The notes under the pieces are model-generated. The model was not told the origin of the DNA. It worked only from the letters and a program-made list of their open reading frames with translations, and made no database searches. Both the position numbers and the translations under genes were made by a program. A stretch of DNA of 64,000 nt from Pseudomonas cichorii (GTDB lineage Bacteria > Pseudomonadota > Gammaproteobacteria > Pseudomonadales > Pseudomonadaceae), in contig NZ_BLVZ01000005.1 of NCBI RefSeq assembly GCF_015471405.1, positions 372,001 to 436,000 on the forward strand, written 5' to 3'. The number at the start of each line of letters is the position of its first letter. The stretch's first letter is position 1. Positions 1 to 64,000 of this stretch are shown here, piece after piece.

Positions 1-1782
1 AAGGAACGTCGCGACTGGATTCTCGGGCGCATGTACCGCCTGGGCAAAATTGACCAGAACGCTTACCAGACGGCCTTGAACGAGCCGATCAACGCCAGCT
101 ACCACGTTCCGACGCCGGAAGTTTACGCGCCTTACATCGCCGAAATGGCCCGCGCCGAGATGGTCGGCCGTTACGGCAGCGAAGCCTATACCGAAGGCTT
201 CCGCGTCACCACTACTGTTCCAAGCGACCTTCAGGAACATGCCAACACAGCCGTGCAGCAAGGCCTGATCGAATACGACCAGCGCCATGGCTATCGCGGG
301 CCGGAAAGCCGCTTCCCGGGCATGACACATGCCGGCTGGGCTCAGGAACTGACCAAGCAACGCACGATCAACGGCCTGGAGCCTGCAATCGTCACGCAGA
401 TCGACAAGAACGGCATCCGCGTCCTGACCCGCAATGGCGAGAAAGAAGAAAGCGTCGACTGGAGCAGCATGAAATGGGCTCGCCCTTACCTGAACACCAA
501 CAGCCTGGGGGCAAATCCGCGCCAACCTGCTGACGTTGCTCATGTGGGTGATCTGGTTCGCCTGCTGCGTCAGGCAGACGGCTCGCTGAAATTCAGTCAA
601 ATTCCCGCCGCACAGAGCGCGCTGGTTTCACTGGACCCGCAAAACGGTGCCATTCGCGCCCTGGTCGGTGGCTTCGCGTTCGAGCAAAGCAATTACAACC
701 GTGCCATGCAGGCCAAGCGTCAGCCGGGCTCCAGCTTCAAGCCTTTCATCTACAGTGCAGCGCTGGACAACGGCTACACCGCCTCCAGCCTGGTGAACGA
801 TGCACCGATCGTGTTCGTCGACGAGTATCTGGACAAGGTCTGGCGCCCGAAGAACGATACCAACACCTTCCTTGGCCCGATCAGGCTGCGTGAAGCGCTC
901 TACAAGTCGCGCAACCTGGTTTCGATCCGCCTGTTGCAGGCCTTGGGCATCGACAGCACGATCGACTACATCACCCGCTTCGGGTTCGCCAAGCAGGATC
1001 TGCCACGCAACCTGTCGCTGGCACTGGGCACGGCAACCCTGACGCCGATGGAGATCGCCACCGGCTGGAGCACATTTGCCAACGGCGGCTACAAGGTCAG
1101 CCCGTACCTGATCCAGAAGATCGAGAACCGTGACGGCCAGACACTGTTCGTGGCCAATCCGGCCAGCGTACCGGCCAACGATGCCAAGACAGCACCTGAC
1201 ACCTCGACATTCGCGGTACACGACAGCCCGATTGACACTGCCTCACCGACTTCACCTGCCGAACCTCAGGCGCCAGTCGTTGCAGAACGCATTGTCGACG
1301 GCCGCACCACTTACATCCTCAACAGCATGTTGCAGGACGTGATCAAACGCGGCACCGGGCGGCGCGCCCTGTCCATGAACCGGCCGGATATCGCGGGCAA
1401 GACCGGTACGACCAACGAATCCAAGGATGCGTGGTTCTCCGGCTATAACGCAGATTACGTGACGACAGTCTGGACAGGCTTCGACCAGCCGGAAAGCCTC
1501 GGGCGCCACGAGTTTGGCGGCACGGTCGCCTTGCCGATCTGGATGGATTACATGAGCGCCGCGCTCAAGGACAAGGCACCTCACCAACAGGCTGAACCGG
1601 ATGGAATCCTGAGCCTGCGGGTTGATCCTGTAAGCGGCCGCGCAGCAACCCCAAGCACGCCCAATGCATTCTTCGAGCTGTTCAAGAGCGAAGACACGCC
1701 TCCAAGCGTGAACGAACTGGGCGGCAGCGTACCGGGCAGCCCGCTGCCAGCAGACGAATCGGCACCGATCGATTTGTTCTAA
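1..1782 (+). CDS. mrcA: Penicillin-binding protein 1A, C-terminal part (cut by window start)
   Basis: Bifunctional peptidoglycan synthase of the inner membrane; this part holds the transpeptidase. The frame is open from base 1, so the N-terminal membrane anchor and GT51 glycosyltransferase lie outside the window. Visible are the regulatory OB-like region before the transpeptidase and the class A PBP motifs: the nucleophile motif SSFK (in GSSFKPFIYSAAL), the SRN motif (YKSRNLVSIRLL) and KTGTT near the C-terminus. A Pro/Ala/Thr-rich linker separates the SRN and KTG parts. 593 codons are visible; the family is usually about 820 residues. It faces maeB and ends just before a bidirectional terminator. 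The family call is sure; mrcA and ponA are both used as symbols in Pseudomonas. Confidence 0.95.
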   Translation, partial: KERRDWILGRMYRLGKIDQNAYQTALNEPINASYHVPTPEVYAPYIAEMARAEMVGRYGSEAYTEGFRVTTTVPSDLQEHANTAVQQGLIEYDQRHGYRGPESRFPGMTHAGWAQELTKQRTINGLEPAIVTQIDKNGIRVLTRNGEKEESVDWSSMKWARPYLNTNSLGANPRQPADVAHVGDLVRLLRQADGSLKFSQIPAAQSALVSLDPQNGAIRALVGGFAFEQSNYNRAMQAKRQPGSSFKPFIYSAALDNGYTASSLVNDAPIVFVDEYLDKVWRPKNDTNTFLGPIRLREALYKSRNLVSIRLLQALGIDSTIDYITRFGFAKQDLPRNLSLALGTATLTPMEIATGWSTFANGGYKVSPYLIQKIENRDGQTLFVANPASVPANDAKTAPDTSTFAVHDSPIDTASPTSPAEPQAPVVAERIVDGRTTYILNSMLQDVIKRGTGRRALSMNRPDIAGKTGTTNESKDAWFSGYNADYVTTVWTGFDQPESLGRHEFGGTVALPIWMDYMSAALKDKAPHQQAEPDGILSLRVDPVSGRAATPSTPNAFFELFKSEDTPPSVNELGGSVPGSPLPADESAPIDLF

Positions 1783-1786
1783 AGAT

Positions 1787-1860
1787 AGCTGGAAGCGGCA
1801 AGCTTTAAGCGGCAAGCAAGAGCAGTTGCGCGCTCTTCTCTTGCAGCTTGCAGCTTGAAT
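1787..1860. repeat. Dispersed repeat with AAGCGGCAAGC / GCAGCTTGCAGCTT units
   Basis: Between ponA and the terminator lies DNA rich in short units of the form AAGCGGCAAGC, CTTGCAGCTTGCAGCTTGA and similar, partly self-complementary. The same word family occurs after hslU (about 11546-11660). It looks like a second, non-REP palindromic repeat family of this genome. No coding function is seen. Confidence 0.6.
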
Positions 1861-1868
1861 CTTCCCCA

Positions 1869-1899
1869 TAAAAAAACCGGCCCAAAGGCCGGTTTTTTT
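1869..1899. terminator. Bidirectional rho-independent terminator between ponA and maeB
   Basis: The palindrome AAACCGGCC-CAAA-GGCCGGTTT is flanked by an A tract on the left and a T tract on the right, so it has a U run for both convergent transcripts, ponA (plus) and maeB (minus). Confidence 0.92.
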
Positions 1900-1910
1900 A
1901 TGGGCTGCTG

Positions 1911-3179
1911 TTAACCCTTAAACACATCATCCACGCTGGTCAGCGGGTAGTGCTTCGGATACGGCAGGGTAGCAACGCCGCTTTCGATAGCAGCCTTGGC
2001 CACTGCGTCGGAGATCAGGCCCAGCAGGCGAGCGTCCATTGGTTTCGGAATGATGTACTCACGACCGAATTCCAGCTTGATGCCGCCGTAGGCGTCGCTG
2101 ACTTCCTGAGGGACAGGCAGCTTGGCCAGTTCGCGCAGGGCGTTGGCAGCAGCGATTTTCATTTCTTCGTTGATGCGCTTGGCGCGAACGTCCAGAGCAC
2201 CACGGAAGATGAACGGGAAGCCCAGCACGTTGTTGACCTGGTTCGGGTAGTCGGAACGACCGGTCGCCATGATCACGTCGTCACGGGTAGCGTGAGCCAG
2301 CTCTGGGGAGATTTCCGGATCAGGGTTCGAGCAAGCGAACACGATCGGGTCTTTGGCCATCAGCTTCAGGTTTTCAGCGCTCAGCAGGTTAGGGCCGGAC
2401 AAGCCAACGAAAACGTCAGCGCCGTCCAGAGCTTCGCTCAGGGTACGCTTCTCGGTTGCGTGAGCGAAAACAGCCTTGTACTGGTTCAGGTCGGTACGGC
2501 CGGAGTGAACCACGCCAGTACGGTCAACCATGAAGATGTTCTCGATCTTCGCGCCCATGCTCACCAGCAGCTTCATGCAGGAGATGGCCGCTGCACCAGC
2601 GCCCAGGCAGACGATCTTGGCGGTGTCGAGGCTTTTGCCGACGATTTCCAGAGCGTTGATCATGCCCGCGGCGGTCACGATAGCGGTGCCGTGCTGGTCA
2701 TCGTGGAAAACCGGGATGTCGCATTGTTCGATCAGAGCCTTTTCGATTTCAAAGCACTCAGGTGCCTTGATGTCTTCCAGGTTGATGCCACCGAAGGTGA
2801 TGGAGATGCGCTTTACGGTGTCGATGAAAGCTTGCGGGCTTTCGGAGTCGACTTCGATATCGAAAACGTCGATACCGGCGAAACGCTTGAACAGAACCCC
2901 TTTACCTTCCATGACCGGCTTGGAAGCCAATGGACCCAGATCGCCGAGGCCGAGAATCGCGGTGCCATCGGAAATAACTGCTACCAGGTTGCCTTTGCCG
3001 GTGTACTTGTAGGCAAGCTCGGGATCACGGGCAATTTCACGCACAGGTTCAGCAACACCAGGGCTGTAGGCCAGGGACAGGTCACGAGCAGTTGCGGTCG
3101 GCTTGGTGAGTTCGACGCTCAATTTACCAGGACGTGGATTGGCATGGTATTCGAGCGCGGCAGTTTTCAGATCTGACAT
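1911..3179 (-). CDS. maeB: Malic enzyme, short form without phosphotransacetylase domain
   Basis: Oxidative decarboxylation of malate to pyruvate, feeding pyruvate and reduced NAD(P) from the TCA cycle. The 422-residue product starts MSDLKTAALEYH and has the malic enzyme N-terminal signature LAYSPGVAEPV, the metal/substrate region GGINLEDIKAPECFEIE, HDDQHGTAIV, and a Rossmann glycine motif CLGAGAAAISCMKLL. It is about 420 residues, so it lacks the C-terminal PTA-like domain of the long (about 760-residue) MaeB proteins. NADP versus NAD preference cannot be read from the sequence. It is followed by the shared terminator with ponA and preceded by 185 bp without genes. A 408-codon antisense reading frame over it is a shadow. 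Confidence 0.93.
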   Translation of the reverse strand: MSDLKTAALEYHANPRPGKLSVELTKPTATARDLSLAYSPGVAEPVREIARDPELAYKYTGKGNLVAVISDGTAILGLGDLGPLASKPVMEGKGVLFKRFAGIDVFDIEVDSESPQAFIDTVKRISITFGGINLEDIKAPECFEIEKALIEQCDIPVFHDDQHGTAIVTAAGMINALEIVGKSLDTAKIVCLGAGAAAISCMKLLVSMGAKIENIFMVDRTGVVHSGRTDLNQYKAVFAHATEKRTLSEALDGADVFVGLSGPNLLSAENLKLMAKDPIVFACSNPDPEISPELAHATRDDVIMATGRSDYPNQVNNVLGFPFIFRGALDVRAKRINEEMKIAAANALRELAKLPVPQEVSDAYGGIKLEFGREYIIPKPMDARLLGLISDAVAKAAIESGVATLPYPKHYPLTSVDDVFKG

Positions 3180-3364
3180 TTAGGGATTCCGCTTTTTTTA
3201 CTGTGGGACAGACGGACCGCCGAGGATACGCAAGATGCATAGTCCTAACAAGACTGACCAGTCACTGCTGTCAATAGGCGCGGGTATAGACTTTACGCTT
3301 AGAGCCTTGGAATACAAAACCCGGACCGCTCATCAGCAAGATGCCCGCGTCAGGGCTTTGATGA

Positions 3365-4192
3365 CTAACGGTTCGACAGGCTCAGCATGGCAGGATGAGT
3401 AATCGGCATCATCCAGCGTGCCTGCCCTGACTCTAGACCACCGCGCCGGGAACGATCCACCACCCAGCCACGCGCCTCGACCTGCTTGCCTTGCAGGCGT
3501 TCGAGCATCGCGCTGTCGAATTGCGAAAGCAGGTCGGGGGCGATGCGCAGCACCAGCGAACCCTGCAACTCGAGCCAGACACCGCCGCGGTTGCTCTGTA
3601 CGCTGCGAACCTGCCCGGAAATCAGGGCAAAGCCGCCTTTGTCGATCTGCCCGGGGGACTGGACCGGCGAACTGCGCCACACGCCCAACCCGGCCTGACG
3701 TGCCTTGAGTTCCGCGCCCTTCTGGCAGTCGACCAGCGCCACGTTGGGCGCAACTGCCACCAGATAACCCAGCCCTTCGCTCAGCATCTGCGCCTCAAGG
3801 TTGGCGCCATTGCGGCCATAGACATTGGCCAGCATACGGCCGTAATGATCTTCGGCCTGCTGACCGACCCGCAGACTGACCTGACCGCCGCTCTCATCCA
3901 CCAGAACCTGCAAACGACGCTGTGCGGCCACGGCAAAAGGCTCGGCTGAGCGGCCGCTCTTGCCGGTTTCGGGGGTATTGAGGCCGATCATGCGTACATT
4001 GCGCCCATCGACAAGACGCAAGGTGTCGCCATCCACTACCCGTTGCACCTGGGCGACCGGCAACCCTTGAGGCGCCGGGCAGAAGGCCTGGGCAGCAGGT
4101 AGCCAGATCGCGGCCACAAAAAAGGCACCCACAAGGGGTGCCTTTTCAAGCTGCCTGGAGTAGCGCACACGCCAGCCCAGAGCGGCCAACAT
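3365..4192 (-). CDS. Secreted thermonuclease-family (SNase-like) protein
   Basis: 275 residues with a hydrophobic signal segment (about residues 22-37, cleavage near AAQA-F), then a staphylococcal nuclease-like domain: VDGDTLRLVDG, VRMIGLNTPE and EDHYGRMLANVY hold the equivalents of the active-site Asp21, Arg35, Glu43 and Arg87. The position of Asp40 is Asn (LNTPE), so metal binding may differ. Likely an exported nuclease. The ATG overlaps the rpmE stop as TAATG, which suggests translational coupling. The rpmE terminator hairpin (4119-4146) lies inside this reading frame and encodes residues of the signal peptide. The last residues, MLSLSNR, come from a dispersed repeat (about 3367-3396), so the C-terminus is probably not native to the family. 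No better start exists after the hairpin that keeps the signal peptide. Confidence 0.85.
   Translation of the reverse strand: MLAALGWRVRYSRQLEKAPLVGAFFVAAIWLPAAQAFCPAPQGLPVAQVQRVVDGDTLRLVDGRNVRMIGLNTPETGKSGRSAEPFAVAAQRRLQVLVDESGGQVSLRVGQQAEDHYGRMLANVYGRNGANLEAQMLSEGLGYLVAVAPNVALVDCQKGAELKARQAGLGVWRSSPVQSPGQIDKGGFALISGQVRSVQSNRGGVWLELQGSLVLRIAPDLLSQFDSAMLERLQGKQVEARGWVVDRSRRGGLESGQARWMMPITHPAMLSLSNR
3367..3396 (-). repeat. GAGCCTGTCGAACCG dispersed repeat at the nuclease 3' end
   Basis: The minus strand reads ATGCTGAGCCTGTCGAACCG. The word TGAGCCTGTCGAACC is, from general knowledge, a widespread interspersed repeat in proteobacteria. Here it supplies the last seven codons (MLSLSNR) and the stop region of the nuclease gene. 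Confidence 0.55.
4119..4146 (-). terminator. Terminator hairpin after rpmE, inside the nuclease reading frame
   Basis: On the minus strand AAAAGGCACCCC-TTGT-GGGTGCC is followed by TTTTTT. This is a strong intrinsic terminator 46 bases after the rpmE stop. It is also translated: it encodes about EKAPLVGAFF of the downstream nuclease. Most rpmE transcripts would end here and only read-through would express the nuclease, and a ribosome on the coupled gene could disrupt the hairpin. Confidence 0.88.
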
Positions 4193-4413
4193 TACTTGGC
4201 TTTGGTTGCGCCGAACGCACCGAAACGCGACTTGAACTTGTCGACGCGGCCGCCAACGTCCAGAGTCTTTTGCTTACCGGTGTAGAACGGGTGGCACTCG
4301 TTGCAAACGTCCAGGCTCAGAGGCTGGGCGAGAGTCGAACGGGTTTTGATGACATTGCCGCAGCTGCAGGTTGCGTCAATGGCTTCGTAAACTGGATGGA
4401 TATCTGCTTTCAT
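4192..4413 (-). CDS. rpmE: 50S ribosomal protein L31, zinc-binding form
   Basis: 73-residue ribosomal protein starting [12 protein letters not shown]. The CSC and CNEC cysteines form the zinc site that marks the C+ form of L31, and [12 protein letters not shown] is the family core. An in-frame start 20 codons upstream was rejected because it does not match the family and the ATG at 4413 has a GAGG-like ribosome site before it. Transcribed away from priA; the intergenic 166 bp should hold both promoters. The stop overlaps the start of the nuclease gene. Confidence 0.96.
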
Positions 4414-4579
4414 GGGGTACTTCCTCGGTCTAGCGAGCCGCCACCCAACACTATTGTTGAATACCGCACGCAATTAGGCCGCGGATATTACCAGACAATC
4501 CATCTGACGCAAGCGAACCTTTAAACCGGTCGTCTGCTAAGATCGCGCATTCTTCGCCCTCCACCACAGGAAGCATCGC

Positions 4580-6799
4580 TTGCCAAACGCCATCCTGCGC
4601 CTGGCCCTGCCCTCGCCGCTTCGACGCCTGTTCGACTATCGCGCTCCGGCCGGAGTATCGCGTAGCGCCTTGCAGCCGGGCATGCGTTTGCGGGTGCCAT
4701 TCGGGCGGCGGGAAATGATCGGCATTCTGGTGGAAGTGGTCGATCACAGCGAAGTCCCCGACGAAAAGCTCAAGCCCGCCATCGCCCTGCTCGACAGTCA
4801 GGTACCCTTGCCGCCATCACTGTTCAAGCTGTGCCTGTGGACAGCCCAGTATTACCAGCACAGCCTGGGCGATACCCTGAGTTGGGCGCTGCCGGTTCTG
4901 CTGCGTCAGGGCGAACTGGCCGAAACACGCCAGGAGCGCTTCTGGCACGTGACACCTGGCGCAAGCGTCGACGACCCGCGTATCGCCCGTGCGCCCAAGC
5001 AGCGGGAAGCCCTGACCACCCTGGCCCAGCATCCGCACGGTGTAGCGCATCAATTGCTCAGCAAGCTGATGCTTAATAAGGAAAGCCTCAATCTGCTGCT
5101 GGCCAAAGGGCTGGTAGAGGTTGAGGTCCGCAGTCATGCACCGGCAGCGCGCCATGAGCACTGGCTGGCGCAGCCGGAACTGCCGCTCAATACAGAACAG
5201 CGCGCCGCTTGCGAAGCCATTCGGGCCGGTTTCGGCAGCTTTCATGCTTTCTTGTTGGCAGGCGTTACGGGCAGCGGCAAGACCGAAGTCTATTTGCAGT
5301 TGATCCGCGAAACGCTGGAAGCAGGCAAGCAGGCTCTGGTGCTGATCCCGGAAATCAACCTCGGGCCGCAAACACTGGCGCGTTTCGAGCAGCGTTTCAA
5401 TGCCCGGATCGCCTTGCTGCACTCGGCCGTCAATGACCGCGAACGGCTGGACGCCTGGCTGGCGGCACGGGATGGCGAGGCCGATATCATAATCGGTACA
5501 CGTTCGGCGCTGTTCACCCCGATGAAGAATCCGGGACTGATCATCATCGACGAAGAGCACGACGGCTCCTATAAACAGCAGGAAGGCCTGCGCTATCACG
5601 CCCGCGATCTGGCGCTGGTCCGCGCTCGACAAGAAAACATCCCGATTGTGCTGGGCTCGGCCACACCGTCTCTGGAAAGCCTGCATAACGCCTATACCGG
5701 CCGCTACGGCCTGCTGCGCCTGAACCAGCGGGCTGGCGGCGCACAGCAACCACGCTTCCTGCGCCTGGATGTGAAAAGCCGGCCGCTGGACAGCGGAATC
5801 TCAGGGCCGATGCAGCAAGCCATCGGCCAGACTCTCGCGGCCGGCCAGCAAGTACTGGTCTTCCTCAATCGTCGCGGTTTCGCGCCCACCTTGCTGTGCC
5901 ACGACTGCGGCTGGCTGTCGGGATGCCAGCGCTGCGATGCGCGCATGACCGTGCATCAGCGCTCCGGCGAGTTGCGTTGCCATCATTGCGGGCATGTCGA
6001 GCGCGTGCCGCGCCAGTGCCCTTCATGCGGCAAGGTGGATTTGCGGCCAGTGGGCGCAGGCACCGAGCGGGCCGAGGAACGACTGGCGATTCTGTTCCCG
6101 GATTACCCGGTGCTACGGGTCGACCGTGACAGCACGTCGCGCAAGGACGCGATGAATCAGTTATTCGCCACCATTCAACGCGGGCAGCCGTGCATTCTGG
6201 TGGGCACGCAAATGCTCGCCAAAGGGCATCACTTCCCCCGCGTGACGCTGGTCTCGATCCTGGACGCCGATGGCGGGTTGTTCTCAGGTGATTTCCGCGC
6301 CAGCGAGCGTATGGCGCAGTTGATCGTGCAGGTGGCCGGGCGTGCTGGCCGCGCCGAAGAACCGGGCAAGGTGATTATCCAGACCCATCTGGCCGATCAT
6401 CCGCTGCTGATCCAGTTGACCGAGCAAGGCTACTTCGCCTTTGCCGAACAGGCCCTGAGCGAGCGTCGTGCTGCCGGTCTGCCGCCCTTCTCGCATCTGG
6501 CCCTGCTGCGCGCCGAAGCCCACAAGCCGGGGCAGGCAGAAGAGTTTCTCGATCAGGCCTGCGCCGAGGCCGAGCAATTGCTGGCCCAAATGAATCTGGG
6601 CGGCGTTGAACTACTTGGCCCGGTCCCCGCTCCCATGGAACGGCGCGCCGGACGCTACCGGGCGCAATTGCTGGTCCAGGCCAACGCCAGAGCACCACTG
6701 CATCGCATGCTCAACAGTTGGCTGCTGATACTGGAGCAGATGCCCAGCGGCAGGCAGGTGCGCTGGTCGCTGGATGTGGACCCGGTGGATCTTTATTAA
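4580..6799 (+). CDS. priA: Primosomal protein N' (replication restart helicase)
   Basis: Superfamily 2 3'-5' DNA helicase that recognises stalled forks and reloads the replisome. 739 residues. In order: N-terminal DNA-binding part (ILRLALPSPLRRLFDY), Walker A GVTGSGKTEVY, DEEH box in IIIDEEHDGSYKQQ, GSATPSLES motif, a zinc region with eight cysteines in CxxC pairs (CHDCGW, CQRCD, CHHCG, CPSCG), and the C-terminal helicase motifs GTQMLAKGHHFPRV and VAGRAGRAE. The start is TTG, chosen because AGGAAG sits seven bases upstream and the N-terminus then fits the family. Divergent from rpmE. Confidence 0.97.
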   Translation: MPNAILRLALPSPLRRLFDYRAPAGVSRSALQPGMRLRVPFGRREMIGILVEVVDHSEVPDEKLKPAIALLDSQVPLPPSLFKLCLWTAQYYQHSLGDTLSWALPVLLRQGELAETRQERFWHVTPGASVDDPRIARAPKQREALTTLAQHPHGVAHQLLSKLMLNKESLNLLLAKGLVEVEVRSHAPAARHEHWLAQPELPLNTEQRAACEAIRAGFGSFHAFLLAGVTGSGKTEVYLQLIRETLEAGKQALVLIPEINLGPQTLARFEQRFNARIALLHSAVNDRERLDAWLAARDGEADIIIGTRSALFTPMKNPGLIIIDEEHDGSYKQQEGLRYHARDLALVRARQENIPIVLGSATPSLESLHNAYTGRYGLLRLNQRAGGAQQPRFLRLDVKSRPLDSGISGPMQQAIGQTLAAGQQVLVFLNRRGFAPTLLCHDCGWLSGCQRCDARMTVHQRSGELRCHHCGHVERVPRQCPSCGKVDLRPVGAGTERAEERLAILFPDYPVLRVDRDSTSRKDAMNQLFATIQRGQPCILVGTQMLAKGHHFPRVTLVSILDADGGLFSGDFRASERMAQLIVQVAGRAGRAEEPGKVIIQTHLADHPLLIQLTEQGYFAFAEQALSERRAAGLPPFSHLALLRAEAHKPGQAEEFLDQACAEAEQLLAQMNLGGVELLGPVPAPMERRAGRYRAQLLVQANARAPLHRMLNSWLLILEQMPSGRQVRWSLDVDPVDLY

Positions 6800-6816
6800 G
6801 CAGGTGGGTGTGCATT

Positions 6817-6877
6817 TTCGCGAATGAATTGGCTCCCACACCGTACGCAGCCGGATAGGAGCGAATTCATTCGCGAA
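6817..6877. repeat. REP-like inverted pair (GAATTCATTCGCGA family)
   Basis: Two inverted copies, TTCGCGAATGAATTGGCTCC and GGAGCGAATTCATTCGCGAA, separated by about 20 bp between priA and argS. The same word recurs in at least six other intergenic sites in this window, which fits a REPIN-type element. Confidence 0.85.
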
Positions 6878-6983
6878 GCCCACAGGCTAAGAAGGTTGGC
6901 AAGCTTGCCCCGGCAACGGATAATGCCCAGTTTTTCCACCCGCGCATCCCGGCGCCACCGCGCTTGCGGTTGAAGAGAGCATC

Positions 6984-8720
6984 ATGAAAGACACCATTCG
7001 CCAGCTGATTCAACAAGCCCTGACCCGTCTCGTCACCGAGGGCGTCTTGCCAGAAGGGCTGACGCCGGCGATTCAGGTGGAAAACGCCCGAGACAAGACC
7101 CACGGCGATTTCGCCAGCAATATCGCGATGATGCTCGCCAAACCGGCCGGCATGAAACCCCGCGATCTGGCCGAAAAACTCATCGCCGCCCTGCCTGCCG
7201 ACGAGCAGGTCAGCAAGGTCGAAATTGCAGGCCCGGGCTTTCTGAACTTCTTCCAGAACACTCAGGCACTGGCTGCGCGCCTGGATGCCGCACTGGCCGA
7301 CGCGCAACTGTCGGTACGCAAGGCCAGCGCATCCCAGCGCGTGGTCGTTGACCTGTCGGCCCCGAACCTGGCCAAGGAAATGCACGTTGGCCACTTGCGC
7401 TCGACCATCATCGGCGACGGCGTGGCCAACGTTCTGGAGTTTCTGGGCGATACCGTGATTCGCCAGAACCACGTGGGCGACTGGGGAACCCAGTTCGGCA
7501 TGCTGCTGGCCTACCTTCAGGAAAAACCCGCCACCAGCGACGAACTGTCCGACCTGGAAAACTTCTACCGCGCCGCCAAGCAGCGCTTCGACGAGTCCGA
7601 AGAGTTCGCAGAGCGCGCTCGCGGTCTGGTGGTCAAGTTGCAGGCGGGCGATGCCGATTGCCTTGCTCTGTGGAACCGCTTCAACGAGATCTCGCTGTCT
7701 CACTGCCAGAAGACCTACGAGCGCCTCAACGTCAAACTGACACCGGCTGACGTCAAGGGCGAAAGCGCCTACAACGACGATCTGGCCAATGTCGTCAGTG
7801 ACCTGAAAGCTTCGGGCCTGCTGGTTGAAAGCAACGGCGCGCAGTGCGTCTTCCTCGAAGAATTCCGCACCGCCGAAGACACGCCACTGCCGGTCATCGT
7901 GCAAAAGGCCGGTGGCGGTTACCTGTATGCCACCACTGATCTGGCGGCCATCCGCTATCGCAGCAAGATCCTGAAAGCCGACCGCGTGTTGTACTTCGTC
8001 GACCAGCGTCAGGCTCTGCACTTCCAGCAAGTGTTTGAAGTCGCCCGCCGCGCCGGTTTCGTTCATGACGGCATGCAACTGGAGCACATGGGCTTCGGCA
8101 CCATGAACGGCGCCGATGGCCGTCCGTTCAAGACCCGCGATGGCGGCACCGTCAAACTGATCGACCTGCTCGACGAAGCCGAAGAACGCGCCTACACGCT
8201 GGTGAAAGAGAAAAACCCGGAGGTCGCCGAAAGCGAGCTGCGCACCATCGCCAAGGCCGTGGGCATCAGCGCGGTGAAATACGCCGACCTGTCCAAGCAT
8301 CGCACCAGCGATTACAGCTTCAACTTCGATCAGATGCTCAGTTTCGAGGGCAACACCGCGCCTTATCTGCTCTATGCGTACACCCGCGTTTCCGGCGTAT
8401 TCCGCAAACTGGGTACGCCGTTCGATGCCACTCAAGGCCAGATCGTTCTGCAAGCACCGCAGGAGCAGGAACTGGCTGCACGCCTGGCTCAGTTCACGGA
8501 AACCCTGAATAACGTTGCAGAAAAAGGCACGCCTCACGTTCTTTGTGCTTACCTGTATGACCTTGCGGGTCTGTTTTCCAGCTTCTATGAAAACTGCCCG
8601 ATCCTTGGTGCGGAAAATCCCGATCAACAACAGAGCCGTCTGCGTCTGGCGGCCCTGACCGGTCGCACTCTCAAGCAAGGCCTGGATCTATTGGGTCTGG
8701 AAACTCTGGAGCGTATGTAA
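6984..8720 (+). CDS. argS: Arginyl-tRNA synthetase
   Basis: Charges tRNA-Arg with arginine (class I synthetase). 578 residues, usual length. The HIGH signature appears as HVGHLRST in [18 protein letters not shown], preceded by the N-terminal Arg-tRNA recognition domain. The classical KMSK loop is replaced by [10 protein letters not shown], as is common in ArgRS. The C-terminal anticodon-binding helices end in [10 protein letters not shown]. The stop is followed after one base by the start of the SPOR gene, so the two are probably co-transcribed. Confidence 0.97.
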
Positions 8721-8721
8721 G

Positions 8722-9417
8722 TTGGCAGTTGCGAAGAAGAAACCGGCTCCCAAGCGGGGCGCCAGCCGTTATCAGGCACCCGCGAAGAAGCCGATTCCAG
8801 GATGGTTATGGCTGGCGATTGGCTTGACCGTGGGTGCATTCATCGTCTTTCTGATGAAGCTCGAACCCGGCGGTGAAGACGTAAAACGTGCCAAGGCCGA
8901 GGCCAAGGCAGCCAAGATCGCCGAAGCGAACAAGACGCCACCGAGCCCGACGGCACCGGTCAAGCCGAAGTACGACTTCTACACGCTGCTGCCGGAATCG
9001 GAAGTGATCGTGCCGAACGAAGCGGTACCGGAAAAGACGCCACCGCCCGTGACCCCGATTGCACCCGTGTCGCCTGAGCAGGCGGCAAAGATCGACACCG
9101 CACGCGCCCAGGCGGCCCTCAGCGGCCTGACACCGCCACCGGCACCACCTGTAGCGACCGCAAAACCGGCGCCAGTGACCCAGTTCTTCCTGCAAGCGGG
9201 CTCGTTCCGCAAGAAGGAAGATGCTGACAAGGTGCGCGCGCAGATCATCCTGCTAGGCCAGACTTCGACAGTGGAGTCCGGCACGGTCAAGGAAGAAACC
9301 TGGTACCGGGTTCTGGTCGGCCCGTTCAGCAACCGCGAACAACTCACCACCGCCCAGAAGCAATTGGCGAGCGGCGGATTTAGTAACCTGTTGTTGCAAC
9401 AGCGCAGCAAGCAGTAG
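8722..9417 (+). CDS. SPOR-domain membrane protein (FtsN-like)
   Basis: 231 residues: a basic cytoplasmic N-terminus, one membrane segment (about residues 27-45, GWLWLAIGLTVGAFIVFLM), a long Pro/Ala/Lys-rich periplasmic linker, and a C-terminal SPOR domain (from about residue 150, FFLQAGSFRKKEDADKVRAQ). SPOR domains bind denuded septal glycan, so a role at the division site is likely; the layout is that of FtsN. The start is TTG one base after the argS stop. The place after argS matches other Pseudomonas genomes. Confidence 0.85.
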   Translation: MAVAKKKPAPKRGASRYQAPAKKPIPGWLWLAIGLTVGAFIVFLMKLEPGGEDVKRAKAEAKAAKIAEANKTPPSPTAPVKPKYDFYTLLPESEVIVPNEAVPEKTPPPVTPIAPVSPEQAAKIDTARAQAALSGLTPPPAPPVATAKPAPVTQFFLQAGSFRKKEDADKVRAQIILLGQTSTVESGTVKEETWYRVLVGPFSNREQLTTAQKQLASGGFSNLLLQQRSKQ

Positions 9418-9434
9418 CACAGGCTTCTGACCTC

Positions 9435-9536
9435 TTCGCGAATAAATTCGCTCCTACGGAAGCACACAGCAGCCCCGGTAGGAGCGAATTCATTCGCGAA
9501 AGCTTCATCACTGGCTTTTTCGCAAATGAATTCGCG
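9435..9536. repeat. REP-like cluster, two inverted copies plus a third half
   Basis: TTCGCGAATAAATTCGCTCC at 9435 is inverted relative to GGAGCGAATTCATTCGCGAA ending at 9500; a third partial copy, CGCAAATGAATTCGCG, follows at about 9520-9536. It fills most of the space between the SPOR gene and hslV. Confidence 0.85.
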
Positions 9537-9610
9537 GTTGAAATACCCAACCCCACCCCCATATGAGTCTGCATCAGGGCATTTTCGCCCCGCTGCGTGG
9601 AGACTCTCCC

Positions 9611-10141
9611 TTGACCACCATCGTTTCAGTGCGCCGCCACGGCAAAGTCGTCATGGCTGGCGACGGCCAGGTTTCCCTGGGCAACACCGTCATGAAAGGC
9701 AACGCGAAGAAAGTACGCCGCCTGTATCACGGTGAAGTTATCGCCGGTTTCGCCGGGGCCACGGCTGACGCTTTCACGCTGTTCGAGCGTTTTGAAGGCC
9801 AGCTGGAAAAGCATCAAGGCCATCTGGTACGTGCTGCCGTCGAACTGGCCAAGGACTGGCGTACCGATCGCTCCCTCAGCCGCCTGGAAGCCATGCTGGC
9901 CGTCGCCAACAAGGACGCCTCGCTGATCATCACCGGTAACGGCGATGTCGTGGAACCCGAAGATGGCCTGATCGCCATGGGCTCGGGTGGCGCATTCGCC
10001 CAGGCTGCTGCCCGTGCGCTGCTGCTCAAGACCGATCTGTCGGCCCGCGAGATCACCGAGACTGCATTGCACATCGCTGGCGATATTTGCGTGTTCACCA
10101 ACCACAACATCACCATTGAGGAGCAGGACCTCGCTGAATAA
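9611..10141 (+). CDS. hslV: ATP-dependent protease HslV, peptidase subunit
   Basis: Proteasome-like threonine peptidase that forms a dodecamer capped by HslU and degrades unfolded or short-lived cytoplasmic proteins. 176 residues; after removal of the initiator Met the protein starts [11 protein letters not shown], exposing the catalytic Thr1. Other core segments: [26 protein letters not shown] and [15 protein letters not shown]. The frame is open to an ATG at 9563, but the TTG at 9611 is chosen because it leaves Thr1 second and has GGAGA upstream. hslU follows 66 bp later. Confidence 0.96.
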
Positions 10142-10207
10142 GCCGTTGTCCGGCTGCGTAACCCGCACCCCTGCCGACTTCTTTATGCCTGAGGACCATC
10201 AATTACC

Positions 10208-11545
10208 ATGTCCATGACTCCCCGTGAAATCGTCCACGAACTCAATCGCCACATCATTGGCCAGGACGATGCCAAGCGCGCCGTCGCCATTGCCTTGCGA
10301 AACCGCTGGCGCCGGATGCAGTTGCCAGAAGAACTGCGCGTCGAAGTAACGCCAAAGAACATTCTGATGATCGGCCCGACCGGCGTCGGTAAAACCGAAA
10401 TCGCCCGTCGTCTGGCCAAGCTGGCCAATGCGCCGTTCCTGAAGGTTGAAGCCACCAAGTTCACTGAAGTGGGCTATGTGGGCCGTGACGTGGAGTCGAT
10501 CATTCGTGATCTGGCCGACGCCGCCATCAAGCTGCTGCGCGAACAGGAAATCGTCAAGGTCCGTCACCGCGCAGAAGACGCTGCCGAAGACCGCATCCTT
10601 GATGCCTTGCTGCCACCTGCTCGCAACGGTTTCAGTGAAGAACCGGTTTCGACCAGCGATTCCAATACCCGTCAGCTGTTCCGCAAGCGTCTGCGCGAAG
10701 GCCAACTGGACGACAAGGAAATCGAGATCGAGGTCAACGACACCGTGGGCGTCGATATTTCCGCGCCGCCCGGCATGGAAGAAATGACCAACCAGCTGCA
10801 AAGCCTGTTTGCCAACATGGGCAAGGGCAAGAAGAAGAGCCGCAAGCTCAAGGTCAAGGAAGCGCTCAAGCTGGTGCGCGACGAAGAGGCCAGCCGCCTG
10901 GTCAACGATGAAGAGTTGAAGGTCAAGGCGCTGGAAGCCGTCGAACAACACGGCATCGTGTTCATCGACGAGATCGACAAAGTCGCCAAGCGCGGCAACT
11001 CCGGCGGTGTCGATGTTTCCCGTGAAGGCGTACAGCGCGACCTGCTGCCGCTGATCGAAGGCTGCACCGTGAATACCAAACTGGGCATGGTCAAGACCGA
11101 CCACATCCTGTTCATCGCTTCGGGTGCGTTCCACCTGAGCAAGCCAAGCGATCTGGTGCCCGAGCTGCAAGGCCGTCTGCCGATTCGTGTCGAACTCAAG
11201 GCCCTCACGCCTCAGGACTTCGAGCGCATCCTCAGCGAACCGCATGCCTCGCTGACCGAGCAATATCGCGAACTGCTCAAGACCGAAGGCCTGGGCATCG
11301 AGTTCAAGCCTGACGGCATCAAGCGTCTGGCCGAGATTGCCTGGCAGGTCAACGAGAAAACCGAAAACATCGGTGCCCGCCGCCTGCACACCCTGCTGGA
11401 ACGCCTGCTTGAAGAAGTGTCGTTCAGCGCAGGCGATCTGGCTGGCAGCCCGGATGCCTCGCCGATACTGATCGACGCCGACTACGTCAACAGCCACCTG
11501 GGCGAACTGGCCAACGACGAAGACCTGTCGCGGTATATTTTGTAA
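10208..11545 (+). CDS. hslU: HslU ATPase subunit of the HslVU protease
   Basis: AAA+ unfoldase that feeds substrates to HslV. 445 residues, typical. Walker A is [15 protein letters not shown], with the pore motif GYVGRDV next to it; the I domain spans roughly residues 110-240 and holds [13 protein letters not shown]; Walker B is [12 protein letters not shown]; the C-terminal sensor 2 region has [15 protein letters not shown]. The C-terminus LSRYIL is the tail that inserts between HslV subunits. Co-transcribed with hslV. Confidence 0.97.
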
Positions 11546-11660
11546 GTAGCTGCAAGTTGGGAGCTGTAAGCTGCAAGCTGATTGTGCTTGTAGCTTGCAG
11601 CTGCTTTCACTTGAAGCTTGTCACTGCTTCACTTGTAGCTTGTCACTTGTAGCTTGAGGC
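11546..11660. repeat. Dispersed palindromic repeat, AGCTTGCAGC family
   Basis: A perfect 10-bp inverted repeat, GCTGCAAGCT (11570-11579) and AGCTTGCAGC (11592-11601), followed by direct copies of CTTGTAGCTTGTCACTTG. It is related to the array after ponA at 1787-1860. It might also stop hslU transcription, though there is no clear T run. Confidence 0.65.
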
Positions 11661-11668
11661 TCCCCACC

Positions 11669-12046
11669 GTGCCCCCCATCCCAACCGCCATCCAGCTCCA
11701 CAAAGCCTCGAAAACCCTGACGCTCAAGTACGGGCCGGATGAGGCATATCATTTACCTGCGGAGTTTCTGCGGGTGCATTCGCCTTCCGCCGAGGTTCAG
11801 GGCCATGGCAAGCCGATCCTGCAATTCGGCAAGCTGGGGGTAGGTCTGACCAAGATCGAGCCTGCGGGCCAGTACGCGCTGAAACTGACCTTCGATGATG
11901 GCCATGACAGCGGCCTGTTCACCTGGGAATACCTCTACGAGCTGTCCAGACGCCAGGAGTCCTTGTGGGAGGATTATCTGCTGGAGTTGCAAAAGGCAGG
12001 TAAATCCCGCGACCCTTCCGAGCAAGTCATCAGGCTTATGCTCTAG
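11669..12046 (+). CDS. DUF971 family protein (GBBH-like N-terminal domain)
   Basis: About 125 residues, from IPTAIQLHKASKTLTLKY through the family core YHLPAEFLRVHSPSAEVQGH to FTWEYLYELSRRQESLW. The fold is shared with the N-terminal domain of gamma-butyrobetaine hydroxylase; stand-alone members have been linked to iron-sulfur or metal binding, but no activity can be assigned here. GTG at 11669 is preferred (TTGAGG upstream); a TTG at 11654 is the alternative. A terminator follows at 12054. Confidence 0.85.
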   Translation: MPPIPTAIQLHKASKTLTLKYGPDEAYHLPAEFLRVHSPSAEVQGHGKPILQFGKLGVGLTKIEPAGQYALKLTFDDGHDSGLFTWEYLYELSRRQESLWEDYLLELQKAGKSRDPSEQVIRLML

Positions 12047-12053
12047 TCATCAG

Positions 12054-12084
12054 AAAAAATGACGACACACGCTCGTCAGTTTTT
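12054..12084 (+). terminator. Rho-independent terminator after the DUF971 gene
   Basis: Stem TGACGA / TCGTCA around a 7-base loop, preceded by six A and followed by GTTTTT, starting eight bases after the stop codon. Confidence 0.85.
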
Positions 12085-12469
12085 CCAGCAGCCCCAGACA
12101 ACGCATATATCTTCCAGAAAGCTCTAGCCTGCCGTTTGACGTATTAGGAAGCGCTTTCTAATCTGTTTTGTTTCAATGTCCCGCGCAGCGGTCAATGACT
12201 GACGCTGCTTGCGATTTTTTGAAATCTCGCGTAACCAATGACTTTGGTAAATTCCCTGCATCCCTTCGATGCGCGAATAACAAGCAGTATGCAAAGCAGT
12301 GGTCACATGAAGCGCAGCTGTTCAGGCGCCTTCGCGGTAGCTTGCATAAACCACGGGAATTGGCAGCCAAGCCATCATCGGTCACACGAGCAGTAGTACT
12401 GACGACTCGCCTGTGTCACTGGCTCACAGGGAAAGTCAGTACTCGTCTCAGGACAATGGAGCGTCGTAG
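12085..12469 (+). promoter_or_regulatory. phaC1 upstream region
   Basis: 385 bp without a convincing gene. It holds the palindrome ATTAGGAAGCGCTTTCTAAT (12143-12162), a perfect 9-bp inverted repeat AGTACTGAC (12395-12403) with GTCAGTACT (12435-12443) that could fold in the mRNA leader, and a ribosome site GGAG eight bases before the phaC1 ATG. I could not pick a sure -10/-35 pair or a sigma-54 site. Confidence 0.6.
12143..12162. promoter_or_regulatory. Candidate PhaD operator before phaC1
   Basis: A 20-bp palindrome with nine of ten matching pairs. Read on the minus strand, its 18-bp core TTAGAAAGCGCTTCCTAA matches 13 of 18 positions of TTAGAATGCACACCCTAG upstream of phaI (19118-19135). PhaD is known in P. 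putida to act on both the phaC1 and phaI promoters. The link of this site to PhaD is inference. Confidence 0.55.
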
Positions 12470-14149
12470 ATGAGTAGCAAGAACAACGATGACCTGCAGC
12501 AACAAGCCTCTGAACACACCTTGGGTTTGAACCCGGTGGTTGGCTTGCGCCGCAAGGATTTACTGACCACCGCTCGCATGGTTCTGCGCCAGGCAATCAA
12601 GCAGCCGTTCCACAGCCTCAAGCATGTCGCCCACTTGAGTGTTGAAATAAAGAACGTGATGTTCGGCAAGTCTGCCCTGCAGCCAGCCGCTGACGACAGA
12701 CGCTTTGCGGACCCGGCATGGAGCCAGAACCCGCTGTATCGTCGTTATTTGCAGAGCTACCTGGCCTGGCGCAAGGAGCTGCATGACTGGATCGACGGCA
12801 GCAACCTCACCCCTCAGGACATCAGCCGTGGTCATTTTGTGATCAACCTGATGACCGAAGCCATGTCTCCGACCAATACGGCCGCCAACCCGGCTGCGGT
12901 AAAGCGTTTCTTCGAGACTGGCGGTAAAAGCATATTCGATGGCCTGGCGCACATGGCCAAGGATCTGGTGCATAACGGTGGCATGCCGAGCCAGGTCAAC
13001 ATGGACGCCTTTGAAGTCGGCAAGAACCTGGGGACCACCGAAGGTTCGGTGGTGTTTCGCAACGATGTGCTGGAGCTGATCCAGTACAAGCCCATCACCG
13101 AGCAGGTCCATGAACGGCCATTGCTGGTGGTGCCGCCGCAGATCAACAAGTTCTACGTCTTCGACCTGAGCCCGGAAAAAAGCCTGGCGCGCTTTTGTCT
13201 GCGCAGCAACGTACAGACCTTCATCGTCAGTTGGCGTAACCCGACCAAGGCGCAGCGTGAATGGGGCCTGTCCACTTACATCGAGGCCTTGAAGGAAGCG
13301 GTCGATGTGGTGACAGCCATCACCGGCAGCAAGGACATCAATATGCTCGGCGCCTGCTCGGGCGGCATCACCTGCACCGCATTGCTTGGGCATTACGCCG
13401 CGCTGGGCGAGCAGAAGGTTCATGCACTGACGCTACTGGTCAGCGTGCTGGATACCACGCTGGATACCGAAGTTGCCCTGTTCGTCGATGAACAGACCCT
13501 GGAAACGGCCAAGCGCCACTCCTATCAGGCTGGCGTGCTGGAAGGTCGCGACATGGCCAAGGTCTTCGCCTGGATGCGCCCCAACGACCTGATCTGGAAC
13601 TACTGGGTCAACAACTACCTGCTGGGTAACGAACCGCCCGTGTTCGACATCCTGTTCTGGAACAACGACACCACTCGCCTGCCGGCTGCCTTTCACGGCG
13701 ATCTGATCGAGATGTTCAAGAACAACCCTCTGACCCGCCCCAATGCCCTTGAGGTCTGTGGCACTCCGATCGATCTGAAGCAGGTCACCAGCGATGTGTT
13801 CTGTCTGGCGGGCACCAACGACCACATCACGCCTTGGGCGTCGTGCTACAAGTCGGCCCGTCTGTTCGGCGGCAAGACCGAGTTCGTGCTCTCCAGCAGC
13901 GGCCATATCCAGAGCATTCTCAACCCGCCGGGCAACCCCAAGGCCCGCTACATGACCAACACCGAACTGCCGGCCGAACCTTCGGCATGGCAAGAAAACG
14001 GCACCAAGCACACCGATTCATGGTGGCTACACTGGCAGGCCTGGAAGACCGAGCGCTCGGGCAAACTGAAAAAGGCCCCTGCGACACTGGGCAACAAGGC
14101 CTACCCTGCAAGCGAAGCTTCACCCGGTACCTACGTTCACGAACGCTAA
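12470..14149 (+). CDS. phaC1: Class II poly(3-hydroxyalkanoate) synthase 1
   Basis: Polymerises medium-chain (R)-3-hydroxyacyl-CoA into PHA on the granule surface. 559 residues, normal for class II. N-terminal region then an alpha/beta-hydrolase core with the lipase-like box GACSGG holding the catalytic Cys (NMLGACSGGITC), WRNPTKAQREWGL, the catalytic Asp region GTNDHITPW and the catalytic His in SSSGHIQSILNPPGNPKA. Starts with ATG after GGAG. First gene of the phaC1-phaZ-phaC2-phaD unit. The first codons contain AAGAACAA, a possible Hfq/Crc target. About half of its residues appear shared with PhaC2. Confidence 0.97.
   Translation: MSSKNNDDLQQQASEHTLGLNPVVGLRRKDLLTTARMVLRQAIKQPFHSLKHVAHLSVEIKNVMFGKSALQPAADDRRFADPAWSQNPLYRRYLQSYLAWRKELHDWIDGSNLTPQDISRGHFVINLMTEAMSPTNTAANPAAVKRFFETGGKSIFDGLAHMAKDLVHNGGMPSQVNMDAFEVGKNLGTTEGSVVFRNDVLELIQYKPITEQVHERPLLVVPPQINKFYVFDLSPEKSLARFCLRSNVQTFIVSWRNPTKAQREWGLSTYIEALKEAVDVVTAITGSKDINMLGACSGGITCTALLGHYAALGEQKVHALTLLVSVLDTTLDTEVALFVDEQTLETAKRHSYQAGVLEGRDMAKVFAWMRPNDLIWNYWVNNYLLGNEPPVFDILFWNNDTTRLPAAFHGDLIEMFKNNPLTRPNALEVCGTPIDLKQVTSDVFCLAGTNDHITPWASCYKSARLFGGKTEFVLSSSGHIQSILNPPGNPKARYMTNTELPAEPSAWQENGTKHTDSWWLHWQAWKTERSGKLKKAPATLGNKAYPASEASPGTYVHER
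12479..12486 (+). promoter_or_regulatory. Candidate Hfq/Crc (CA) motif in the phaC1 start region
   Basis: AAGAACAA fits the AANAANAA catabolite-activity motif and lies 10 bases into phaC1. Crc-dependent repression of phaC1 translation is described in P. putida, which is the reason to record so short a motif. Confidence 0.45.
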
Positions 14150-14298
14150 GCGGATTGGATACGAGCGAATGCGCGCTGCCGGGTCCAGGATGGAAGTACC
14201 GGCGGCAAACGTTACGCAAACATGACCGGCGCACCTCGGTCGATCTGGTAAAAGCGCAGGACGGCTTTCCCAGCGGTTTAACCAACAGGGCTTAGCGT

Positions 14299-15156
14299 AT
14301 GCCTCAACCGTTTGTTTTCCGTTCCATTGACCTGGACGGTCATACCATTCGCACAGCTGTGCGACCCGGCAAGAGTCATCTGACGCCCTTGCTGGTGTTC
14401 AACGGCATTGGTGCCAACCTTGAGTTGGTGTTTCCGTTTGTTGACGCCCTGGACCCGGATCTGGAAGTCATCGCCTTCGATGTGCCGGGCGTCGGTGGCT
14501 CCTCGACACCCAGTCGCCCCTATCGTTTTCCGGGGCTGGCGAAGCTGGCGGCGCGTATGCTCGACTATCTGGATTACGGCCAGGTCAATGCGATTGGTGT
14601 GTCATGGGGCGGAGCACTGGCTCAGCAGTTCGCCCACGATTACCCGGAGCGTTGCAGGAAACTGGTCCTGGCGGCCACTGCGGCAGGCATGGTCATGGTG
14701 CCGGGCAAGCCCCGTGTTTTGTGGTTGATGGCCAGCCCGCGGCGTTATATCCAGCCGTCACATGTGATCCGCATTGCGCCGGAGATCTATGGCGGGGCAT
14801 TCCGGCGAGATCCGCATCTGGCCGCCAACCATGCAGCCAAGGTACGTTCGTCCGGCAAACTCGGCTACTACTGGCAACTGTTCGCAGGCATGGGCTGGAC
14901 CAGCATCCACTGGCTGCACAAGATTCATCAGCCGACACTGGTTCTGGCCGGTGACGACGATCCGTTGATCCCTTTGGTAAATATGCGCCTTTTGGCTTGG
15001 CGTATACCCAATGCCCAGCTACACATAATCGATGACGGTCATTTGTTCCTGATTACCAGGGCCGAAGCCGTAGCCCCCATCATCATGAGTTTTCTGCAGC
15101 AGGAGCGCCAACGCGCTGTCATGCATCCACAGCCCACACCACCCAAAGGGCACTGA
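14299..15156 (+). CDS. phaZ: Intracellular medium-chain PHA depolymerase
   Basis: Hydrolyses stored PHA to 3-hydroxy acids. 285-residue alpha/beta hydrolase: VFNGIGANLELVFPFVDAL at the oxyanion side, nucleophile elbow GVSWGG (Ser about residue 102), acid region VLAGDDDPLIP, and the final His in DDGHLFLITRAE. No signal peptide, as expected for a granule-associated enzyme. It sits between the two synthase genes, the arrangement fixed in mcl-PHA pseudomonads, 149 bp after phaC1. Confidence 0.95.
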   Translation: MPQPFVFRSIDLDGHTIRTAVRPGKSHLTPLLVFNGIGANLELVFPFVDALDPDLEVIAFDVPGVGGSSTPSRPYRFPGLAKLAARMLDYLDYGQVNAIGVSWGGALAQQFAHDYPERCRKLVLAATAAGMVMVPGKPRVLWLMASPRRYIQPSHVIRIAPEIYGGAFRRDPHLAANHAAKVRSSGKLGYYWQLFAGMGWTSIHWLHKIHQPTLVLAGDDDPLIPLVNMRLLAWRIPNAQLHIIDDGHLFLITRAEAVAPIIMSFLQQERQRAVMHPQPTPPKGH

Positions 15157-15319
15157 TCAGACCTGTAGTACTCAAGGAAGCAGGAAAGCTTCGAGAACTA
15201 TTCGCTTCACCGACTGCGCCGCGTACCGGAGTGTCGCACAGCGCAGAACGACGCACGCTGCCATGACAGGCACTGCGTCAGTCTATTGGTTGATGGCTTG
15301 ACGAAGGAGTGTTGCCCTC

Positions 15320-17005
15320 ATGCGAGACAAATCAACGAAGGTTGCCGCCACTACACCGGCGACCTTCATAAACGCACAAAGCGCCATTACCGGCCTGCGT
15401 GGTCGCGACCTGTTTCATACGCTGCGAAGCGTCGCCTCCCAAGGCTGGAAACACCCCCTTCGTAGCGCCCGACATGCCTTGGCGTTAGGTAGCCAGTTAG
15501 GCAAAGTCATGCTTCTGGGAGAAATGCCTCATACACCCAACCCGCGTGACAGCCGCTTTGCAGACCCGACCTGGAGCCTGAACCCGCTGTATCGCCGTGG
15601 CTTGCAGGCTTACCTGAGCTGGCAGCATCAGACCAGGCTCTGGATCGATGAAAGCGATCTGTCCAAGGATGACCGGGCACGGGCGCACTTTCTCTTCACG
15701 CTGATCAACGATGCGCTGTCGCCGTCCAATACCCTGCTCAACCCGCTGGCCATCAAAGAGCTTTTCAATTCAGGCGGCAGCAGCCTGTTCAAAGGCCTGG
15801 GCCACATGGCCGATGACCTGCTGCACAACAATGGCCTGCCTCGCCAGACCACCAAGGACGCCTTCGAGATCGGTCGCACTGTCGCCACCACGTCCGGAGC
15901 CGTGGTGTTTCGCAACGATATTCTGGAGCTGATCCAGTACAAGCCGATGAGTGAAAAGCAATACTCACGGCCATTGCTGATCGTGCCCCCGCAGATCAAC
16001 AAGTTCTACATCTTCGACCTCAGCCCCAACAACAGCTTTGTGCAGTACGCCCTGAAGAACGGCCTGCAGACCTTCGCCATCAGTTGGCGCAACCCCGATG
16101 TGCGGCATCGCGAATGGGGGCTGTCCAGTTACGTCGAGGCGACCGAAGAAGCCATGAATGTCTGCCGGGCGATTACCGGCGCCCGCGAGGTCAATCTGTT
16201 GGGTGCCTGTGCAGGCGGCCTGACCATCGCCGCCCTGCAGGGGCATTTGCAGGCCAAGCGACAGATACGCCGGGTTGCCAGCGCTACCTATATGGTCAGT
16301 CTGCTGGACAGCCAGATCGAAAGCCCTGCCACCCTGTTCATCGACGAGGAATCGCTGGAAGCTGCCAAGCGGCGCTCCTACCAACGCGGCGTGCTGGAAG
16401 GCAGCGACATGAGCCGGATCTTTGCCTGGATGCGCCCCAACGATCTGATATGGAGCTACTGGATCAACAACTACCTGCTGGGCAAGGCACCGCCACCGTT
16501 CGACATCCTCTACTGGAACAACGACACCACTCGCCTGACGGCGGCCCTGCATGGCGACCTGCTGGACTTCTTCAAGCACAACCCGCTCAGCCATCCGGGC
16601 GGGCTGGAAGTGTGCGGCACGCCTATCGACCTGCAAAAAGTGACCGTAGACAGCTTCAGCATTGCCGGTATCAACGACCACATCACGCCATGGGATTCGG
16701 TCTATCGCTCTACGCTGCTGCTGGGCGGCGAGCGACGTTTCCTGCTCTCCAACAGCGGTCATGTGCAAAGCATTCTCAATCCACCGGGCAACCCGAAAGC
16801 CAACTTCGTCGAGAACGACAAGCTGAGCAGCGACCCGCGAGCCTGGTATTACGATGCCAAACACAACGATGGCAGTTGGTGGCCAACCTGGCTGAAATGG
16901 ATTCACGAGCGCTCAGGCACCCAGCACGAAACCCGGATCGAGCTTGGCAACGCCAATTACCCTTCGATGGAAGCCGCGCCGGGAACCTATGTGCATATGC
17001 GTTGA
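15320..17005 (+). CDS. phaC2: Class II poly(3-hydroxyalkanoate) synthase 2
   Basis: Second PHA synthase, 561 residues. Same layout as PhaC1 with the box GACAGG around the catalytic Cys (NLLGACAGGLTI), WRNPDVRHREWGL, NDHITPW, and SGHVQSILNPPGNPKA with the catalytic His. Starts with ATG after GAAGGAG. 163 bp after phaZ; the gap shows nothing I can name. Confidence 0.96.
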   Translation: MRDKSTKVAATTPATFINAQSAITGLRGRDLFHTLRSVASQGWKHPLRSARHALALGSQLGKVMLLGEMPHTPNPRDSRFADPTWSLNPLYRRGLQAYLSWQHQTRLWIDESDLSKDDRARAHFLFTLINDALSPSNTLLNPLAIKELFNSGGSSLFKGLGHMADDLLHNNGLPRQTTKDAFEIGRTVATTSGAVVFRNDILELIQYKPMSEKQYSRPLLIVPPQINKFYIFDLSPNNSFVQYALKNGLQTFAISWRNPDVRHREWGLSSYVEATEEAMNVCRAITGAREVNLLGACAGGLTIAALQGHLQAKRQIRRVASATYMVSLLDSQIESPATLFIDEESLEAAKRRSYQRGVLEGSDMSRIFAWMRPNDLIWSYWINNYLLGKAPPPFDILYWNNDTTRLTAALHGDLLDFFKHNPLSHPGGLEVCGTPIDLQKVTVDSFSIAGINDHITPWDSVYRSTLLLGGERRFLLSNSGHVQSILNPPGNPKANFVENDKLSSDPRAWYYDAKHNDGSWWPTWLKWIHERSGTQHETRIELGNANYPSMEAAPGTYVHMR

Positions 17006-17133
17006 AGGTATAAACAGGAAACCTGCGACCACATCGGCGCCACGCTGTTGCATAACAAACAGGTAGGAGCGCCTACATTGACGTTGCCATTCATGCTGTG
17101 GCGTTCGAGCCATAACCCAAACAAGAAGACTGG

Positions 17134-17748
17134 ATGAAAACCCGCGACCGAATACTTGAATGCGCCCTGATACTGTTCAATCAGCAGGGCGAGCCTAATG
17201 TGTCCACCCTGGAAATCGCCAACGAACTGGGCATCAGCCCCGGTAATCTGTACTACCACTTCCATGGCAAAGAGCCGTTGGTGATGGAGTTGTTCGAGCG
17301 TTTCCAGAACGAACTGACTCCACTGCTCGATCCGCCCTCCGATGCGCGACTCAATGCCGAAGACTATTGGCTGTTCCTGCACCTGATCGTCGAGCGCCTT
17401 GCGCACTACAGATTCCTGTTTCAGGACCTGTCCAACCTGGCCGGGCGCCTGCCCAAGCTGGCACGCGGCATTCGCAACCTGCTCAACTCGCTCAAGCGCA
17501 CCCTGGCTTCGCTGCTGGCACGACTCAAGGCTCAGGGACAATTGATCAGCGAAACACAGGCACTGGGCCAACTGGTGGAGCAGATCACCATGAACCTGCT
17601 GTTCTCACTGGACTATCAGCGCATTCTGGGCCGCGAAGGTGAAGTGCGGGTGGTGGTCTATCAGATCATGATGCTCGTTACACCGCATCTGGTGCCGACA
17701 TCAAGGCAGGCGGCCGAGGAACTGGCCATGCAGTATTTGAGCAGGTAA
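17134..17748 (+). CDS. phaD: TetR-family regulator of PHA genes
   Basis: 204 residues. N-terminal TetR helix-turn-helix (RDRILECALILFNQQGEP, then IANELGISPGNLYYHF), followed by an all-helical ligand domain. In P. putida PhaD activates the pha genes and responds to a metabolite from fatty acid breakdown. It is the last gene of the phaC1ZC2D unit and faces phaF across a strong hairpin. Candidate binding sites are at 12143-12162 and 19118-19135. Confidence 0.93.
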   Translation: MKTRDRILECALILFNQQGEPNVSTLEIANELGISPGNLYYHFHGKEPLVMELFERFQNELTPLLDPPSDARLNAEDYWLFLHLIVERLAHYRFLFQDLSNLAGRLPKLARGIRNLLNSLKRTLASLLARLKAQGQLISETQALGQLVEQITMNLLFSLDYQRILGREGEVRVVVYQIMMLVTPHLVPTSRQAAEELAMQYLSR

Positions 17749-17749
17749 A

Positions 17750-17772
17750 CCCGGCCTGTGGAACAGGCCGGG
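17750..17772. terminator. Hairpin between convergent phaD and phaF
   Basis: Perfect 10-bp stem CCCGGCCTGT / ACAGGCCGGG with a 3-base loop, right after the phaD stop and before the phaF stop. There is no clear T run on either strand, so it may stop transcription weakly or protect the 3' ends. Confidence 0.7.
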
Positions 17773-17792
17773 CTGGATGTAGCAAGCTGTTA

Positions 17793-18563
17793 TCAGGCCT
17801 GACCGGTTGTTGGCGCCGACGCAGCGGGGGTCGACGGCGCAGCAGCCGGAGCAGCAGCTGGTGCTGCCGAAGCCGCTGGCTTGGCAGCAGGTTTTGCAGC
17901 CGGCTTCCTGGCAGCAGGTTTTTTCGGCGCAGGCTTGGCCGCAGACTTGGCTTTGTCCGCAGTTGCAGCCGCAGCTTTGCTTACAGCATCAACCGGCTTG
18001 GCGGCCGCTTTCTTGACTGCCGGTTTGGCCGCTGCAGTTTTAGTCGCAACCTTGTTCGCGGTCTTCTCTACAGTTTTGGCTGCAGCCTTGACCAACGGTT
18101 TAGCGGTGCTTTTGGCAGGTGCAGTCGAGCGCGACGCAACCGGCCTGGCCTTGGTACCGGTCAGCAGCTCGATCTGGCGGGTCAATTCATCGACCTTGCT
18201 GTGCAACGCCTGCACTTCATTACGGCTTGGAACACCCAGGCGCGAAATGGCACTGTTCAGACGCTTGTCGAACGCGCCTTCGAGTTCATTCCATTTGCCC
18301 AGCGCAAGATCCTTGACGTCACCTACACGGGACTTGGCCGCCTTCGCGGTATCCTTGGCATTGTCGAGTTGCTTCCCGGCTTCCACCTTGGTCTGCTTCT
18401 CGGCCTTTTCGCCGTCTTTTACCAGTGTTTCAAATAACTTACTGCCGTCATTGCTGATCTTGGAGTAAGCGCCCAAACCAGCCAGCCAGATCTGGCGAGA
18501 GTACTTCTCAACCTCGCCAATCCAGGAGCTGCCTTCTTTTTCAACTTTTTTCTTGCCAGCCAT
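17793..18563 (-). CDS. phaF: PHA granule phasin PhaF with histone-like tail
   Basis: 256 residues. The N-terminal phasin domain (WIGEVEKYSRQIWLAGLGAY, then a long amphipathic helix and a coiled-coil LHSKVDELTRQIELL) binds the PHA granule. From about residue 140 on it turns into a Lys/Ala/Pro-rich tail with AAKPA-type repeats, like histone H1, which in P. putida binds DNA and helps share granules between daughter cells. Start at ATG 18563 after AAGGAG; the frame is open 28 codons further up but that part overlaps the phaI 3' repeat. Ten bp after phaI. Confidence 0.95.
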   Translation of the reverse strand: MAGKKKVEKEGSSWIGEVEKYSRQIWLAGLGAYSKISNDGSKLFETLVKDGEKAEKQTKVEAGKQLDNAKDTAKAAKSRVGDVKDLALGKWNELEGAFDKRLNSAISRLGVPSRNEVQALHSKVDELTRQIELLTGTKARPVASRSTAPAKSTAKPLVKAAAKTVEKTANKVATKTAAAKPAVKKAAAKPVDAVSKAAAATADKAKSAAKPAPKKPAARKPAAKPAAKPAASAAPAAAPAAAPSTPAASAPTTGQA

Positions 18564-18573
18564 CCTGCTCTCC

Positions 18574-19047
18574 TTAATGTTCAGGCTCGATACGTTCGAG
18601 CTTTTTGGGCTCGTTACGTTCGAGCTTTTTAGGCCCGACACGTTCAAGCAATGCCGTCAGCTCATCGAGCTTAGCAGAGAGTGTCTCAACATCATGTTTA
18701 GATGGAATGCCGATCCGGTTCAAGCCCTTGGCGACACGACGATCAAAGGCGCTTTCGATCTTGTCGAGCTGAGCCTCGACACGGCCCTTGACGCCTGAAA
18801 CCTCGCCCTTGATCGAATCGATTTCGCTGTTGGCCGCTTCAAGCTTTTCATCGACAGCCTTCTTGGCGTCTTTCTCCACTTTTTCGCCAGTCTTGATCAG
18901 CTCTCTGACGTACTCGGTGCCTTCCTGATTGGCCTTGGCATAAGCGCCCAGGCCAGCCAGCCAGATTTTGCGGGCATACAGTTTCACTTCGGAAAACGCT
19001 GTTGCCTGCTCGTCTTCAATTTTTTTCTTCAGGGTAGCCTTGGCCAT
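18574..19047 (-). CDS. phaI: PHA granule phasin PhaI
   Basis: 157-residue small phasin, homologous to the N-terminal part of PhaF (KLYARKIWLAGLGAYAKA, RIGIPSKHDVETLSAKLDEL). Coats PHA granules. Start ATG at 19047 with GAGGTGC before it. The C-terminus ends in a tandem repeat of about eight residues, EPKKLER, encoded by a 24-bp DNA repeat. Upstream lies a candidate PhaD operator at 19118-19135. Forms an operon with phaF. Confidence 0.94.
   Translation of the reverse strand: MAKATLKKKIEDEQATAFSEVKLYARKIWLAGLGAYAKANQEGTEYVRELIKTGEKVEKDAKKAVDEKLEAANSEIDSIKGEVSGVKGRVEAQLDKIESAFDRRVAKGLNRIGIPSKHDVETLSAKLDELTALLERVGPKKLERNEPKKLERIEPEH
18591..18649. repeat. 24-bp tandem repeat at the 3' end of phaI
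   Basis: Two near-identical 24-bp units starting TACGTTCGAGCTTTTT (18591-18614 and 18615-18638) and a partial, diverged third copy. Because 24 is a multiple of three, copies add eight residues to PhaI without a frameshift. Confidence 0.85.
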
Positions 19048-19117
19048 GGTGCACCTCACTCTCGAAAGTTCAAGGAACCGCCCTTGTCGGGGCATGACTC
19101 AAAAGTACGGAGAAAAA

Positions 19118-19135
19118 TTAGAATGCACACCCTAG
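19118..19135. promoter_or_regulatory. Candidate PhaD operator before phaI
   Basis: TTAGAATGCACACCCTAG lies 71 bp before the phaI ATG and matches 13 of 18 bases of the palindrome core before phaC1 (12144-12161, minus strand). Outer arms TTAG/CTAG-like are kept best. Assignment to PhaD rests on known regulation in P. putida. Confidence 0.5.
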
Positions 19136-19226
19136 GTAACAGGTTATGAATGACTCGTGCAGCCTGCGCAGTCATTTCCCTTAACTTTTCAGGGTCTTAT
19201 CTCTATAAAAATCAAAGGGTTAGTGC

Positions 19227-19967
19227 ATGAAAGCAAGCGTTCCAAGGCATCAAGAAAGTATTGGACGTACCATGAAATTCAATAGCGCCACCCTGTTTCT
19301 CGCTCTCGTCCTGGCAGGATGCGACGAAGAGCCACAACCTGCGCAGATGCCTGCTTCAGAAGACGCACTGGCCCAGTATCAAACAATTCGCATCGGCAAT
19401 GAGCGGTTGAGCCTGCCCACCATTGCATTGCTCTCCTCGACCACGAACAGCAACCTGATACTGAACGACGGCAAAGAGGTGCCTGCAAAAAAGGTGTTAT
19501 CACACAGCACACATGGCACATATGTCTCGCTGATTCAGTTGGACCTTGATGCTTATAGTCAGTTACAAGACTTCGCCCTCGATACACATGCTTATGTTTC
19601 CAAGGCTTTTTGCGAGAAGTTGTTGACGCATTGGGAAAGGAGTCAATGCAAAACGGGCCTCTATGATGGAAAGCATGTGTTCAGCCCTCACACGTTCAGT
19701 GTTGTCGAACGCAGCTACCTCATCGACTCGAAAGAACAGCTATTTGCATTCGCTGGCAAGGGGCCGACCGGTGGCGATGCGGCCCGGAAAATGATCGCAG
19801 AGGGATCTGGGTCGCAAATTACGTGCGTCCCCACGCAACAGCCGCTGTGCACAGCGCTCATGCCCATTCGGGACGATCTTCTGGTCGTCTGGGCCACTCG
19901 ACAGGAGTCGGTGGAAGAGGATCGAAAGAACGTCCGCTGGATCGTGGAAAAGTACCTGGGCAAGTAG
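19227..19967 (+). CDS. Putative lipoprotein of unknown function
   Basis: I do not recognise this protein. About 246 residues from ATG 19227 (AGGG eight bases upstream); a second ATG at 19272 gives a shorter, more usual lipoprotein signal, MKFNSATLFLALVLAGC, with the lipobox LAGC. After the lipid-anchored Cys the protein is soluble, with four more Cys (near KAFCEKLL, SQCKTG, QITCVP, QPLCTAL) that could pair in the periplasm. Codon use is less GC-rich than the flanking pha genes. It is divergent from phaI and lies inside the PHA region, but nothing in it points to PHA. Confidence 0.75.
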   Translation: MKASVPRHQESIGRTMKFNSATLFLALVLAGCDEEPQPAQMPASEDALAQYQTIRIGNERLSLPTIALLSSTTNSNLILNDGKEVPAKKVLSHSTHGTYVSLIQLDLDAYSQLQDFALDTHAYVSKAFCEKLLTHWERSQCKTGLYDGKHVFSPHTFSVVERSYLIDSKEQLFAFAGKGPTGGDAARKMIAEGSGSQITCVPTQQPLCTALMPIRDDLLVVWATRQESVEEDRKNVRWIVEKYLGK

Positions 19968-19979
19968 CCTCACGGCAGC

Positions 19980-20098
19980 AGGAGTGAATTCATTCGCGAA
20001 GGGGCGGGACCTGCAGAGGAAATGCGTCGGTCGGAGTGACGTCATCGCGGATGAATCCGCTCCTACGGGCGACGTGTAGGAGCGAATTCATTCGCGAA
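19980..20098. repeat. REP-like cluster of three copies
   Basis: GGAGTGAATTCATTCGCGAA at 19980-20000, then an inverted pair ATCGCGGATGAATCCGCTCC and GGAGCGAATTCATTCGCGAA within 20043-20098. It separates the convergent lipoprotein and PHA-system genes. Confidence 0.85.
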
Positions 20099-20116
20099 AA
20101 ACCAGAAACATCGAGT

Positions 20117-20395
20117 TCAGGCAACCAGCGCCTTGTCCAGCACACGCTCAACTTCTGACTTGATCGAACCGCTCATGGCCGACAGGATGAAGTTCAGTTC
20201 GATGCTGACCCGGATAAGCGCATCTTCAACTTCAACCTTGCCTTTGGCGCCCTTGCCTTCGAGCTTGACGGTATCGCCAGCCCATTCGTGAGCCAGTCCG
20301 TATTTCTCGGCCAGTTTCTCGACCAGTTGCTCAGCCCTCTCCCGCGCCTTGTCACGGCCCAGAGTGTGCGGGCGCTCAACAGTTATTTTCGCCAT
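20117..20395 (-). CDS. Polyhydroxyalkanoic acid system family protein
   Basis: 92-residue protein matching the PHA granule region family: MAKITVERPHTLGRDKARERAEQL, then an alternating strand region EWAGDTVKLEGKGAKGKVEVED and a C-terminal helix SEVERVLDKAL. Members are found next to pha genes and ubiE in Pseudomonas; no biochemical role is established. ATG after GGAGAGTT on the minus strand. Divergent from ubiE. Confidence 0.85.
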   Translation of the reverse strand: MAKITVERPHTLGRDKARERAEQLVEKLAEKYGLAHEWAGDTVKLEGKGAKGKVEVEDALIRVSIELNFILSAMSGSIKSEVERVLDKALVA

Positions 20396-20539
20396 TGGAG
20401 AGTTCCTTTTCTGTCGGTTGAATCGCGGCGCAACTATAACAGTCGCTCGTCCCGAAGAAAGCCCTGACGATGAGCCTTGTCAAGACAAAGCCAGCCCTGG
20501 CGATTAGAATGATCGGCATTCTATTCCGGCGGCAGCGAT

Positions 20540-21309
20540 ATGAACGATCAGCGCAAAGGTAGCGATACCGAACCCACCACTCATTTCGGCTACAAAAACG
20601 TACCGGAAAGCCAGAAGGCCGAGAAAGTCGCTGAGGTTTTCCACTCCGTAGCGGCCAAATACGACCTGATGAACGACCTGCTGTCCGGTGGCATGCACCG
20701 ACTGTGGAAGCGTTTCGCTATTGAGCTTTCCGGTGTTCGCACGGGCAACCGGGTCCTGGATATCGCGGGCGGCACGGGCGACCTGACCCGCAAGTTCTCG
20801 AATCTGGTCGGCCCGACCGGTCATGTGGTCCTGGCAGACATCAACGCTTCGATGCTCAAGGTCGGGCGCGATCGCCTGCTGGACCTGGGCGTTTCGGGCA
20901 ATGTCGAATTCGTACAGGCCGACGCCGAGAAGCTGCCTTTTCCTGACAACCATTTCGATTGCGTGACCATCGCTTTCGGTCTGCGCAACGTGACGCACAA
21001 GGAGGACGCCCTGCGCTCCATGCTGCGTGTGCTCAAGCCCGGCGGTCGTCTGTTGGTGCTGGAATTTTCCAAACCGACCAACAAGCTGATGTCAAAAGCC
21101 TATGACGCCTACTCGTTCGCGTTCATGCCGTTCATGGGCAAGCTGGTGACCAATGATTCGGAAAGCTACCGCTATCTGGCAGAGTCGATCCGCATGCACC
21201 CGGATCAGGAAACCCTCAAGTCGATGATGGTAGACGCCGGCTTTGACCGCGTGACCTATCACAACATGACCTCGGGCATCGTCGCCCTGCATCGCGGTAT
21301 CAAACCCTG

Positions 21310-21310
<1 letters not shown>
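20540..21310 (+). CDS. ubiE: Ubiquinone/menaquinone C-methyltransferase
   Basis: SAM-dependent C-methylation of the quinone ring in ubiquinone synthesis. 256 residues; signature [21 protein letters not shown]-binding [12 protein letters not shown], the acidic loop ADINASML, and the late motif [13 protein letters not shown]. First gene of ubiE-ubiJ-ubiB: its TGA overlaps the ubiJ ATG (TGATG). Confidence 0.96.
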
Positions 21311-23549
<2,239 letters not shown>

Positions 23550-23619
23550 CCAGCGACGCATGTGACTGGCACACTGTTCAACCCGCCGGGATTATTGAGG
23601 CCCGGCTGCCGGAGTAGTT

Positions 23620-24012
23620 ATGAAAGACTGGCTGGACGAGATTAAGTGGAACAGCGACGGTCTGGTGCCTGCAATCGCTCAGGATCACAAGACCGGCCGT
23701 GTATTGATGATGGCCTGGATGAATCGCGAATCCCTGAGCCTGACTGCAAAAGAGAACCGTGCAATATATTGGTCGCGTTCGCGTGGCAAACTCTGGCGCA
23801 AGGGAGAGGAATCCGGCCACGTTCAGCAATTGCATGAGCTGCGCCTGGATTGCGACGCCGACGTCATCATCCTGATGGTCGAGCAGATCGGCGGCATTGC
23901 CTGCCATACCGGACGCGAAAGCTGCTTCTACCGGGTTTATGAAAACTCGGGCTGGAAGACGGTCGACGCGGTGCTCAAAGACCCGGATGCCATTTATCAC
24001 GCAGGACACTGA
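23620..24012 (+). CDS. hisI: Phosphoribosyl-AMP cyclohydrolase
   Basis: Third step of histidine synthesis: opens the adenine ring of PR-AMP. 130 residues, stand-alone form as in pseudomonads. Metal and substrate motifs: ALIGN-region [30 protein letters not shown], and the zinc ligands in [12 protein letters not shown] and [17 protein letters not shown] after GGAG. hisE follows after two bases. Confidence 0.96.
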
Positions 24013-24014
24013 AC

Positions 24015-24347
24015 ATGACTGATACCTTGTCCCGTCTGGCCCAGGTGCTGGAATCGCGCAAGGATGCCGCTGCCGACAGCTCGTATGTCGCCAGTCTGTA
24101 CCACAAGGGTTTGAACAAGATTCTGGAAAAGATCGGTGAAGAATCGGTCGAAACCATCATCGCTGCCAAGGATGCCGCCATCAGCGGCGATTGCAGCGAT
24201 GTAATCTACGAAACCGCTGACCTCTGGTTTCACAGCATGGTAATGCTGGCTGCACTGGGTCAGCATCCACAAGCCGTGCTTGATGAACTGGACCGCCGCT
24301 TCGGGCTGTCCGGACACGCAGAAAAAGCTGCACGCACAGCGGATTAA
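24015..24347 (+). CDS. hisE: Phosphoribosyl-ATP pyrophosphatase
   Basis: Second step of histidine synthesis, PR-ATP to PR-AMP. 110 residues, all-alpha MazG-like fold with the family acidic motif [13 protein letters not shown] and [17 protein letters not shown]. Separate from hisI here, unlike the fused enterobacterial enzyme. Probably one operon with hisI; tatA follows 42 bp later. Confidence 0.95.
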
Positions 24348-24389
24348 CTACCTGTCTTTCAGGTTCGAATTTTCTACGAGGAATGCTTC

Positions 24390-24665
24390 ATGGGTATTTT
24401 TGACTGGAAACACTGGGTCGTCATCCTGATCGTTGTCGTGCTGGTTTTCGGCACCAAGAAACTCAAGGGCCTGGGTAGCGATATCGGCGAATCGATCAAG
24501 GGCTTTCGCAAGGCCATGAACGACGACGAAAAACCTGCCGAACAACCTGGCGCTCAACCGCAACAGGCGCAGGCGGCACCTCAGACTTCTCCGCTGAACC
24601 AGCCACACACCATCGACGGGCAGGCGCATAAAGTCGAAGAGCCGACCCGCAAAGACCAGGTTTAA
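24390..24665 (+). CDS. tatA: Sec-independent translocase subunit TatA
   Basis: Forms the pore for folded proteins in the Tat pathway. 91 residues: short N-terminal membrane helix (about 7-21, [14 protein letters not shown]), the FGTKKL hinge, amphipathic helix [17 protein letters not shown], then a Gln/Pro-rich tail. First of tatABC. Confidence 0.96.
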
Positions 24666-24668
24666 GCC

Positions 24669-25109
24669 ATGTTCGGTATCAGCTTCTCTGAACTGCTGCT
24701 CGTAGGGCTGGTGGCCTTGCTGGTGCTTGGCCCTGAGCGCTTGCCGGGTGCTGCGCGCACCGCCGGTCTGTGGATCGGCCGGTTGAAGCGCAGCTTCAAT
24801 GCGATCAAACAGGAAGTTGAACGTGAAATCGGTGCCGACGAAATCCGTCGGCAACTGCACAACGAACACATTCTGTCGCTGGAAGAAGAGGCGAGAAAGA
24901 TTTTCTCGCCTCATTCCGAGCCTGAGCCAGAACCTGTCGCCGAGTCGCAGAGCGAACCGCAAGCAGCAGCCACCCAGGAAATCGGTCCGGCAGAGCCGGC
25001 ACCCAAGAGCCAACTGTCTCTGGAAAAGCGCCCTAAACAAACGGCGTCCCCGGTCCCCGTCACGCCGCCTTCCGCCCACGATTCGTCACTGCCCCCACGA
25101 GCCCCATGA
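24669..25109 (+). CDS. tatB: Sec-independent translocase subunit TatB
   Basis: With TatC forms the receptor for twin-arginine signal peptides. 146 residues: N-terminal membrane helix starting [20 protein letters not shown] with the family Glu and the hinge GPERLP, amphipathic helix, and a long Pro/Glu-rich cytoplasmic tail. The end overlaps tatC by four bases. Confidence 0.95.
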
Positions 25110-25903
25110 GCGATATTCCGGAAAACGATCAGCAAATGCCGCTGGTCTCGCACCTCACAGAATTGCGTACACGCCTGCTGCGCTGTGTTGCGGCGGTGTT
25201 CCTGATTTTTGCCGGCCTGTTCTACTTCACCCAGAAGATCTACACGCTGGTTTCGGCTCCGCTACGGGTGTACCTGCCCGAAGGCGCGACGATGATCGCC
25301 ACCGACGTGGCCTCACCGTTCATCACACCGTTCAAGCTGACCATGATGGTGGCGCTGTTCCTGTCCATGCCGGTCATCCTGCATCAGATCTGGGGCTTTA
25401 TCGCGCCGGGCCTTTACAAGCATGAGAAGCGCGTTGCCGTTCCGCTGCTGGTATCGAGCATCATCCTGTTCTACGCAGGCATGGCATTCGCTTACTTTCT
25501 GGTCTTCCCGCTGATTTTCCACTTCTTCGCCAGCGTGACTCCCGAAGGCGTGTCGATGATGACCGACATCGCCAGCTACCTCGACTTCGTCATGACGCTG
25601 TTCTTTGCCTTCGGTGTGGCCTTCGAGATTCCGGTAGCCGTGGTGCTGCTGGTCTGGATCGGCATCGTCGACGTCAAATACCTGAAAAAGATTCGTCCCT
25701 ACGTGATCATCGGCTGCTTCGTGGTCGGCATGATCCTCACTCCGCCGGACATCTTCTCCCAGACCTTGCTCGCCGTGCCCATGTGGCTGCTGTTCGAGCT
25801 GGGCATCCTGTGCAGTTCGATGATCAGGAAGCGTGGCGAACACCCGGACGACCAGCCCGACGACGCTGACAAGCAAGACCAGCCGCCCGCGACCCTGTCG
25901 TGA
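25106..25903 (+). CDS. tatC: Sec-independent translocase subunit TatC
   Basis: Polytopic receptor that binds the twin-arginine signal. 265 residues with six membrane helices. N-terminal family motif [15 protein letters not shown] (with the functional Glu), the conserved [18 protein letters not shown], and [23 protein letters not shown] near the end. Overlaps tatB (ATGA) and rsmE (GTGA). Confidence 0.96.
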
Positions 25904-26607
25904 ACCTGCTGCTACTTGAAGAGGCCGACTTCATTGCGGCCGACAGAGTCATCCTGCGCGACCGGCGCCTCACGCACATGCAAGAGGTGCATCGCGCAGA
26001 GGTCGGCGACAGCCTGCGCGTCGGTCGCGTAAACGGCTTGCTGGGCACTGCCGAGCTGATTCGTCTCGAAAGCCACGAAGCCGAGCTGCGCATCAGCCTC
26101 GACAGTGCGCCTCCCGCCAAGCTGCCATTGACCCTGTTACTGGCACTGCCACGCCCCAAGATGCTGCGCCGGGTTTTCCAGACGGTCGCGACCATGGGCG
26201 TGCCCAAGGTCATCCTGCTCAACAGTTACAGGGTTGAAAAAAGCTTCTGGCAGACGCCGTTTCTGGAGCCTGAAGCCATTCGTGAACAGTTGATCCTGGG
26301 GCTTGAACAGGCACGCGACAGCGTCCTGCCCGAGATCGTGATCGAAAAGCGTTTTAAACCGTTCGTCGAAGACCGTCTGCCGCAACTGGCCCAAAATACA
26401 CTCGGGCTGGTGGGTCATCCCGGCGAATTCCCCGCCTGCCCACGCGCAGTCGAGCAACAGGTCACACTGGCAATCGGCCCGGAAGGTGGCTGGATCCCTT
26501 ATGAAATCGACCTGCTGCGCAAGGCCGGCCTGCAACCGGTACAACTCGGCGAGCGAATACTGAGGGTCGAAACCGCTGTGACCGCCCTGCTGGCCCGTCT
26601 GTTCTAA
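25900..26607 (+). CDS. rsmE: 16S rRNA m3U1498 methyltransferase
   Basis: Methylates N3 of U1498 in 16S rRNA. 235 residues: N-terminal PUA-like domain ([16 protein letters not shown]), then a SPOUT domain with the knot motifs [14 protein letters not shown] and [20 protein letters not shown] start overlapping tatC. The 90 bp after it has no clear terminator. Confidence 0.95.
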
Positions 26608-26697
26608 GCCTTTCTTTTATCAGAGCAATGACTACAGTTTCTCAATCAGGAGCCGATGTAAAAGCGGATCTATAAAAATAGAGATTGAGGAGTTGTC

Positions 26698-28614
26698 ATG
26701 TATCGCTGGTTCGCTCGAAGTCTCGCCAATGCGAGTGTAAGTTTGAAATTAGCGATCGGCTTCGGTCTGGTCCTGGCATTGACCCTGATGATTACGGCTA
26801 CGGCCTGGTTAAGCACGCAGGGCCTTATCTCTCGCGGGGACAGGGTTGCGGCGATCACCGATGTCAACGTGCTGACGCTTGAGCTGCGTATCAATCGCAT
26901 GCGCTACGAGACACTGTACAACGCCGAAACAGCGTCCGCTGTAGTAGCAAATCTGGACAAGCTCGATGCAGCCCTCAAGGCCGCCAGGGCTTTGCTGCGT
27001 TCCGCCGAGAACATCAAGCGCCTCGACTCCCAGATCCAGAGCGCCAACGAATATCGCCAGGCATTCGGCGAAATGACCAAGGCTATCGAAACCCGGGAAG
27101 GCACTCGCAGCCTGATGGGCGACAATGCCGACAAAGCCGTTGCCGAAGTCGGCAAGATCGAAGCCGAACTGCTGAAAGCCGACAACATTCTGGCCTTCAA
27201 CAATATCGTCGGTGCCAGCAAACAGATCCAGCAGGCCCGCTTTCAAGTGCGCGGCTACACCTACAGTGGCCGTGCCGAGTTCGAGAAGAACGCCAATGCG
27301 GCCATCGATGAAGCGATGACCGGCATCAATACTCTGGCAGGTGATATCTCTTCCTCCTACCTGCCCATGCTGCAACAGGCCATTGCAGGCCTGAAAGGCT
27401 ATCGCGCCGCCGTTGGGCAATATCGCGATGCCCAGGCAGCCAGTAAGGTAGCACTGGAAAAAATGACGGCGCTGGGCACCAAGATGCTGACCGTCAACGA
27501 TGAAATGATCGATGCACAGACCGCCAGCCGCGATGCTGAAAGCGCAAAGTCGGTCATGATGATTGCCATCGCAACAGCCTTGGCACTGGTCTTTGGCATT
27601 CTGGCGGCCTGGGTCATCACTCGCCAGATCACCGTACCGCTGCAAAAGACACTCGACGTGGTAGAACGTGTTGCCTCCGGTGACCTGAGCCAGAATCTGG
27701 TCATTGATCGCAATGACGAACTGGGCAGGCTGCAAGGCAGTATCCAGCGCATGACGGTTTCCCTGCGCGAGCTGATTGGCGGCATTCGCGATGGCGTGAC
27801 ACAGATCGCCAGCGCGGCCGAAGAGCTGTCCGCCGTCACCGAGCAGACCAGCGCCGGGGTCAACAGCCAGAAGGTCGAGACCGATCAGGTCGCCACCGCC
27901 ATGCACGAAATGACCGCAACGGTGCAGGAAGTCGCACGCAACGCCGAAGAGGCCTCGGAAGCGGCCGTAGCAGCCGATCAGCAGGCTCGCGAAGGTGAGC
28001 GCGTAGTGAAAGAAGCTATTTCCCAGATCGAGCGTCTGGCCTCGGCGGTCGGTAACTCCACCGAAGCCATGGGCGCGCTCAAGCTGGAAAGCGACAAGAT
28101 CGGCAGCGTCCTGGACGTGATCAAGTCGGTTGCCGAACAGACCAACCTTCTGGCCCTCAACGCCGCTATCGAAGCGGCACGCGCAGGTGAAGCCGGTCGC
28201 GGGTTTGCGGTAGTGGCGGACGAAGTTCGCAGCCTGGCGCAGCGTACCCAGAAGTCCACCGAGGAAATCGAAGCGCTGATCGCCAGCCTGCAGAACGGCA
28301 CACAGCAAGCCTCAAGCATCATGGACAGCAGCCGCGACCTGACTGCCAGCAGCGTGGACCTGACGCGCCGTGCCGGTACTTCGCTGGAAAACATCACCCA
28401 GACCGTTTCCGCGATCCAGTCGATGAACCAGCAGATCGCCGCTGCGGCCGAACAGCAAAGCGCTACCGCTGAAGAGATCAACCGCAGCGTACTCAACGTG
28501 CGTGACGTCTCCGAGCAAACCTCCGCAGCCAGTGAAGAAACAGCCGCCTCCAGCGTTGAGCTGGCGCGTCTGGGCAATCATCTTCAGGTGCTGGTAGGTC
28601 GCTTCAAAATCTGA
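26698..28614 (+). CDS. Methyl-accepting chemotaxis protein, likely HBM-type sensor
   Basis: 638 residues. TM1 at about 19-41, a wholly helical periplasmic sensor of about 240 residues, TM2 at about 281-304 ([20 protein letters not shown]), a HAMP domain, and a signalling domain with the tip [19 protein letters not shown]. The sensor size and helix pattern fit the helical bimodular (HBM) type known from McpS-like receptors, which can sense TCA intermediates; the ligand cannot be told from sequence. No CheR/CheB docking pentapeptide at the C-terminus. Start ATG after GAGGAG. A close paralogue follows. Confidence 0.92.
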
Positions 28615-28821
28615 CGCGAGCAGGAAGCGGTGCAGGCCACCGCTTCCTTCCCGCCATTGGCCACGCGCATAAACGTGACCCGCTTCACCCGCCCACTCTC
28701 CCCGGAAATCTCCTACGACCTCTTCAGGTCGTGCAATACCCGCTTCCTGCCGATGCGCTCATGACGCATGCCCTGCAACGTTCAGGGCCTGCTTTTGTTC
28801 GCTTACAGCAGGAGAAGTCCG

Positions 28822-30765
28822 ATGTTTCGATGGATCAATCACTCGCTCGATAACATGAGCGTCAAACTCAAACTGTCGCTGGGCTTCGGCCTGGTTCTAT
28901 TACTGACTCTCGCCATCACGCTGACCGGCTGGCATGGCCTGGACGCGATGATCGAGCGCTCCGAGTCCATTTCCTCCATCGGCCAGCTCAGCAACCTGAC
29001 CAAGGACCTTCGCACTGAACGCATTGTTTTCCGCTCAGAAAACACTCATGAAAACGCAACCAGAGTTGTAGAGCGGCTCAATGAACTGGAGGCCCAACTG
29101 GTGACGCTGCGCAGGGAAACCGACGATGCCAAAAGCCTTGCTCTGCTGACCGAGCAGAGTCAGGTCATCAGCCGCATGGAAAAGACCTTCACCGACCTTG
29201 GCCTTGATCGCAAAGCCCGCGACCAGTCGCGCATCGAGCTGGAACAGCAATCGGAACAGGCTGTGAAAGCCGTGGAGCAGGTCGAAAGCGAAGTGCTCAA
29301 GGCTGTGAGCCAGGAGCAGGACAATAGCGAGCGCCTGGATGAATTCACCAATATTTCCCAGCTCAAGCAACAGATCCAGATTGCCCGCTCTCAGGTCCAG
29401 GCTTACACCTTCACCAACAAGGAAGCCGATGAAGCCGCTGCGATTGCAGCCATCGACGAAGCGCTCAAGGAAGTGCAGCAGATATCCCTGGATCAGGCCG
29501 ATGACAATATCCAGGGGCTCAAACCCGCCAGCGAGGCTTTGCGGCGCTATCGCGAACAACTGAACCGCTTCAAGGACATCCAGATCAAGGTCGAGGCCCT
29601 TCAGGAAACCATGGAGGAGCTGGGTGACAAGATGCTGGATCTGGTTGCCCGGCTGATAAACCTGCAAGGCACTCAGCGCGATGTCGAGGCCGCTGGCTCG
29701 CGAACCCTGTTGAGCGGTGTTGCCGGGCTGGCCTTGCTCATCGGCCTGTTGGCCGCCTGGGTCATGACGCAGCAGATCACACTGCCGCTGCAACAGACCT
29801 TGACCGCTGCCGGGCGTATCGCCCAAGGCAATCTGAGCAAGGATCTGGATATCCAGCGTCAGGATGAAATGGGCCAGCTTCAAGACAGCATGCAGGCCAT
29901 GACCTTGAGCCTGCGCGATCTGGTCAGCGGCATTGGCGATGGTGTCACCCAGATCGCCAGTGCCGCCGAACAGCTCTCGGCGGTGACGGAGCAGACTTGC
30001 GTCGGGGTCAACAGCCAGAAGGACGAAACCGATCAGGTCGCCACCGCCATGAATCAGATGGCAGCCACCGTGCAGGAAATCGCCCGCAATGCACAGCAAG
30101 CCTCTCAGGCAGCGGTCGCTGCAGATCAACAAGCCCGCGACGGCGATCAGGTGGTCAGTCAGGCCATCAGTCAGATCGAGCAACTGGCCAGTGAAGTCGC
30201 CAATTCGACGCTGGCGATGAATCAGCTCAAGCTGGAAAGCGGCAAGATTGTCGGGGTGCTCGATGTGATCAAGTCCGTCTCCCAACAGACCAACCTGCTG
30301 GCTCTCAATGCAGCCATCGAAGCGGCACGTGCCGGCGAGGCCGGGCGCGGGTTTGCGGTAGTTGCCGATGAAGTGCGCGGCCTCGCGCAGCGCACTCAGG
30401 AGTCCACAGAGGAAATCGAGGAACTGATCGCCGCCTTGCAGAGCGGCACCCAGCAAGTCGCCACGACTCTGGACAGCAGCCGTAACCTGACCGACAACAG
30501 CGTAGAACTGAGTCGACGTGCAGGCTGTGCTCTGGAGCAGATCACCCGGACCGTGGCCACCATTCAGGACATGAACCAGCAGATCGCGACTGCCAGCGAG
30601 GAGCAGAGCGCAGTGGCCGAGCAGATAAACAGCAATGTGCTCAGGGTGCGGGATATTTCGGAACAGACCGCTGCGGCAAGCGACGAGACGGCAGCATCAA
30701 GTGTCGAGCTGGCCCGGTTGGGCACTCATCTGAGGGAATTGGTGGGGAAATTTCGGGTTAATTAA
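28822..30765 (+). CDS. Methyl-accepting chemotaxis protein, paralogue of the preceding one
   Basis: 647 residues, same design: TM1 (about 20-42), helical sensor of about 240 residues, TM2 about 293-315 ([20 protein letters not shown]), HAMP, and signalling tip [19 protein letters not shown]. The cytoplasmic half is nearly the same as in the first receptor while the sensor has drifted, which points to duplication and a new ligand range. ATG 28822 (after AGGAG) chosen over an in-frame ATG 18 codons up that would add a non-family N-terminus. Confidence 0.92.
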
Positions 30766-30769
30766 GAGC

Positions 30770-30831
30770 TTCGCGAATAAATTCGCTCCTACGGGGATTT
30801 ACAACACCGTAGGAGCGAATTCATTCGCGAA
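30770..30831. repeat. REP-like inverted pair
   Basis: TTCGCGAATAAATTCGCTCC and GGAGCGAATTCATTCGCGAA with about 21 bp between, in the convergent gap between the second chemoreceptor and opgH. It may also act as a 3' end structure for both. Confidence 0.87.
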
Positions 30832-30845
30832 AGGACAGTGCAGCT

Positions 30846-33428
30846 TTACGCCAACACTGGCTCCGCATCCTGCTTGACCGGCTGAAGCGGCAGCAGAGGT
30901 GCATGGGGATCGGCTTCGATGGAAGCACGCCACGCAGCCAGCCACTCAGGGTGGCCTGCATTCCAGACCTGATCGTGCAGACGCCCCAGGGCGACAGGGT
31001 CGCTCAGCAGCATCAGACGCTCATGGTTGCTGAGCTTCTCGGGACCGACCTTGAGTGCATGCTCGACGCGCTCATGACGAACCGTCTCGACAGGCTGGGC
31101 CAGACGGTGACGGGAAGTCGCCAGCGCACACGCCAGGGCGTTCTGCTGAGGATCGACCACGGCACGAATGAAGCCGTCCTTCAACGCATGCCAACGGTTC
31201 TCGTGGGTGTACTGATCGGTAGAAATCAGCTCCTGAGGCGTGTCGTACTCTTCCGGAATCAGGAAGAAGCTCTCGTCACGCGCCTTGAGACCCAGCTTGG
31301 TACGGCTGGAAATCACCGATACCGGAATCGACAGCATCAGGGAAACCACAATCGGCGCAAGCCACCACAGGAAGCTTGGGTTCAACCAGGCCACCAGCAA
31401 GGCCCAGCAGGCACCCAGCAAGGTCTGCGGACCATGGCGCTTGACCGCCTCGATCCATGGCGTGGAATCGTCGTCACGCTGCGGAGAATTCCAGGTCGCC
31501 GCCCAGCCCAGGAAAGCAGCCAGCACGAAACGGGTATGGAACAGCATGCGCACCGGAGCCAGCAGCACCGAGAACAGCATTTCCAGCAGCATCGAAACCG
31601 TGACCTTGAACTTGCCGCCAAATGCCTTGGCGCCCTTGGCCCAGATCAGAATGACGCTGAGCAGTTTGGGCAGGAACAACAGGACAATGGTGGTCGAGAA
31701 CAATGCGACGGCTTTTTCCGGGTGCCATTGTGGCCACAGCGGATACAGCTGACGCGGTTCAAGGAAGTAGGTCGGCTCCATCAGGGTGTTCACTGCCAGC
31801 AAGGCCGTGGACAACACCAGGAAGAAGAACCATAACGGCGCCGATAGATACGACATCACGCCTGTCAGGAACACTGCACGGTGAACCGGGTGCATGCCCT
31901 TGACCAGGAACAGCCTGAAGTTCATCAGGTTGCCGTGGCACCAGCGGCGGTCACGCTTGAGTTCGTCCAGCAGGTTGGGCGGCAACTCTTCGTAACTGCC
32001 CGGCAGATCGTAGGCAATCCATACGCCCCAGCCGGCACGACGCATGAGCGCAGCCTCGACGAAGTCGTGGGAAAGAATCGCACCGGCGAATGCCCCCTTG
32101 CCCGGCAACGGCGCCAGGGCGCAGTGCTCGATGAAGGGTTTCATGCGGATGATCGCGTTGTGACCCCAGTAATGGGATTCACCCAGTTGCCAGAAGTGCA
32201 GACCGGCAGTGAACAGCGGACCATAGACGCGGGTCGCGAACTGCTGCATGCGCGCATACAGCGTGTCCATACCCGAGGCACGTGGCGCAGTCTGGATGAT
32301 ACCTGCGTCCGGGGTGGCCTCCATCAGGCGTACCAGACTGGTCAGGCATTCACCGCTCATCACGCTGTCGGCATCGAGTACGACCATGTAGCGGTAATCG
32401 CCACCCCAGCGACGGCAGAAGTCATCGAGGTTGCCGCTCTTGCGTTTTACGCGACGGCGACGACGACGATAGAAGATCTTGCCGAAACCACCGGTTTCGC
32501 GACACACGTCTAGCCAGGCTTGCTGCTCGGCCACCGCGATGTCGGTATCGTTGGTATCGCTGAGCACGAAGAAATCGAAACGGTCCAGATCGCCCGTTGC
32601 GGCAACCGACTCGAACGTCGCACGCAGACCGGCAAATACCCGTGGCACGTCTTCGTTGCAGATCGGCATGACCAGTGCGGTACGCGCACCGGCTTCGATC
32701 GGCTCGTTACCGGCGCTGGCACCAGAGATGCGGTACTTGTCGCGGCCCGTGAGCAATTCGAGAAAGCCCATCAGCGCCGTCCAGAAACCGGCCGAAACCC
32801 AGCAGAACAGAATACCGAACAGCAACAGAATGCTGGTCTGCAAGGCGTAAGGCAGTACCTGCCACGCCGTCTGCACAAAGGTCTGGCGAGTGATTTCGTC
32901 CAGCGAAACCAGCGACCAGCCCTGATACGGCAGTATGCCTTTCATGTACCAGCCAGCCACGATGGTCTGACCAAGCATCAACAGCAACAGAATGTAACGA
33001 CGAATCGAGCCGACCGTACGCCAGCGCGCCTTGGGCAGATCACGGGGCAAATCGCTGTGATCGGGCTTGGGCGGGTTGGTCTTGCCGGTCAGACGCCGCC
33101 AGCCACGCACCAGAATGTTGGTGCGCCATGGCTCTGGAACAACCTTGGTCCGGCGGATCGGTGGCGTAGCCTTCAGACGAATGCGACCGCTGGCATCGAC
33201 GTCGAGAAGCTCGGCGTCCTGCAATTCTTCAGCCGTGGACAGCGTCAGGCGACGGCCGACGGACGCCTGGGCGACCTCGGCCTTATCGCTTACCGGCTGC
33301 GCGGAAAGACGTTCGTGCAATTCAGCGAACGACTTGCAGCTGGCAAGTTCTGCCCGCTGCTCGTCACTCATCGGCAGGTGTGCCAGGTACTCGTTCAGAG
33401 ACTCTGGCACGGGTAGAGAATTACTCAT
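30846..33428 (-). CDS. opgH: Osmoregulated periplasmic glucan glucosyltransferase
   Basis: Inner-membrane family 2 glycosyltransferase that builds the beta-1,2 glucan backbone from UDP-glucose. 860 residues with a long cytoplasmic N-terminus, membrane helices on both sides of the catalytic domain, the acidic motifs [10 protein letters not shown] and the QxxRW-like RDRRWCHGN. This is the mdoH gene; in P. syringae the opgGH region is the hrpM locus needed for virulence. Its ATG overlaps the end of opgG by 8 bp, so translation is probably coupled. Confidence 0.95.
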
Positions 33429-35367
33429 CGCTTGGCAACTGGTAGCTCCAGGTCTCGGTCATGACTTGCAACGTCTTGGCCGGCTCCGGATGGGTGGGTG
33501 CGGCCTCGGCTTCAGGCTGCTTGATCTCTTTACCTTCAGCATCTTTGGCCACGTCGGCTTTCGCTACGTCAGCCTTGTCAGCTTTTGCTGCATCAGCCTT
33601 GGGTGCATCGGCTTTCTTGGCTGGATCAGCCTTGGCGGCGTCAGTCCTGGCTGCATCGGCTTTGGCGACTTCAGGCTTGGCATCACCAGTCTTGGTCGCA
33701 TCGGCCTTGGCTACGGCGGCGTCAGCCTTGGCAACTTCCTTGGCGGCTGCAGGTTTTGCAGCTTCCTTGGACGCTGGCTTCTTGTCTTCTTTGTCAGCAA
33801 CAAGCAGCGCAGGTTCCTTGCCCGGCTCGGCAGGAATTTCACGCAACAGGTAGGCACGCATCTCGGTCGGCTTGTTACGGTCCTTGACCTTCACACGCAG
33901 AGTCAGGCGATAGCCCTTGGTAACCGGGTTGTAGCGCAGGTTGTTCTCGACCAGTTCGACGTTGTCATCGGTGGTCACCTGGCTGCGGATGGTCTTGTCT
34001 TCAGGCAATGCGGCCAGCACCGGACCGACGAAGTCGACCAGGAATGCCAGGCTGCCGTCCGGCTGACGAACCAGGTTGGACTGCCTTACGTCACCGATGG
34101 AGCGCTGGGTCTGCTTGACCCAACCCAGATCAGGCGAGTGAATGGCGTTTTCCTGCATGGTCCAGTGCAGACGGTAGTTGAACTCCATCGGCTCACCCGG
34201 CGCGGCCAGGGTGTCAGGCTTCCAGAACGCAACGATGTTGTCGTTGGTTTCGTCGGCAGTCGGAATCTCTACCAGATCGACGGTGCCTTTGCCCCAGTCG
34301 CCTTTCGGCTCGATCCAGGCACTTGGACGCTTGTCGTAGCGGTCGTCGAGGTCTTCGTACTGACTGAAATCACGGCCACGTTGCAGCAGACCGAAGCCAC
34401 GCGGGTTCTCGACCGAGAAGCTGCTGACGGCCAGGTGTTTCGGGTTGTTCAGCGGACGCCATACCCACTCGCCATTGGCTGCCTGGATCGACAGGCCGCT
34501 GGAGTCGTGCAGTTCACGACGATAGTTAGGCACACGCGACGGCTGGTTGGCACCGAACAGGAACATGCTGGTCAGCGGAGCAACACCCAGCTTGGTGACG
34601 TTTTCACGCAGGAACATGCGCGATTTGACGTCGACCAGCGTGTTGGTGCCAGGACGCAGGGTCAACTGGTAAGCACCGGTGGCGCGAGGCGAATCGAGCA
34701 GGGCAAAGATCACCAGATGGTTGTCATCCGGGCCTGGTTTCTCGATCCAGAACTCTTTGAAACGCGGAAACTCTTCGCCGGACGGCAAGGCGGTATCGAT
34801 TGCCATGCCGCGAGCGGACAGACCATAGACCTGACCCTTGCCGATCACGCGGAAGTAGCTCGCGCCCAGCATGGTCATGATTTCGTCCTGCTTGTCATCC
34901 TTGTTGATCGGATACAAGACGCGGAAGCCCGCATAACCAAGTTTTTCGGTGGCCTTCGGGTCGACCTTGCTGTCGCCGAAATCGAAACGGCTCGCGTCGT
35001 ACTTGATCTCTTCGACGGTTGTGGCCGTGACTTCGTTGATCTTGACTGGTGTGTCGAAGTGCATGCCCTGGTGATAGAACGACAGCTTGAACGGCGTCTT
35101 GTCGGTCGCCCACTCAGCCTTGTCTTCACGGAAGCGGATTTTCTGGTAGTCCGCGAACTTCATGTCGCGCAACTCGGTGGGCAGATTGCTCTTGGGAGCC
35201 TCGAACTTCTGCCCGGCCATTTCTTTGGCCTTTACCGCTACATCATCAAGATTGAACGCCCATAGCTGGCCTGAACCCAACAGGCAGACAAGAGCCGAGC
35301 TTGCCAAAAGCGCACTACGCAACCGCTTGACAGGTGTCTTTGGAGCATCACAGGGACTAACAATCAC
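33421..35367 (-). CDS. opgG: Periplasmic glucan biosynthesis protein OpgG with Ala/Lys/Asp-rich insert
   Basis: Periplasmic protein needed for glucan branching or release. 648 residues; signal peptide ending near GQLWA-F, then the OpgG beta-sandwich domain ([53 protein letters not shown]). After about residue 510 comes a stretch of about 100 residues made of KADAAK-like units, followed by a conserved-looking last strand [12 protein letters not shown]. It is longer than usual OpgG (about 510-550). GTG 35367 is chosen: GAGGG lies six bases before it, while the TTG two codons up lies directly on the ribosome site. Confidence 0.92.
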
Positions 35368-35373
35368 GAGCAA

Positions 35374-35630
35374 CCCTCGCCGAAAACAGATGAAAAAACC
35401 AACGGCCAGCTATCAGATGCCGGGTTGGCGAGCATTGTTCCGACTCCGAATGGGCTTAATGATTCCCCAATCAATGTCAGAACCCGCTTCTGAATACGCA
35501 GTGGACCAACTCTCGTCGGTCCCCGTAGCGCGCGATTATCCAGTAGCTCGCGTCACAACGCATCAGTTATGACAAAGAATTTCTCACGCGCAGGACTAAT
35601 AAATCCGGGGCAGGCAGAGAATTCATCTTG
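35374..35630. promoter_or_regulatory. Region between dtd and opgG
   Basis: 257 bp upstream of opgG (minus strand) and downstream of nothing on the plus strand. It should hold the opgGH promoter and leader. I see no clear promoter, operator or terminator. Confidence 0.4.
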
Positions 35631-36068
35631 TCAGGTATCAAGCAAAAATGTCACAGGGCCATCATTCACTAAATGAACCTGCATGTCCGCACCAAATTGG
35701 CCCGCAGCAACCACCGGATGCGCGATCCTGGCCTGTGACAATAAATAGTCGAACAACTCGGCACCCAATGCCGGTGAGGCGGCCTTTGAAAAGCTCGGGC
35801 GCATGCCGCTTTTGGTATCCGCCGCCAGAGTGAACTGCGAAACCAGCAACAATCCGCCGCCTACATCACGCAATGAAAGGTTCATCTTGCCTTCATCATC
35901 ACTGAACACTCGATAGTTGAGCAGCTTATGCAGCAACTTATCGGCACTGGCCTGTGTGTCTTGAGGCTCTACACCCACAAGGACCAAAAGTCCTTGATCG
36001 ACAGCACCCACAACTTCCCCAGCTACTTCCACACGCGCACTTTGCACGCGCTGCAACAAGCCTTTCAT
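35631..36068 (-). CDS. dtd: D-aminoacyl-tRNA deacylase
   Basis: Removes D-amino acids (and glycine from tRNA-Ala) from mischarged tRNAs. 145 residues with the family motifs [23 protein letters not shown] and the Gly-cisPro-type [11 protein letters not shown] at the C-terminus. ATG at 36068 chosen over the adjacent upstream TTG. Same strand as pip, with a REP pair between them. Confidence 0.95.
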
Positions 36069-36097
36069 CAATAAGAAATCCCATCATTCAAACGGCG

Positions 36098-36153
36098 TAG
36101 GAGCGAATTCATTCGCGAAAGACGGCCTCTTCACGGATGAATCCGCTCCTACA
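36098..36153. repeat. REP-like inverted pair between pip and dtd
   Basis: TAGGAGCGAATTCATTCGCG at 36098 and the inverted, slightly diverged CACGGATGAATCCGCTCCTA ending at 36153. Lies between two genes read in the same direction. Confidence 0.85.
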
Positions 36154-36157
36154 GGGG

Positions 36158-37129
36158 TTATGCCTCTTCTGGCGGCAGGTCCAGCAAGCGGCGGGCGATC
36201 TGCGAAGCCGCACGTACCAGCGCGTCGGTAATGCCTGGCTCGGACGCCGCATGCCCGGCATCACGAATGACCTGCAACTCACTGTTGGGCCACGCCTGAT
36301 GCAGCTCCCAAGCGTTATCCAGCGGGCAAATTACATCGTAGCGGCCATGAACGATGATGCCAGGCAGATGCGCGATCTTGGGCATATCGCGTATCAACTG
36401 GTTTTCTTCCAGGAAGGCATTGTTGGTGAAGTAATGACATTCGATGCGCGCAATGGACAAGGCACGTTGCGGCTCGGAGAAACGGTCGACGACCTGCGGG
36501 TTGGGCCGCAAGGTCGCGGTGCGGCCTTCCCAGGTGGACCATGCCTTGGCGGCATGCATCTGGGCGATCTGATCGGCACCGGTCAGGCGCTTGTGAAAGG
36601 CCGCCAGCAGGTTATCGCGCTCATCCAGCGGAATCGGCGCCACGTAATCCTGCCAGTAATCAGGGAACAGGCGGCTGGCGCCGGACTGATAGAACCACTC
36701 GATTTCCTGCGCACGGCACAGGAAAACGCCGCGCAGTATCAAGGCGTGGACACGCTCGGGATGCGTCTGGGCGTAGGCCAGCGCCAGGGTCGAGCCCCAC
36801 GAGCCGCCGAACAGCACCCATTTATCGATCCCCAGATGTTCGCGAATGCGTTCCAGGTCTTCTACCAGATGCCAAGTGGTGTTGCTCTCAAGGCTGGCAT
36901 GCGGAGTCGAACGACCGCAGCCGCGCTGATCGAAAGTGATGATGCGGTACAGGTTCGGATCGAAATAGCAGCGACTTTGAGCATCACATCCCGCACCCGG
37001 CCCGCCGTGAATGAACACAACTGGCAAGCCTTCTGGAGAGCCGCTTTCATCGACATAGAGCACATGCGGCTGTTCCACGGCCAGATCGTGCCGGGCGTAG
37101 GGTTTGATCTGCGGGTACAAAGTCTGCAT
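36158..37129 (-). CDS. pip: Proline iminopeptidase
   Basis: Releases N-terminal proline from peptides (S33 family). 323 residues: HGGPGAGCDAQSR oxyanion region, FDQRGCGRSTPHA, nucleophile elbow GGSWGS (Ser about residue 110), cap domain, and acid/His regions GRYDVICPLD and DAGHAASEPG. Cytoplasmic, no signal peptide. Start ATG after GGAGCATGT. Adjacent to dtd as in other Pseudomonas; the link is only positional. Confidence 0.94.
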   Translation of the reverse strand: MQTLYPQIKPYARHDLAVEQPHVLYVDESGSPEGLPVVFIHGGPGAGCDAQSRCYFDPNLYRIITFDQRGCGRSTPHASLESNTTWHLVEDLERIREHLGIDKWVLFGGSWGSTLALAYAQTHPERVHALILRGVFLCRAQEIEWFYQSGASRLFPDYWQDYVAPIPLDERDNLLAAFHKRLTGADQIAQMHAAKAWSTWEGRTATLRPNPQVVDRFSEPQRALSIARIECHYFTNNAFLEENQLIRDMPKIAHLPGIIVHGRYDVICPLDNAWELHQAWPNSELQVIRDAGHAASEPGITDALVRAASQIARRLLDLPPEEA

Positions 37130-37408
37130 ACATGCTCCATAAGTCCAGTTCAGAGGCGTCTATTATTCTGCCGTTGGGCATCATAAACCCGAAACGATGA
37201 ATGAGCATGCTGCACATTCAAGATCAGGCTGGAACGATCAATGCAAGCGTTTTGCCAATTGCACAGGTTCGCGAACCAGCGCCTTGCGACCGGGTCGAAA
37301 CGTTTGCGTTCTGCCTGGTTATTTAAAATTTTTTCAGGAAATAACTGACGACACGCCTACAGTCAAAGAACCCACTTTTCACTCGTCTGACTACTTGAGG
37401 TCGTACCG
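37130..37408. promoter_or_regulatory. Divergent region between pip and glgP
   Basis: 279 bp with no convincing gene. An AT-rich part (about 37321-37350, TTTAAAATTTTTTCAGG) could hold the glgP promoter. A GAGG ribosome site lies before the glgP ATG. Confidence 0.4.
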
Positions 37409-39859
37409 ATGTCTCAGGAACCACTTGTTCGTGACGCTGATGTGGCCGCTTTTCGCGCCGCTGTTCTTGCCAAACTCACCTATGCAGTGGGCAAGGACCC
37501 TGACCATGCGTTTGAGCATGACTGGTTTGAAGCTGTAGCACTGGCTGCTCGCGACCATATGGTCGAGCACTGGATGGACCATACGCGGCAGATTTATCGC
37601 AAGGTCCAGAAGCGCGTTTACTACCTGTCCCTTGAATTCCTGATCGGTCGGCTTCTGTACGACAGCCTGAGTAACCTCGGGCTGCTGGAAATCGCTCGCG
37701 AGGCGATGACCGAACTGGGCGTGGATATCGAACGCATACGCCTGCTGGAACCGGATGCAGCCTTGGGCAATGGTGGCCTGGGTCGTCTGGCAGCCTGCTT
37801 CATGGAAAGCATGTCGACACTGGGCATCGCCGGTCATGGCTATGGCATTCGTTACGAGCACGGCCTGTTCCGTCAGGCGATCGTCGACGGCTGGCAGCAG
37901 GAGCAAACGGAGAACTGGCTGGACTTCGGCAACCCATGGGAGTTCGAGCGCCCCGAGGTGGTCTACTCCATCGGCTTCAGCGGCAGCGTGGAAACCGTAC
38001 TCAATGAGTCGGGTGAAGCGCGGCAGGTATGGCGTCCGGCTGAAACCGTGCGCGCCATTGCCTATGACACCCCCGTTGTGGGCTGGCGTGGCGCCAGCGT
38101 CAACACCTTGCGTCTGTGGCGTGCGCGGGCAGTGGAAGATCTGCATCTGGAGCGCTTCAACGCAGGCGACCACTTCGGTGCGGTTGCCGAAGTGGTGCGG
38201 GCCGAAAGTATTTCCCGCGTGCTCTACCCCAACGATGCAACGGAGGCGGGCCAGGAACTGCGCCTGCGTCAGGAGTACTTCTTTGTATCGGCGTCGCTGC
38301 AGGACCTGCTGCGTCGCCATCTGAACATGCATGCAACCCTGACGGATCTGCCGGAACACGCCGCCATCCAGATGAACGATACCCACCCGTCGATTGCCGT
38401 GGCCGAGCTGATGCGCCTGCTGATCGACACCCACGGTATCGCCTGGGATGCAGCATGGAAAATCACGGTCGGCACGCTGAGCTACACCAACCACACCCTG
38501 TTGCCCGAGGCACTGGAAACCTGGTCGGTGGGCCTGATGGAGCGCATGTTGCCGCGCCACATGCAGATCATCTATCTGATCAACGCTCAGCACATCGACA
38601 CCCTGCGCGCCAAAGGCGTTCATGATTTCGACGTCTTGCGGGCCGTGTCACTGATCGAGGAAGACAATGGTCGCCGGGTACGCATGGGCAACCTTGCGTT
38701 CCTGGGCTCCCACAGCGTAAACGGTGTTTCTGCGCTGCATACCCAACTGATGCGCAAGACCGTGTTCGCCGAGCTGCACAAGATTTACCCGGAACGGATC
38801 AACAACAAAACCAACGGCATTACCTTCCGCCGCTGGCTGTACCAGGCCAACCCGAAGCTGACCGAAATGCTGGTCGAAGCTCTGGGCGAGGATGTACTGG
38901 ACAATGCCGAGACACGCCTGATCGAACTGGAGCCGTTCGCGGAAAAAAGCTCGTTCCGCAAACAGATGGCAGACCAGCGCCTGCACAGCAAGCGCGCACT
39001 GGCAGCCATCATCCATGAACGCCTCGGGATCGTGGTCAATCCGGCTGCGATGTTCGATGTGCAGGTCAAGCGTATCCACGAGTACAAGCGCCAGCTGCTC
39101 AACCTGTTCCACACTGTTGCGCTGTATCAGGCCATTCGCGCCGAGCCCGGCACGGACTGGGTGCCTCGGGTGAAGATCTTCGCCGGTAAGGCAGCAGCCA
39201 GCTATCACTCGGCCAAACTGATCATCAAACTCACCAACGACATCGCCCGTACCGTCAACAACGACCCGACCGTGCGTGGCCTGCTCAAAGTGGTGTTCAT
39301 GCCCAACTACAACGTCAGCCTGGCCGAAAGCATCATCCCGGCAGCCGACCTTTCCGAACAGATATCCACTGCAGGCCTGGAGGCTTCGGGTACCAGTAAC
39401 ATGAAGTTCGGCCTCAACGGCGCGCTGACCATTGGCACGCTGGACGGCGCCAACGTGGAAATGAGCGAGCAGGTCGGCCTTGAGCATATGTTCATCTTCG
39501 GCATGACATCGCAGCAGGTCGGAGCCCGCAAGCAAACCGGTGATTTCAGTGCCTACGCCGATGTGGCAGCATCCGGTCGCCTCAATGATGTGCTGCAAGC
39601 GATTCGCGGCGGTGTGTTCTCGCCGGACGATCCGAACCGCTATGCGGGCCTGATCGATCAGTTGCTGGCGTACGACCGCTTCCTGGTCTGCGCCGACTTC
39701 GACTCGTACTGGGCCGCCCAGGCCAAGGTCGAAGAGCGCTGGCACGACTCCAAGCAATGGTGGCGTTCGGCAGTCCTCAATACCGCGCGCATGGGCTGGT
39801 TCTCGTCAGACCGCACCATCCGCGAGTACGCAGGCGAAATCTGGAAAGCGCTGGACTGA
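37409..39859 (+). CDS. glgP: Glycogen/starch/alpha-glucan phosphorylase
   Basis: Phosphorolysis of alpha-1,4-glucans to glucose-1-phosphate. 816 residues, family GT35. The N-terminal domain has LEFLIGRLLYDSLSNLG and ALGNGGLGRLAACFMES; the C-terminal domain has KRIHEYKRQLLN and the pyridoxal phosphate site EASGTSNMKFGLNGAL with the Schiff-base Lys. It is alone here, without other glycogen genes beside it. Confidence 0.96.
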   Translation: MSQEPLVRDADVAAFRAAVLAKLTYAVGKDPDHAFEHDWFEAVALAARDHMVEHWMDHTRQIYRKVQKRVYYLSLEFLIGRLLYDSLSNLGLLEIAREAMTELGVDIERIRLLEPDAALGNGGLGRLAACFMESMSTLGIAGHGYGIRYEHGLFRQAIVDGWQQEQTENWLDFGNPWEFERPEVVYSIGFSGSVETVLNESGEARQVWRPAETVRAIAYDTPVVGWRGASVNTLRLWRARAVEDLHLERFNAGDHFGAVAEVVRAESISRVLYPNDATEAGQELRLRQEYFFVSASLQDLLRRHLNMHATLTDLPEHAAIQMNDTHPSIAVAELMRLLIDTHGIAWDAAWKITVGTLSYTNHTLLPEALETWSVGLMERMLPRHMQIIYLINAQHIDTLRAKGVHDFDVLRAVSLIEEDNGRRVRMGNLAFLGSHSVNGVSALHTQLMRKTVFAELHKIYPERINNKTNGITFRRWLYQANPKLTEMLVEALGEDVLDNAETRLIELEPFAEKSSFRKQMADQRLHSKRALAAIIHERLGIVVNPAAMFDVQVKRIHEYKRQLLNLFHTVALYQAIRAEPGTDWVPRVKIFAGKAAASYHSAKLIIKLTNDIARTVNNDPTVRGLLKVVFMPNYNVSLAESIIPAADLSEQISTAGLEASGTSNMKFGLNGALTIGTLDGANVEMSEQVGLEHMFIFGMTSQQVGARKQTGDFSAYADVAASGRLNDVLQAIRGGVFSPDDPNRYAGLIDQLLAYDRFLVCADFDSYWAAQAKVEERWHDSKQWWRSAVLNTARMGWFSSDRTIREYAGEIWKALD

Positions 39860-39883
39860 CCGGACCAAGACCGCCCATAACCC

Positions 39884-39924
39884 GCGTAGGAGCGACTTCA
39901 GTCGCGAATGAATTCGCTCCTACG
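39884..39924. repeat. REP-like palindrome after glgP
   Basis: GCGTAGGAGCGAC and GCGAATGAATTCGCTCCTACGC form one compact palindrome of about 41 bp, without the usual central spacer. Confidence 0.82.
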
Positions 39925-40089
39925 CAACTTTTGCCCCTGACTCACTTCCTTTTGTTCACAGGTATTGGCATATCGCTATCGGTGGTGGGATATTTCACAC
40001 ACTACCGCGGAAACATTCCGATCAAAAATCGGCGCGGAAACAGGTTCAGACTCTGACATAGAGCCTACCCAACCGTGAGGAACACGTTC

Positions 40090-41457
40090 GTGAGTCGTCC
40101 GCTCGTCATCAAAATCGCTGTGCTCGGCGCAGCCCTGTGTGCGGCGATGACCGTCAGCGCTTTGGAAAAACCGGCGGATTTCACCAGCAAGACGCCCTTG
40201 ACCCTGATCGGCCAAGGCCCGCTCTATCGCATCGAATTACCTCTCGCACTGCAATTGAATGCGCTTCAGAGCAATCTGAACGATCTGCGAGTATTCGATG
40301 CCGCCGGCCAGGCTCAAGCCTATGCTCTGGTCCGCAAACAAGCGCCACGCGAAGAAGATCCAGCGTTGACGCCTGTGAACTGGTTCCCGCTGTACACCAC
40401 CGCCGAGGCGGGCGATGCCGTACCGATCATTCGCAGCGAACGGTCGAGCGACGGTGCAATCATCGATGTCCAGCCACAGAGCGACATCGAAGCCGGTGAA
40501 GAAATACTGCGCGGCTGGCTGCTGGATGCCACCACGGTCAAGGCGCCCCTTGAACAGTTGCTGATCGACTGGAGCGCCGAACGCGAGGGCTTCCAGCACT
40601 TCAGCATCGAAGCCAGCGATGATCTGCAGAACTGGCAGGCCTGGGGCGAAGGACAAGTGGCGCGACTGACGTTTTCCGATGAAATGGTCGAGCAGCGAGA
40701 AGTCGGCCTGCCCGGCCAGAACGCCCGTTATCTGCGCCTGCTGTGGCGCTCGCCACAAAGCGCACCCACTCTGGTTTCTGCGTACCTGCTGAGCGCCAGC
40801 CCCGAGAACGCTCCGGCGACATTGACCTGGTCGCCATTGATCAGCGGTGTCGTTGAACAACCCAATGAATATATCTGGCAGTTGCCGACCGACCTGCCAG
40901 TGGAGCGGGTGAAAGTTGATATCACCCAAGACAACAGCCTGGCACCCGGTACGCTTTATGGACGACTCGATGCAGGGCAGGAATGGCAGGTCATCAGCAA
41001 TGGCTTGCTGTACCGACTGACTCAGAACAATGGAGAGATCGTTCAGGACCAGTTGCAACTCACGGGACACAAGGTCCGGCAACTGAAACTGGTCGTCGAT
41101 GATCGCGGCGGCGGACTGGGAGCAGAAGCGCCCAGATTGAGCGTTGCCGTTCCTGCAATCCAGGTGGTGTTCCAGCCTGTGGGCAACGGGCCGTTCACCC
41201 TCGCCGTCGGTAATGCATCGGCTCCGGCTACAGGCCTGCCAGTGACGGCACTGATTCCCGACTTCAATCCGCAAAGACTGGCAGCCCTGGGCAAGGTCAG
41301 GCTGGCGACTGCACCTGCAGCCAACGCAGCCGTTCCTGTGCCGCCAGTTGCCGAGAGCATCGACCTCAAACGCCTCGGTCTGTGGGCTGTGCTGGTACTG
41401 GGTACGCTGTGTCTGGGCTGGATAGCCATCAGTTCTCTGCGCGCCTCAAAACATTGA
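40090..41457 (+). CDS. DUF3999 family membrane-anchored periplasmic protein
   Basis: About 455 residues. N-terminal signal peptide (VIKIAVLGAALCAAMTVSA, cleavage before LEKPADF), a large beta-rich periplasmic part (YRIELPLALQLNALQSNLND, LRVFDAAGQAQAYALVR), and a C-terminal membrane helix (about 427-447). This matches DUF3999, whose function is unknown; it is usually paired with a DUF2339 membrane protein, which is not next to it here. GTG 40090 preferred (AGGA eight bases before it) over GTG 40075. Confidence 0.8.
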   Translation: MSRPLVIKIAVLGAALCAAMTVSALEKPADFTSKTPLTLIGQGPLYRIELPLALQLNALQSNLNDLRVFDAAGQAQAYALVRKQAPREEDPALTPVNWFPLYTTAEAGDAVPIIRSERSSDGAIIDVQPQSDIEAGEEILRGWLLDATTVKAPLEQLLIDWSAEREGFQHFSIEASDDLQNWQAWGEGQVARLTFSDEMVEQREVGLPGQNARYLRLLWRSPQSAPTLVSAYLLSASPENAPATLTWSPLISGVVEQPNEYIWQLPTDLPVERVKVDITQDNSLAPGTLYGRLDAGQEWQVISNGLLYRLTQNNGEIVQDQLQLTGHKVRQLKLVVDDRGGGLGAEAPRLSVAVPAIQVVFQPVGNGPFTLAVGNASAPATGLPVTALIPDFNPQRLAALGKVRLATAPAANAAVPVPPVAESIDLKRLGLWAVLVLGTLCLGWIAISSLRASKH

Positions 41458-41553
41458 CACATCGCAGCTTTAACCCCGGTTTTGCAGCTACGCTGAGCTG
41501 GCGTATGAACTCAATTACCCATAAGCCAGTCTGATAGCAGTATTACGTCGCCA

Positions 41554-41579
41554 CTCGCGTTAAACTGCGCGGGTTTTTT
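41554..41579 (+). terminator. Rho-independent terminator before fbp
   Basis: Stem CTCGCG / CGCGGG (one G-U pair) with an 8-base loop followed by six T. Stops the DUF3999 transcript 25 bp before the fbp ATG. Confidence 0.72.
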
Positions 41580-41603
41580 CATCCCCCATTTTCGGAGCTA
41601 TCC

Positions 41604-42614
41604 ATGTCCCGCGTTACACTGAGTCGCTTTTTGATTGAGCAGACCCGCAGCAACAATACTCCTGCCGATCTGCGCTTCCTGATCGAAGTAGTGGCGCGAG
41701 CATGCAAGGAAATCAGCCATGCCGTCTCCAAAGGCGCGCTGGGTGGCGTACTGGGCAGCATGGGCACCGAAAACGTACAGGGTGAAGTGCAGAAAAAGCT
41801 CGACGTGATCTCCAACGAAATCCTGCTTGAAGCCAACGAATGGGGCGGTCACCTGGCCGGCATGGCGTCCGAAGAAATGGACAATGCCTACCAGATTCCG
41901 GGCAAATACCCGAAAGGCGCCTACCTGCTGGTATTCGACCCGCTGGACGGCTCTTCCAACATCGATATCAACGCCCCGGTCGGCACTATCTTCTCGGTAC
42001 TGCGTTGCCCTAACGAATACCTGAGCCAGAACGAAGCCCTGAACGAAAAGGCCTTCCTGCAACCGGGCACCGAGCAGGTAGCCGCCGGTTATGCCATCTA
42101 TGGTCCACAGACCATGCTGATCCTGACCCTGGGCAATGGCGTCAAAGGCTTCACCCTGGACCGCGAAATGGGCAGCTTCGTGCTGACCCACGAAGACATC
42201 AAGATCCCGGAGTCCACTCAGGAGTTCGCGATCAACATGTCCAACCAGCGTCACTGGGAAGCGCCGGTACAACGCTACGTCGACGAATTGCTGGCTGGCG
42301 AAGAAGGCCCGTTGAAAAAGAACTACAACATGCGCTGGGTCGCGGCGATGGTCGCAGACGTACACCGCATCCTGACCCGTGGCGGCCTGTTCATGTACCC
42401 ACGTGACAGCCGTGAGCCTTCCAAGCCGGGCAAACTGCGCCTGATGTACGAAGCCAACCCGATGTCCTTCCTGGTCGAGCAGGCAGGCGGTGCATCCACC
42501 GACGGCCATCAGCGCATCCTCGACATCCAGCCTGAAGGCCTGCACCAGCGTGTAGCCGTTTTCCTGGGTTCCAGAGAAGAAGTCGAGCGCGCCACGGCGT
42601 ACCACAAGGAATAA
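41604..42614 (+). CDS. fbp: Fructose-1,6-bisphosphatase, class I
   Basis: Gluconeogenic removal of the C1 phosphate from fructose 1,6-bisphosphate. 336 residues. Metal motifs are [15 protein letters not shown] and the N-terminal [14 protein letters not shown]; substrate region GGLFMYPRD and the late metal/substrate motif [18 protein letters not shown] after CGGAG. The DUF924 gene starts four bases after the stop. Confidence 0.96.
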
Positions 42615-42618
42615 GACC

Positions 42619-43221
42619 ATGTCCGCTCCCTGGCTGCCTCTGCTGCAATGGTGGTTCGGTTCTGCCGAGTCAGCCAGCGAAGCGGTGAAAGCCAGGGAAT
42701 CGCTCTGGTTCGGCAAGAATCCGGACAATGACACCGAAGCCCGCAAGCGCTTCGGTGTTCTGGTCGAGCAGGCCTTGTCGGGCGGCCTCAAGGAATGGGC
42801 AGAAAACCCCAAGGGCTGGCTGGCGCTGGTCCTGCTGCTCGATCAACTGCCGCGCATGATCCATCGCGATACGCCCAAGGCATTCGCTGGCGATCAACGC
42901 GCCCAGGCACTGGTGCAACACGGCCTGAAACTGGGCCGGGACCAGCATCTGGAACCGCTGGAGCGCACCTTCATCTATCTGGTGCTGGAACACAGCGAAA
43001 ACCTGGATGTGCAGGACCAGGCCATCGCCTGCTTCAGCAAACTACTACCGCTGCTCCCTGCCACAGATCGCGATTATTTCAATCACAGCCTGGATTACGC
43101 TGAGCGTCACCAGAAAGTCATCGCCCGGTTCGGTCGCTTTCCCCATCGCAACGAAATTCTCGGCCGTGCTTCGACCGATGAAGAGATCGAGTTTCTCAAA
43201 GAGCCCGGCTCAAGGTTTTAA
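42619..43221 (+). CDS. DUF924 family protein
   Basis: 200 residues, all-helical TPR-like family. Landmarks: N-terminal WWFGSAESASEAVKARESLWFGKN, the family motif LVLLLDQLPRMIHRDTPKAFAGD, and YAERHQKVIARFGRFPHRNEILGR. No catalytic site is known. AAGGA at the end of fbp is its ribosome site, so it is probably translated from the fbp mRNA. Confidence 0.88.
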   Translation: MSAPWLPLLQWWFGSAESASEAVKARESLWFGKNPDNDTEARKRFGVLVEQALSGGLKEWAENPKGWLALVLLLDQLPRMIHRDTPKAFAGDQRAQALVQHGLKLGRDQHLEPLERTFIYLVLEHSENLDVQDQAIACFSKLLPLLPATDRDYFNHSLDYAERHQKVIARFGRFPHRNEILGRASTDEEIEFLKEPGSRF

Positions 43222-43238
43222 GAGCTTTCGCGAAGCTC
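43222..43238 (+). other. Hairpin after the DUF924 gene
   Basis: GAGCTT-TCGCG-AAGCTC directly after the stop codon. No T run; the loop TCGCG resembles the core of the REP family. Could be a degenerate REP half. Confidence 0.4.
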
Positions 43239-43369
43239 CACACATCGAACATCCTGCCCCAAGGGAACCAGATCACGGTTTTCTCTTCTAAGCTTTCGGC
43301 ATTGCGCCAGCATCGGGTCGGAGAGCCTGTTGCTGCGACGCAGCCCCCTTCCGTTCAGGAGCTTCATCC

Positions 43370-43624
43370 ATGTCTTTGCGCTCTCTCGCGTTACTGTCGT
43401 TTTGCGTGCTGCTGGCTGCCTGCAGCAAAATCACTCAGGAAAACTACTCAAAACTTTCCGCTGGCATGCCCAAGGCTCAGGTCGAAAACCTGCTGGGCAG
43501 CCCGACTGAATGCTCGGGCGCACTGGGAATGTCCAGTTGCACATGGGGCGACCAGAAAACCTTTATCAGCGTGCAGTACGCTGGTGACAAAGTACTCATA
43601 TTCTCGGGCCAAGGTCTGAAATAA
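43370..43624 (+). CDS. Small lipoprotein, SmpA/OmlA-like
   Basis: 84 residues. Signal peptide with lipobox LLAAC (Cys about 18), then ITQENYSKLSAGMPKAQVENLLGSP, a pattern typical of small BamE/SmpA-like lipoproteins where a helix pair is followed by WGD...SVQYAGDKV strands. Two further Cys (ECSG and SSCTWG) could pair. AGGAG nine bases before ATG. Lies between DUF924 and the lipocalin gene, which starts three bases after it. Confidence 0.82.
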   Translation: MSLRSLALLSFCVLLAACSKITQENYSKLSAGMPKAQVENLLGSPTECSGALGMSSCTWGDQKTFISVQYAGDKVLIFSGQGLK

Positions 43625-43627
43625 CCC

Positions 43628-44197
43628 ATGATCAAGCTACTTCTACGCTTTGGCATTCTCGTCATGGCCAGCTTCCTGGCCATTGGCTTCGCCCATTCGG
43701 CTGACAATCTCGATCCAAAAACCGTCGACAGCGTTGATCTCAACCGCTATCAGGGCACCTGGTATGAGCTGGCACGGCTGCCGATGTTCTTCCAGCGCAA
43801 CTGCGCACAGTCCGAAGCTCATTACCTGCTCAAGGCTGACGGCAATATTGCCGTGACCAACCGTTGCAGGACCATCGAAGGCAAATGGCAGGAAGCCACA
43901 GGCACCGCATCGCCGCAAGTACCGGGCAAGACCGACAAACTGTGGGTGGTTTTCGACAACTGGTTCTCGCGACTGCTGCCGGGCCTGGCCAAGGGTAATT
44001 ACTGGGTCCTGGCACTCAGTGACGACTACAAGACTGCAGTGGTCGGCAATCCTGATCGCAAGTACCTGTGGCTGCTGTCCCGAACGCCAACAGTGCCGGA
44101 GTGGGTCAAACAGGAAATGCTGAGCAAGGCGCGCCAGCAGGGATATGACACCAGCCGGTTGATCTGGCGTGAGGATGACTCAAAGATCGGCAAGTGA
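43628..44197 (+). CDS. blc: Bacterial lipocalin, Blc-like
   Basis: 189 residues. N-terminal hydrophobic segment (about 4-24) without a clear lipobox Cys, then the lipocalin GxW motif RYQGTWYELARLPMFFQ and later strands LWVVFDNWFSRLLPG and YWVLALSDDYKTAVVG. Binds lipids or other small apolar molecules, in the envelope. E. coli Blc is a lipoprotein; here export seems to use a cleaved or uncleaved signal without a lipid anchor. Probably co-transcribed with the small lipoprotein. Confidence 0.9.
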   Translation: MIKLLLRFGILVMASFLAIGFAHSADNLDPKTVDSVDLNRYQGTWYELARLPMFFQRNCAQSEAHYLLKADGNIAVTNRCRTIEGKWQEATGTASPQVPGKTDKLWVVFDNWFSRLLPGLAKGNYWVLALSDDYKTAVVGNPDRKYLWLLSRTPTVPEWVKQEMLSKARQQGYDTSRLIWREDDSKIGK

Positions 44198-44210
44198 TCT
44201 GCATCCATGG

Positions 44211-44228
44211 AGGGGGCACGAGCCCCCT
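44211..44228. terminator. Terminator between blc and hutF
   Basis: GGGGGC-ACGA-GCCCCC hairpin 14 bp after the blc stop. Convergent genes on both sides. Confidence 0.8.
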
Positions 44229-44249
44229 TCGTGAATGAATTCACTCCTG
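44228..44249. repeat. Degenerate REP half overlapping the hutF stop
   Basis: TTCGTGAATGAATTCACTCCT differs from the REP word at a few sites and runs over the hutF stop codon at 44241. Confidence 0.55.
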
Positions 44250-45611
44250 CCCCAGCAACTCTCGAAGCACCTGCGCAAACGCCCGGCTACTTTCCTCTTC
44301 TGCCGCATGGCGCCCTTCGCGCACCACCCAGCGGCCATTGACCATTACATCGCGAACCTGACGATCAGCGCCCGCAAACAGCCAGCGGTTGAGGATCGTA
44401 TCGCCGGATGCGGTTGCCAGATACGGGTCTGAACCATCCAGCACTAGCCAGTCTGCGCGATGCCCGGCTTCAAGCTTGCCGATCTTCTGCCCCAAGGCCT
44501 GTGCGCCACCCGCCAGTGCTGCATCGAACAGGGTCCGGCCCACCATCGGCTGATCGCTGCGATAGAGCCGGTTGCGGCGCTGGTCTCGCAGGCGCTGGCC
44601 ATATTCCAGCCAGCGGAGTTCTTCGACCACACTGAGCGAAACATGGCTGTCCGAGCCAATGCCCCAGCGTCCGCCCTGAGCGATGTAATCCACTGCGGGG
44701 AAGATGCCATCGCCCAGGTTGGCTTCGGTTGTCAGGCACAAACCCGCCACGCTGCCACTTTTCGCCATGAGGCTGACTTCATCCGGTTCGGCATGGGTCG
44801 CATGCACCAGACACCAGCGCGGATCCACGGCTACGTTTTCATACAACCATTGCAACGGGCGTCGGCCACTCCAGCTCAGGCAGTCATCGACTTCCTTTTG
44901 TTGCTCGGCGATATGGATATGTACCGGACACTGCCGGTCGCTGGCTGCCAACACGTCGCTGATCTGTTGCGCAGTAACGGCGCGCAACGAGTGAAAGCAA
45001 AGACCAAGACTCTGGGACGCCTGACTGGCAATGACCGGCTTGAGGCGGTCCTGCAAATCAAGATAGCTGTCGGTGCTGTGGATAAACCGGCGTTGCCCTT
45101 CGTTCGGCGCTTGCCCACCAAACCCGGAATGGCTGTAGAGCACCGGCAGCAGGGTCAGGCCGATGCCCGCTGAAGTGGCGGCCTGGCTGATCTGCAAGGC
45201 CAGTTCGGCAGGGTCGGCATAAGGCTTGCCATTGGTGTCCTGATGGACGTAGTGAAACTCTGCAACCGAGGTGTAACCGCCCTTGAGCATTTCAATATAG
45301 AGCTGTCGGGCGATGACACCCACCTGCGGCGCACTGATCTGCCCGACAAGACGATACATGAGGTCGCGCCAGGTCCAGAAACTGTCGCTGGGGTTGCCCG
45401 CCACCTCCGCCAGCCCGGCCATCGCCCGCTGGAAGGCATGGGAGTGCAGATTCGGCATGCCAGGCAGCAACGGGCCGCTGACAGACTCGGCGCCCTGCCG
45501 GTCAGCATTGGCCTGCACCGAACTCAACAAACCATCGGAACTGACCTCCAGACGGACATTATCGGCCCAACCACCGGGTAGTAATGCGCGCTCGGCAAAG
45601 AAGGCTGGCAT
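44241..45611 (-). CDS. hutF: Formimidoylglutamate deiminase
   Basis: Amidohydrolase that turns N-formimino-glutamate into N-formylglutamate and ammonia in the five-step histidine route of pseudomonads. 456 residues; metal ligands in PNLHSHAFQRAMAG, HIHIAEQQKEV, HATHAEPDE and SDSHVSLSVVEELR. ATG 45611 chosen; a TTG three codons up lies on the ribosome site GAGG. Divergent from hutC, with a HutC-like operator 27 bp before the start. Confidence 0.94.
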   Translation of the reverse strand: MPAFFAERALLPGGWADNVRLEVSSDGLLSSVQANADRQGAESVSGPLLPGMPNLHSHAFQRAMAGLAEVAGNPSDSFWTWRDLMYRLVGQISAPQVGVIARQLYIEMLKGGYTSVAEFHYVHQDTNGKPYADPAELALQISQAATSAGIGLTLLPVLYSHSGFGGQAPNEGQRRFIHSTDSYLDLQDRLKPVIASQASQSLGLCFHSLRAVTAQQISDVLAASDRQCPVHIHIAEQQKEVDDCLSWSGRRPLQWLYENVAVDPRWCLVHATHAEPDEVSLMAKSGSVAGLCLTTEANLGDGIFPAVDYIAQGGRWGIGSDSHVSLSVVEELRWLEYGQRLRDQRRNRLYRSDQPMVGRTLFDAALAGGAQALGQKIGKLEAGHRADWLVLDGSDPYLATASGDTILNRWLFAGADRQVRDVMVNGRWVVREGRHAAEEESSRAFAQVLRELLGQE

Positions 45612-45637
45612 TGACTTCAAACCTCATCACTGTAATT

Positions 45638-45647
45638 TGTATATACA
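45638..45647. promoter_or_regulatory. Candidate HutC operator before hutF
   Basis: TGTATATACA, a perfect 10-bp palindrome inside TTTGTATATACATATACAGA, 27 bp before the hutF ATG. It shares TTGTATRTACA with the site before hutU (55454-55467). HutC sites of this type are known in enteric bacteria and Pseudomonas. Confidence 0.72.
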
Positions 45648-45758
45648 TATACAGACGTTCTGATGCCCGGTAAACCTTCGCACGCTTGCCGTACCGTAGG
45701 TTAATGGTTAGCTTGGGCGCTATTTCGTAGCTGAACCACCCAGAACAAGGACCCGCAC

Positions 45759-46508
45759 GTGCCGACTCCACCCGCCTCTTCCACCTTGGCATCCCAGATG
45801 GGCGAAAGTCCGGCACCGCTCTATGCCCGCGTCAAACAGATGATTGCCCTGCAAATCCAGAACGGCACCTGGCCGCCGCATCATCGCGTGCCGTCGGAAA
45901 GCGAACTGGTGACCCAACTGGGTTTCAGCCGCATGACCATCAACCGGGCCTTGCGCGAGCTGACCGCCGAAGGCCTGCTGGTGCGCATGCAGGGCGTCGG
46001 CACTTTCGTCGCTGAACCCAAAAGCCAGTCGGCACTGTTTGAAGTCAACAACATCGCTGACGAGATCGCCACGCGAGGCCACAGGCACTCCTGCAAGGTC
46101 ATCATTCTCAAGGAAGAATCCGCCGGCTCCGAGCGGGCTCTGGCACTGGACATGCGCGAAGGCCAGAAGGTGTTTCACTCACTGATCGTACACTTTGAAA
46201 ACGATATCCCGGTGCAGATCGAAGACCGCTTCGTCAATGCACAGGTGGCACCGGACTACCTCAAGCAGGACTTTACCCGGCAGACGCCTTACGCCTATCT
46301 GTCGCAAGTCGCGCCGCTGACCGAGGGCGAGCATGTGGTCGAAGCGATACTGGCCGACGCCGACGAGTGCCAGTTGCTGCAAATCGATGCAGGCGAGCCT
46401 TGCCTGCTGATTCGCCGCCGGACATGGTCAGGACGTCAGCCGGTTACCGCCGCTCGCCTGATTCACCCCGGCTCCCGCCATCGCCTGGAAGGACGCTTCA
46501 CCAAATGA
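45759..46508 (+). CDS. hutC: Histidine utilisation repressor, GntR family
   Basis: 249 residues. N-terminal winged helix of the GntR type (PLYARVKQMIALQIQNGTWP, ESELVTQLGFSRMTINRALRELTAEGLLVRMQGVGTFVAE) and a C-terminal UTRA ligand domain with SLIVHFENDIPVQIEDRFV. Represses hut genes and is released by urocanate. GTG start. The stop overlaps the hutD start (ATGA). Confidence 0.94.
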   Translation: MPTPPASSTLASQMGESPAPLYARVKQMIALQIQNGTWPPHHRVPSESELVTQLGFSRMTINRALRELTAEGLLVRMQGVGTFVAEPKSQSALFEVNNIADEIATRGHRHSCKVIILKEESAGSERALALDMREGQKVFHSLIVHFENDIPVQIEDRFVNAQVAPDYLKQDFTRQTPYAYLSQVAPLTEGEHVVEAILADADECQLLQIDAGEPCLLIRRRTWSGRQPVTAARLIHPGSRHRLEGRFTK

Positions 46509-47101
46509 CCCGGACCAGAACCCTGCGCGCCATCGATTACCCTCGCATGCCCTGGAAAAACGGCGGCGGCAGCACCGAAGAAATTGCTCGCGATGGCGGG
46601 CAGGATCTGGAAGGCTTCGGCTGGCGCCTGTCGATTGCCGATATCGAAACGTCTGGCGACTTTTCGGTGTTTGCCGGTTATCAGCGGATCATCTCGGTGA
46701 TTCAGGGCGCCGGCATGACGCTGGATATAGACGGTGTCACCAGCCGCCCCTTGCTGCCAACCGACCCGCTGGCCTTCAGCGGTGACAGCCAGGTCAGTTG
46801 CGCCCTGCTCGACGGCCCTATTCGTGATTTCAACCTGATCTATGCTCCACAGCGTTACAGCGCTCGCCTGCACTGGATCGACGTACGCCAGCCACAACGA
46901 ATATTCAGTTGCGCCAGCACCTTTTTGCTGTTCAGCGTTGCCGAGCAGATCGGCGTCAGCGTAAATGACGGGCTCTGGGAAATCCTTGGCAGAAACGACT
47001 GCCTGCAAGTGGACAACCCAGGCGGCCTGCTGGAAATCGAGTTGCAAGCACCCAGCGCCAGCCGCTGCTGCCTCATCGAGTTGAGCGCCTTGCGCGCTTG
47101 A
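46505..47101 (+). CDS. hutD: HutD family protein
   Basis: 198 residues, cupin-like: [60 protein letters not shown]. In P. fluorescens HutD sets an upper limit on hut expression and is thought to bind a histidine-related compound. The open frame runs further up inside hutC; ATG 46505, overlapping the hutC stop, is the start. 34 bp before nhaA. Confidence 0.93.
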
Positions 47102-47135
47102 ACCGCCAAATCAAGATCCTGTTTCAAGGACGAGC

Positions 47136-48311
47136 ATGACCCAATTCCCTCCAAAGGAAACACCTAGAGCCGTTGCCATTCTGGCCAGCTTCCTGTCATC
47201 GGAATCGGCAGGCGGCATTGTCCTGATGGGCGCGGCGCTGGCTGCACTGATCGTTGCCAACTCACCTCTGGCTCCCGGCTACTTCGCCATTCTGCATAGC
47301 GTCTGGCTGGGGCTTTCCGTCGAGCTATGGATCAACGACGGGCTCATGGCGATCTTCTTTCTGATGGTCGGCCTGGAAATCAAACGCGAAGTACTCGCCG
47401 GCGGGCTCGCCACGTGGGAACAACGCGCTCTGCCCGGTTTTGCAGCGGCAGGCGGCATGCTGGTCCCGGCGTTGATCTATATAGCGATCAACTGGGGCAA
47501 CCCGCAGACCATCAGCGGCTGGGCGATCCCCGCGGCAACCGACATTGCTTTCGCACTCGGGGTTTTGTCATTACTGGGCAACCGGGTGCCTGTGTCCCTG
47601 AAAGTGTTCCTGGCAGCGCTGGCGATTCTCGACGATCTGGGGGCCGTGACCATCATCGCCTTCTTCTACAGCTCGGGCCTGAATCTGCCCATGCTGCTGG
47701 CGTCCTTCGTGACCCTGGCAGTGCTGGTTGCGATGAACCGCCTGAAGGTGCGGCGCTTGTTGCCGTACCTGATACTGGGCGCGCTGCTGTGGTTCTTCGT
47801 GCTGCAATCGGGCGTGCATGCCACGCTGGCAGGTGTTGCGCTGGCGCTGTGCATTCCCTTGGGCAAACCAGAGGAAGAAGCGCGCTCGCCACTGCTGTTT
47901 CTTGAAGAAAAGCTGCATTACTGGGTCGCGTTCGCCATCGTGCCGGTGTTCGGATTCGCCAATGCGGGGGTTTCACTTTCAGGCATTTCTGCAGAAAACC
48001 TGCTGGACCCTGTACCGCTCGGGGTTGCGCTGGGGCTGTTCGTCGGCAAGCAGATCGGTGTTTTCCTGGCTGCGGCGCTTGCGATCCGGGCCGGGCTTGC
48101 GGTTCTGCCACAAGGCAGCAACTGGGTGCAGCTCTATGGCGTGGCGCTGCTTTGCGGCATCGGTTTCACCATGAGCCTGTTCATCGGCAACCTCGCTTTC
48201 CCCGGCGCAGTGCATCTGGTGGACGAGGTAAAAATCGGCGTTCTCATGGGTTCGGGGTTTGCCGCGATTGCAGGTGTGCTGCTGTTGCGCAGCCGTTTCA
48301 GTCGGCCCTGA
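47136..48311 (+). CDS. nhaA: Na+/H+ antiporter NhaA
   Basis: Inner-membrane antiporter for sodium and pH homeostasis. 391 residues with about 12 membrane helices. The essential Asp pair is in [20 protein letters not shown], with LNDG-type [21 protein letters not shown] and [17 protein letters not shown] as further markers. Its place right after hutD is not expected from function; there is 34 bp between them, so co-transcription is possible. Confidence 0.95.
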
Positions 48312-48417
48312 AAAAATATTTTCAAATCACTGCATCCAGATTGTTTTCTCGCGGGTAGTACATACAGCAGCCACTTCGAGTTGCTGAGCGCGGTTAAACA
48401 ATCTGGAGATTTTCTGC

Positions 48418-48951
48418 ATGAACGCAAAACGTTTGCTCTGCCTTGCAGGTAGTACCCTGGCTCTCACTTGCCTGACTTCTGTTGCCATGGCTCAGACCTC
48501 CCTACCCGAAAGCGTACGGGTCCCGGACGGTCACAAGATCACTCTGGAAACCACCGGCGTGGGCGAGATCACTTACGAATGCCGCGCCAAGGCCAACTCT
48601 GCTACCGAAACCGAATGGGTATTCGTCGGCCCCAAAGCTGTCCTCAATGATCGCAGCGGCAAACAGGTCGGCACTTACTACGGCCCACCGGCTACCTGGG
48701 AATCCAAAGACGGCTCCAAGCTGACCGGCACTCAAGTGGCCGTTGCACCTTCCAGCGCGGGCAACCTGCCTTACCAACTGGTCAAGGCCAATCCGGCTGA
48801 AGGCAAGGGTGCCCTGACCGGTACGGCCTACATCCAGCGCGTGGCACTGAAAGGCGGCGTTGCACCAGCCACTGCCTGCTCGGCCAGCAACAAGGGCGCG
48901 AAGGAAGTGGTCAAGTACCAGGCTGACTACATCTTCTGGGCCAGCAAGTGA
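48418..48951 (+). CDS. DUF3455 domain protein, exported
   Basis: 177 residues with a signal peptide (cleavage after SVAMA, before QTSLPES). The DUF3455 core is seen as GEITYECRAKANSATETEWVFVGPKAVL, GTYYGPPATWESKDGSKLTG and PYQLVKANPAEGKGALTGTAYIQRV. Function unknown; a periplasmic or secreted place is likely. It lies 104 bp before the ECF sigma gene, in the same direction. Confidence 0.85.
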   Translation: MNAKRLLCLAGSTLALTCLTSVAMAQTSLPESVRVPDGHKITLETTGVGEITYECRAKANSATETEWVFVGPKAVLNDRSGKQVGTYYGPPATWESKDGSKLTGTQVAVAPSSAGNLPYQLVKANPAEGKGALTGTAYIQRVALKGGVAPATACSASNKGAKEVVKYQADYIFWASK

Positions 48952-49055
48952 TCAAAGCCATTCAATGGGGTGCCGCGCAGTCAGTAGTCTATGCTGCTAC
49001 GCGGGAGCCTTGTGATGTCAACGAGGCAGCAATCATCCATTGATGGCGGATCGAC

Positions 49056-49622
49056 GTGTCTTCACACGAATCTCTCTTTGACTACGAAGCCACGCTGCAT
49101 GCCTGCGCCCGCGGTGAGCGCCAGGCATTGCAGCGTCTCTATCAACAGGAAAGCGCCCGGCTGCTCGGCGTCGTCGTGCGGCTCGTGCGTGACAACGCAC
49201 TGGCGCAAGACATCGTGCATGATGCATTCCTCAAGATCTGGACCCATGCGGCAAGCTTCGATCAGGCAAGAGGTTCGGCACGCGGCTGGATTTTCAGCGT
49301 GACCCGTCATCTGGCGCTCAATCGCCTGCGCAACCATGCCCGGGAAGTACGCCTGGAAGACGATGGCAGCGAGGACCACCACGAAGCTGCCACCCTTGAA
49401 GGCTGGCAGGAAACCGGCGATGCCTTTGACTGGCGCGTCAATCCGGGACGGATTCAGTTCTGCCTGGAACAGCTTGAACCGGTGCGACGCAACTGTGTTT
49501 TTCACGCTTACGTGGACGGCTATTCGCATCAGGAAATCGCGCAGAAAATCGGCGCGCCCTTGGGTACGGTCAAAGCCTGGATCAAGCGCAGCCTTACGGC
49601 TTTGCGGGAGTGTATGGGATGA
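49056..49622 (+). CDS. ECF-family RNA polymerase sigma factor
   Basis: 188 residues. Region 2 includes ALAQDIVHDAFLKIWTHAASF and GSARGWIFSVTRHLALNRLR; region 4 is GYSHQEIAQKIGAPLGTVKAWIKRSL. GTG start. The gene overlaps the anti-sigma gene by four bases (ATGA), the usual layout for a membrane-controlled sigma factor. Target genes are not known; DUF3455 upstream is a candidate. Confidence 0.92.
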   Translation: MSSHESLFDYEATLHACARGERQALQRLYQQESARLLGVVVRLVRDNALAQDIVHDAFLKIWTHAASFDQARGSARGWIFSVTRHLALNRLRNHAREVRLEDDGSEDHHEAATLEGWQETGDAFDWRVNPGRIQFCLEQLEPVRRNCVFHAYVDGYSHQEIAQKIGAPLGTVKAWIKRSLTALRECMG

Positions 49623-50320
49623 CTCGGCCTACAAATGAAAACATCAATGAGCTGGCCGGCGAGTACGTGCTCGGCACCTTGTCTGCCCAGCAAAGAATCG
49701 ACATCCAGAACCGGCTGGCACATGAGCCCGATTTGCAGGCCGCAGTCGATGCCTGGGAGGAACGCCTGCTGCCGCTGACGGCAATGGCCGAACCTGTGAC
49801 GCCCGCGCCGGGACTCTGGAGCCGTATCGAACGCAGCATCACCGAGCTCTCCGCCAACAGAACCGAACCGCAACGTACACGCTGGTGGGACAGCCTTTCG
49901 ATCTGGCGCGGGCTGGCCGGGGCCGGACTGGCCGCATCGCTGGTGCTGGGCACGATGCTTTTCATACAGCCATCGCAGGCACCGTCCTACCTGGTCGTAC
50001 TCGTCGCCCCACAGGACAAGGCGCCTGGCTGGGTCGTCCAGGCCAGCAACTCGCAGGAAATCCAGCTCATTCCACTGGGCGAAACCCAGGTCCCTGCGGA
50101 CAAGGCCCTGGAGTTCTGGACCAAGGCTGACGACTGGCAAGGACCGGTATCACTCGGCTTGGTAAAACCGGGCCAGACCCTGCATATACCGCTCGATAAA
50201 TTGCCACCGCTGCAACATAACCAGTTGTTCGAGCTGACACTGGAGAAGTCCACGGGCTCGCCTGTTGGTAAACCGACCGGACCGATACAGTTTATCGGGC
50301 GGGCGGTGAAGGTGATTTAA
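49619..50320 (+). CDS. Anti-sigma factor, RskA-like
   Basis: 233 residues. Cytoplasmic N-terminal sigma-binding part (NINELAGEYVLGTLSAQQRI, then DAWEERLLPLTAM), one membrane helix at about 98-116 (GLAGAGLAASLVLGTMLF), and a periplasmic RskA-like domain (YLVVLVAPQDKAPGWVVQAS, LEFWTKADDWQGPVSLG). No zinc-binding His-Cys motif in the N-terminus. Co-translated with the sigma factor. Confidence 0.88.
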   Translation: MTRPTNENINELAGEYVLGTLSAQQRIDIQNRLAHEPDLQAAVDAWEERLLPLTAMAEPVTPAPGLWSRIERSITELSANRTEPQRTRWWDSLSIWRGLAGAGLAASLVLGTMLFIQPSQAPSYLVVLVAPQDKAPGWVVQASNSQEIQLIPLGETQVPADKALEFWTKADDWQGPVSLGLVKPGQTLHIPLDKLPPLQHNQLFELTLEKSTGSPVGKPTGPIQFIGRAVKVI

Positions 50321-50341
50321 CCTGCTGCACCGGCCCCACCT

Positions 50342-51529
50342 TCAACGGATGCGTTCCTTGTACTGGCGAGGATTGAACCGCAACACAATCCCGATCATCA
50401 CCACCATCACCGCTGTCAACGTCCACCACGCCCCCTCGAAACTCCCCGACTGGTCACGGATGACGCCAGCCAGCAGAGGAGACAGGCCAGCTATCAGATA
50501 GCCGATGCCTTGCACAAAGGCGGTCAGGCTTCCGGCACGGGCCGGGTTATCGATATGGTCCATGGAGATGATCAAACTCATCGGGAACAGACCGCCGATC
50601 CCCAGTCCCAGCAGACAAGGCCACAGCATGGTCAAGTGTTCAAAGGACAGAATAAGGCCGCTGAAACCGGCAATGATCAGCAGCAACAAGGCAGCCAGCG
50701 CCCAACGTTTGTCCCGAGTCTGATTGACCATCGCAGGCACCGCCAGACCGGCCAGCACTTCCATCGCTGTCAAAAATCCCAGCACCAGCCCGGCGTCCTG
50801 CTCGCTCCAGCCTCTTTCCACGTAATAAGGCGCAAGCCAGGCCAGCACACAGGTGTAGGAAGCCGTGCCAAGGCCGAAGAACACGGCCAACAACCAGGCG
50901 CGTGGATTGCCGAAAAACGAGTCACTTTTGCCTTTGGGAGCGGCTTCGACGACCGGAATCGCCGAGCGTTGAAACGTCCACAGGACCAGCGCCAGCAACG
51001 CGAGCACACCCCATATCGCCAACGAAACCTTCCAGCTACCGCTCTGCTTGAGCACGAAGGGCGAGAACGACGCCGCCAGTGCAGCACCGCCCATGATCGA
51101 GGTGACATACAGGCCCATGAACAGGGACACGTTGTCCTTGAAACGGGTCTTGATCAAGGCCGGCATCAACGCCTGAATCATCGCGATCCCCAGTCCAGAG
51201 AGGACTGCACTCACGATCAACTCCAACGCGCCATCGATGGACAGCCGGGACGCACTGGCGATACCAATCACTAGCAGCGACAACCCGATTGCCCGATGCT
51301 CGCCCAATGACTGAGCCAGCCGCATCCCGAAAAACATCCCGAGCCCCATCGCCATCACCGGCAACATGGTCAACAGCGAGGCCAGGCTAAAACTGAGGGG
51401 AATATCACCCCGAATAGCCGACAGAAGCGGCCCGATGGCCGCCATGCCGGGCCGAAGATTCAACGCCACCAGCACGACACTGGACATCAACCAGAAAGCG
51501 TGAGTGGTTGAAGCACGAATGTTTTCCAT
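50342..51529 (-). CDS. MFS transporter, CynX/NimT-like
   Basis: About 395 residues and 12 membrane helices; N-terminal LVALNLRPGMAAIGPLLSAI is typical of the CynX/NimT branch (cyanate or 2-nitroimidazole type). Substrate unknown. ATG 51529 chosen over the GTG just before it. Faces the anti-sigma gene. Upstream begins the AT-rich islet. Confidence 0.85.
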   Translation of the reverse strand: MENIRASTTHAFWLMSSVVLVALNLRPGMAAIGPLLSAIRGDIPLSFSLASLLTMLPVMAMGLGMFFGMRLAQSLGEHRAIGLSLLVIGIASASRLSIDGALELIVSAVLSGLGIAMIQALMPALIKTRFKDNVSLFMGLYVTSIMGGAALAASFSPFVLKQSGSWKVSLAIWGVLALLALVLWTFQRSAIPVVEAAPKGKSDSFFGNPRAWLLAVFFGLGTASYTCVLAWLAPYYVERGWSEQDAGLVLGFLTAMEVLAGLAVPAMVNQTRDKRWALAALLLLIIAGFSGLILSFEHLTMLWPCLLGLGIGGLFPMSLIISMDHIDNPARAGSLTAFVQGIGYLIAGLSPLLAGVIRDQSGSFEGAWWTLTAVMVVMIGIVLRFNPRQYKERIR

Positions 51530-51532
51530 CAC

Positions 51533-51813
51533 ACGACCTTGCCATCCCTAAAGACACGATTAGGCCGCGCAGCCTGTGCATGGGACAAATTAAAATCTGG
51601 GGGGATGTATTGAGAAATTAGGTTGGTGGGTTGCAGGAATGTTAAGGAATGAGCTCTGCAGAACCATGAATAGCCCTGTAGAGCTCAAAAAACCAAATCG
51701 CAACACTAGTTATGACGAAACTTACAAAGCAGGCACCAAGAAGGATACCGGCCTTAATACACACACTATGCAATTAAAAATCGCCTGCAAAAATCTTTAA
51801 ACAAACCATATAA
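51533..51813. other. AT-rich gap between islet and MFS gene
   Basis: 281 bp without a gene. It holds the inverted repeat at 51651-51686 and marks the left edge of the AT-richer DNA. Confidence 0.5.
51651..51686. repeat. 11-bp inverted repeat in the islet edge
   Basis: GAGCTCTGCAG and CTGTAGAGCTC pair over 11 positions with one G-T, loop of 14. Not followed by a T run on either strand, so not a standard terminator. Confidence 0.7.
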
Positions 51814-52596
51814 TCACCCAAGAAACCTTGAATACCTTACATAAACACCATGCCGATCAACAGGATTTTGATATTTACGAATCCCTGGATCGCTACTATA
51901 TAGAAACACTGGGCTAGGTGGGTCGTTAGGGACATGGCGAACTAACCAAGGAGCACGACTTTCATCATTCCTAGACGATAAATATGCAGTCTCACGCCGC
52001 AACCCTAGGGCTTCCCTAACACACTCCTTTTGTGCACTCCTCACATTCTTGCAACTAACAGCCAAACAAATATCTTCATGTGACGGATAGAGAGCTATTC
52101 CAGCTTTAAAAACCCCCACATCAAGCTCATGATATGCAGCTGGCGGCACAGAGGAATGAGCCTGAGGTAAACAACGTAAACCTGACTGGCTTATAAACCA
52201 ACTAAGGGTATAAGCCTCAACCGAAATCCACGCCTCCAAATCATCACTACCTGCACAACTCATTAAAAAATGAGAAAACTTCTTCCGATTGGCAGAAGCA
52301 GGACTAAGAGCAATCACAACCTCATGACTGAGTCCTTTACCATTTAACGGAGCAACATGTTTAATTGAGGTACCGGCCTGCCTAGAGTACGCCCTCAAAA
52401 CCCTCCACAAGACCTGTAATTCAAACAACTTATCAATAGAAACCTTTGACCGCAATGAAATAGGTAAAGCGCTAGTTTTTGAAGCGATATTGAATAGCTT
52501 TTCTATTTTATCTATCAACCCCGAAGGAGTAGGAGGCTTTTTACTCTTCACTATTAAACTCTTCTTCTGACGGAATAAGCCCTTTAAAATATCCAT
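51814..52596 (-). CDS. Unknown protein, possible PD-(D/E)XK-like nuclease
   Basis: 260 residues from ATG 52596; a GTG at 52551 would cut the overlap with the upstream gene from 56 to 11 bp and give 245. I do not recognise a named family. The C-terminal half has a helix with Glu (DDLEAWISVEAYTLSWF), then YHELDVGVF, then LAVSCKN, then a helix AQKECVREALGLRRETAYL. Order and spacing resemble a PD-(D/E)XK core with Asp in ELDV and a Ser-x-Lys in place of Glu-x-Lys. This is inference. No signal peptide or membrane helix. Clearly richer in A+T than the core genes. Downstream partner of the 148-residue gene. Confidence 0.7.
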   Translation of the reverse strand: MDILKGLFRQKKSLIVKSKKPPTPSGLIDKIEKLFNIASKTSALPISLRSKVSIDKLFELQVLWRVLRAYSRQAGTSIKHVAPLNGKGLSHEVVIALSPASANRKKFSHFLMSCAGSDDLEAWISVEAYTLSWFISQSGLRCLPQAHSSVPPAAYHELDVGVFKAGIALYPSHEDICLAVSCKNVRSAQKECVREALGLRRETAYLSSRNDESRAPWLVRHVPNDPPSPVFLYSSDPGIRKYQNPVDRHGVYVRYSRFLG

Positions 52597-52987
52597 ATAA
52601 CTCTTGCTGACGCACAGGAACTTTTTTCTTTAACTGGGCCTTTAATCGAAATGGCTTATCAAAGCCGACAATCACTGCATCCGAAATAGGTTGCTCAAGC
52701 AAAGATGATAACCCATCAAATATCTCTTGTGCAGTCGCTTTTGTAGCGGGGAATGCAAGAGAAAAAAGCATTGCCAATGCCTCCTCAAATATCCACTTAA
52801 TATCCGAATCTTCAGACTTAGGTGACAATCGCTCGGCATCACCGTCAGGATCAACGTTATTATCTTCAGTACTGAGATCTGTTCTCCGCGCCAACTCATG
52901 AAACTCTGCTTCTTTAGGCCCACGATACGCCACTGCAAGCTCATGAATACGCTGGATAGCTTTTACCATTTCCTCCTTGGTCACCAT
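52541..52987 (-). CDS. Unknown small acidic protein, partner of the nuclease-like gene
   Basis: 148 residues from ATG 52987 (a GTG just before is the alternative; GAGGG lies upstream). No recognised domain. N-terminal helix KEEMVKAIQRIHELAVAYRG, an acidic middle (STEDNNVDPDGDAER), a helical part IFEEALAMLFSLAFPATKATAQEIFDGL, and an acidic C-terminus. Its end overlaps the next gene, so both are probably one operon. AT-rich like its partner. Confidence 0.72.
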   Translation of the reverse strand: MVTKEEMVKAIQRIHELAVAYRGPKEAEFHELARRTDLSTEDNNVDPDGDAERLSPKSEDSDIKWIFEEALAMLFSLAFPATKATAQEIFDGLSSLLEQPISDAVIVGFDKPFRLKAQLKKKVPVRQQELYGYFKGLIPSEEEFNSEE

Positions 52988-53014
52988 CACCCTACTGCCC
53001 TCATCGAAATATTT

Positions 53015-53260
53015 TTAACATTGGAGTAATGCTCCAATGGATACCAGCCTGCTTGCATAGCAAGTCGACGCCAATAATAGCACTATGCCAACACCAAAAC
53101 ACCTAGCCATAAAGCAAACAGCCACAACGTCTTCAAATACTTTGACAGAAGCAAAAGCAATTAATATAGCCACTAAAAAATCATGCATGCACCTGATCAA
53201 CCTACTGCGCATTTTCAGAACAAAGCTTTTACCCACAATTATTCCTTGACGAAGGATCAT
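53015..53260 (-). CDS. Doubtful small membrane protein
   Basis: 81 codons: short basic N-terminus then two hydrophobic stretches (FLVAILIAFASVKVF and FGVGIVLLLASTCYA). No family known to me, codon use looks random, and no clear ribosome site. Kept because it lies 28 bp before the acidic-protein gene on the same strand and is the only reading frame in this gap. Confidence 0.25.
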   Translation of the reverse strand: MILRQGIIVGKSFVLKMRSRLIRCMHDFLVAILIAFASVKVFEDVVAVCFMARCFGVGIVLLLASTCYASRLVSIGALLQC

Positions 53261-53599
53261 TGAGTATAACTACATATTTGCAAATTCCGTTTCGAGAAAA
53301 CCTACAAGATACCAATCACCACCAAGATCCTCGCCTTTAACGTCTAAAAATTTTGCGCACAAACCTAAATAACACCCAATGGTAGTCACAGTTACTTATT
53401 ATTTATCTTTATTTAATAACCTCAAAGAGATGACATTCTAGACAAGTGACATCCAACTCTACCCAAAGACTAACGGACAAGATCAATAAATTATAAACCG
53501 CGCAAAAAAACCGAAGCTCCCACTAGCCACCTCTATAGTCCTCCGGAGGGGGTAGCCCCAACCAAAAACTCAATTATCCTCTATCTGTATAGTTATCCC
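53261..53599. other. AT-rich gap after hipA
   Basis: 339 bp with no gene I can support on either strand. The only structure noted is the palindrome CCTCCGGAGG at 53540-53549, about 50 bp after the hipA stop, which may be part of a weak terminator. Confidence 0.5.
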
Positions 53600-54862
53600 T
53601 TATCGAAGCCGACGGATGTTGTCGTTGATCTGATACTGGATGGTACTCAGGGTTTCTGAAGTGATTTGCTGGGGGAACCTGTTTTTGGCCATGGCCGTAA
53701 AGTCGCTGGCAACGTCACAGACTTTCTCAATGACGGAGCCTGTCTCACGAGATGAAAGCCCAACCTCTTGTCTTCCAAGAAGAACAAGGCTCTTTCGGCT
53801 AATATCCAGAGCTTCGCCCATCACGTCCATTTGGTGATAACCACCCGGTCCGTCGCAGAAGGTCACGTCATAGGCAGGAGCCAGCGTCCATTCGCCGGTT
53901 GACGACATGATGTACGCGAAGTTCTTGGGATGATCGTCTCGGTTGTTGAATACGACATTGAAAACAATCCTCTCATAAGCGATCACTTGCTCTCGTACAT
54001 CGTTGGTACACATCAAGGTCGCACGCAGAAAATTGGCATAATCCAGAGATCCTGGGGTCTGGAAGTCGGCTCCGGTAAAGGCAGCCAGACTCTGCATGGG
54101 GATTCGCATACCGGCTTGTCGATCAAACCGTTTTGTAGCGAAGGCCGTCTGGCCATTGGGGAGTTTGAAGTACTGCGTTTGCGGTGTATCAATACCGCAC
54201 TTGTGCAAACATTCGGAGTAAACCGCTTCGATTGCACAAACTTCGGGATGCTCCTGCCTGGCCGGGAACTTGATCAACCAAGCCTCCAGGTCAGGTGCAG
54301 CAGTAATGGTGAATATATCACTTGCGGGAGCACGATAGAGTAAGGCTTTTGGCCTAGCCCCTTGGGGAGAACCCCCCATTTGCAACAGCCTCTGCAAGAA
54401 CTCTCCACCTTCACCATTGAGCACGTCCTGGACCTCGACAGCCAGTCGGGCAAGGGGAATATCTTCTTGCGATATAGATGCCTCTGGCACCATCGGCTCA
54501 AATGACATCGCGCCCATGGCATTGGCACCGATGTAAGTCAGGCGTTCCAGAGGACCAATACGTACAGGATTGAGACCACGGCGCTTGAACAGGCGATCCA
54601 TCAACAGCATGCCCCAGCCGTCAGGCAGGGAATCATAGATAGGGCCGGGCAGCCCCAACTGGTGAGCGGGAAAGTCTGTACGCAGTTTGGGTCCACTTAA
54701 GGGAAGCTTGTAGGCCGACAGTTCAAGCCCTCTGTTCTTCGCCTCATCACTGAACTCAAATGCAATCAGCGGGCGTCCGTTAATAGCGGTCGATGAAACA
54801 AGTGTGCCCCAACGCCAATGTTCTCCCCAGCCATCGTAGTAGACGTCGACCTGCTTATGCAT
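53600..54862 (-). CDS. hipA: HipA-family serine/threonine kinase toxin
   Basis: 420 residues. HipA N-subdomain 1 (YYDGWGEHWRWGTLVSS, PGPIYDSLPDGWGMLLMDR) and kinase-like core: Gly-rich loop GGSPQGARPKALL, Lys in AWLIKFPA, catalytic loop FNNRDDHPKNFAY (about residue 305) and metal site APAYDVTF. All key residues are present, so the toxin should be active. E. coli HipA phosphorylates glutamyl-tRNA synthetase. ATG 54862 overlaps the end of hipB; the frame is open 38 codons further but that part lies inside hipB. Confidence 0.93.
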   Translation of the reverse strand: MHKQVDVYYDGWGEHWRWGTLVSSTAINGRPLIAFEFSDEAKNRGLELSAYKLPLSGPKLRTDFPAHQLGLPGPIYDSLPDGWGMLLMDRLFKRRGLNPVRIGPLERLTYIGANAMGAMSFEPMVPEASISQEDIPLARLAVEVQDVLNGEGGEFLQRLLQMGGSPQGARPKALLYRAPASDIFTITAAPDLEAWLIKFPARQEHPEVCAIEAVYSECLHKCGIDTPQTQYFKLPNGQTAFATKRFDRQAGMRIPMQSLAAFTGADFQTPGSLDYANFLRATLMCTNDVREQVIAYERIVFNVVFNNRDDHPKNFAYIMSSTGEWTLAPAYDVTFCDGPGGYHQMDVMGEALDISRKSLVLLGRQEVGLSSRETGSVIEKVCDVASDFTAMAKNRFPQQITSETLSTIQYQINDNIRRLR

Positions 54863-55169
54863 TGTTGGGTTTCCTCTTGGCACGGTGGCGACTGGCGCTG
54901 TTTTCATAGCGGAGAATGTCGTCAAGGCTTTCCAGCTTAGGCTGGAACAGCCCTTCCAGCTCGTTGATACGTCCAAGCACCATTGCTACACGGACCAGAC
55001 TCTCGAATGCAACGTTTCGGCCTGCTTCCAGATTGGACACAGTGTTGACGCCAATGCCTGCGCGCGCAGCTACATCTGCTTGTGTCATCTGCTGCGCCAG
55101 TCGCTCTTTGCGCAACCGCTCGCAGAGCAATTTGACAAGCTCGTCGGGTCTTTTGAATTCTAAATCCAT
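54855..55169 (-). CDS. hipB: HipB-like antitoxin, XRE family
   Basis: 104 residues with a helix-turn-helix of the Cro/C1 type: MTQADVAARAGIGVNTVSNLEAG. The C-terminal tail is basic (RHRAKRKPNNA). Binds HipA and represses the operon. Overlaps hipA by 8 bp. An inverted repeat that may be its operator lies just upstream (55172-55212). Confidence 0.92.
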   Translation of the reverse strand: MDLEFKRPDELVKLLCERLRKERLAQQMTQADVAARAGIGVNTVSNLEAGRNVAFESLVRVAMVLGRINELEGLFQPKLESLDDILRYENSASRHRAKRKPNNA

Positions 55170-55171
55170 AA

Positions 55172-55212
55172 TATTGTGTCTTAGATCGTATTTTTTGACT
55201 TAACCCACAATA
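55172..55212. promoter_or_regulatory. Candidate HipB operator
   Basis: Perfect 7-bp inverted arms TATTGTG (55172-55178) and CACAATA (55206-55212) around 27 bp that include a possible hipB promoter. The spacing is longer than in the E. coli HipB site, so this is only a candidate. Confidence 0.4.
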
Positions 55213-55453
55213 CTACAGATTTATAAAAACACCTTCGCGACTATCACCGCCAAGCCCCAGCACATGGCAAACCCACCACCCTGCTGTTACCCATCGCCCC
55301 AAAATCGTGCAAGGCATCCCGTCAGTAACAAGTCGTCCTCTCTGATAACCAGCACACCTGAAACACCTGAAACCCAATGTTTACAGGTGCTTCCAACCTT
55401 CCATCGATCCACGCACCAGCCTCCATGCAAAGTTGGTCTATCAATTGCACATG

Positions 55454-55467
55454 CTTGTATGTACAAG
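55454..55467. promoter_or_regulatory. HutC operator before hutU
   Basis: CTTGTATGTACAAG, perfect 6-bp arms around TG, inside ATGCTTGTATGTACAAGTAG. It closely follows the known HutC/Hut operator pattern and overlaps the proposed -35 box of hutU. Confidence 0.85.
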
Positions 55468-55484
55468 TAGAGACAGGTTATAAA
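55455..55484 (+). promoter_or_regulatory. Proposed hutU promoter
   Basis: -35 TTGTAT (55455-55460) and -10 TATAAA (55479-55484), 18 bp apart. The -35 box lies within the HutC palindrome, so HutC binding would block polymerase. Confidence 0.5.
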
Positions 55485-55577
55485 TACCCCACGCTCTACC
55501 CGACAGAATTCGCCTGAGTGCCAGGCACCACTCGCCCGTCATCGGGCTGGTTTGGATTGATCGCTGAGGATTTTTTT

Positions 55578-57275
55578 GTGACCGACAATAATCAAGACCG
55601 CAAGCAAGACTGGACCCGCCATCGTGACGTCGAAGTGCGGGCTGCCCGTGGCACTCAACTGACAGCAAAGAGCTGGCTGACCGAAGCCCCGCTGCGCATG
55701 CTGATGAACAACCTTGATCCTGAAGTGGCCGAAAATCCGAAGGAGTTGGTAGTTTATGGCGGGATCGGGCGTGCGGCGCGTAACTGGGAGTGCTACGACA
55801 AGATCGTCGAGAGCCTGACCCGGCTCAACGATGATGAAACCCTGCTGGTGCAATCCGGCAAGCCGGTCGGTGTGTTCAAGACTCACAACAATGCGCCGCG
55901 TGTGCTGATCGCCAACTCGAACCTGGTACCGCACTGGTCAAGCTGGGAGCATTTCAACGAGCTGGATGCCAAAGGTCTGGCCATGTACGGCCAGATGACC
56001 GCAGGCAGCTGGATCTATATCGGCAGCCAGGGCATCGTTCAGGGCACTTACGAAACCTTCGTCGAAGCCGGTCGTCAGCATTACGACGGCAGCCTGAAAG
56101 GCCGCTGGGTGCTGACCGCAGGCCTGGGTGGAATGGGTGGCGCACAGCCGCTGGCCGCAACACTGGCCGGAGCTTGTTCGCTGAACATCGAATGCCAGCA
56201 GAGCCGCATCGACTTCCGTCTCAAGACCCGTTACGTCGATGAGCAAGCCACCGACCTGGACGACGCCCTGGCGCGTATCGCCCGCTACACCGCCGAAGGC
56301 AAGGCCATCTCCATCGCCCTGTGCGGCAACGCTGCTGAAATCCTGCCGGAAATGGTCCGTCGCGGCGTGCGCCCGGACATGGTCACCGACCAGACCAGCG
56401 CTCACGATCCGCTCAATGGCTACCTGCCCAAAGGCTGGAGCTGGGAAGACTACCGCGCACGTGCGCTGACCGAGCCGGCCGCCGTCGTCAAAGCGGCCAA
56501 ACAGTCCATGGCCGAACACGTCGAAGCCATGCTGGCGTTCCAGAAAGCAGGTATTCCAACCTTCGACTACGGCAACAACATCCGTCAGATGGCCAAGGAA
56601 GAAGGCGTAGCCAATGCCTTCGATTTCCCCGGCTTTGTGCCCGCCTACATCCGGCCATTGTTCTGTCGCGGCGTAGGCCCTTTCCGCTGGGCGGCCCTGT
56701 CGGGCGATCCGCAGGACATCTACAAGACAGATGCCAAGGTCAAGGAACTGATCCCGGACGATGCGCACCTGCATAACTGGCTGGACATGGCCCGCGAACG
56801 CATCAGCTTCCAGGGTTTGCCAGCACGTATCTGCTGGGTCGGCCTGGGACAGCGCGCCAGACTCGGCCTGGCGTTCAACGAAATGGTCCGCAGCGGCGAA
56901 TTGTCTGCTCCCGTGGTGATCGGTCGCGACCATCTGGACTCCGGCTCGGTCTCCAGCCCCAACCGTGAAACCGAGTCCATGCAGGACGGTTCCGACGCAG
57001 TATCCGACTGGCCGCTGCTCAACGCCCTGCTCAATACCGCCAGCGGTGCGACCTGGGTGTCGCTGCATCATGGCGGCGGTGTCGGCATGGGCTTCTCTCA
57101 GCATTCGGGCATGGTGATTGTCTGCGACGGCACCGATGAAGCGGCCGAGCGCATTGCCCGCGTTCTGCACAATGACCCGGCGACAGGCGTCATGCGTCAC
57201 GCCGATGCCGGTTACCAGATAGCGATTGATTGCGCCAAAGAGCAGGGCTTGAACCTGCCGATGATCGGGCGTTAA
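55578..57275 (+). CDS. hutU: Urocanate hydratase
   Basis: Urocanate to imidazolone propionate, second step of histidine breakdown, with tightly bound NAD+. 565 residues. Landmarks: [59 protein letters not shown], the catalytic Cys region [20 protein letters not shown], and [23 protein letters not shown] 55578 chosen (GAGGA eight bases upstream); the ORF is open 20 codons further. First gene of the second hut block. Confidence 0.96.
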
Positions 57276-57406
57276 GGGCATTTGCCATGGGTGTGGCGGC
57301 TCAGAGCCGCCACATCGAAAAAGTCAGGATAGACACTGATAACGCCCACAGGCCGGATGCCTACTTGAAGCTGCCGTCATCCCTTTCAGGCTTTGGAGCA
57401 TCGACA

Positions 57407-58372
57407 ATGAAAATGAAAAAAGCGCTGTTAACCACTCTGGTATCTGCTGGCCTGCTGGTCAGTGCCGGTGCAAGTCAAGCGGCCGGGTGGTGCGAGTCAG
57501 GCAAGCCGGTCAAGTTTGCCGGTCTGAACTGGGAAAGCGCGATGTTGCTGACCGACATTCTTCAAGTCGTCCTGAGCAAAGGCTACGGTTGCAGCGTGGA
57601 TGCGTTGCCGGGCAATTCCATAGCCATGGAAAACGCCCTGAGCACCAATGACATTCAAATCTTCGCAGAAGAGTGGATAGGCCGCAGCGAAGTCTGGAAC
57701 AAGGCCGCAGCGGCTGGAAAAGTCGTAGGCGTCGGCGCGCCCGTGGTCGGCGCAGTCGAAGGCTGGTACGTGCCGCGCTATGTGATTGAAGGCGATGCCA
57801 GGCGCAAGCTGGAAGCCAAGGCACCGAACCTGAAGTCAATCGCAGATCTGGCTCAATACTCAGCCGTGTTCAGGGATCAGGAAGAACCCGGCAAAGGCCG
57901 CTTCTACAACTGCCCCGCCGGCTGGACCTGCGAGCTGGAAAACAGCGAAATGCTCAAGACCTACGGCCTGGAAAGCAAGTACACCAACTTCCGCCCAGGC
58001 ACCGGCCCGGCACTGGACGCGGCTATTCTGTCCAGCTACAAGCGCGGTGAGCCGATCCTGACGTATTACTGGTCGCCCACTCCGTTGATGGGGCAAGTCG
58101 ATCTGGTTCGTCTGGAAGAACCAGGCGTCAACAAGACCATCGATATCAAGGTCGGTGTGTCCAAGGCTTTCCACGAACAGGCACCTGAACTGGTCGCCGT
58201 ACTGGAGAAGGTCAACCTGCCTATCGACCTGCTGAACCAGAACCTGGGACGCATGGCCAAGGAGCGGATCGAATCGCCGAAACTGGCGAAGATTTTCCTC
58301 AAGGAACACCCGGAAGTCTGGCACAAGTGGGTCAGCGAAGACGCTGCGAAAAAGGTTGAGGCCTCTCTGTAA
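57407..58372 (+). CDS. hutX: Histidine ABC transporter, substrate-binding protein HutX-like
   Basis: 321 residues of the OpuAC/glycine-betaine-binding type with a signal peptide (cleavage after ASQA). Core: WCESGKPVKFAGLNWESAML, GNSIAMENALSTNDIQIFAEEW, RPGTGPALDAAILSSYKRGEP. Because it lies between hutU and hutWV, histidine or a related imidazole is the likely ligand. ATG 57407 with GGAG eight bases before it. Followed by an intergenic hairpin before hutW. Confidence 0.9.
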   Translation: MKMKKALLTTLVSAGLLVSAGASQAAGWCESGKPVKFAGLNWESAMLLTDILQVVLSKGYGCSVDALPGNSIAMENALSTNDIQIFAEEWIGRSEVWNKAAAAGKVVGVGAPVVGAVEGWYVPRYVIEGDARRKLEAKAPNLKSIADLAQYSAVFRDQEEPGKGRFYNCPAGWTCELENSEMLKTYGLESKYTNFRPGTGPALDAAILSSYKRGEPILTYYWSPTPLMGQVDLVRLEEPGVNKTIDIKVGVSKAFHEQAPELVAVLEKVNLPIDLLNQNLGRMAKERIESPKLAKIFLKEHPEVWHKWVSEDAAKKVEASL

Positions 58373-58380
58373 ACCCCGGA

Positions 58381-58422
58381 GCAGATTATCTGCGCAGGCA
58401 CAGGCGACATGTGCTGTGCCTG
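58381..58422 (+). other. Paired hairpins between hutX and hutW
   Basis: GCAGAT-T-ATCTGC (58381-58393) followed by CAGGCACAG (58395-58403) / CTGTGCCTG (58414-58422) with a 10-base loop. No T run. Such structures between a binding-protein gene and its permease gene often stabilise the upstream mRNA and make the binding protein more abundant. Confidence 0.72.
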
Positions 58423-58444
58423 ACAACTTGATCGAGAGCACCTT

Positions 58445-59296
58445 ATGTTTCCCGAAAGTTTTACCTTCTCCATTGCCAACTGGGTCAACGACGGGGTTGA
58501 TGCGCTGGTCACCGAGTACGGCGATGTGTTCCGGCACATTTCCGATACCTTGCTGTGGGCCATCGTCAATCTGGAAAGCCTGCTGCGTATGGCGCCCTGG
58601 TGGCTGGTGCTGATGATCGTCGGCGGTATTGCATGGCATGCGACCCGGAAAATCGTCACCACCGCATTGATTGTCGGCCTCCTGTTCCTCGTCGGCGCTG
58701 TCGGGCTGTGGGACAAGCTGATGCAGACATTGGCGCTGATGCTGGTCGCCACGTTCATCGCGGTGTTGATCGGCATTCCTCTGGGCATTCTTTCGGCACG
58801 CAGCAACCGCCTGCGCTCGGTGCTGATGCCGCTGCTGGACATCATGCAAACCATGCCCAGCTTCGTTTACCTGATCCCGGTGCTGATGCTGTTCGGCCTG
58901 GGCAAGGTCCCGGCGATCTTCGCTACCGTGATTTACGCCGCGCCGCCGCTGATTCGTCTGACCGACCTGGGTATCCGTCAGGTCGATGGCGAGGTGATGG
59001 AGGCGATCAACGCCTTTGGTGCCAATCGCTGGCAACAACTGTTCGGCGTGCAACTGCCACTGGCGATGCCAAGCATCATGGCCGGGATCAACCAGACCAC
59101 CATGATGGCGCTGTCGATGGTCGTGATTGCTTCGATGATCGGTGCCCGAGGTCTGGGCGAGGACGTTCTGGTGGGTATCCAGACCCTCAATGTCGGGCGC
59201 GGCCTGGAAGCCGGTCTGGCCATTGTCATTCTGGCGGTTGTCATCGACCGCATCACGCAGGCCTATGGCCGCCCACGGCATGAGGCGAGCAAATAA
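58445..59296 (+). CDS. hutW: Histidine ABC transporter, permease HutW-like
   Basis: 283 residues, ProW-like with about six membrane helices. The EAA-type loop that touches the ATPase is [20 protein letters not shown]. Upstream part [19 protein letters not shown] is the usual BPD_transp start. Its TAA overlaps the hutV ATG. Confidence 0.92.
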
Positions 59297-60123
59297 TGAG
59301 CCTGGAACCGAACAAAATCGTCGTCAAAAACGTGTTCAAGATATTCGGCAGCCGCTCGAAAGAAGCGCTGGCGATGGTGCAACAGAGCAAGAGCAAGGAT
59401 CAGGTGCTGGCCCAGACCGGCTGTGTGGTCGGCGTCAACGACCTGTCGCTGTCGATCGGTAGCGGCGAGATATTCGTCATCATGGGATTGTCGGGCTCGG
59501 GCAAATCGACGCTGGTGCGCCATTTCAATCGCCTGATCGATCCTACCAGTGGCGAGATTCTGGTGGATGGCGAAGATATCCTGCGGTACGACATGGAAGC
59601 CCTGCGCCAATTCCGTCGTCACAAGATCAGCATGGTGTTCCAGAGCTTCGGCCTGCTGCCGCACAAGAGTGTGCTGGACAACGTGGCGTACGGCCTGAAG
59701 GTGCGCGGCGAGAGCAAAGCGCTCTGCCAGGAGCGTGCGCAACACTGGATCACCACCGTGGGCCTCAAAGGCTACGAAAACAAATACCCGCATCAGCTCT
59801 CTGGCGGCATGCGTCAGCGCGTTGGTCTGGCACGGGCACTGGCGGCCGACACCGACATCATCCTGATGGATGAAGCGTTCAGCGCTCTCGATCCGCTGAT
59901 CCGCGCCGAGATGCAGGACCAGTTGCTGGAGCTGCAATCGACGCTGAAGAAAACCATCGTGTTCATTACCCACGACCTGGACGAAGCCGTGCGTATCGGC
60001 AACCGGATCGCGATTCTCAAGGATGGCCGCCTGATTCAGGTCGGAACGCCCAAGGAAATCCTTCACTCGCCCGCCGACGATTACGTTGATCGCTTCGTGC
60101 AACGGCGCGCAGTCACTCTTTAA
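59296..60123 (+). CDS. hutV: Histidine ABC transporter, ATPase HutV-like
   Basis: 275 residues, ProV-like. Walker A is [17 protein letters not shown] signature [16 protein letters not shown], Walker [15 protein letters not shown], and the H loop is [13 protein letters not shown]. It has no C-terminal CBS domains, unlike osmotically gated ProV/OpuAA, which fits a nutrient rather than osmolyte role. Confidence 0.92.
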
Positions 60124-60134
60124 GGATGGTGTCG

Positions 60135-61676
60135 ATGTCACGAGCCAGACAGATTGTTTTCGGTGATGCCCCGACAGGCTGGCAGGACGTGGTGGCCGTG
60201 GCTCGTGATGGCGCGCACCTGATACTGTCGGAGCAGGCCTGGGCGCGCATCGACAATGCCCAGGCCATCGTCCAGCGCATCGTTGCCAGCGGCGAACGGG
60301 CTTACGGTGTGAATACCGGCCTCGGTGCGCTGTGCAATGTCTCACTGGCAGACGAACAACTCAGTCGCCTGTCGCGCAACACATTGCTCAGCCATGCCTG
60401 TGGCGTAGGCGCACCACTGCCCGACGAGCAGACGCGGGCCATCATCTGTGCCGCGATTCTCAACTACAGCCAGGGCAAGTCCGGCATCCATAGACAGGTT
60501 GTGCAAGCGCTGCTGGCCTTGCTCAATCAAGGCATCACGCCGCAAGTGCCATCGCAGGGGTCGGTGGGTTATCTGACCCATATGGCGCACGTCGGCATTG
60601 CGCTGCTAGGTGTGGGTCAGGTCAGTTATCGCGGGCAGATCATTTCGGCGCAGCAGGCATTGAGCGAAGAAGGCCTGTCCCCCGTCGAGCTGGGTGCCAA
60701 GGACGGGCTGTGTCTGGTCAACGGTACACCCTGCATGACCGGCCTGAGCTGTCTGGCCATTGCCGACGCCACGCGCCTGACACAATGGGCAGACGTGATC
60801 GGTGCCATGACCTTTGAAGCACTGCGCGGCCAGCTCGATGCCTTCGATGAAACCATCATCGCTCTCAAACCACATCCGGGTATGCAACAGGTCGGCAAGA
60901 ACCTGCGCAGCCTGCTGGCGGGCAGCGAAGTTCTCGCCAGCAGCCAAGGCATTCGTACCCAGGATGCACTGAGCATTCGTTCGATACCACAAGTGCATGG
61001 CGCAACGCGGGACCAACTGGCCCACGCGATCAGGCAGGTCGAAACCGAGCTGAATGCAGTCACCGATAACCCCTTGCTGCTGGGCACTCCAGAGGATTAC
61101 CGCGTGGTGTCGCAAGCCAACCCGCACGGCCAGTCAGTCGCCATGGCGGCAGATCTGCTGTGCATGGCGGTTGCGGAGCTGGGCTCGATTGCCGAGCGGC
61201 GTCTGGATCGGCTGATCAACCCGGCCGTCAGCGGCTTGCCGGCTTTTCTGGTCAGCCAGCCGGGCGTCAATTCGGGGATGATGATCGTCCAGTACGTGGC
61301 CGCTTCGCTGTGCGCAGAAAACCGCCAGATGGCACAACCGGCGGTGGTCGATAACTATGTCACCTCGGGCTTGCAGGAAGATCATCTGAGCCTGGGCACC
61401 AGCGCTGCCTTGAAGCTGCACAAGGTACTGGGCAACGCGACGCAGATTCTGGGCATCGAATACCTGCTGGCGGCCCAGGCGTTCGAGTTTCTCAAACAAC
61501 AGCGTTTCGGGGCAGGTACCGGCATGGCCTGGCGCGCGCTGCGCGAGCAGATCCCCGCTTACGACGAAGACCGCTGGCTGGCCCCGGATATTGCCAGCAG
61601 CGTAGCCGTACTCAAGAACGAAGAAGTGCTGGAGAGGATTTTCCGGCACTGTCGTGAACAGACGACAACCCCATGA
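60135..61676 (+). CDS. HutH paralogue without the MIO-forming Ala-Ser-Gly
   Basis: 513 residues of the aromatic amino acid lyase fold. The N-terminal YGVNTGLGAL, the Asn motif VNGTPCMTG and QEDHLSLGT are kept. But the segment that in histidase reads [14 protein letters not shown] is GSVGYLTHMAHVG here: the Ala-Ser-Gly that cyclises to the MIO electrophile is gone. Also changed relative to the true HutH in this locus: [12 protein letters not shown] is QDALSIRSIPQV (Tyr and Gln lost) and [13 protein letters not shown] is ANPHGQSVAMAAD (Phe and Glu lost). It should not work as a normal ammonia-lyase. ATG 60135 chosen because AAGGA precedes it by eight bases; ATG 60126 would leave no room for a ribosome site. 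Paralogues here are often named hutH1. Confidence 0.88.
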   Translation: MSRARQIVFGDAPTGWQDVVAVARDGAHLILSEQAWARIDNAQAIVQRIVASGERAYGVNTGLGALCNVSLADEQLSRLSRNTLLSHACGVGAPLPDEQTRAIICAAILNYSQGKSGIHRQVVQALLALLNQGITPQVPSQGSVGYLTHMAHVGIALLGVGQVSYRGQIISAQQALSEEGLSPVELGAKDGLCLVNGTPCMTGLSCLAIADATRLTQWADVIGAMTFEALRGQLDAFDETIIALKPHPGMQQVGKNLRSLLAGSEVLASSQGIRTQDALSIRSIPQVHGATRDQLAHAIRQVETELNAVTDNPLLLGTPEDYRVVSQANPHGQSVAMAADLLCMAVAELGSIAERRLDRLINPAVSGLPAFLVSQPGVNSGMMIVQYVAASLCAENRQMAQPAVVDNYVTSGLQEDHLSLGTSAALKLHKVLGNATQILGIEYLLAAQAFEFLKQQRFGAGTGMAWRALREQIPAYDEDRWLAPDIASSVAVLKNEEVLERIFRHCREQTTTP

Positions 61677-61745
61677 CAACAGGGCTGCAAGGCGACGCGC
61701 TGCAAAAAAGCAGTCGCCTGACATCAATCAAGGAGTAGCTGCATC

Positions 61746-63293
61746 GTGACCAAACCATCTGCCAAGTCATTGAATCTGATCCCGGGCCAACTGACCCTGG
61801 CGCAACTGCGTGCAATCTATCAGCAACCGGTAACGCTGAAGCTCGATAGCAGCGCCGATCAGCAGATCGAAGACAGCGTGGCCTGTGTGGAGCGCATTCT
61901 CGCCGAGAACCGCACGGCCTATGGCATCAACACCGGTTTCGGCCTGCTGGCCTCGACCCGCATTGCCAGCGAGGACCTGGAAAACCTGCAACGCTCTCTG
62001 GTGCTGTCCCATGCCGCCGGTGTCGGGCAGCCGATCAGCGACGATCTGGTGCGCCTGATCATGGTGCTCAAGGTTAACAGCCTGAGCCGTGGTTTCTCCG
62101 GTATCCGGCGTCTGGTGATCGATGCCTTGATCGCCCTGATCAATGCCGAGGTCTATCCGCATATCCCGCTCAAGGGTTCGGTCGGTGCTTCCGGTGACCT
62201 CGCGCCACTGGCCCATATGTCTCTGGTACTGCTGGGCGAAGGCAAGGCTCGCTACAAAGGCGAATGGCTCGATGCCGTCGATGCGCTTGAAGTTGCAGGC
62301 CTGAAACCGCTGACTCTGGCTGCCAAGGAAGGTCTGGCATTGCTCAACGGAACGCAGGTTTCCACCGCGTTCGCACTGCGCGGCCTGTTCGAGGGTGAAG
62401 ACCTGTTCGCCGGAGCCATGGCCTGCGGCGCTCTCACCGTGGAAGCCGTGCTCGGTTCGCGCTCGCCTTTCGACGCCCGCATCCATGCCGCTCGCGGTCA
62501 GCGCGGTCAGATCGATGCAGCAGCCTGCTATCGCGACCTGTTGGGGGAAAGCAGCGAAGTGTCCGAGTCCCATCGCAACTGCGACAAGGTTCAGGACCCG
62601 TACTCGCTGCGCTGCCAGCCACAGGTCATGGGTGCCTGCCTGACCCAGTTGCGTCAGGCTGCCGAAGTGCTGGAGATCGAAGCCAACGCCGTCTCCGACA
62701 ACCCGCTGGTATTCGCTGCCGAAAACGATGTGATCTCCGGCGGCAACTTCCACGCGGAACCGGTTGCCATGGCCGCCGATAACCTGGCGCTGGCCATCGC
62801 GGAAATCGGTTCCCTGAGCGAACGCCGCATTTCGCTGATGATGGACAAGCACATGTCGCAGTTGCCGCCCTTCCTGGTGGCCAACGGCGGGGTCAACTCC
62901 GGCTTCATGATCGCCCAGGTCACCGCTGCCGCCCTGGCCAGTGAAAACAAGGCTTTGGCCCATCCACACAGCGTCGACAGCCTGCCGACTTCAGCCAATC
63001 AGGAGGACCATGTTTCCATGGCTCCGGCAGCCGGCAAGCGGTTATGGGAAATGGCAGAAAACGTTCGCGGGATTCTTGCCGTAGAATGGCTGGCTGCATG
63101 CCAGGGTCTGGACTTGCGCAACGGCCTTAAAACCTCTCCGAAACTGGAGCAGGCCCGTGCCGCGCTGCGCAGCAAAGTACCGCCCTATGAGAAGGATCGT
63201 TTTTTTGCACCGGACATAGAAGCTGCCAGCCAGCTGTTGTCCTCAACTTGCCTGAACCAGTTGGTTCCTGCACGTCTGCTACCCAGTCTGTGA
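61746..63293 (+). CDS. hutH: Histidine ammonia-lyase
   Basis: Histidine to urocanate and ammonia, the first step of the pathway. 515 residues, with the full MIO motif [14 protein letters not shown], catalytic [53 protein letters not shown], and [13 protein letters not shown] start after AAGGAG. Follows the degenerate paralogue by 69 bp. Confidence 0.96.
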
Positions 63294-63299
63294 TGTACC

Positions 63300-63319
63300 G
63301 CGAGCCTGGCAGGGCTCGC
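63300..63319 (+). other. Hairpin between hutH and hutT
   Basis: GCGAGCC-TGGCAG-GGCTCGC, a perfect 7-bp stem seven bases after the hutH stop. No T run, so read-through into hutT is expected. Confidence 0.7.
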
Positions 63320-63397
63320 AATGGTAGTTCGCTGCGGGAAGCCGAAAGCAGGTGTTCTCGCAGCTATTTGCCATACCCAGTAATGAGATGGACGGAA

Positions 63398-64000
63398 ATG
63401 ACGTCAAAAGATGGTTTGAAACGCGGGTTATCCGCCCGCCACATTCGCTTCATGGCTCTGGGCTCTGCCATCGGCACAGGGTTGTTCTATGGTTCCGCCG
63501 CCGCGATTCAGCAAGCGGGGCCTGCGGTTCTGCTGGCTTACCTGATCGGCGGCGCGGCGGTCTTCATGGTCATGCGCGCCCTGGGCGAGATGGCCGTGCA
63601 TAACCCGACCTCCGGCTCGTTCAGCCATTACGCCAGCCGCTACCTCGGCCCTCTGGCGGGTTTCGTGCTGGGCTGGACCTACGCTTTCGAGATGATCATT
63701 GTCTGTCTGGCCGATGTCACCGCGTTCGGGATCTACATGGGCTTCTGGTTCCCGGAAGTGCCACGCTGGATCTGGGTGCTGGGCATCGTGTTCCTGATCG
63801 GCGCGCTCAACCTGTGCAACGTCAAGGTCTTCGGTGAAACCGAGTTCTGGCTATCGCTGCTCAAGGTCGGCGCCATCGTGGCGATGATCGTCGCAGGTTT
63901 CGGCATCATGCTGTTCGGCATCGGCTCATCCAGCGGTGACAACACCATCGGCATCAGCAACCTCTGGACCCACGGCGGCTTCATGCCCAATGGCATTGGC
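63398..64000 (+). CDS. hutT: Amino acid permease HutT-like, N-terminal part (cut by window end)
   Basis: 201 codons visible, open to the end of the window. APC-superfamily transporter of the AAT type: [40 protein letters not shown], and [20 protein letters not shown] with the family Glu and Ser, then further membrane helices. In Pseudomonas HutT is the main histidine uptake system. ATG 63398 has GACGGAA before it. Place after hutH supports the symbol. Confidence 0.88.

Follow-up and report, generated by a model that had tools for sequence, protein, structure and literature searches.

A rare two-gene unit of Pseudomonas cichorii with a candidate PD-(D/E)XK nuclease and a small positional partner

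Two overlapping genes lie where the hut locus of Pseudomonas cichorii is interrupted, and we were interested in what they encode: is the second product a nuclease, as its residue order suggests, and what might the small first product do beside it? We analyzed the surrounding 64,000 nucleotides of contig NZ_BLVZ01000005.1 (the window), for which an earlier note, made from the letters alone, had proposed a divergent PD-(D/E)XK enzyme.

The gene pair and its relatives

The first gene of the pair, gene A, occupies positions 52541–52987 of the minus strand in the open reading frame listing and encodes an acidic protein of 148 residues from the ATG at 52987 (computed pI of 4.78), or of 149 residues from a GTG at 52990. 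The second, gene B (51814–52551, minus strand), encodes a basic protein of 245 residues from a GTG at 52551; an alternative ATG at 52596 would extend it to 260 residues. The two genes overlap by 11 bp with the former start and by 56 bp with the latter. The GTG start is favored because the relative from a Cupriavidus necator plasmid (L002) starts at the equivalent place (MTKKAPAAPSL), and the 245-residue form is accordingly the more likely true product. Residue numbers below follow the 260-residue form. Both reading frames lie within 51814–52990, overlap on the same strand and thus form a real pair, present in one copy in its own assembly. Its GC content is 43%, against 58% for the whole window. 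The description in the earlier note, of two AT-rich, overlapping minus-strand genes with an acidic 148-residue protein first and a 245–260-residue protein second, therefore stands. A scan for promoters and terminators gave values inside the shuffled expectation.

The libraries that we searched hold no model for either protein. The window A and B proteins matched nothing in Pfam, NCBIfam or the PADLOC-DB 2.0.0 models at E ≤ 10, so no toxin or antitoxin domain was recognized in either of them, and five further B proteins gave no PADLOC match at E ≤ 1. The single PADLOC match of an A protein, HamB for that of locus L007 at an E-value of 0.0058, is regarded as chance and was not taken as an identity. 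The PHROGs matches of six proteins (E ≤ 5) were not credible either, the best being 0.042 over 23 residues. A profile search of the PDB with B returned no solved structure at E ≤ 10, and the 46 sequences returned with A (best E-value of 0.2) were mostly influenza HA2 chains, also regarded as chance. AlphaFold models were too poor to serve as a fold test for B (five sequences, pLDDT 35) or for a fold search with A (pLDDT 54). A literature search, weak in itself and no proof of absence, found no such gene pair described. The A-B pair is a rare two-gene unit, unmodeled in the libraries searched.

The B family is rare and found in scattered bacteria. By protein search, B occurs in two of 249 genomes from the genus and in three of 398 from the phylum, its own genome included, and a profile search found it in one of 274 genomes of the class, namely its own. 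Profile searches centered on two other genomes, and counting these, gave two of 299 genomes of the phylum and one of 190 of the class for G535, and four of 61 genomes of the genus for G341. Further relatives reside on the Cupriavidus plasmid, on one Pseudoalteromonas plasmid and on one fecal “phage” scaffold; the plasmid and phage searches yielded one B record each, and repeat searches recovered only the same two. Ten viral contigs carry nearly the same B gene as G341. A search of viral contigs with a single B protein or with a profile of the ExK clade (defined below) found none, and the Ser-clade profile recovered the same ten. The E. coli genomes showed no DNA match to the pair. With near-identical copies of the G341 gene counted as one locus, seven distinct loci were found, including the window. 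The Cupriavidus B gene (L002:7998–8708) is broken in its record by frame changes across the SCK motif region and was excluded from all B alignments, which leaves six intact proteins. The alignment row of L008 starts four codons ahead of its ATG, and L015, a near-identical copy of the G341 type, was retained as the fifth row for structure prediction.

Residue order and profile similarity of B

Eighteen columns are invariant in the six intact B proteins. They include K56 and Glu59, the latter in the first predicted helix (DKLFEL; codon at 52420–52422, minus strand), which spans residues 54–72 in the low-confidence model. The candidate catalytic strand HELDVGVF (residues 156–163; 52108–52131, minus strand) contributes His156, Glu157 and Asp159. 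Within the LAVSCKN stretch (residues 178–184), C182 and K183 of the SCK motif (residues 181–183; 52048–52056, minus strand) do not vary. Further invariant columns are K190, E195, G198, R200, R201 and E202 in a helical segment (K190–E202; 51991–52029, minus strand), modeled with the same low confidence as helices 189–196 and 200–206. Because the five relatives are only 21–47% identical to B, chance is not the explanation for the invariance of H156, E157, D159, C182 and K183. The earlier note had regarded free variation of the ELDV and CK residues as evidence against a nuclease. H, E, D, C and K do not vary at all, and it is the Leu and Val positions that change, Leu giving way to Ile and Val to Ile or Leu.

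The residue before C182 divides the family. The window, L009 and L010 proteins have Ser there; those of L006, L007 and L008 have Glu, their rows reading GVECKA, GVECKN and GVECKN. The latter three carry the complete PD-(D/E)XK order of a helix Glu, an Asp and (D/E)xK, and the former three replace the Glu of ExK while keeping the other catalytic-type residues. A supported branch (98/94) separates the Ser rows from the rest, a grouping to be read with only six rows, long branches and 47 of 500 shuffled label sets that also cluster. From the alignment, the Ser before CK appears to be a clade-specific replacement of Glu. Two proposals of the earlier note thus hold in the relatives: the order of Glu-helix, HELDVGVF, LAVSCKN and following helix as in a PD-(D/E)XK core is kept, and the reading of Ser-x-Lys as standing for Glu-x-Lys agrees with the canonical motif in three of them.

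A profile comparison with hhalign connects B to the Card1/Can2 nucleases (DUF1887; Pfam family PF09002, Card1_endonuc). Against a profile of 25 PF09002 members taken from genomes, B scored 35.6 (E-value of 6e-5, probability of 64%) over 28 columns, the Glu clade alone 33.8 and the Ser clade alone 28.9. Controls reached 11.4 for the reversed profile, 12.9 for gene A and at most 19.1 in 200 column shuffles; the positive control, Mrr against Card1, scored 39.6. With nine Card1_endonuc members, B scored 28.9 against at most 19.8 in 100 shuffles. The match is limited to the columns around the motif and fails in global mode (5.4); a forced extension pairs E59 with the Glu of WLE in Card1_endonuc, at no confidence. 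Mrr_cat was discarded as a relative of B, its score of 13.7 lying within the controls (reversed 16.1, gene A 17.5, shuffles up to 18.9), so the profile similarity to the PD-(D/E)XK superfamily was found with Card1_endonuc and not with Mrr_cat.

The likeness consists of a strand pair, E-L/I-D followed by xCK, which is also present in B, the HELDV of B being aligned with NELDV of Card1_endonuc. The Can2 double variant E276A/D278A is described as inactive (PMC7969007). B differs in being short, in having its first Glu and its Asp some 100 residues apart, and in being accompanied by gene A. No CARF domain was recognized in the window protein by Pfam at E ≤ 10. The PF09002 model itself matched neither window B (E ≤ 10) nor five further B proteins (E ≤ 1). 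In its catalytic strands B thus appears to resemble Card1/Can2 closely, yet it falls outside the family in the Pfam definition. The helix and strand order in the model of B, untrustworthy as it is at its pLDDT, is compatible with the four-strand PD-(D/E)XK core flanked by helices. Considering the motif order, the invariance and the short profile match, we regard it as probable that B has the PD-(D/E)XK nuclease fold.

Could a Ser be tolerated in such an active site? The motifs of the 25 Card1_endonuc members are 21 ECK, two SCK and one WCK, with one member lacking the motif; SCK is not unique to B because two of these 25 also carry it. Migration of catalytic residues is described as a known habit of the superfamily (PMC1189080; PMC551604). 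The catalytic residues of PfoI are reported to be E113, E167-x-D169 and K187, in yet another permuted form of the canonical motif, and other enzymes of the CCGG family (Cfr10I, NgoMIV) have the order K ... D/E, with the acidic residue after the Lys (PMC6344858). B shows the same residue order as PfoI, E59 ... E157-x-D159 ... K183, and has an acidic E195 after the Lys that could serve likewise. We infer by this analogy that E157 or E195 may replace the lost carboxylate in the Ser clade. The likeness is one of residue order only, since no sequence match between these enzymes and B was found, and, in another difference from them, no methyltransferase lies among the window neighbors scanned.

Partner gene, neighbors and proposed role

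At all seven distinct loci, B is immediately preceded by a small open reading frame of 119–156 residues, which either overlaps it or ends 2 bp short of it. By blastp, a relation is seen among the A proteins from the window, L002 and L009 (E-values of about 1e-8 to 2e-29) and between those of L007 and L008 (6e-5); those of L010 and L006 have no detectable relation to other A proteins. Between the two clades no homology of A was detected, hhalign giving 13.9 against up to 14.7 in shuffles. The partnership of A and B is therefore a matter of position: A may evolve fast, or the role may be filled by small proteins of different kinds. Five of the seven A proteins are acidic (pI below 5) and two are not; four of six B proteins are basic (pI above 9) and two are not.

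In the window, the pair is preceded upstream by hipA (53600–54976, minus strand; HipA_C 1.7e-39, Couple_hipA 8.8e-9; true start probably further in) and hipB (54855–55169, minus strand; HTH_3 1.3e-10), which gave weak generic PADLOC matches only (1.6e-5 and 8.1e-6). The earlier note had placed the pair in an islet beside hipBA that interrupts the hut locus. A search for the hutU region matched 14 of 19 genomes (own included) at 18 places, of which 12 loci from 11 genomes were compared, the window's own locus and five partial or fragmentary ones being set aside. Because hutC/hutD directly precede hutU in seven of these 12 loci (not so in the other five), about 8.3 kb (roughly 47.1–55.4 kb) appears to be extra in the window. 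Both the interruption and hipBA are thus confirmed, but the segment between hutD and hutU is wider than described and more than a defense islet: it comprises nhaA, DUF3455, a sigma/anti-sigma pair, an MFS transporter, A-B and hipBA.

In line with the earlier note, defense genes occur near several other copies of the pair, with restriction, GajB-like, SIR2-HerA or HD-ATPase genes at four of the six other loci. The PADLOC-scanned neighbors, all picked by eye, were four of L002, three of L009, three of L010/L015, seven of L011, one of L007 and two of L008, and ten other window genes, also chosen by eye, gave no match as a control. In L008, SIR2 (4.8e-76) and HerA (5.8e-143) are present, the HerA gene ending 311 bp before A; L011 holds a type III methyltransferase, PDC-S11, PDC-S26, REase-ARP and a UvrD-type helicase; and L002 has a GajB-like frame (1.8e-144) and PDC-S02 about 4–6 kb away. 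Elsewhere the PADLOC matches are weak or lacking: L007 has an HD-CE/HATPase protein just downstream (PADLOC only 7e-4), L009 a ResIII helicase and a prlF-like antitoxin (at best 7e-11), and in the L010 (G341) group no PADLOC match was found in three genes of the block described next. The neighborhood is suggestive only.

In that group, the pair sits in a 4.1-kb block (L015:5065–9162) of an HNH gene, a 283-residue gene, A, B and a 237-residue gene. Over the parts that each sequence covers, the block of L015 shares 99.7–99.97% identity with 13 others (L010, L013, L014, L016–L022 and L026–L028; 14 in all). To its left, six of them match at no more than 75–98%, and four viral contigs lack any match across 150 bp. 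The block lies beside differing filamentous-phage genes, and its left edge (TGACTGCCAC) is sharp and identical in its first bases in all eight sequences examined. Zot (7.7e-17) and a G2P-type Rep mark a filamentous prophage in L010. We considered the pair as cargo inside this prophage in G341 and rejected it, as the prophage is bounded by an 18-bp direct repeat, which we take to be dif-like, and the block begins about 190 bp beyond it.

How might these elements work together? A and B would form a conflict unit of two translationally coupled genes that has moved horizontally. B would be a metal-dependent PD-(D/E)XK nuclease with catalytic strands similar to those of the Card1/Can2 effector domain. 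In the Ser clade, the carboxylate would come from the HE-x-D residue Glu157, on the pattern of PfoI, or from Glu195, on that of the CCGG enzymes, and would keep the enzyme active. As the window neighbors scanned include no methyltransferase, B would have to be restrained by other means than modification; A, made first and overlapping B, would most likely bind and restrain it. Infection or stress might then free B from A, allowing B to cut nucleic acid and to stop the phage or the growth of the cell. The fold and activity of B, its control by A, its trigger and its target are all conditional parts of this proposal. From gene position and neighbors, control by A together with a defense role is the likeliest reading, and to B as a regulated nuclease of a toxin-antitoxin-like or abortive-infection unit, with A as its control, we assign a probability of roughly 45%. 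Only tentatively would we go on to propose a two-gene immune family of Proteobacteria, in which a Card1-like stand-alone nuclease is paired with a fast-diverging regulator and the clade whose active site was rewired from ExK to SxK still cuts, the Glu of HE-x-D compensating as in PfoI.

The gene order of A-B, two overlapping genes with the small one first or with a 2-bp gap, is that of type II toxin-antitoxin modules at every one of the seven loci. B could then be a plain toxin acting on host nucleic acid and A its antitoxin, an addiction module that keeps a mobile segment rather than one directed against phages. The adjoining hipBA of the window and the nearly identical block beside differing phage genes are in line with this, but A and B lack a recognized toxin or antitoxin domain and the defense genes near several copies point, weakly, the other way, and we consider such a module unlikely. 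Less probable still is that B serves as a restriction-type or accessory nuclease for a neighboring helicase or methyltransferase system, in which A would confer specificity or act as an adaptor: the SIR2-HerA genes immediately ahead of the L008 pair and the type III methyltransferase in L011 would suit this role, but the neighbors vary by locus and the window neighbors scanned include neither a methyltransferase nor a helicase.

It is equally doubtful that B keeps the fold with catalysis lost in the Ser clade, or is no nuclease at all. The Ser of the window, L009 and L010 proteins, the lack of any library or structure match and the failed model would fit such a loss. Against it, the Ser clade keeps E59, E157, D159, K183 and E195 without exception and on its own still scores 28.9 against Card1_endonuc, and three relatives have the full ExK. 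If our preferred reading of a nuclease controlled by A is true, bacterial conflict systems gain a family that has no model in the libraries searched, and a nuclease without a methyltransferase would be restrained by a partner that differs in sequence between lineages. The ExK and SxK clades in the same gene arrangement would also make a swap of the catalytic carboxylate testable.

Further features of the compared loci

Several features of the compared sequences were noted besides. The three PF09002 matches with a motif other than ECK (two SCK, one WCK) are L082, L083 and L099. In the window, the nhaA, DUF3455, sigma/anti-sigma and MFS genes between hutD and the pair occupy 47102–51532 and are absent from seven of the 12 hut loci. 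At L009 (3399–7691), a ResIII/DEAD helicase of 979 residues is followed by a 427-residue protein, DUF4365-like by eye and with no Pfam match at E ≤ 0.001; the two are possibly a separate defense unit. The 4.1-kb block is cut within its 237-residue gene in L102–L105 (G341, G953, G902 and G924) and in L020, where the joint presumably starts like the end of a Tn21-type transposon. The DNA beyond the cut carries, by eye, mercury-resistance-like genes.
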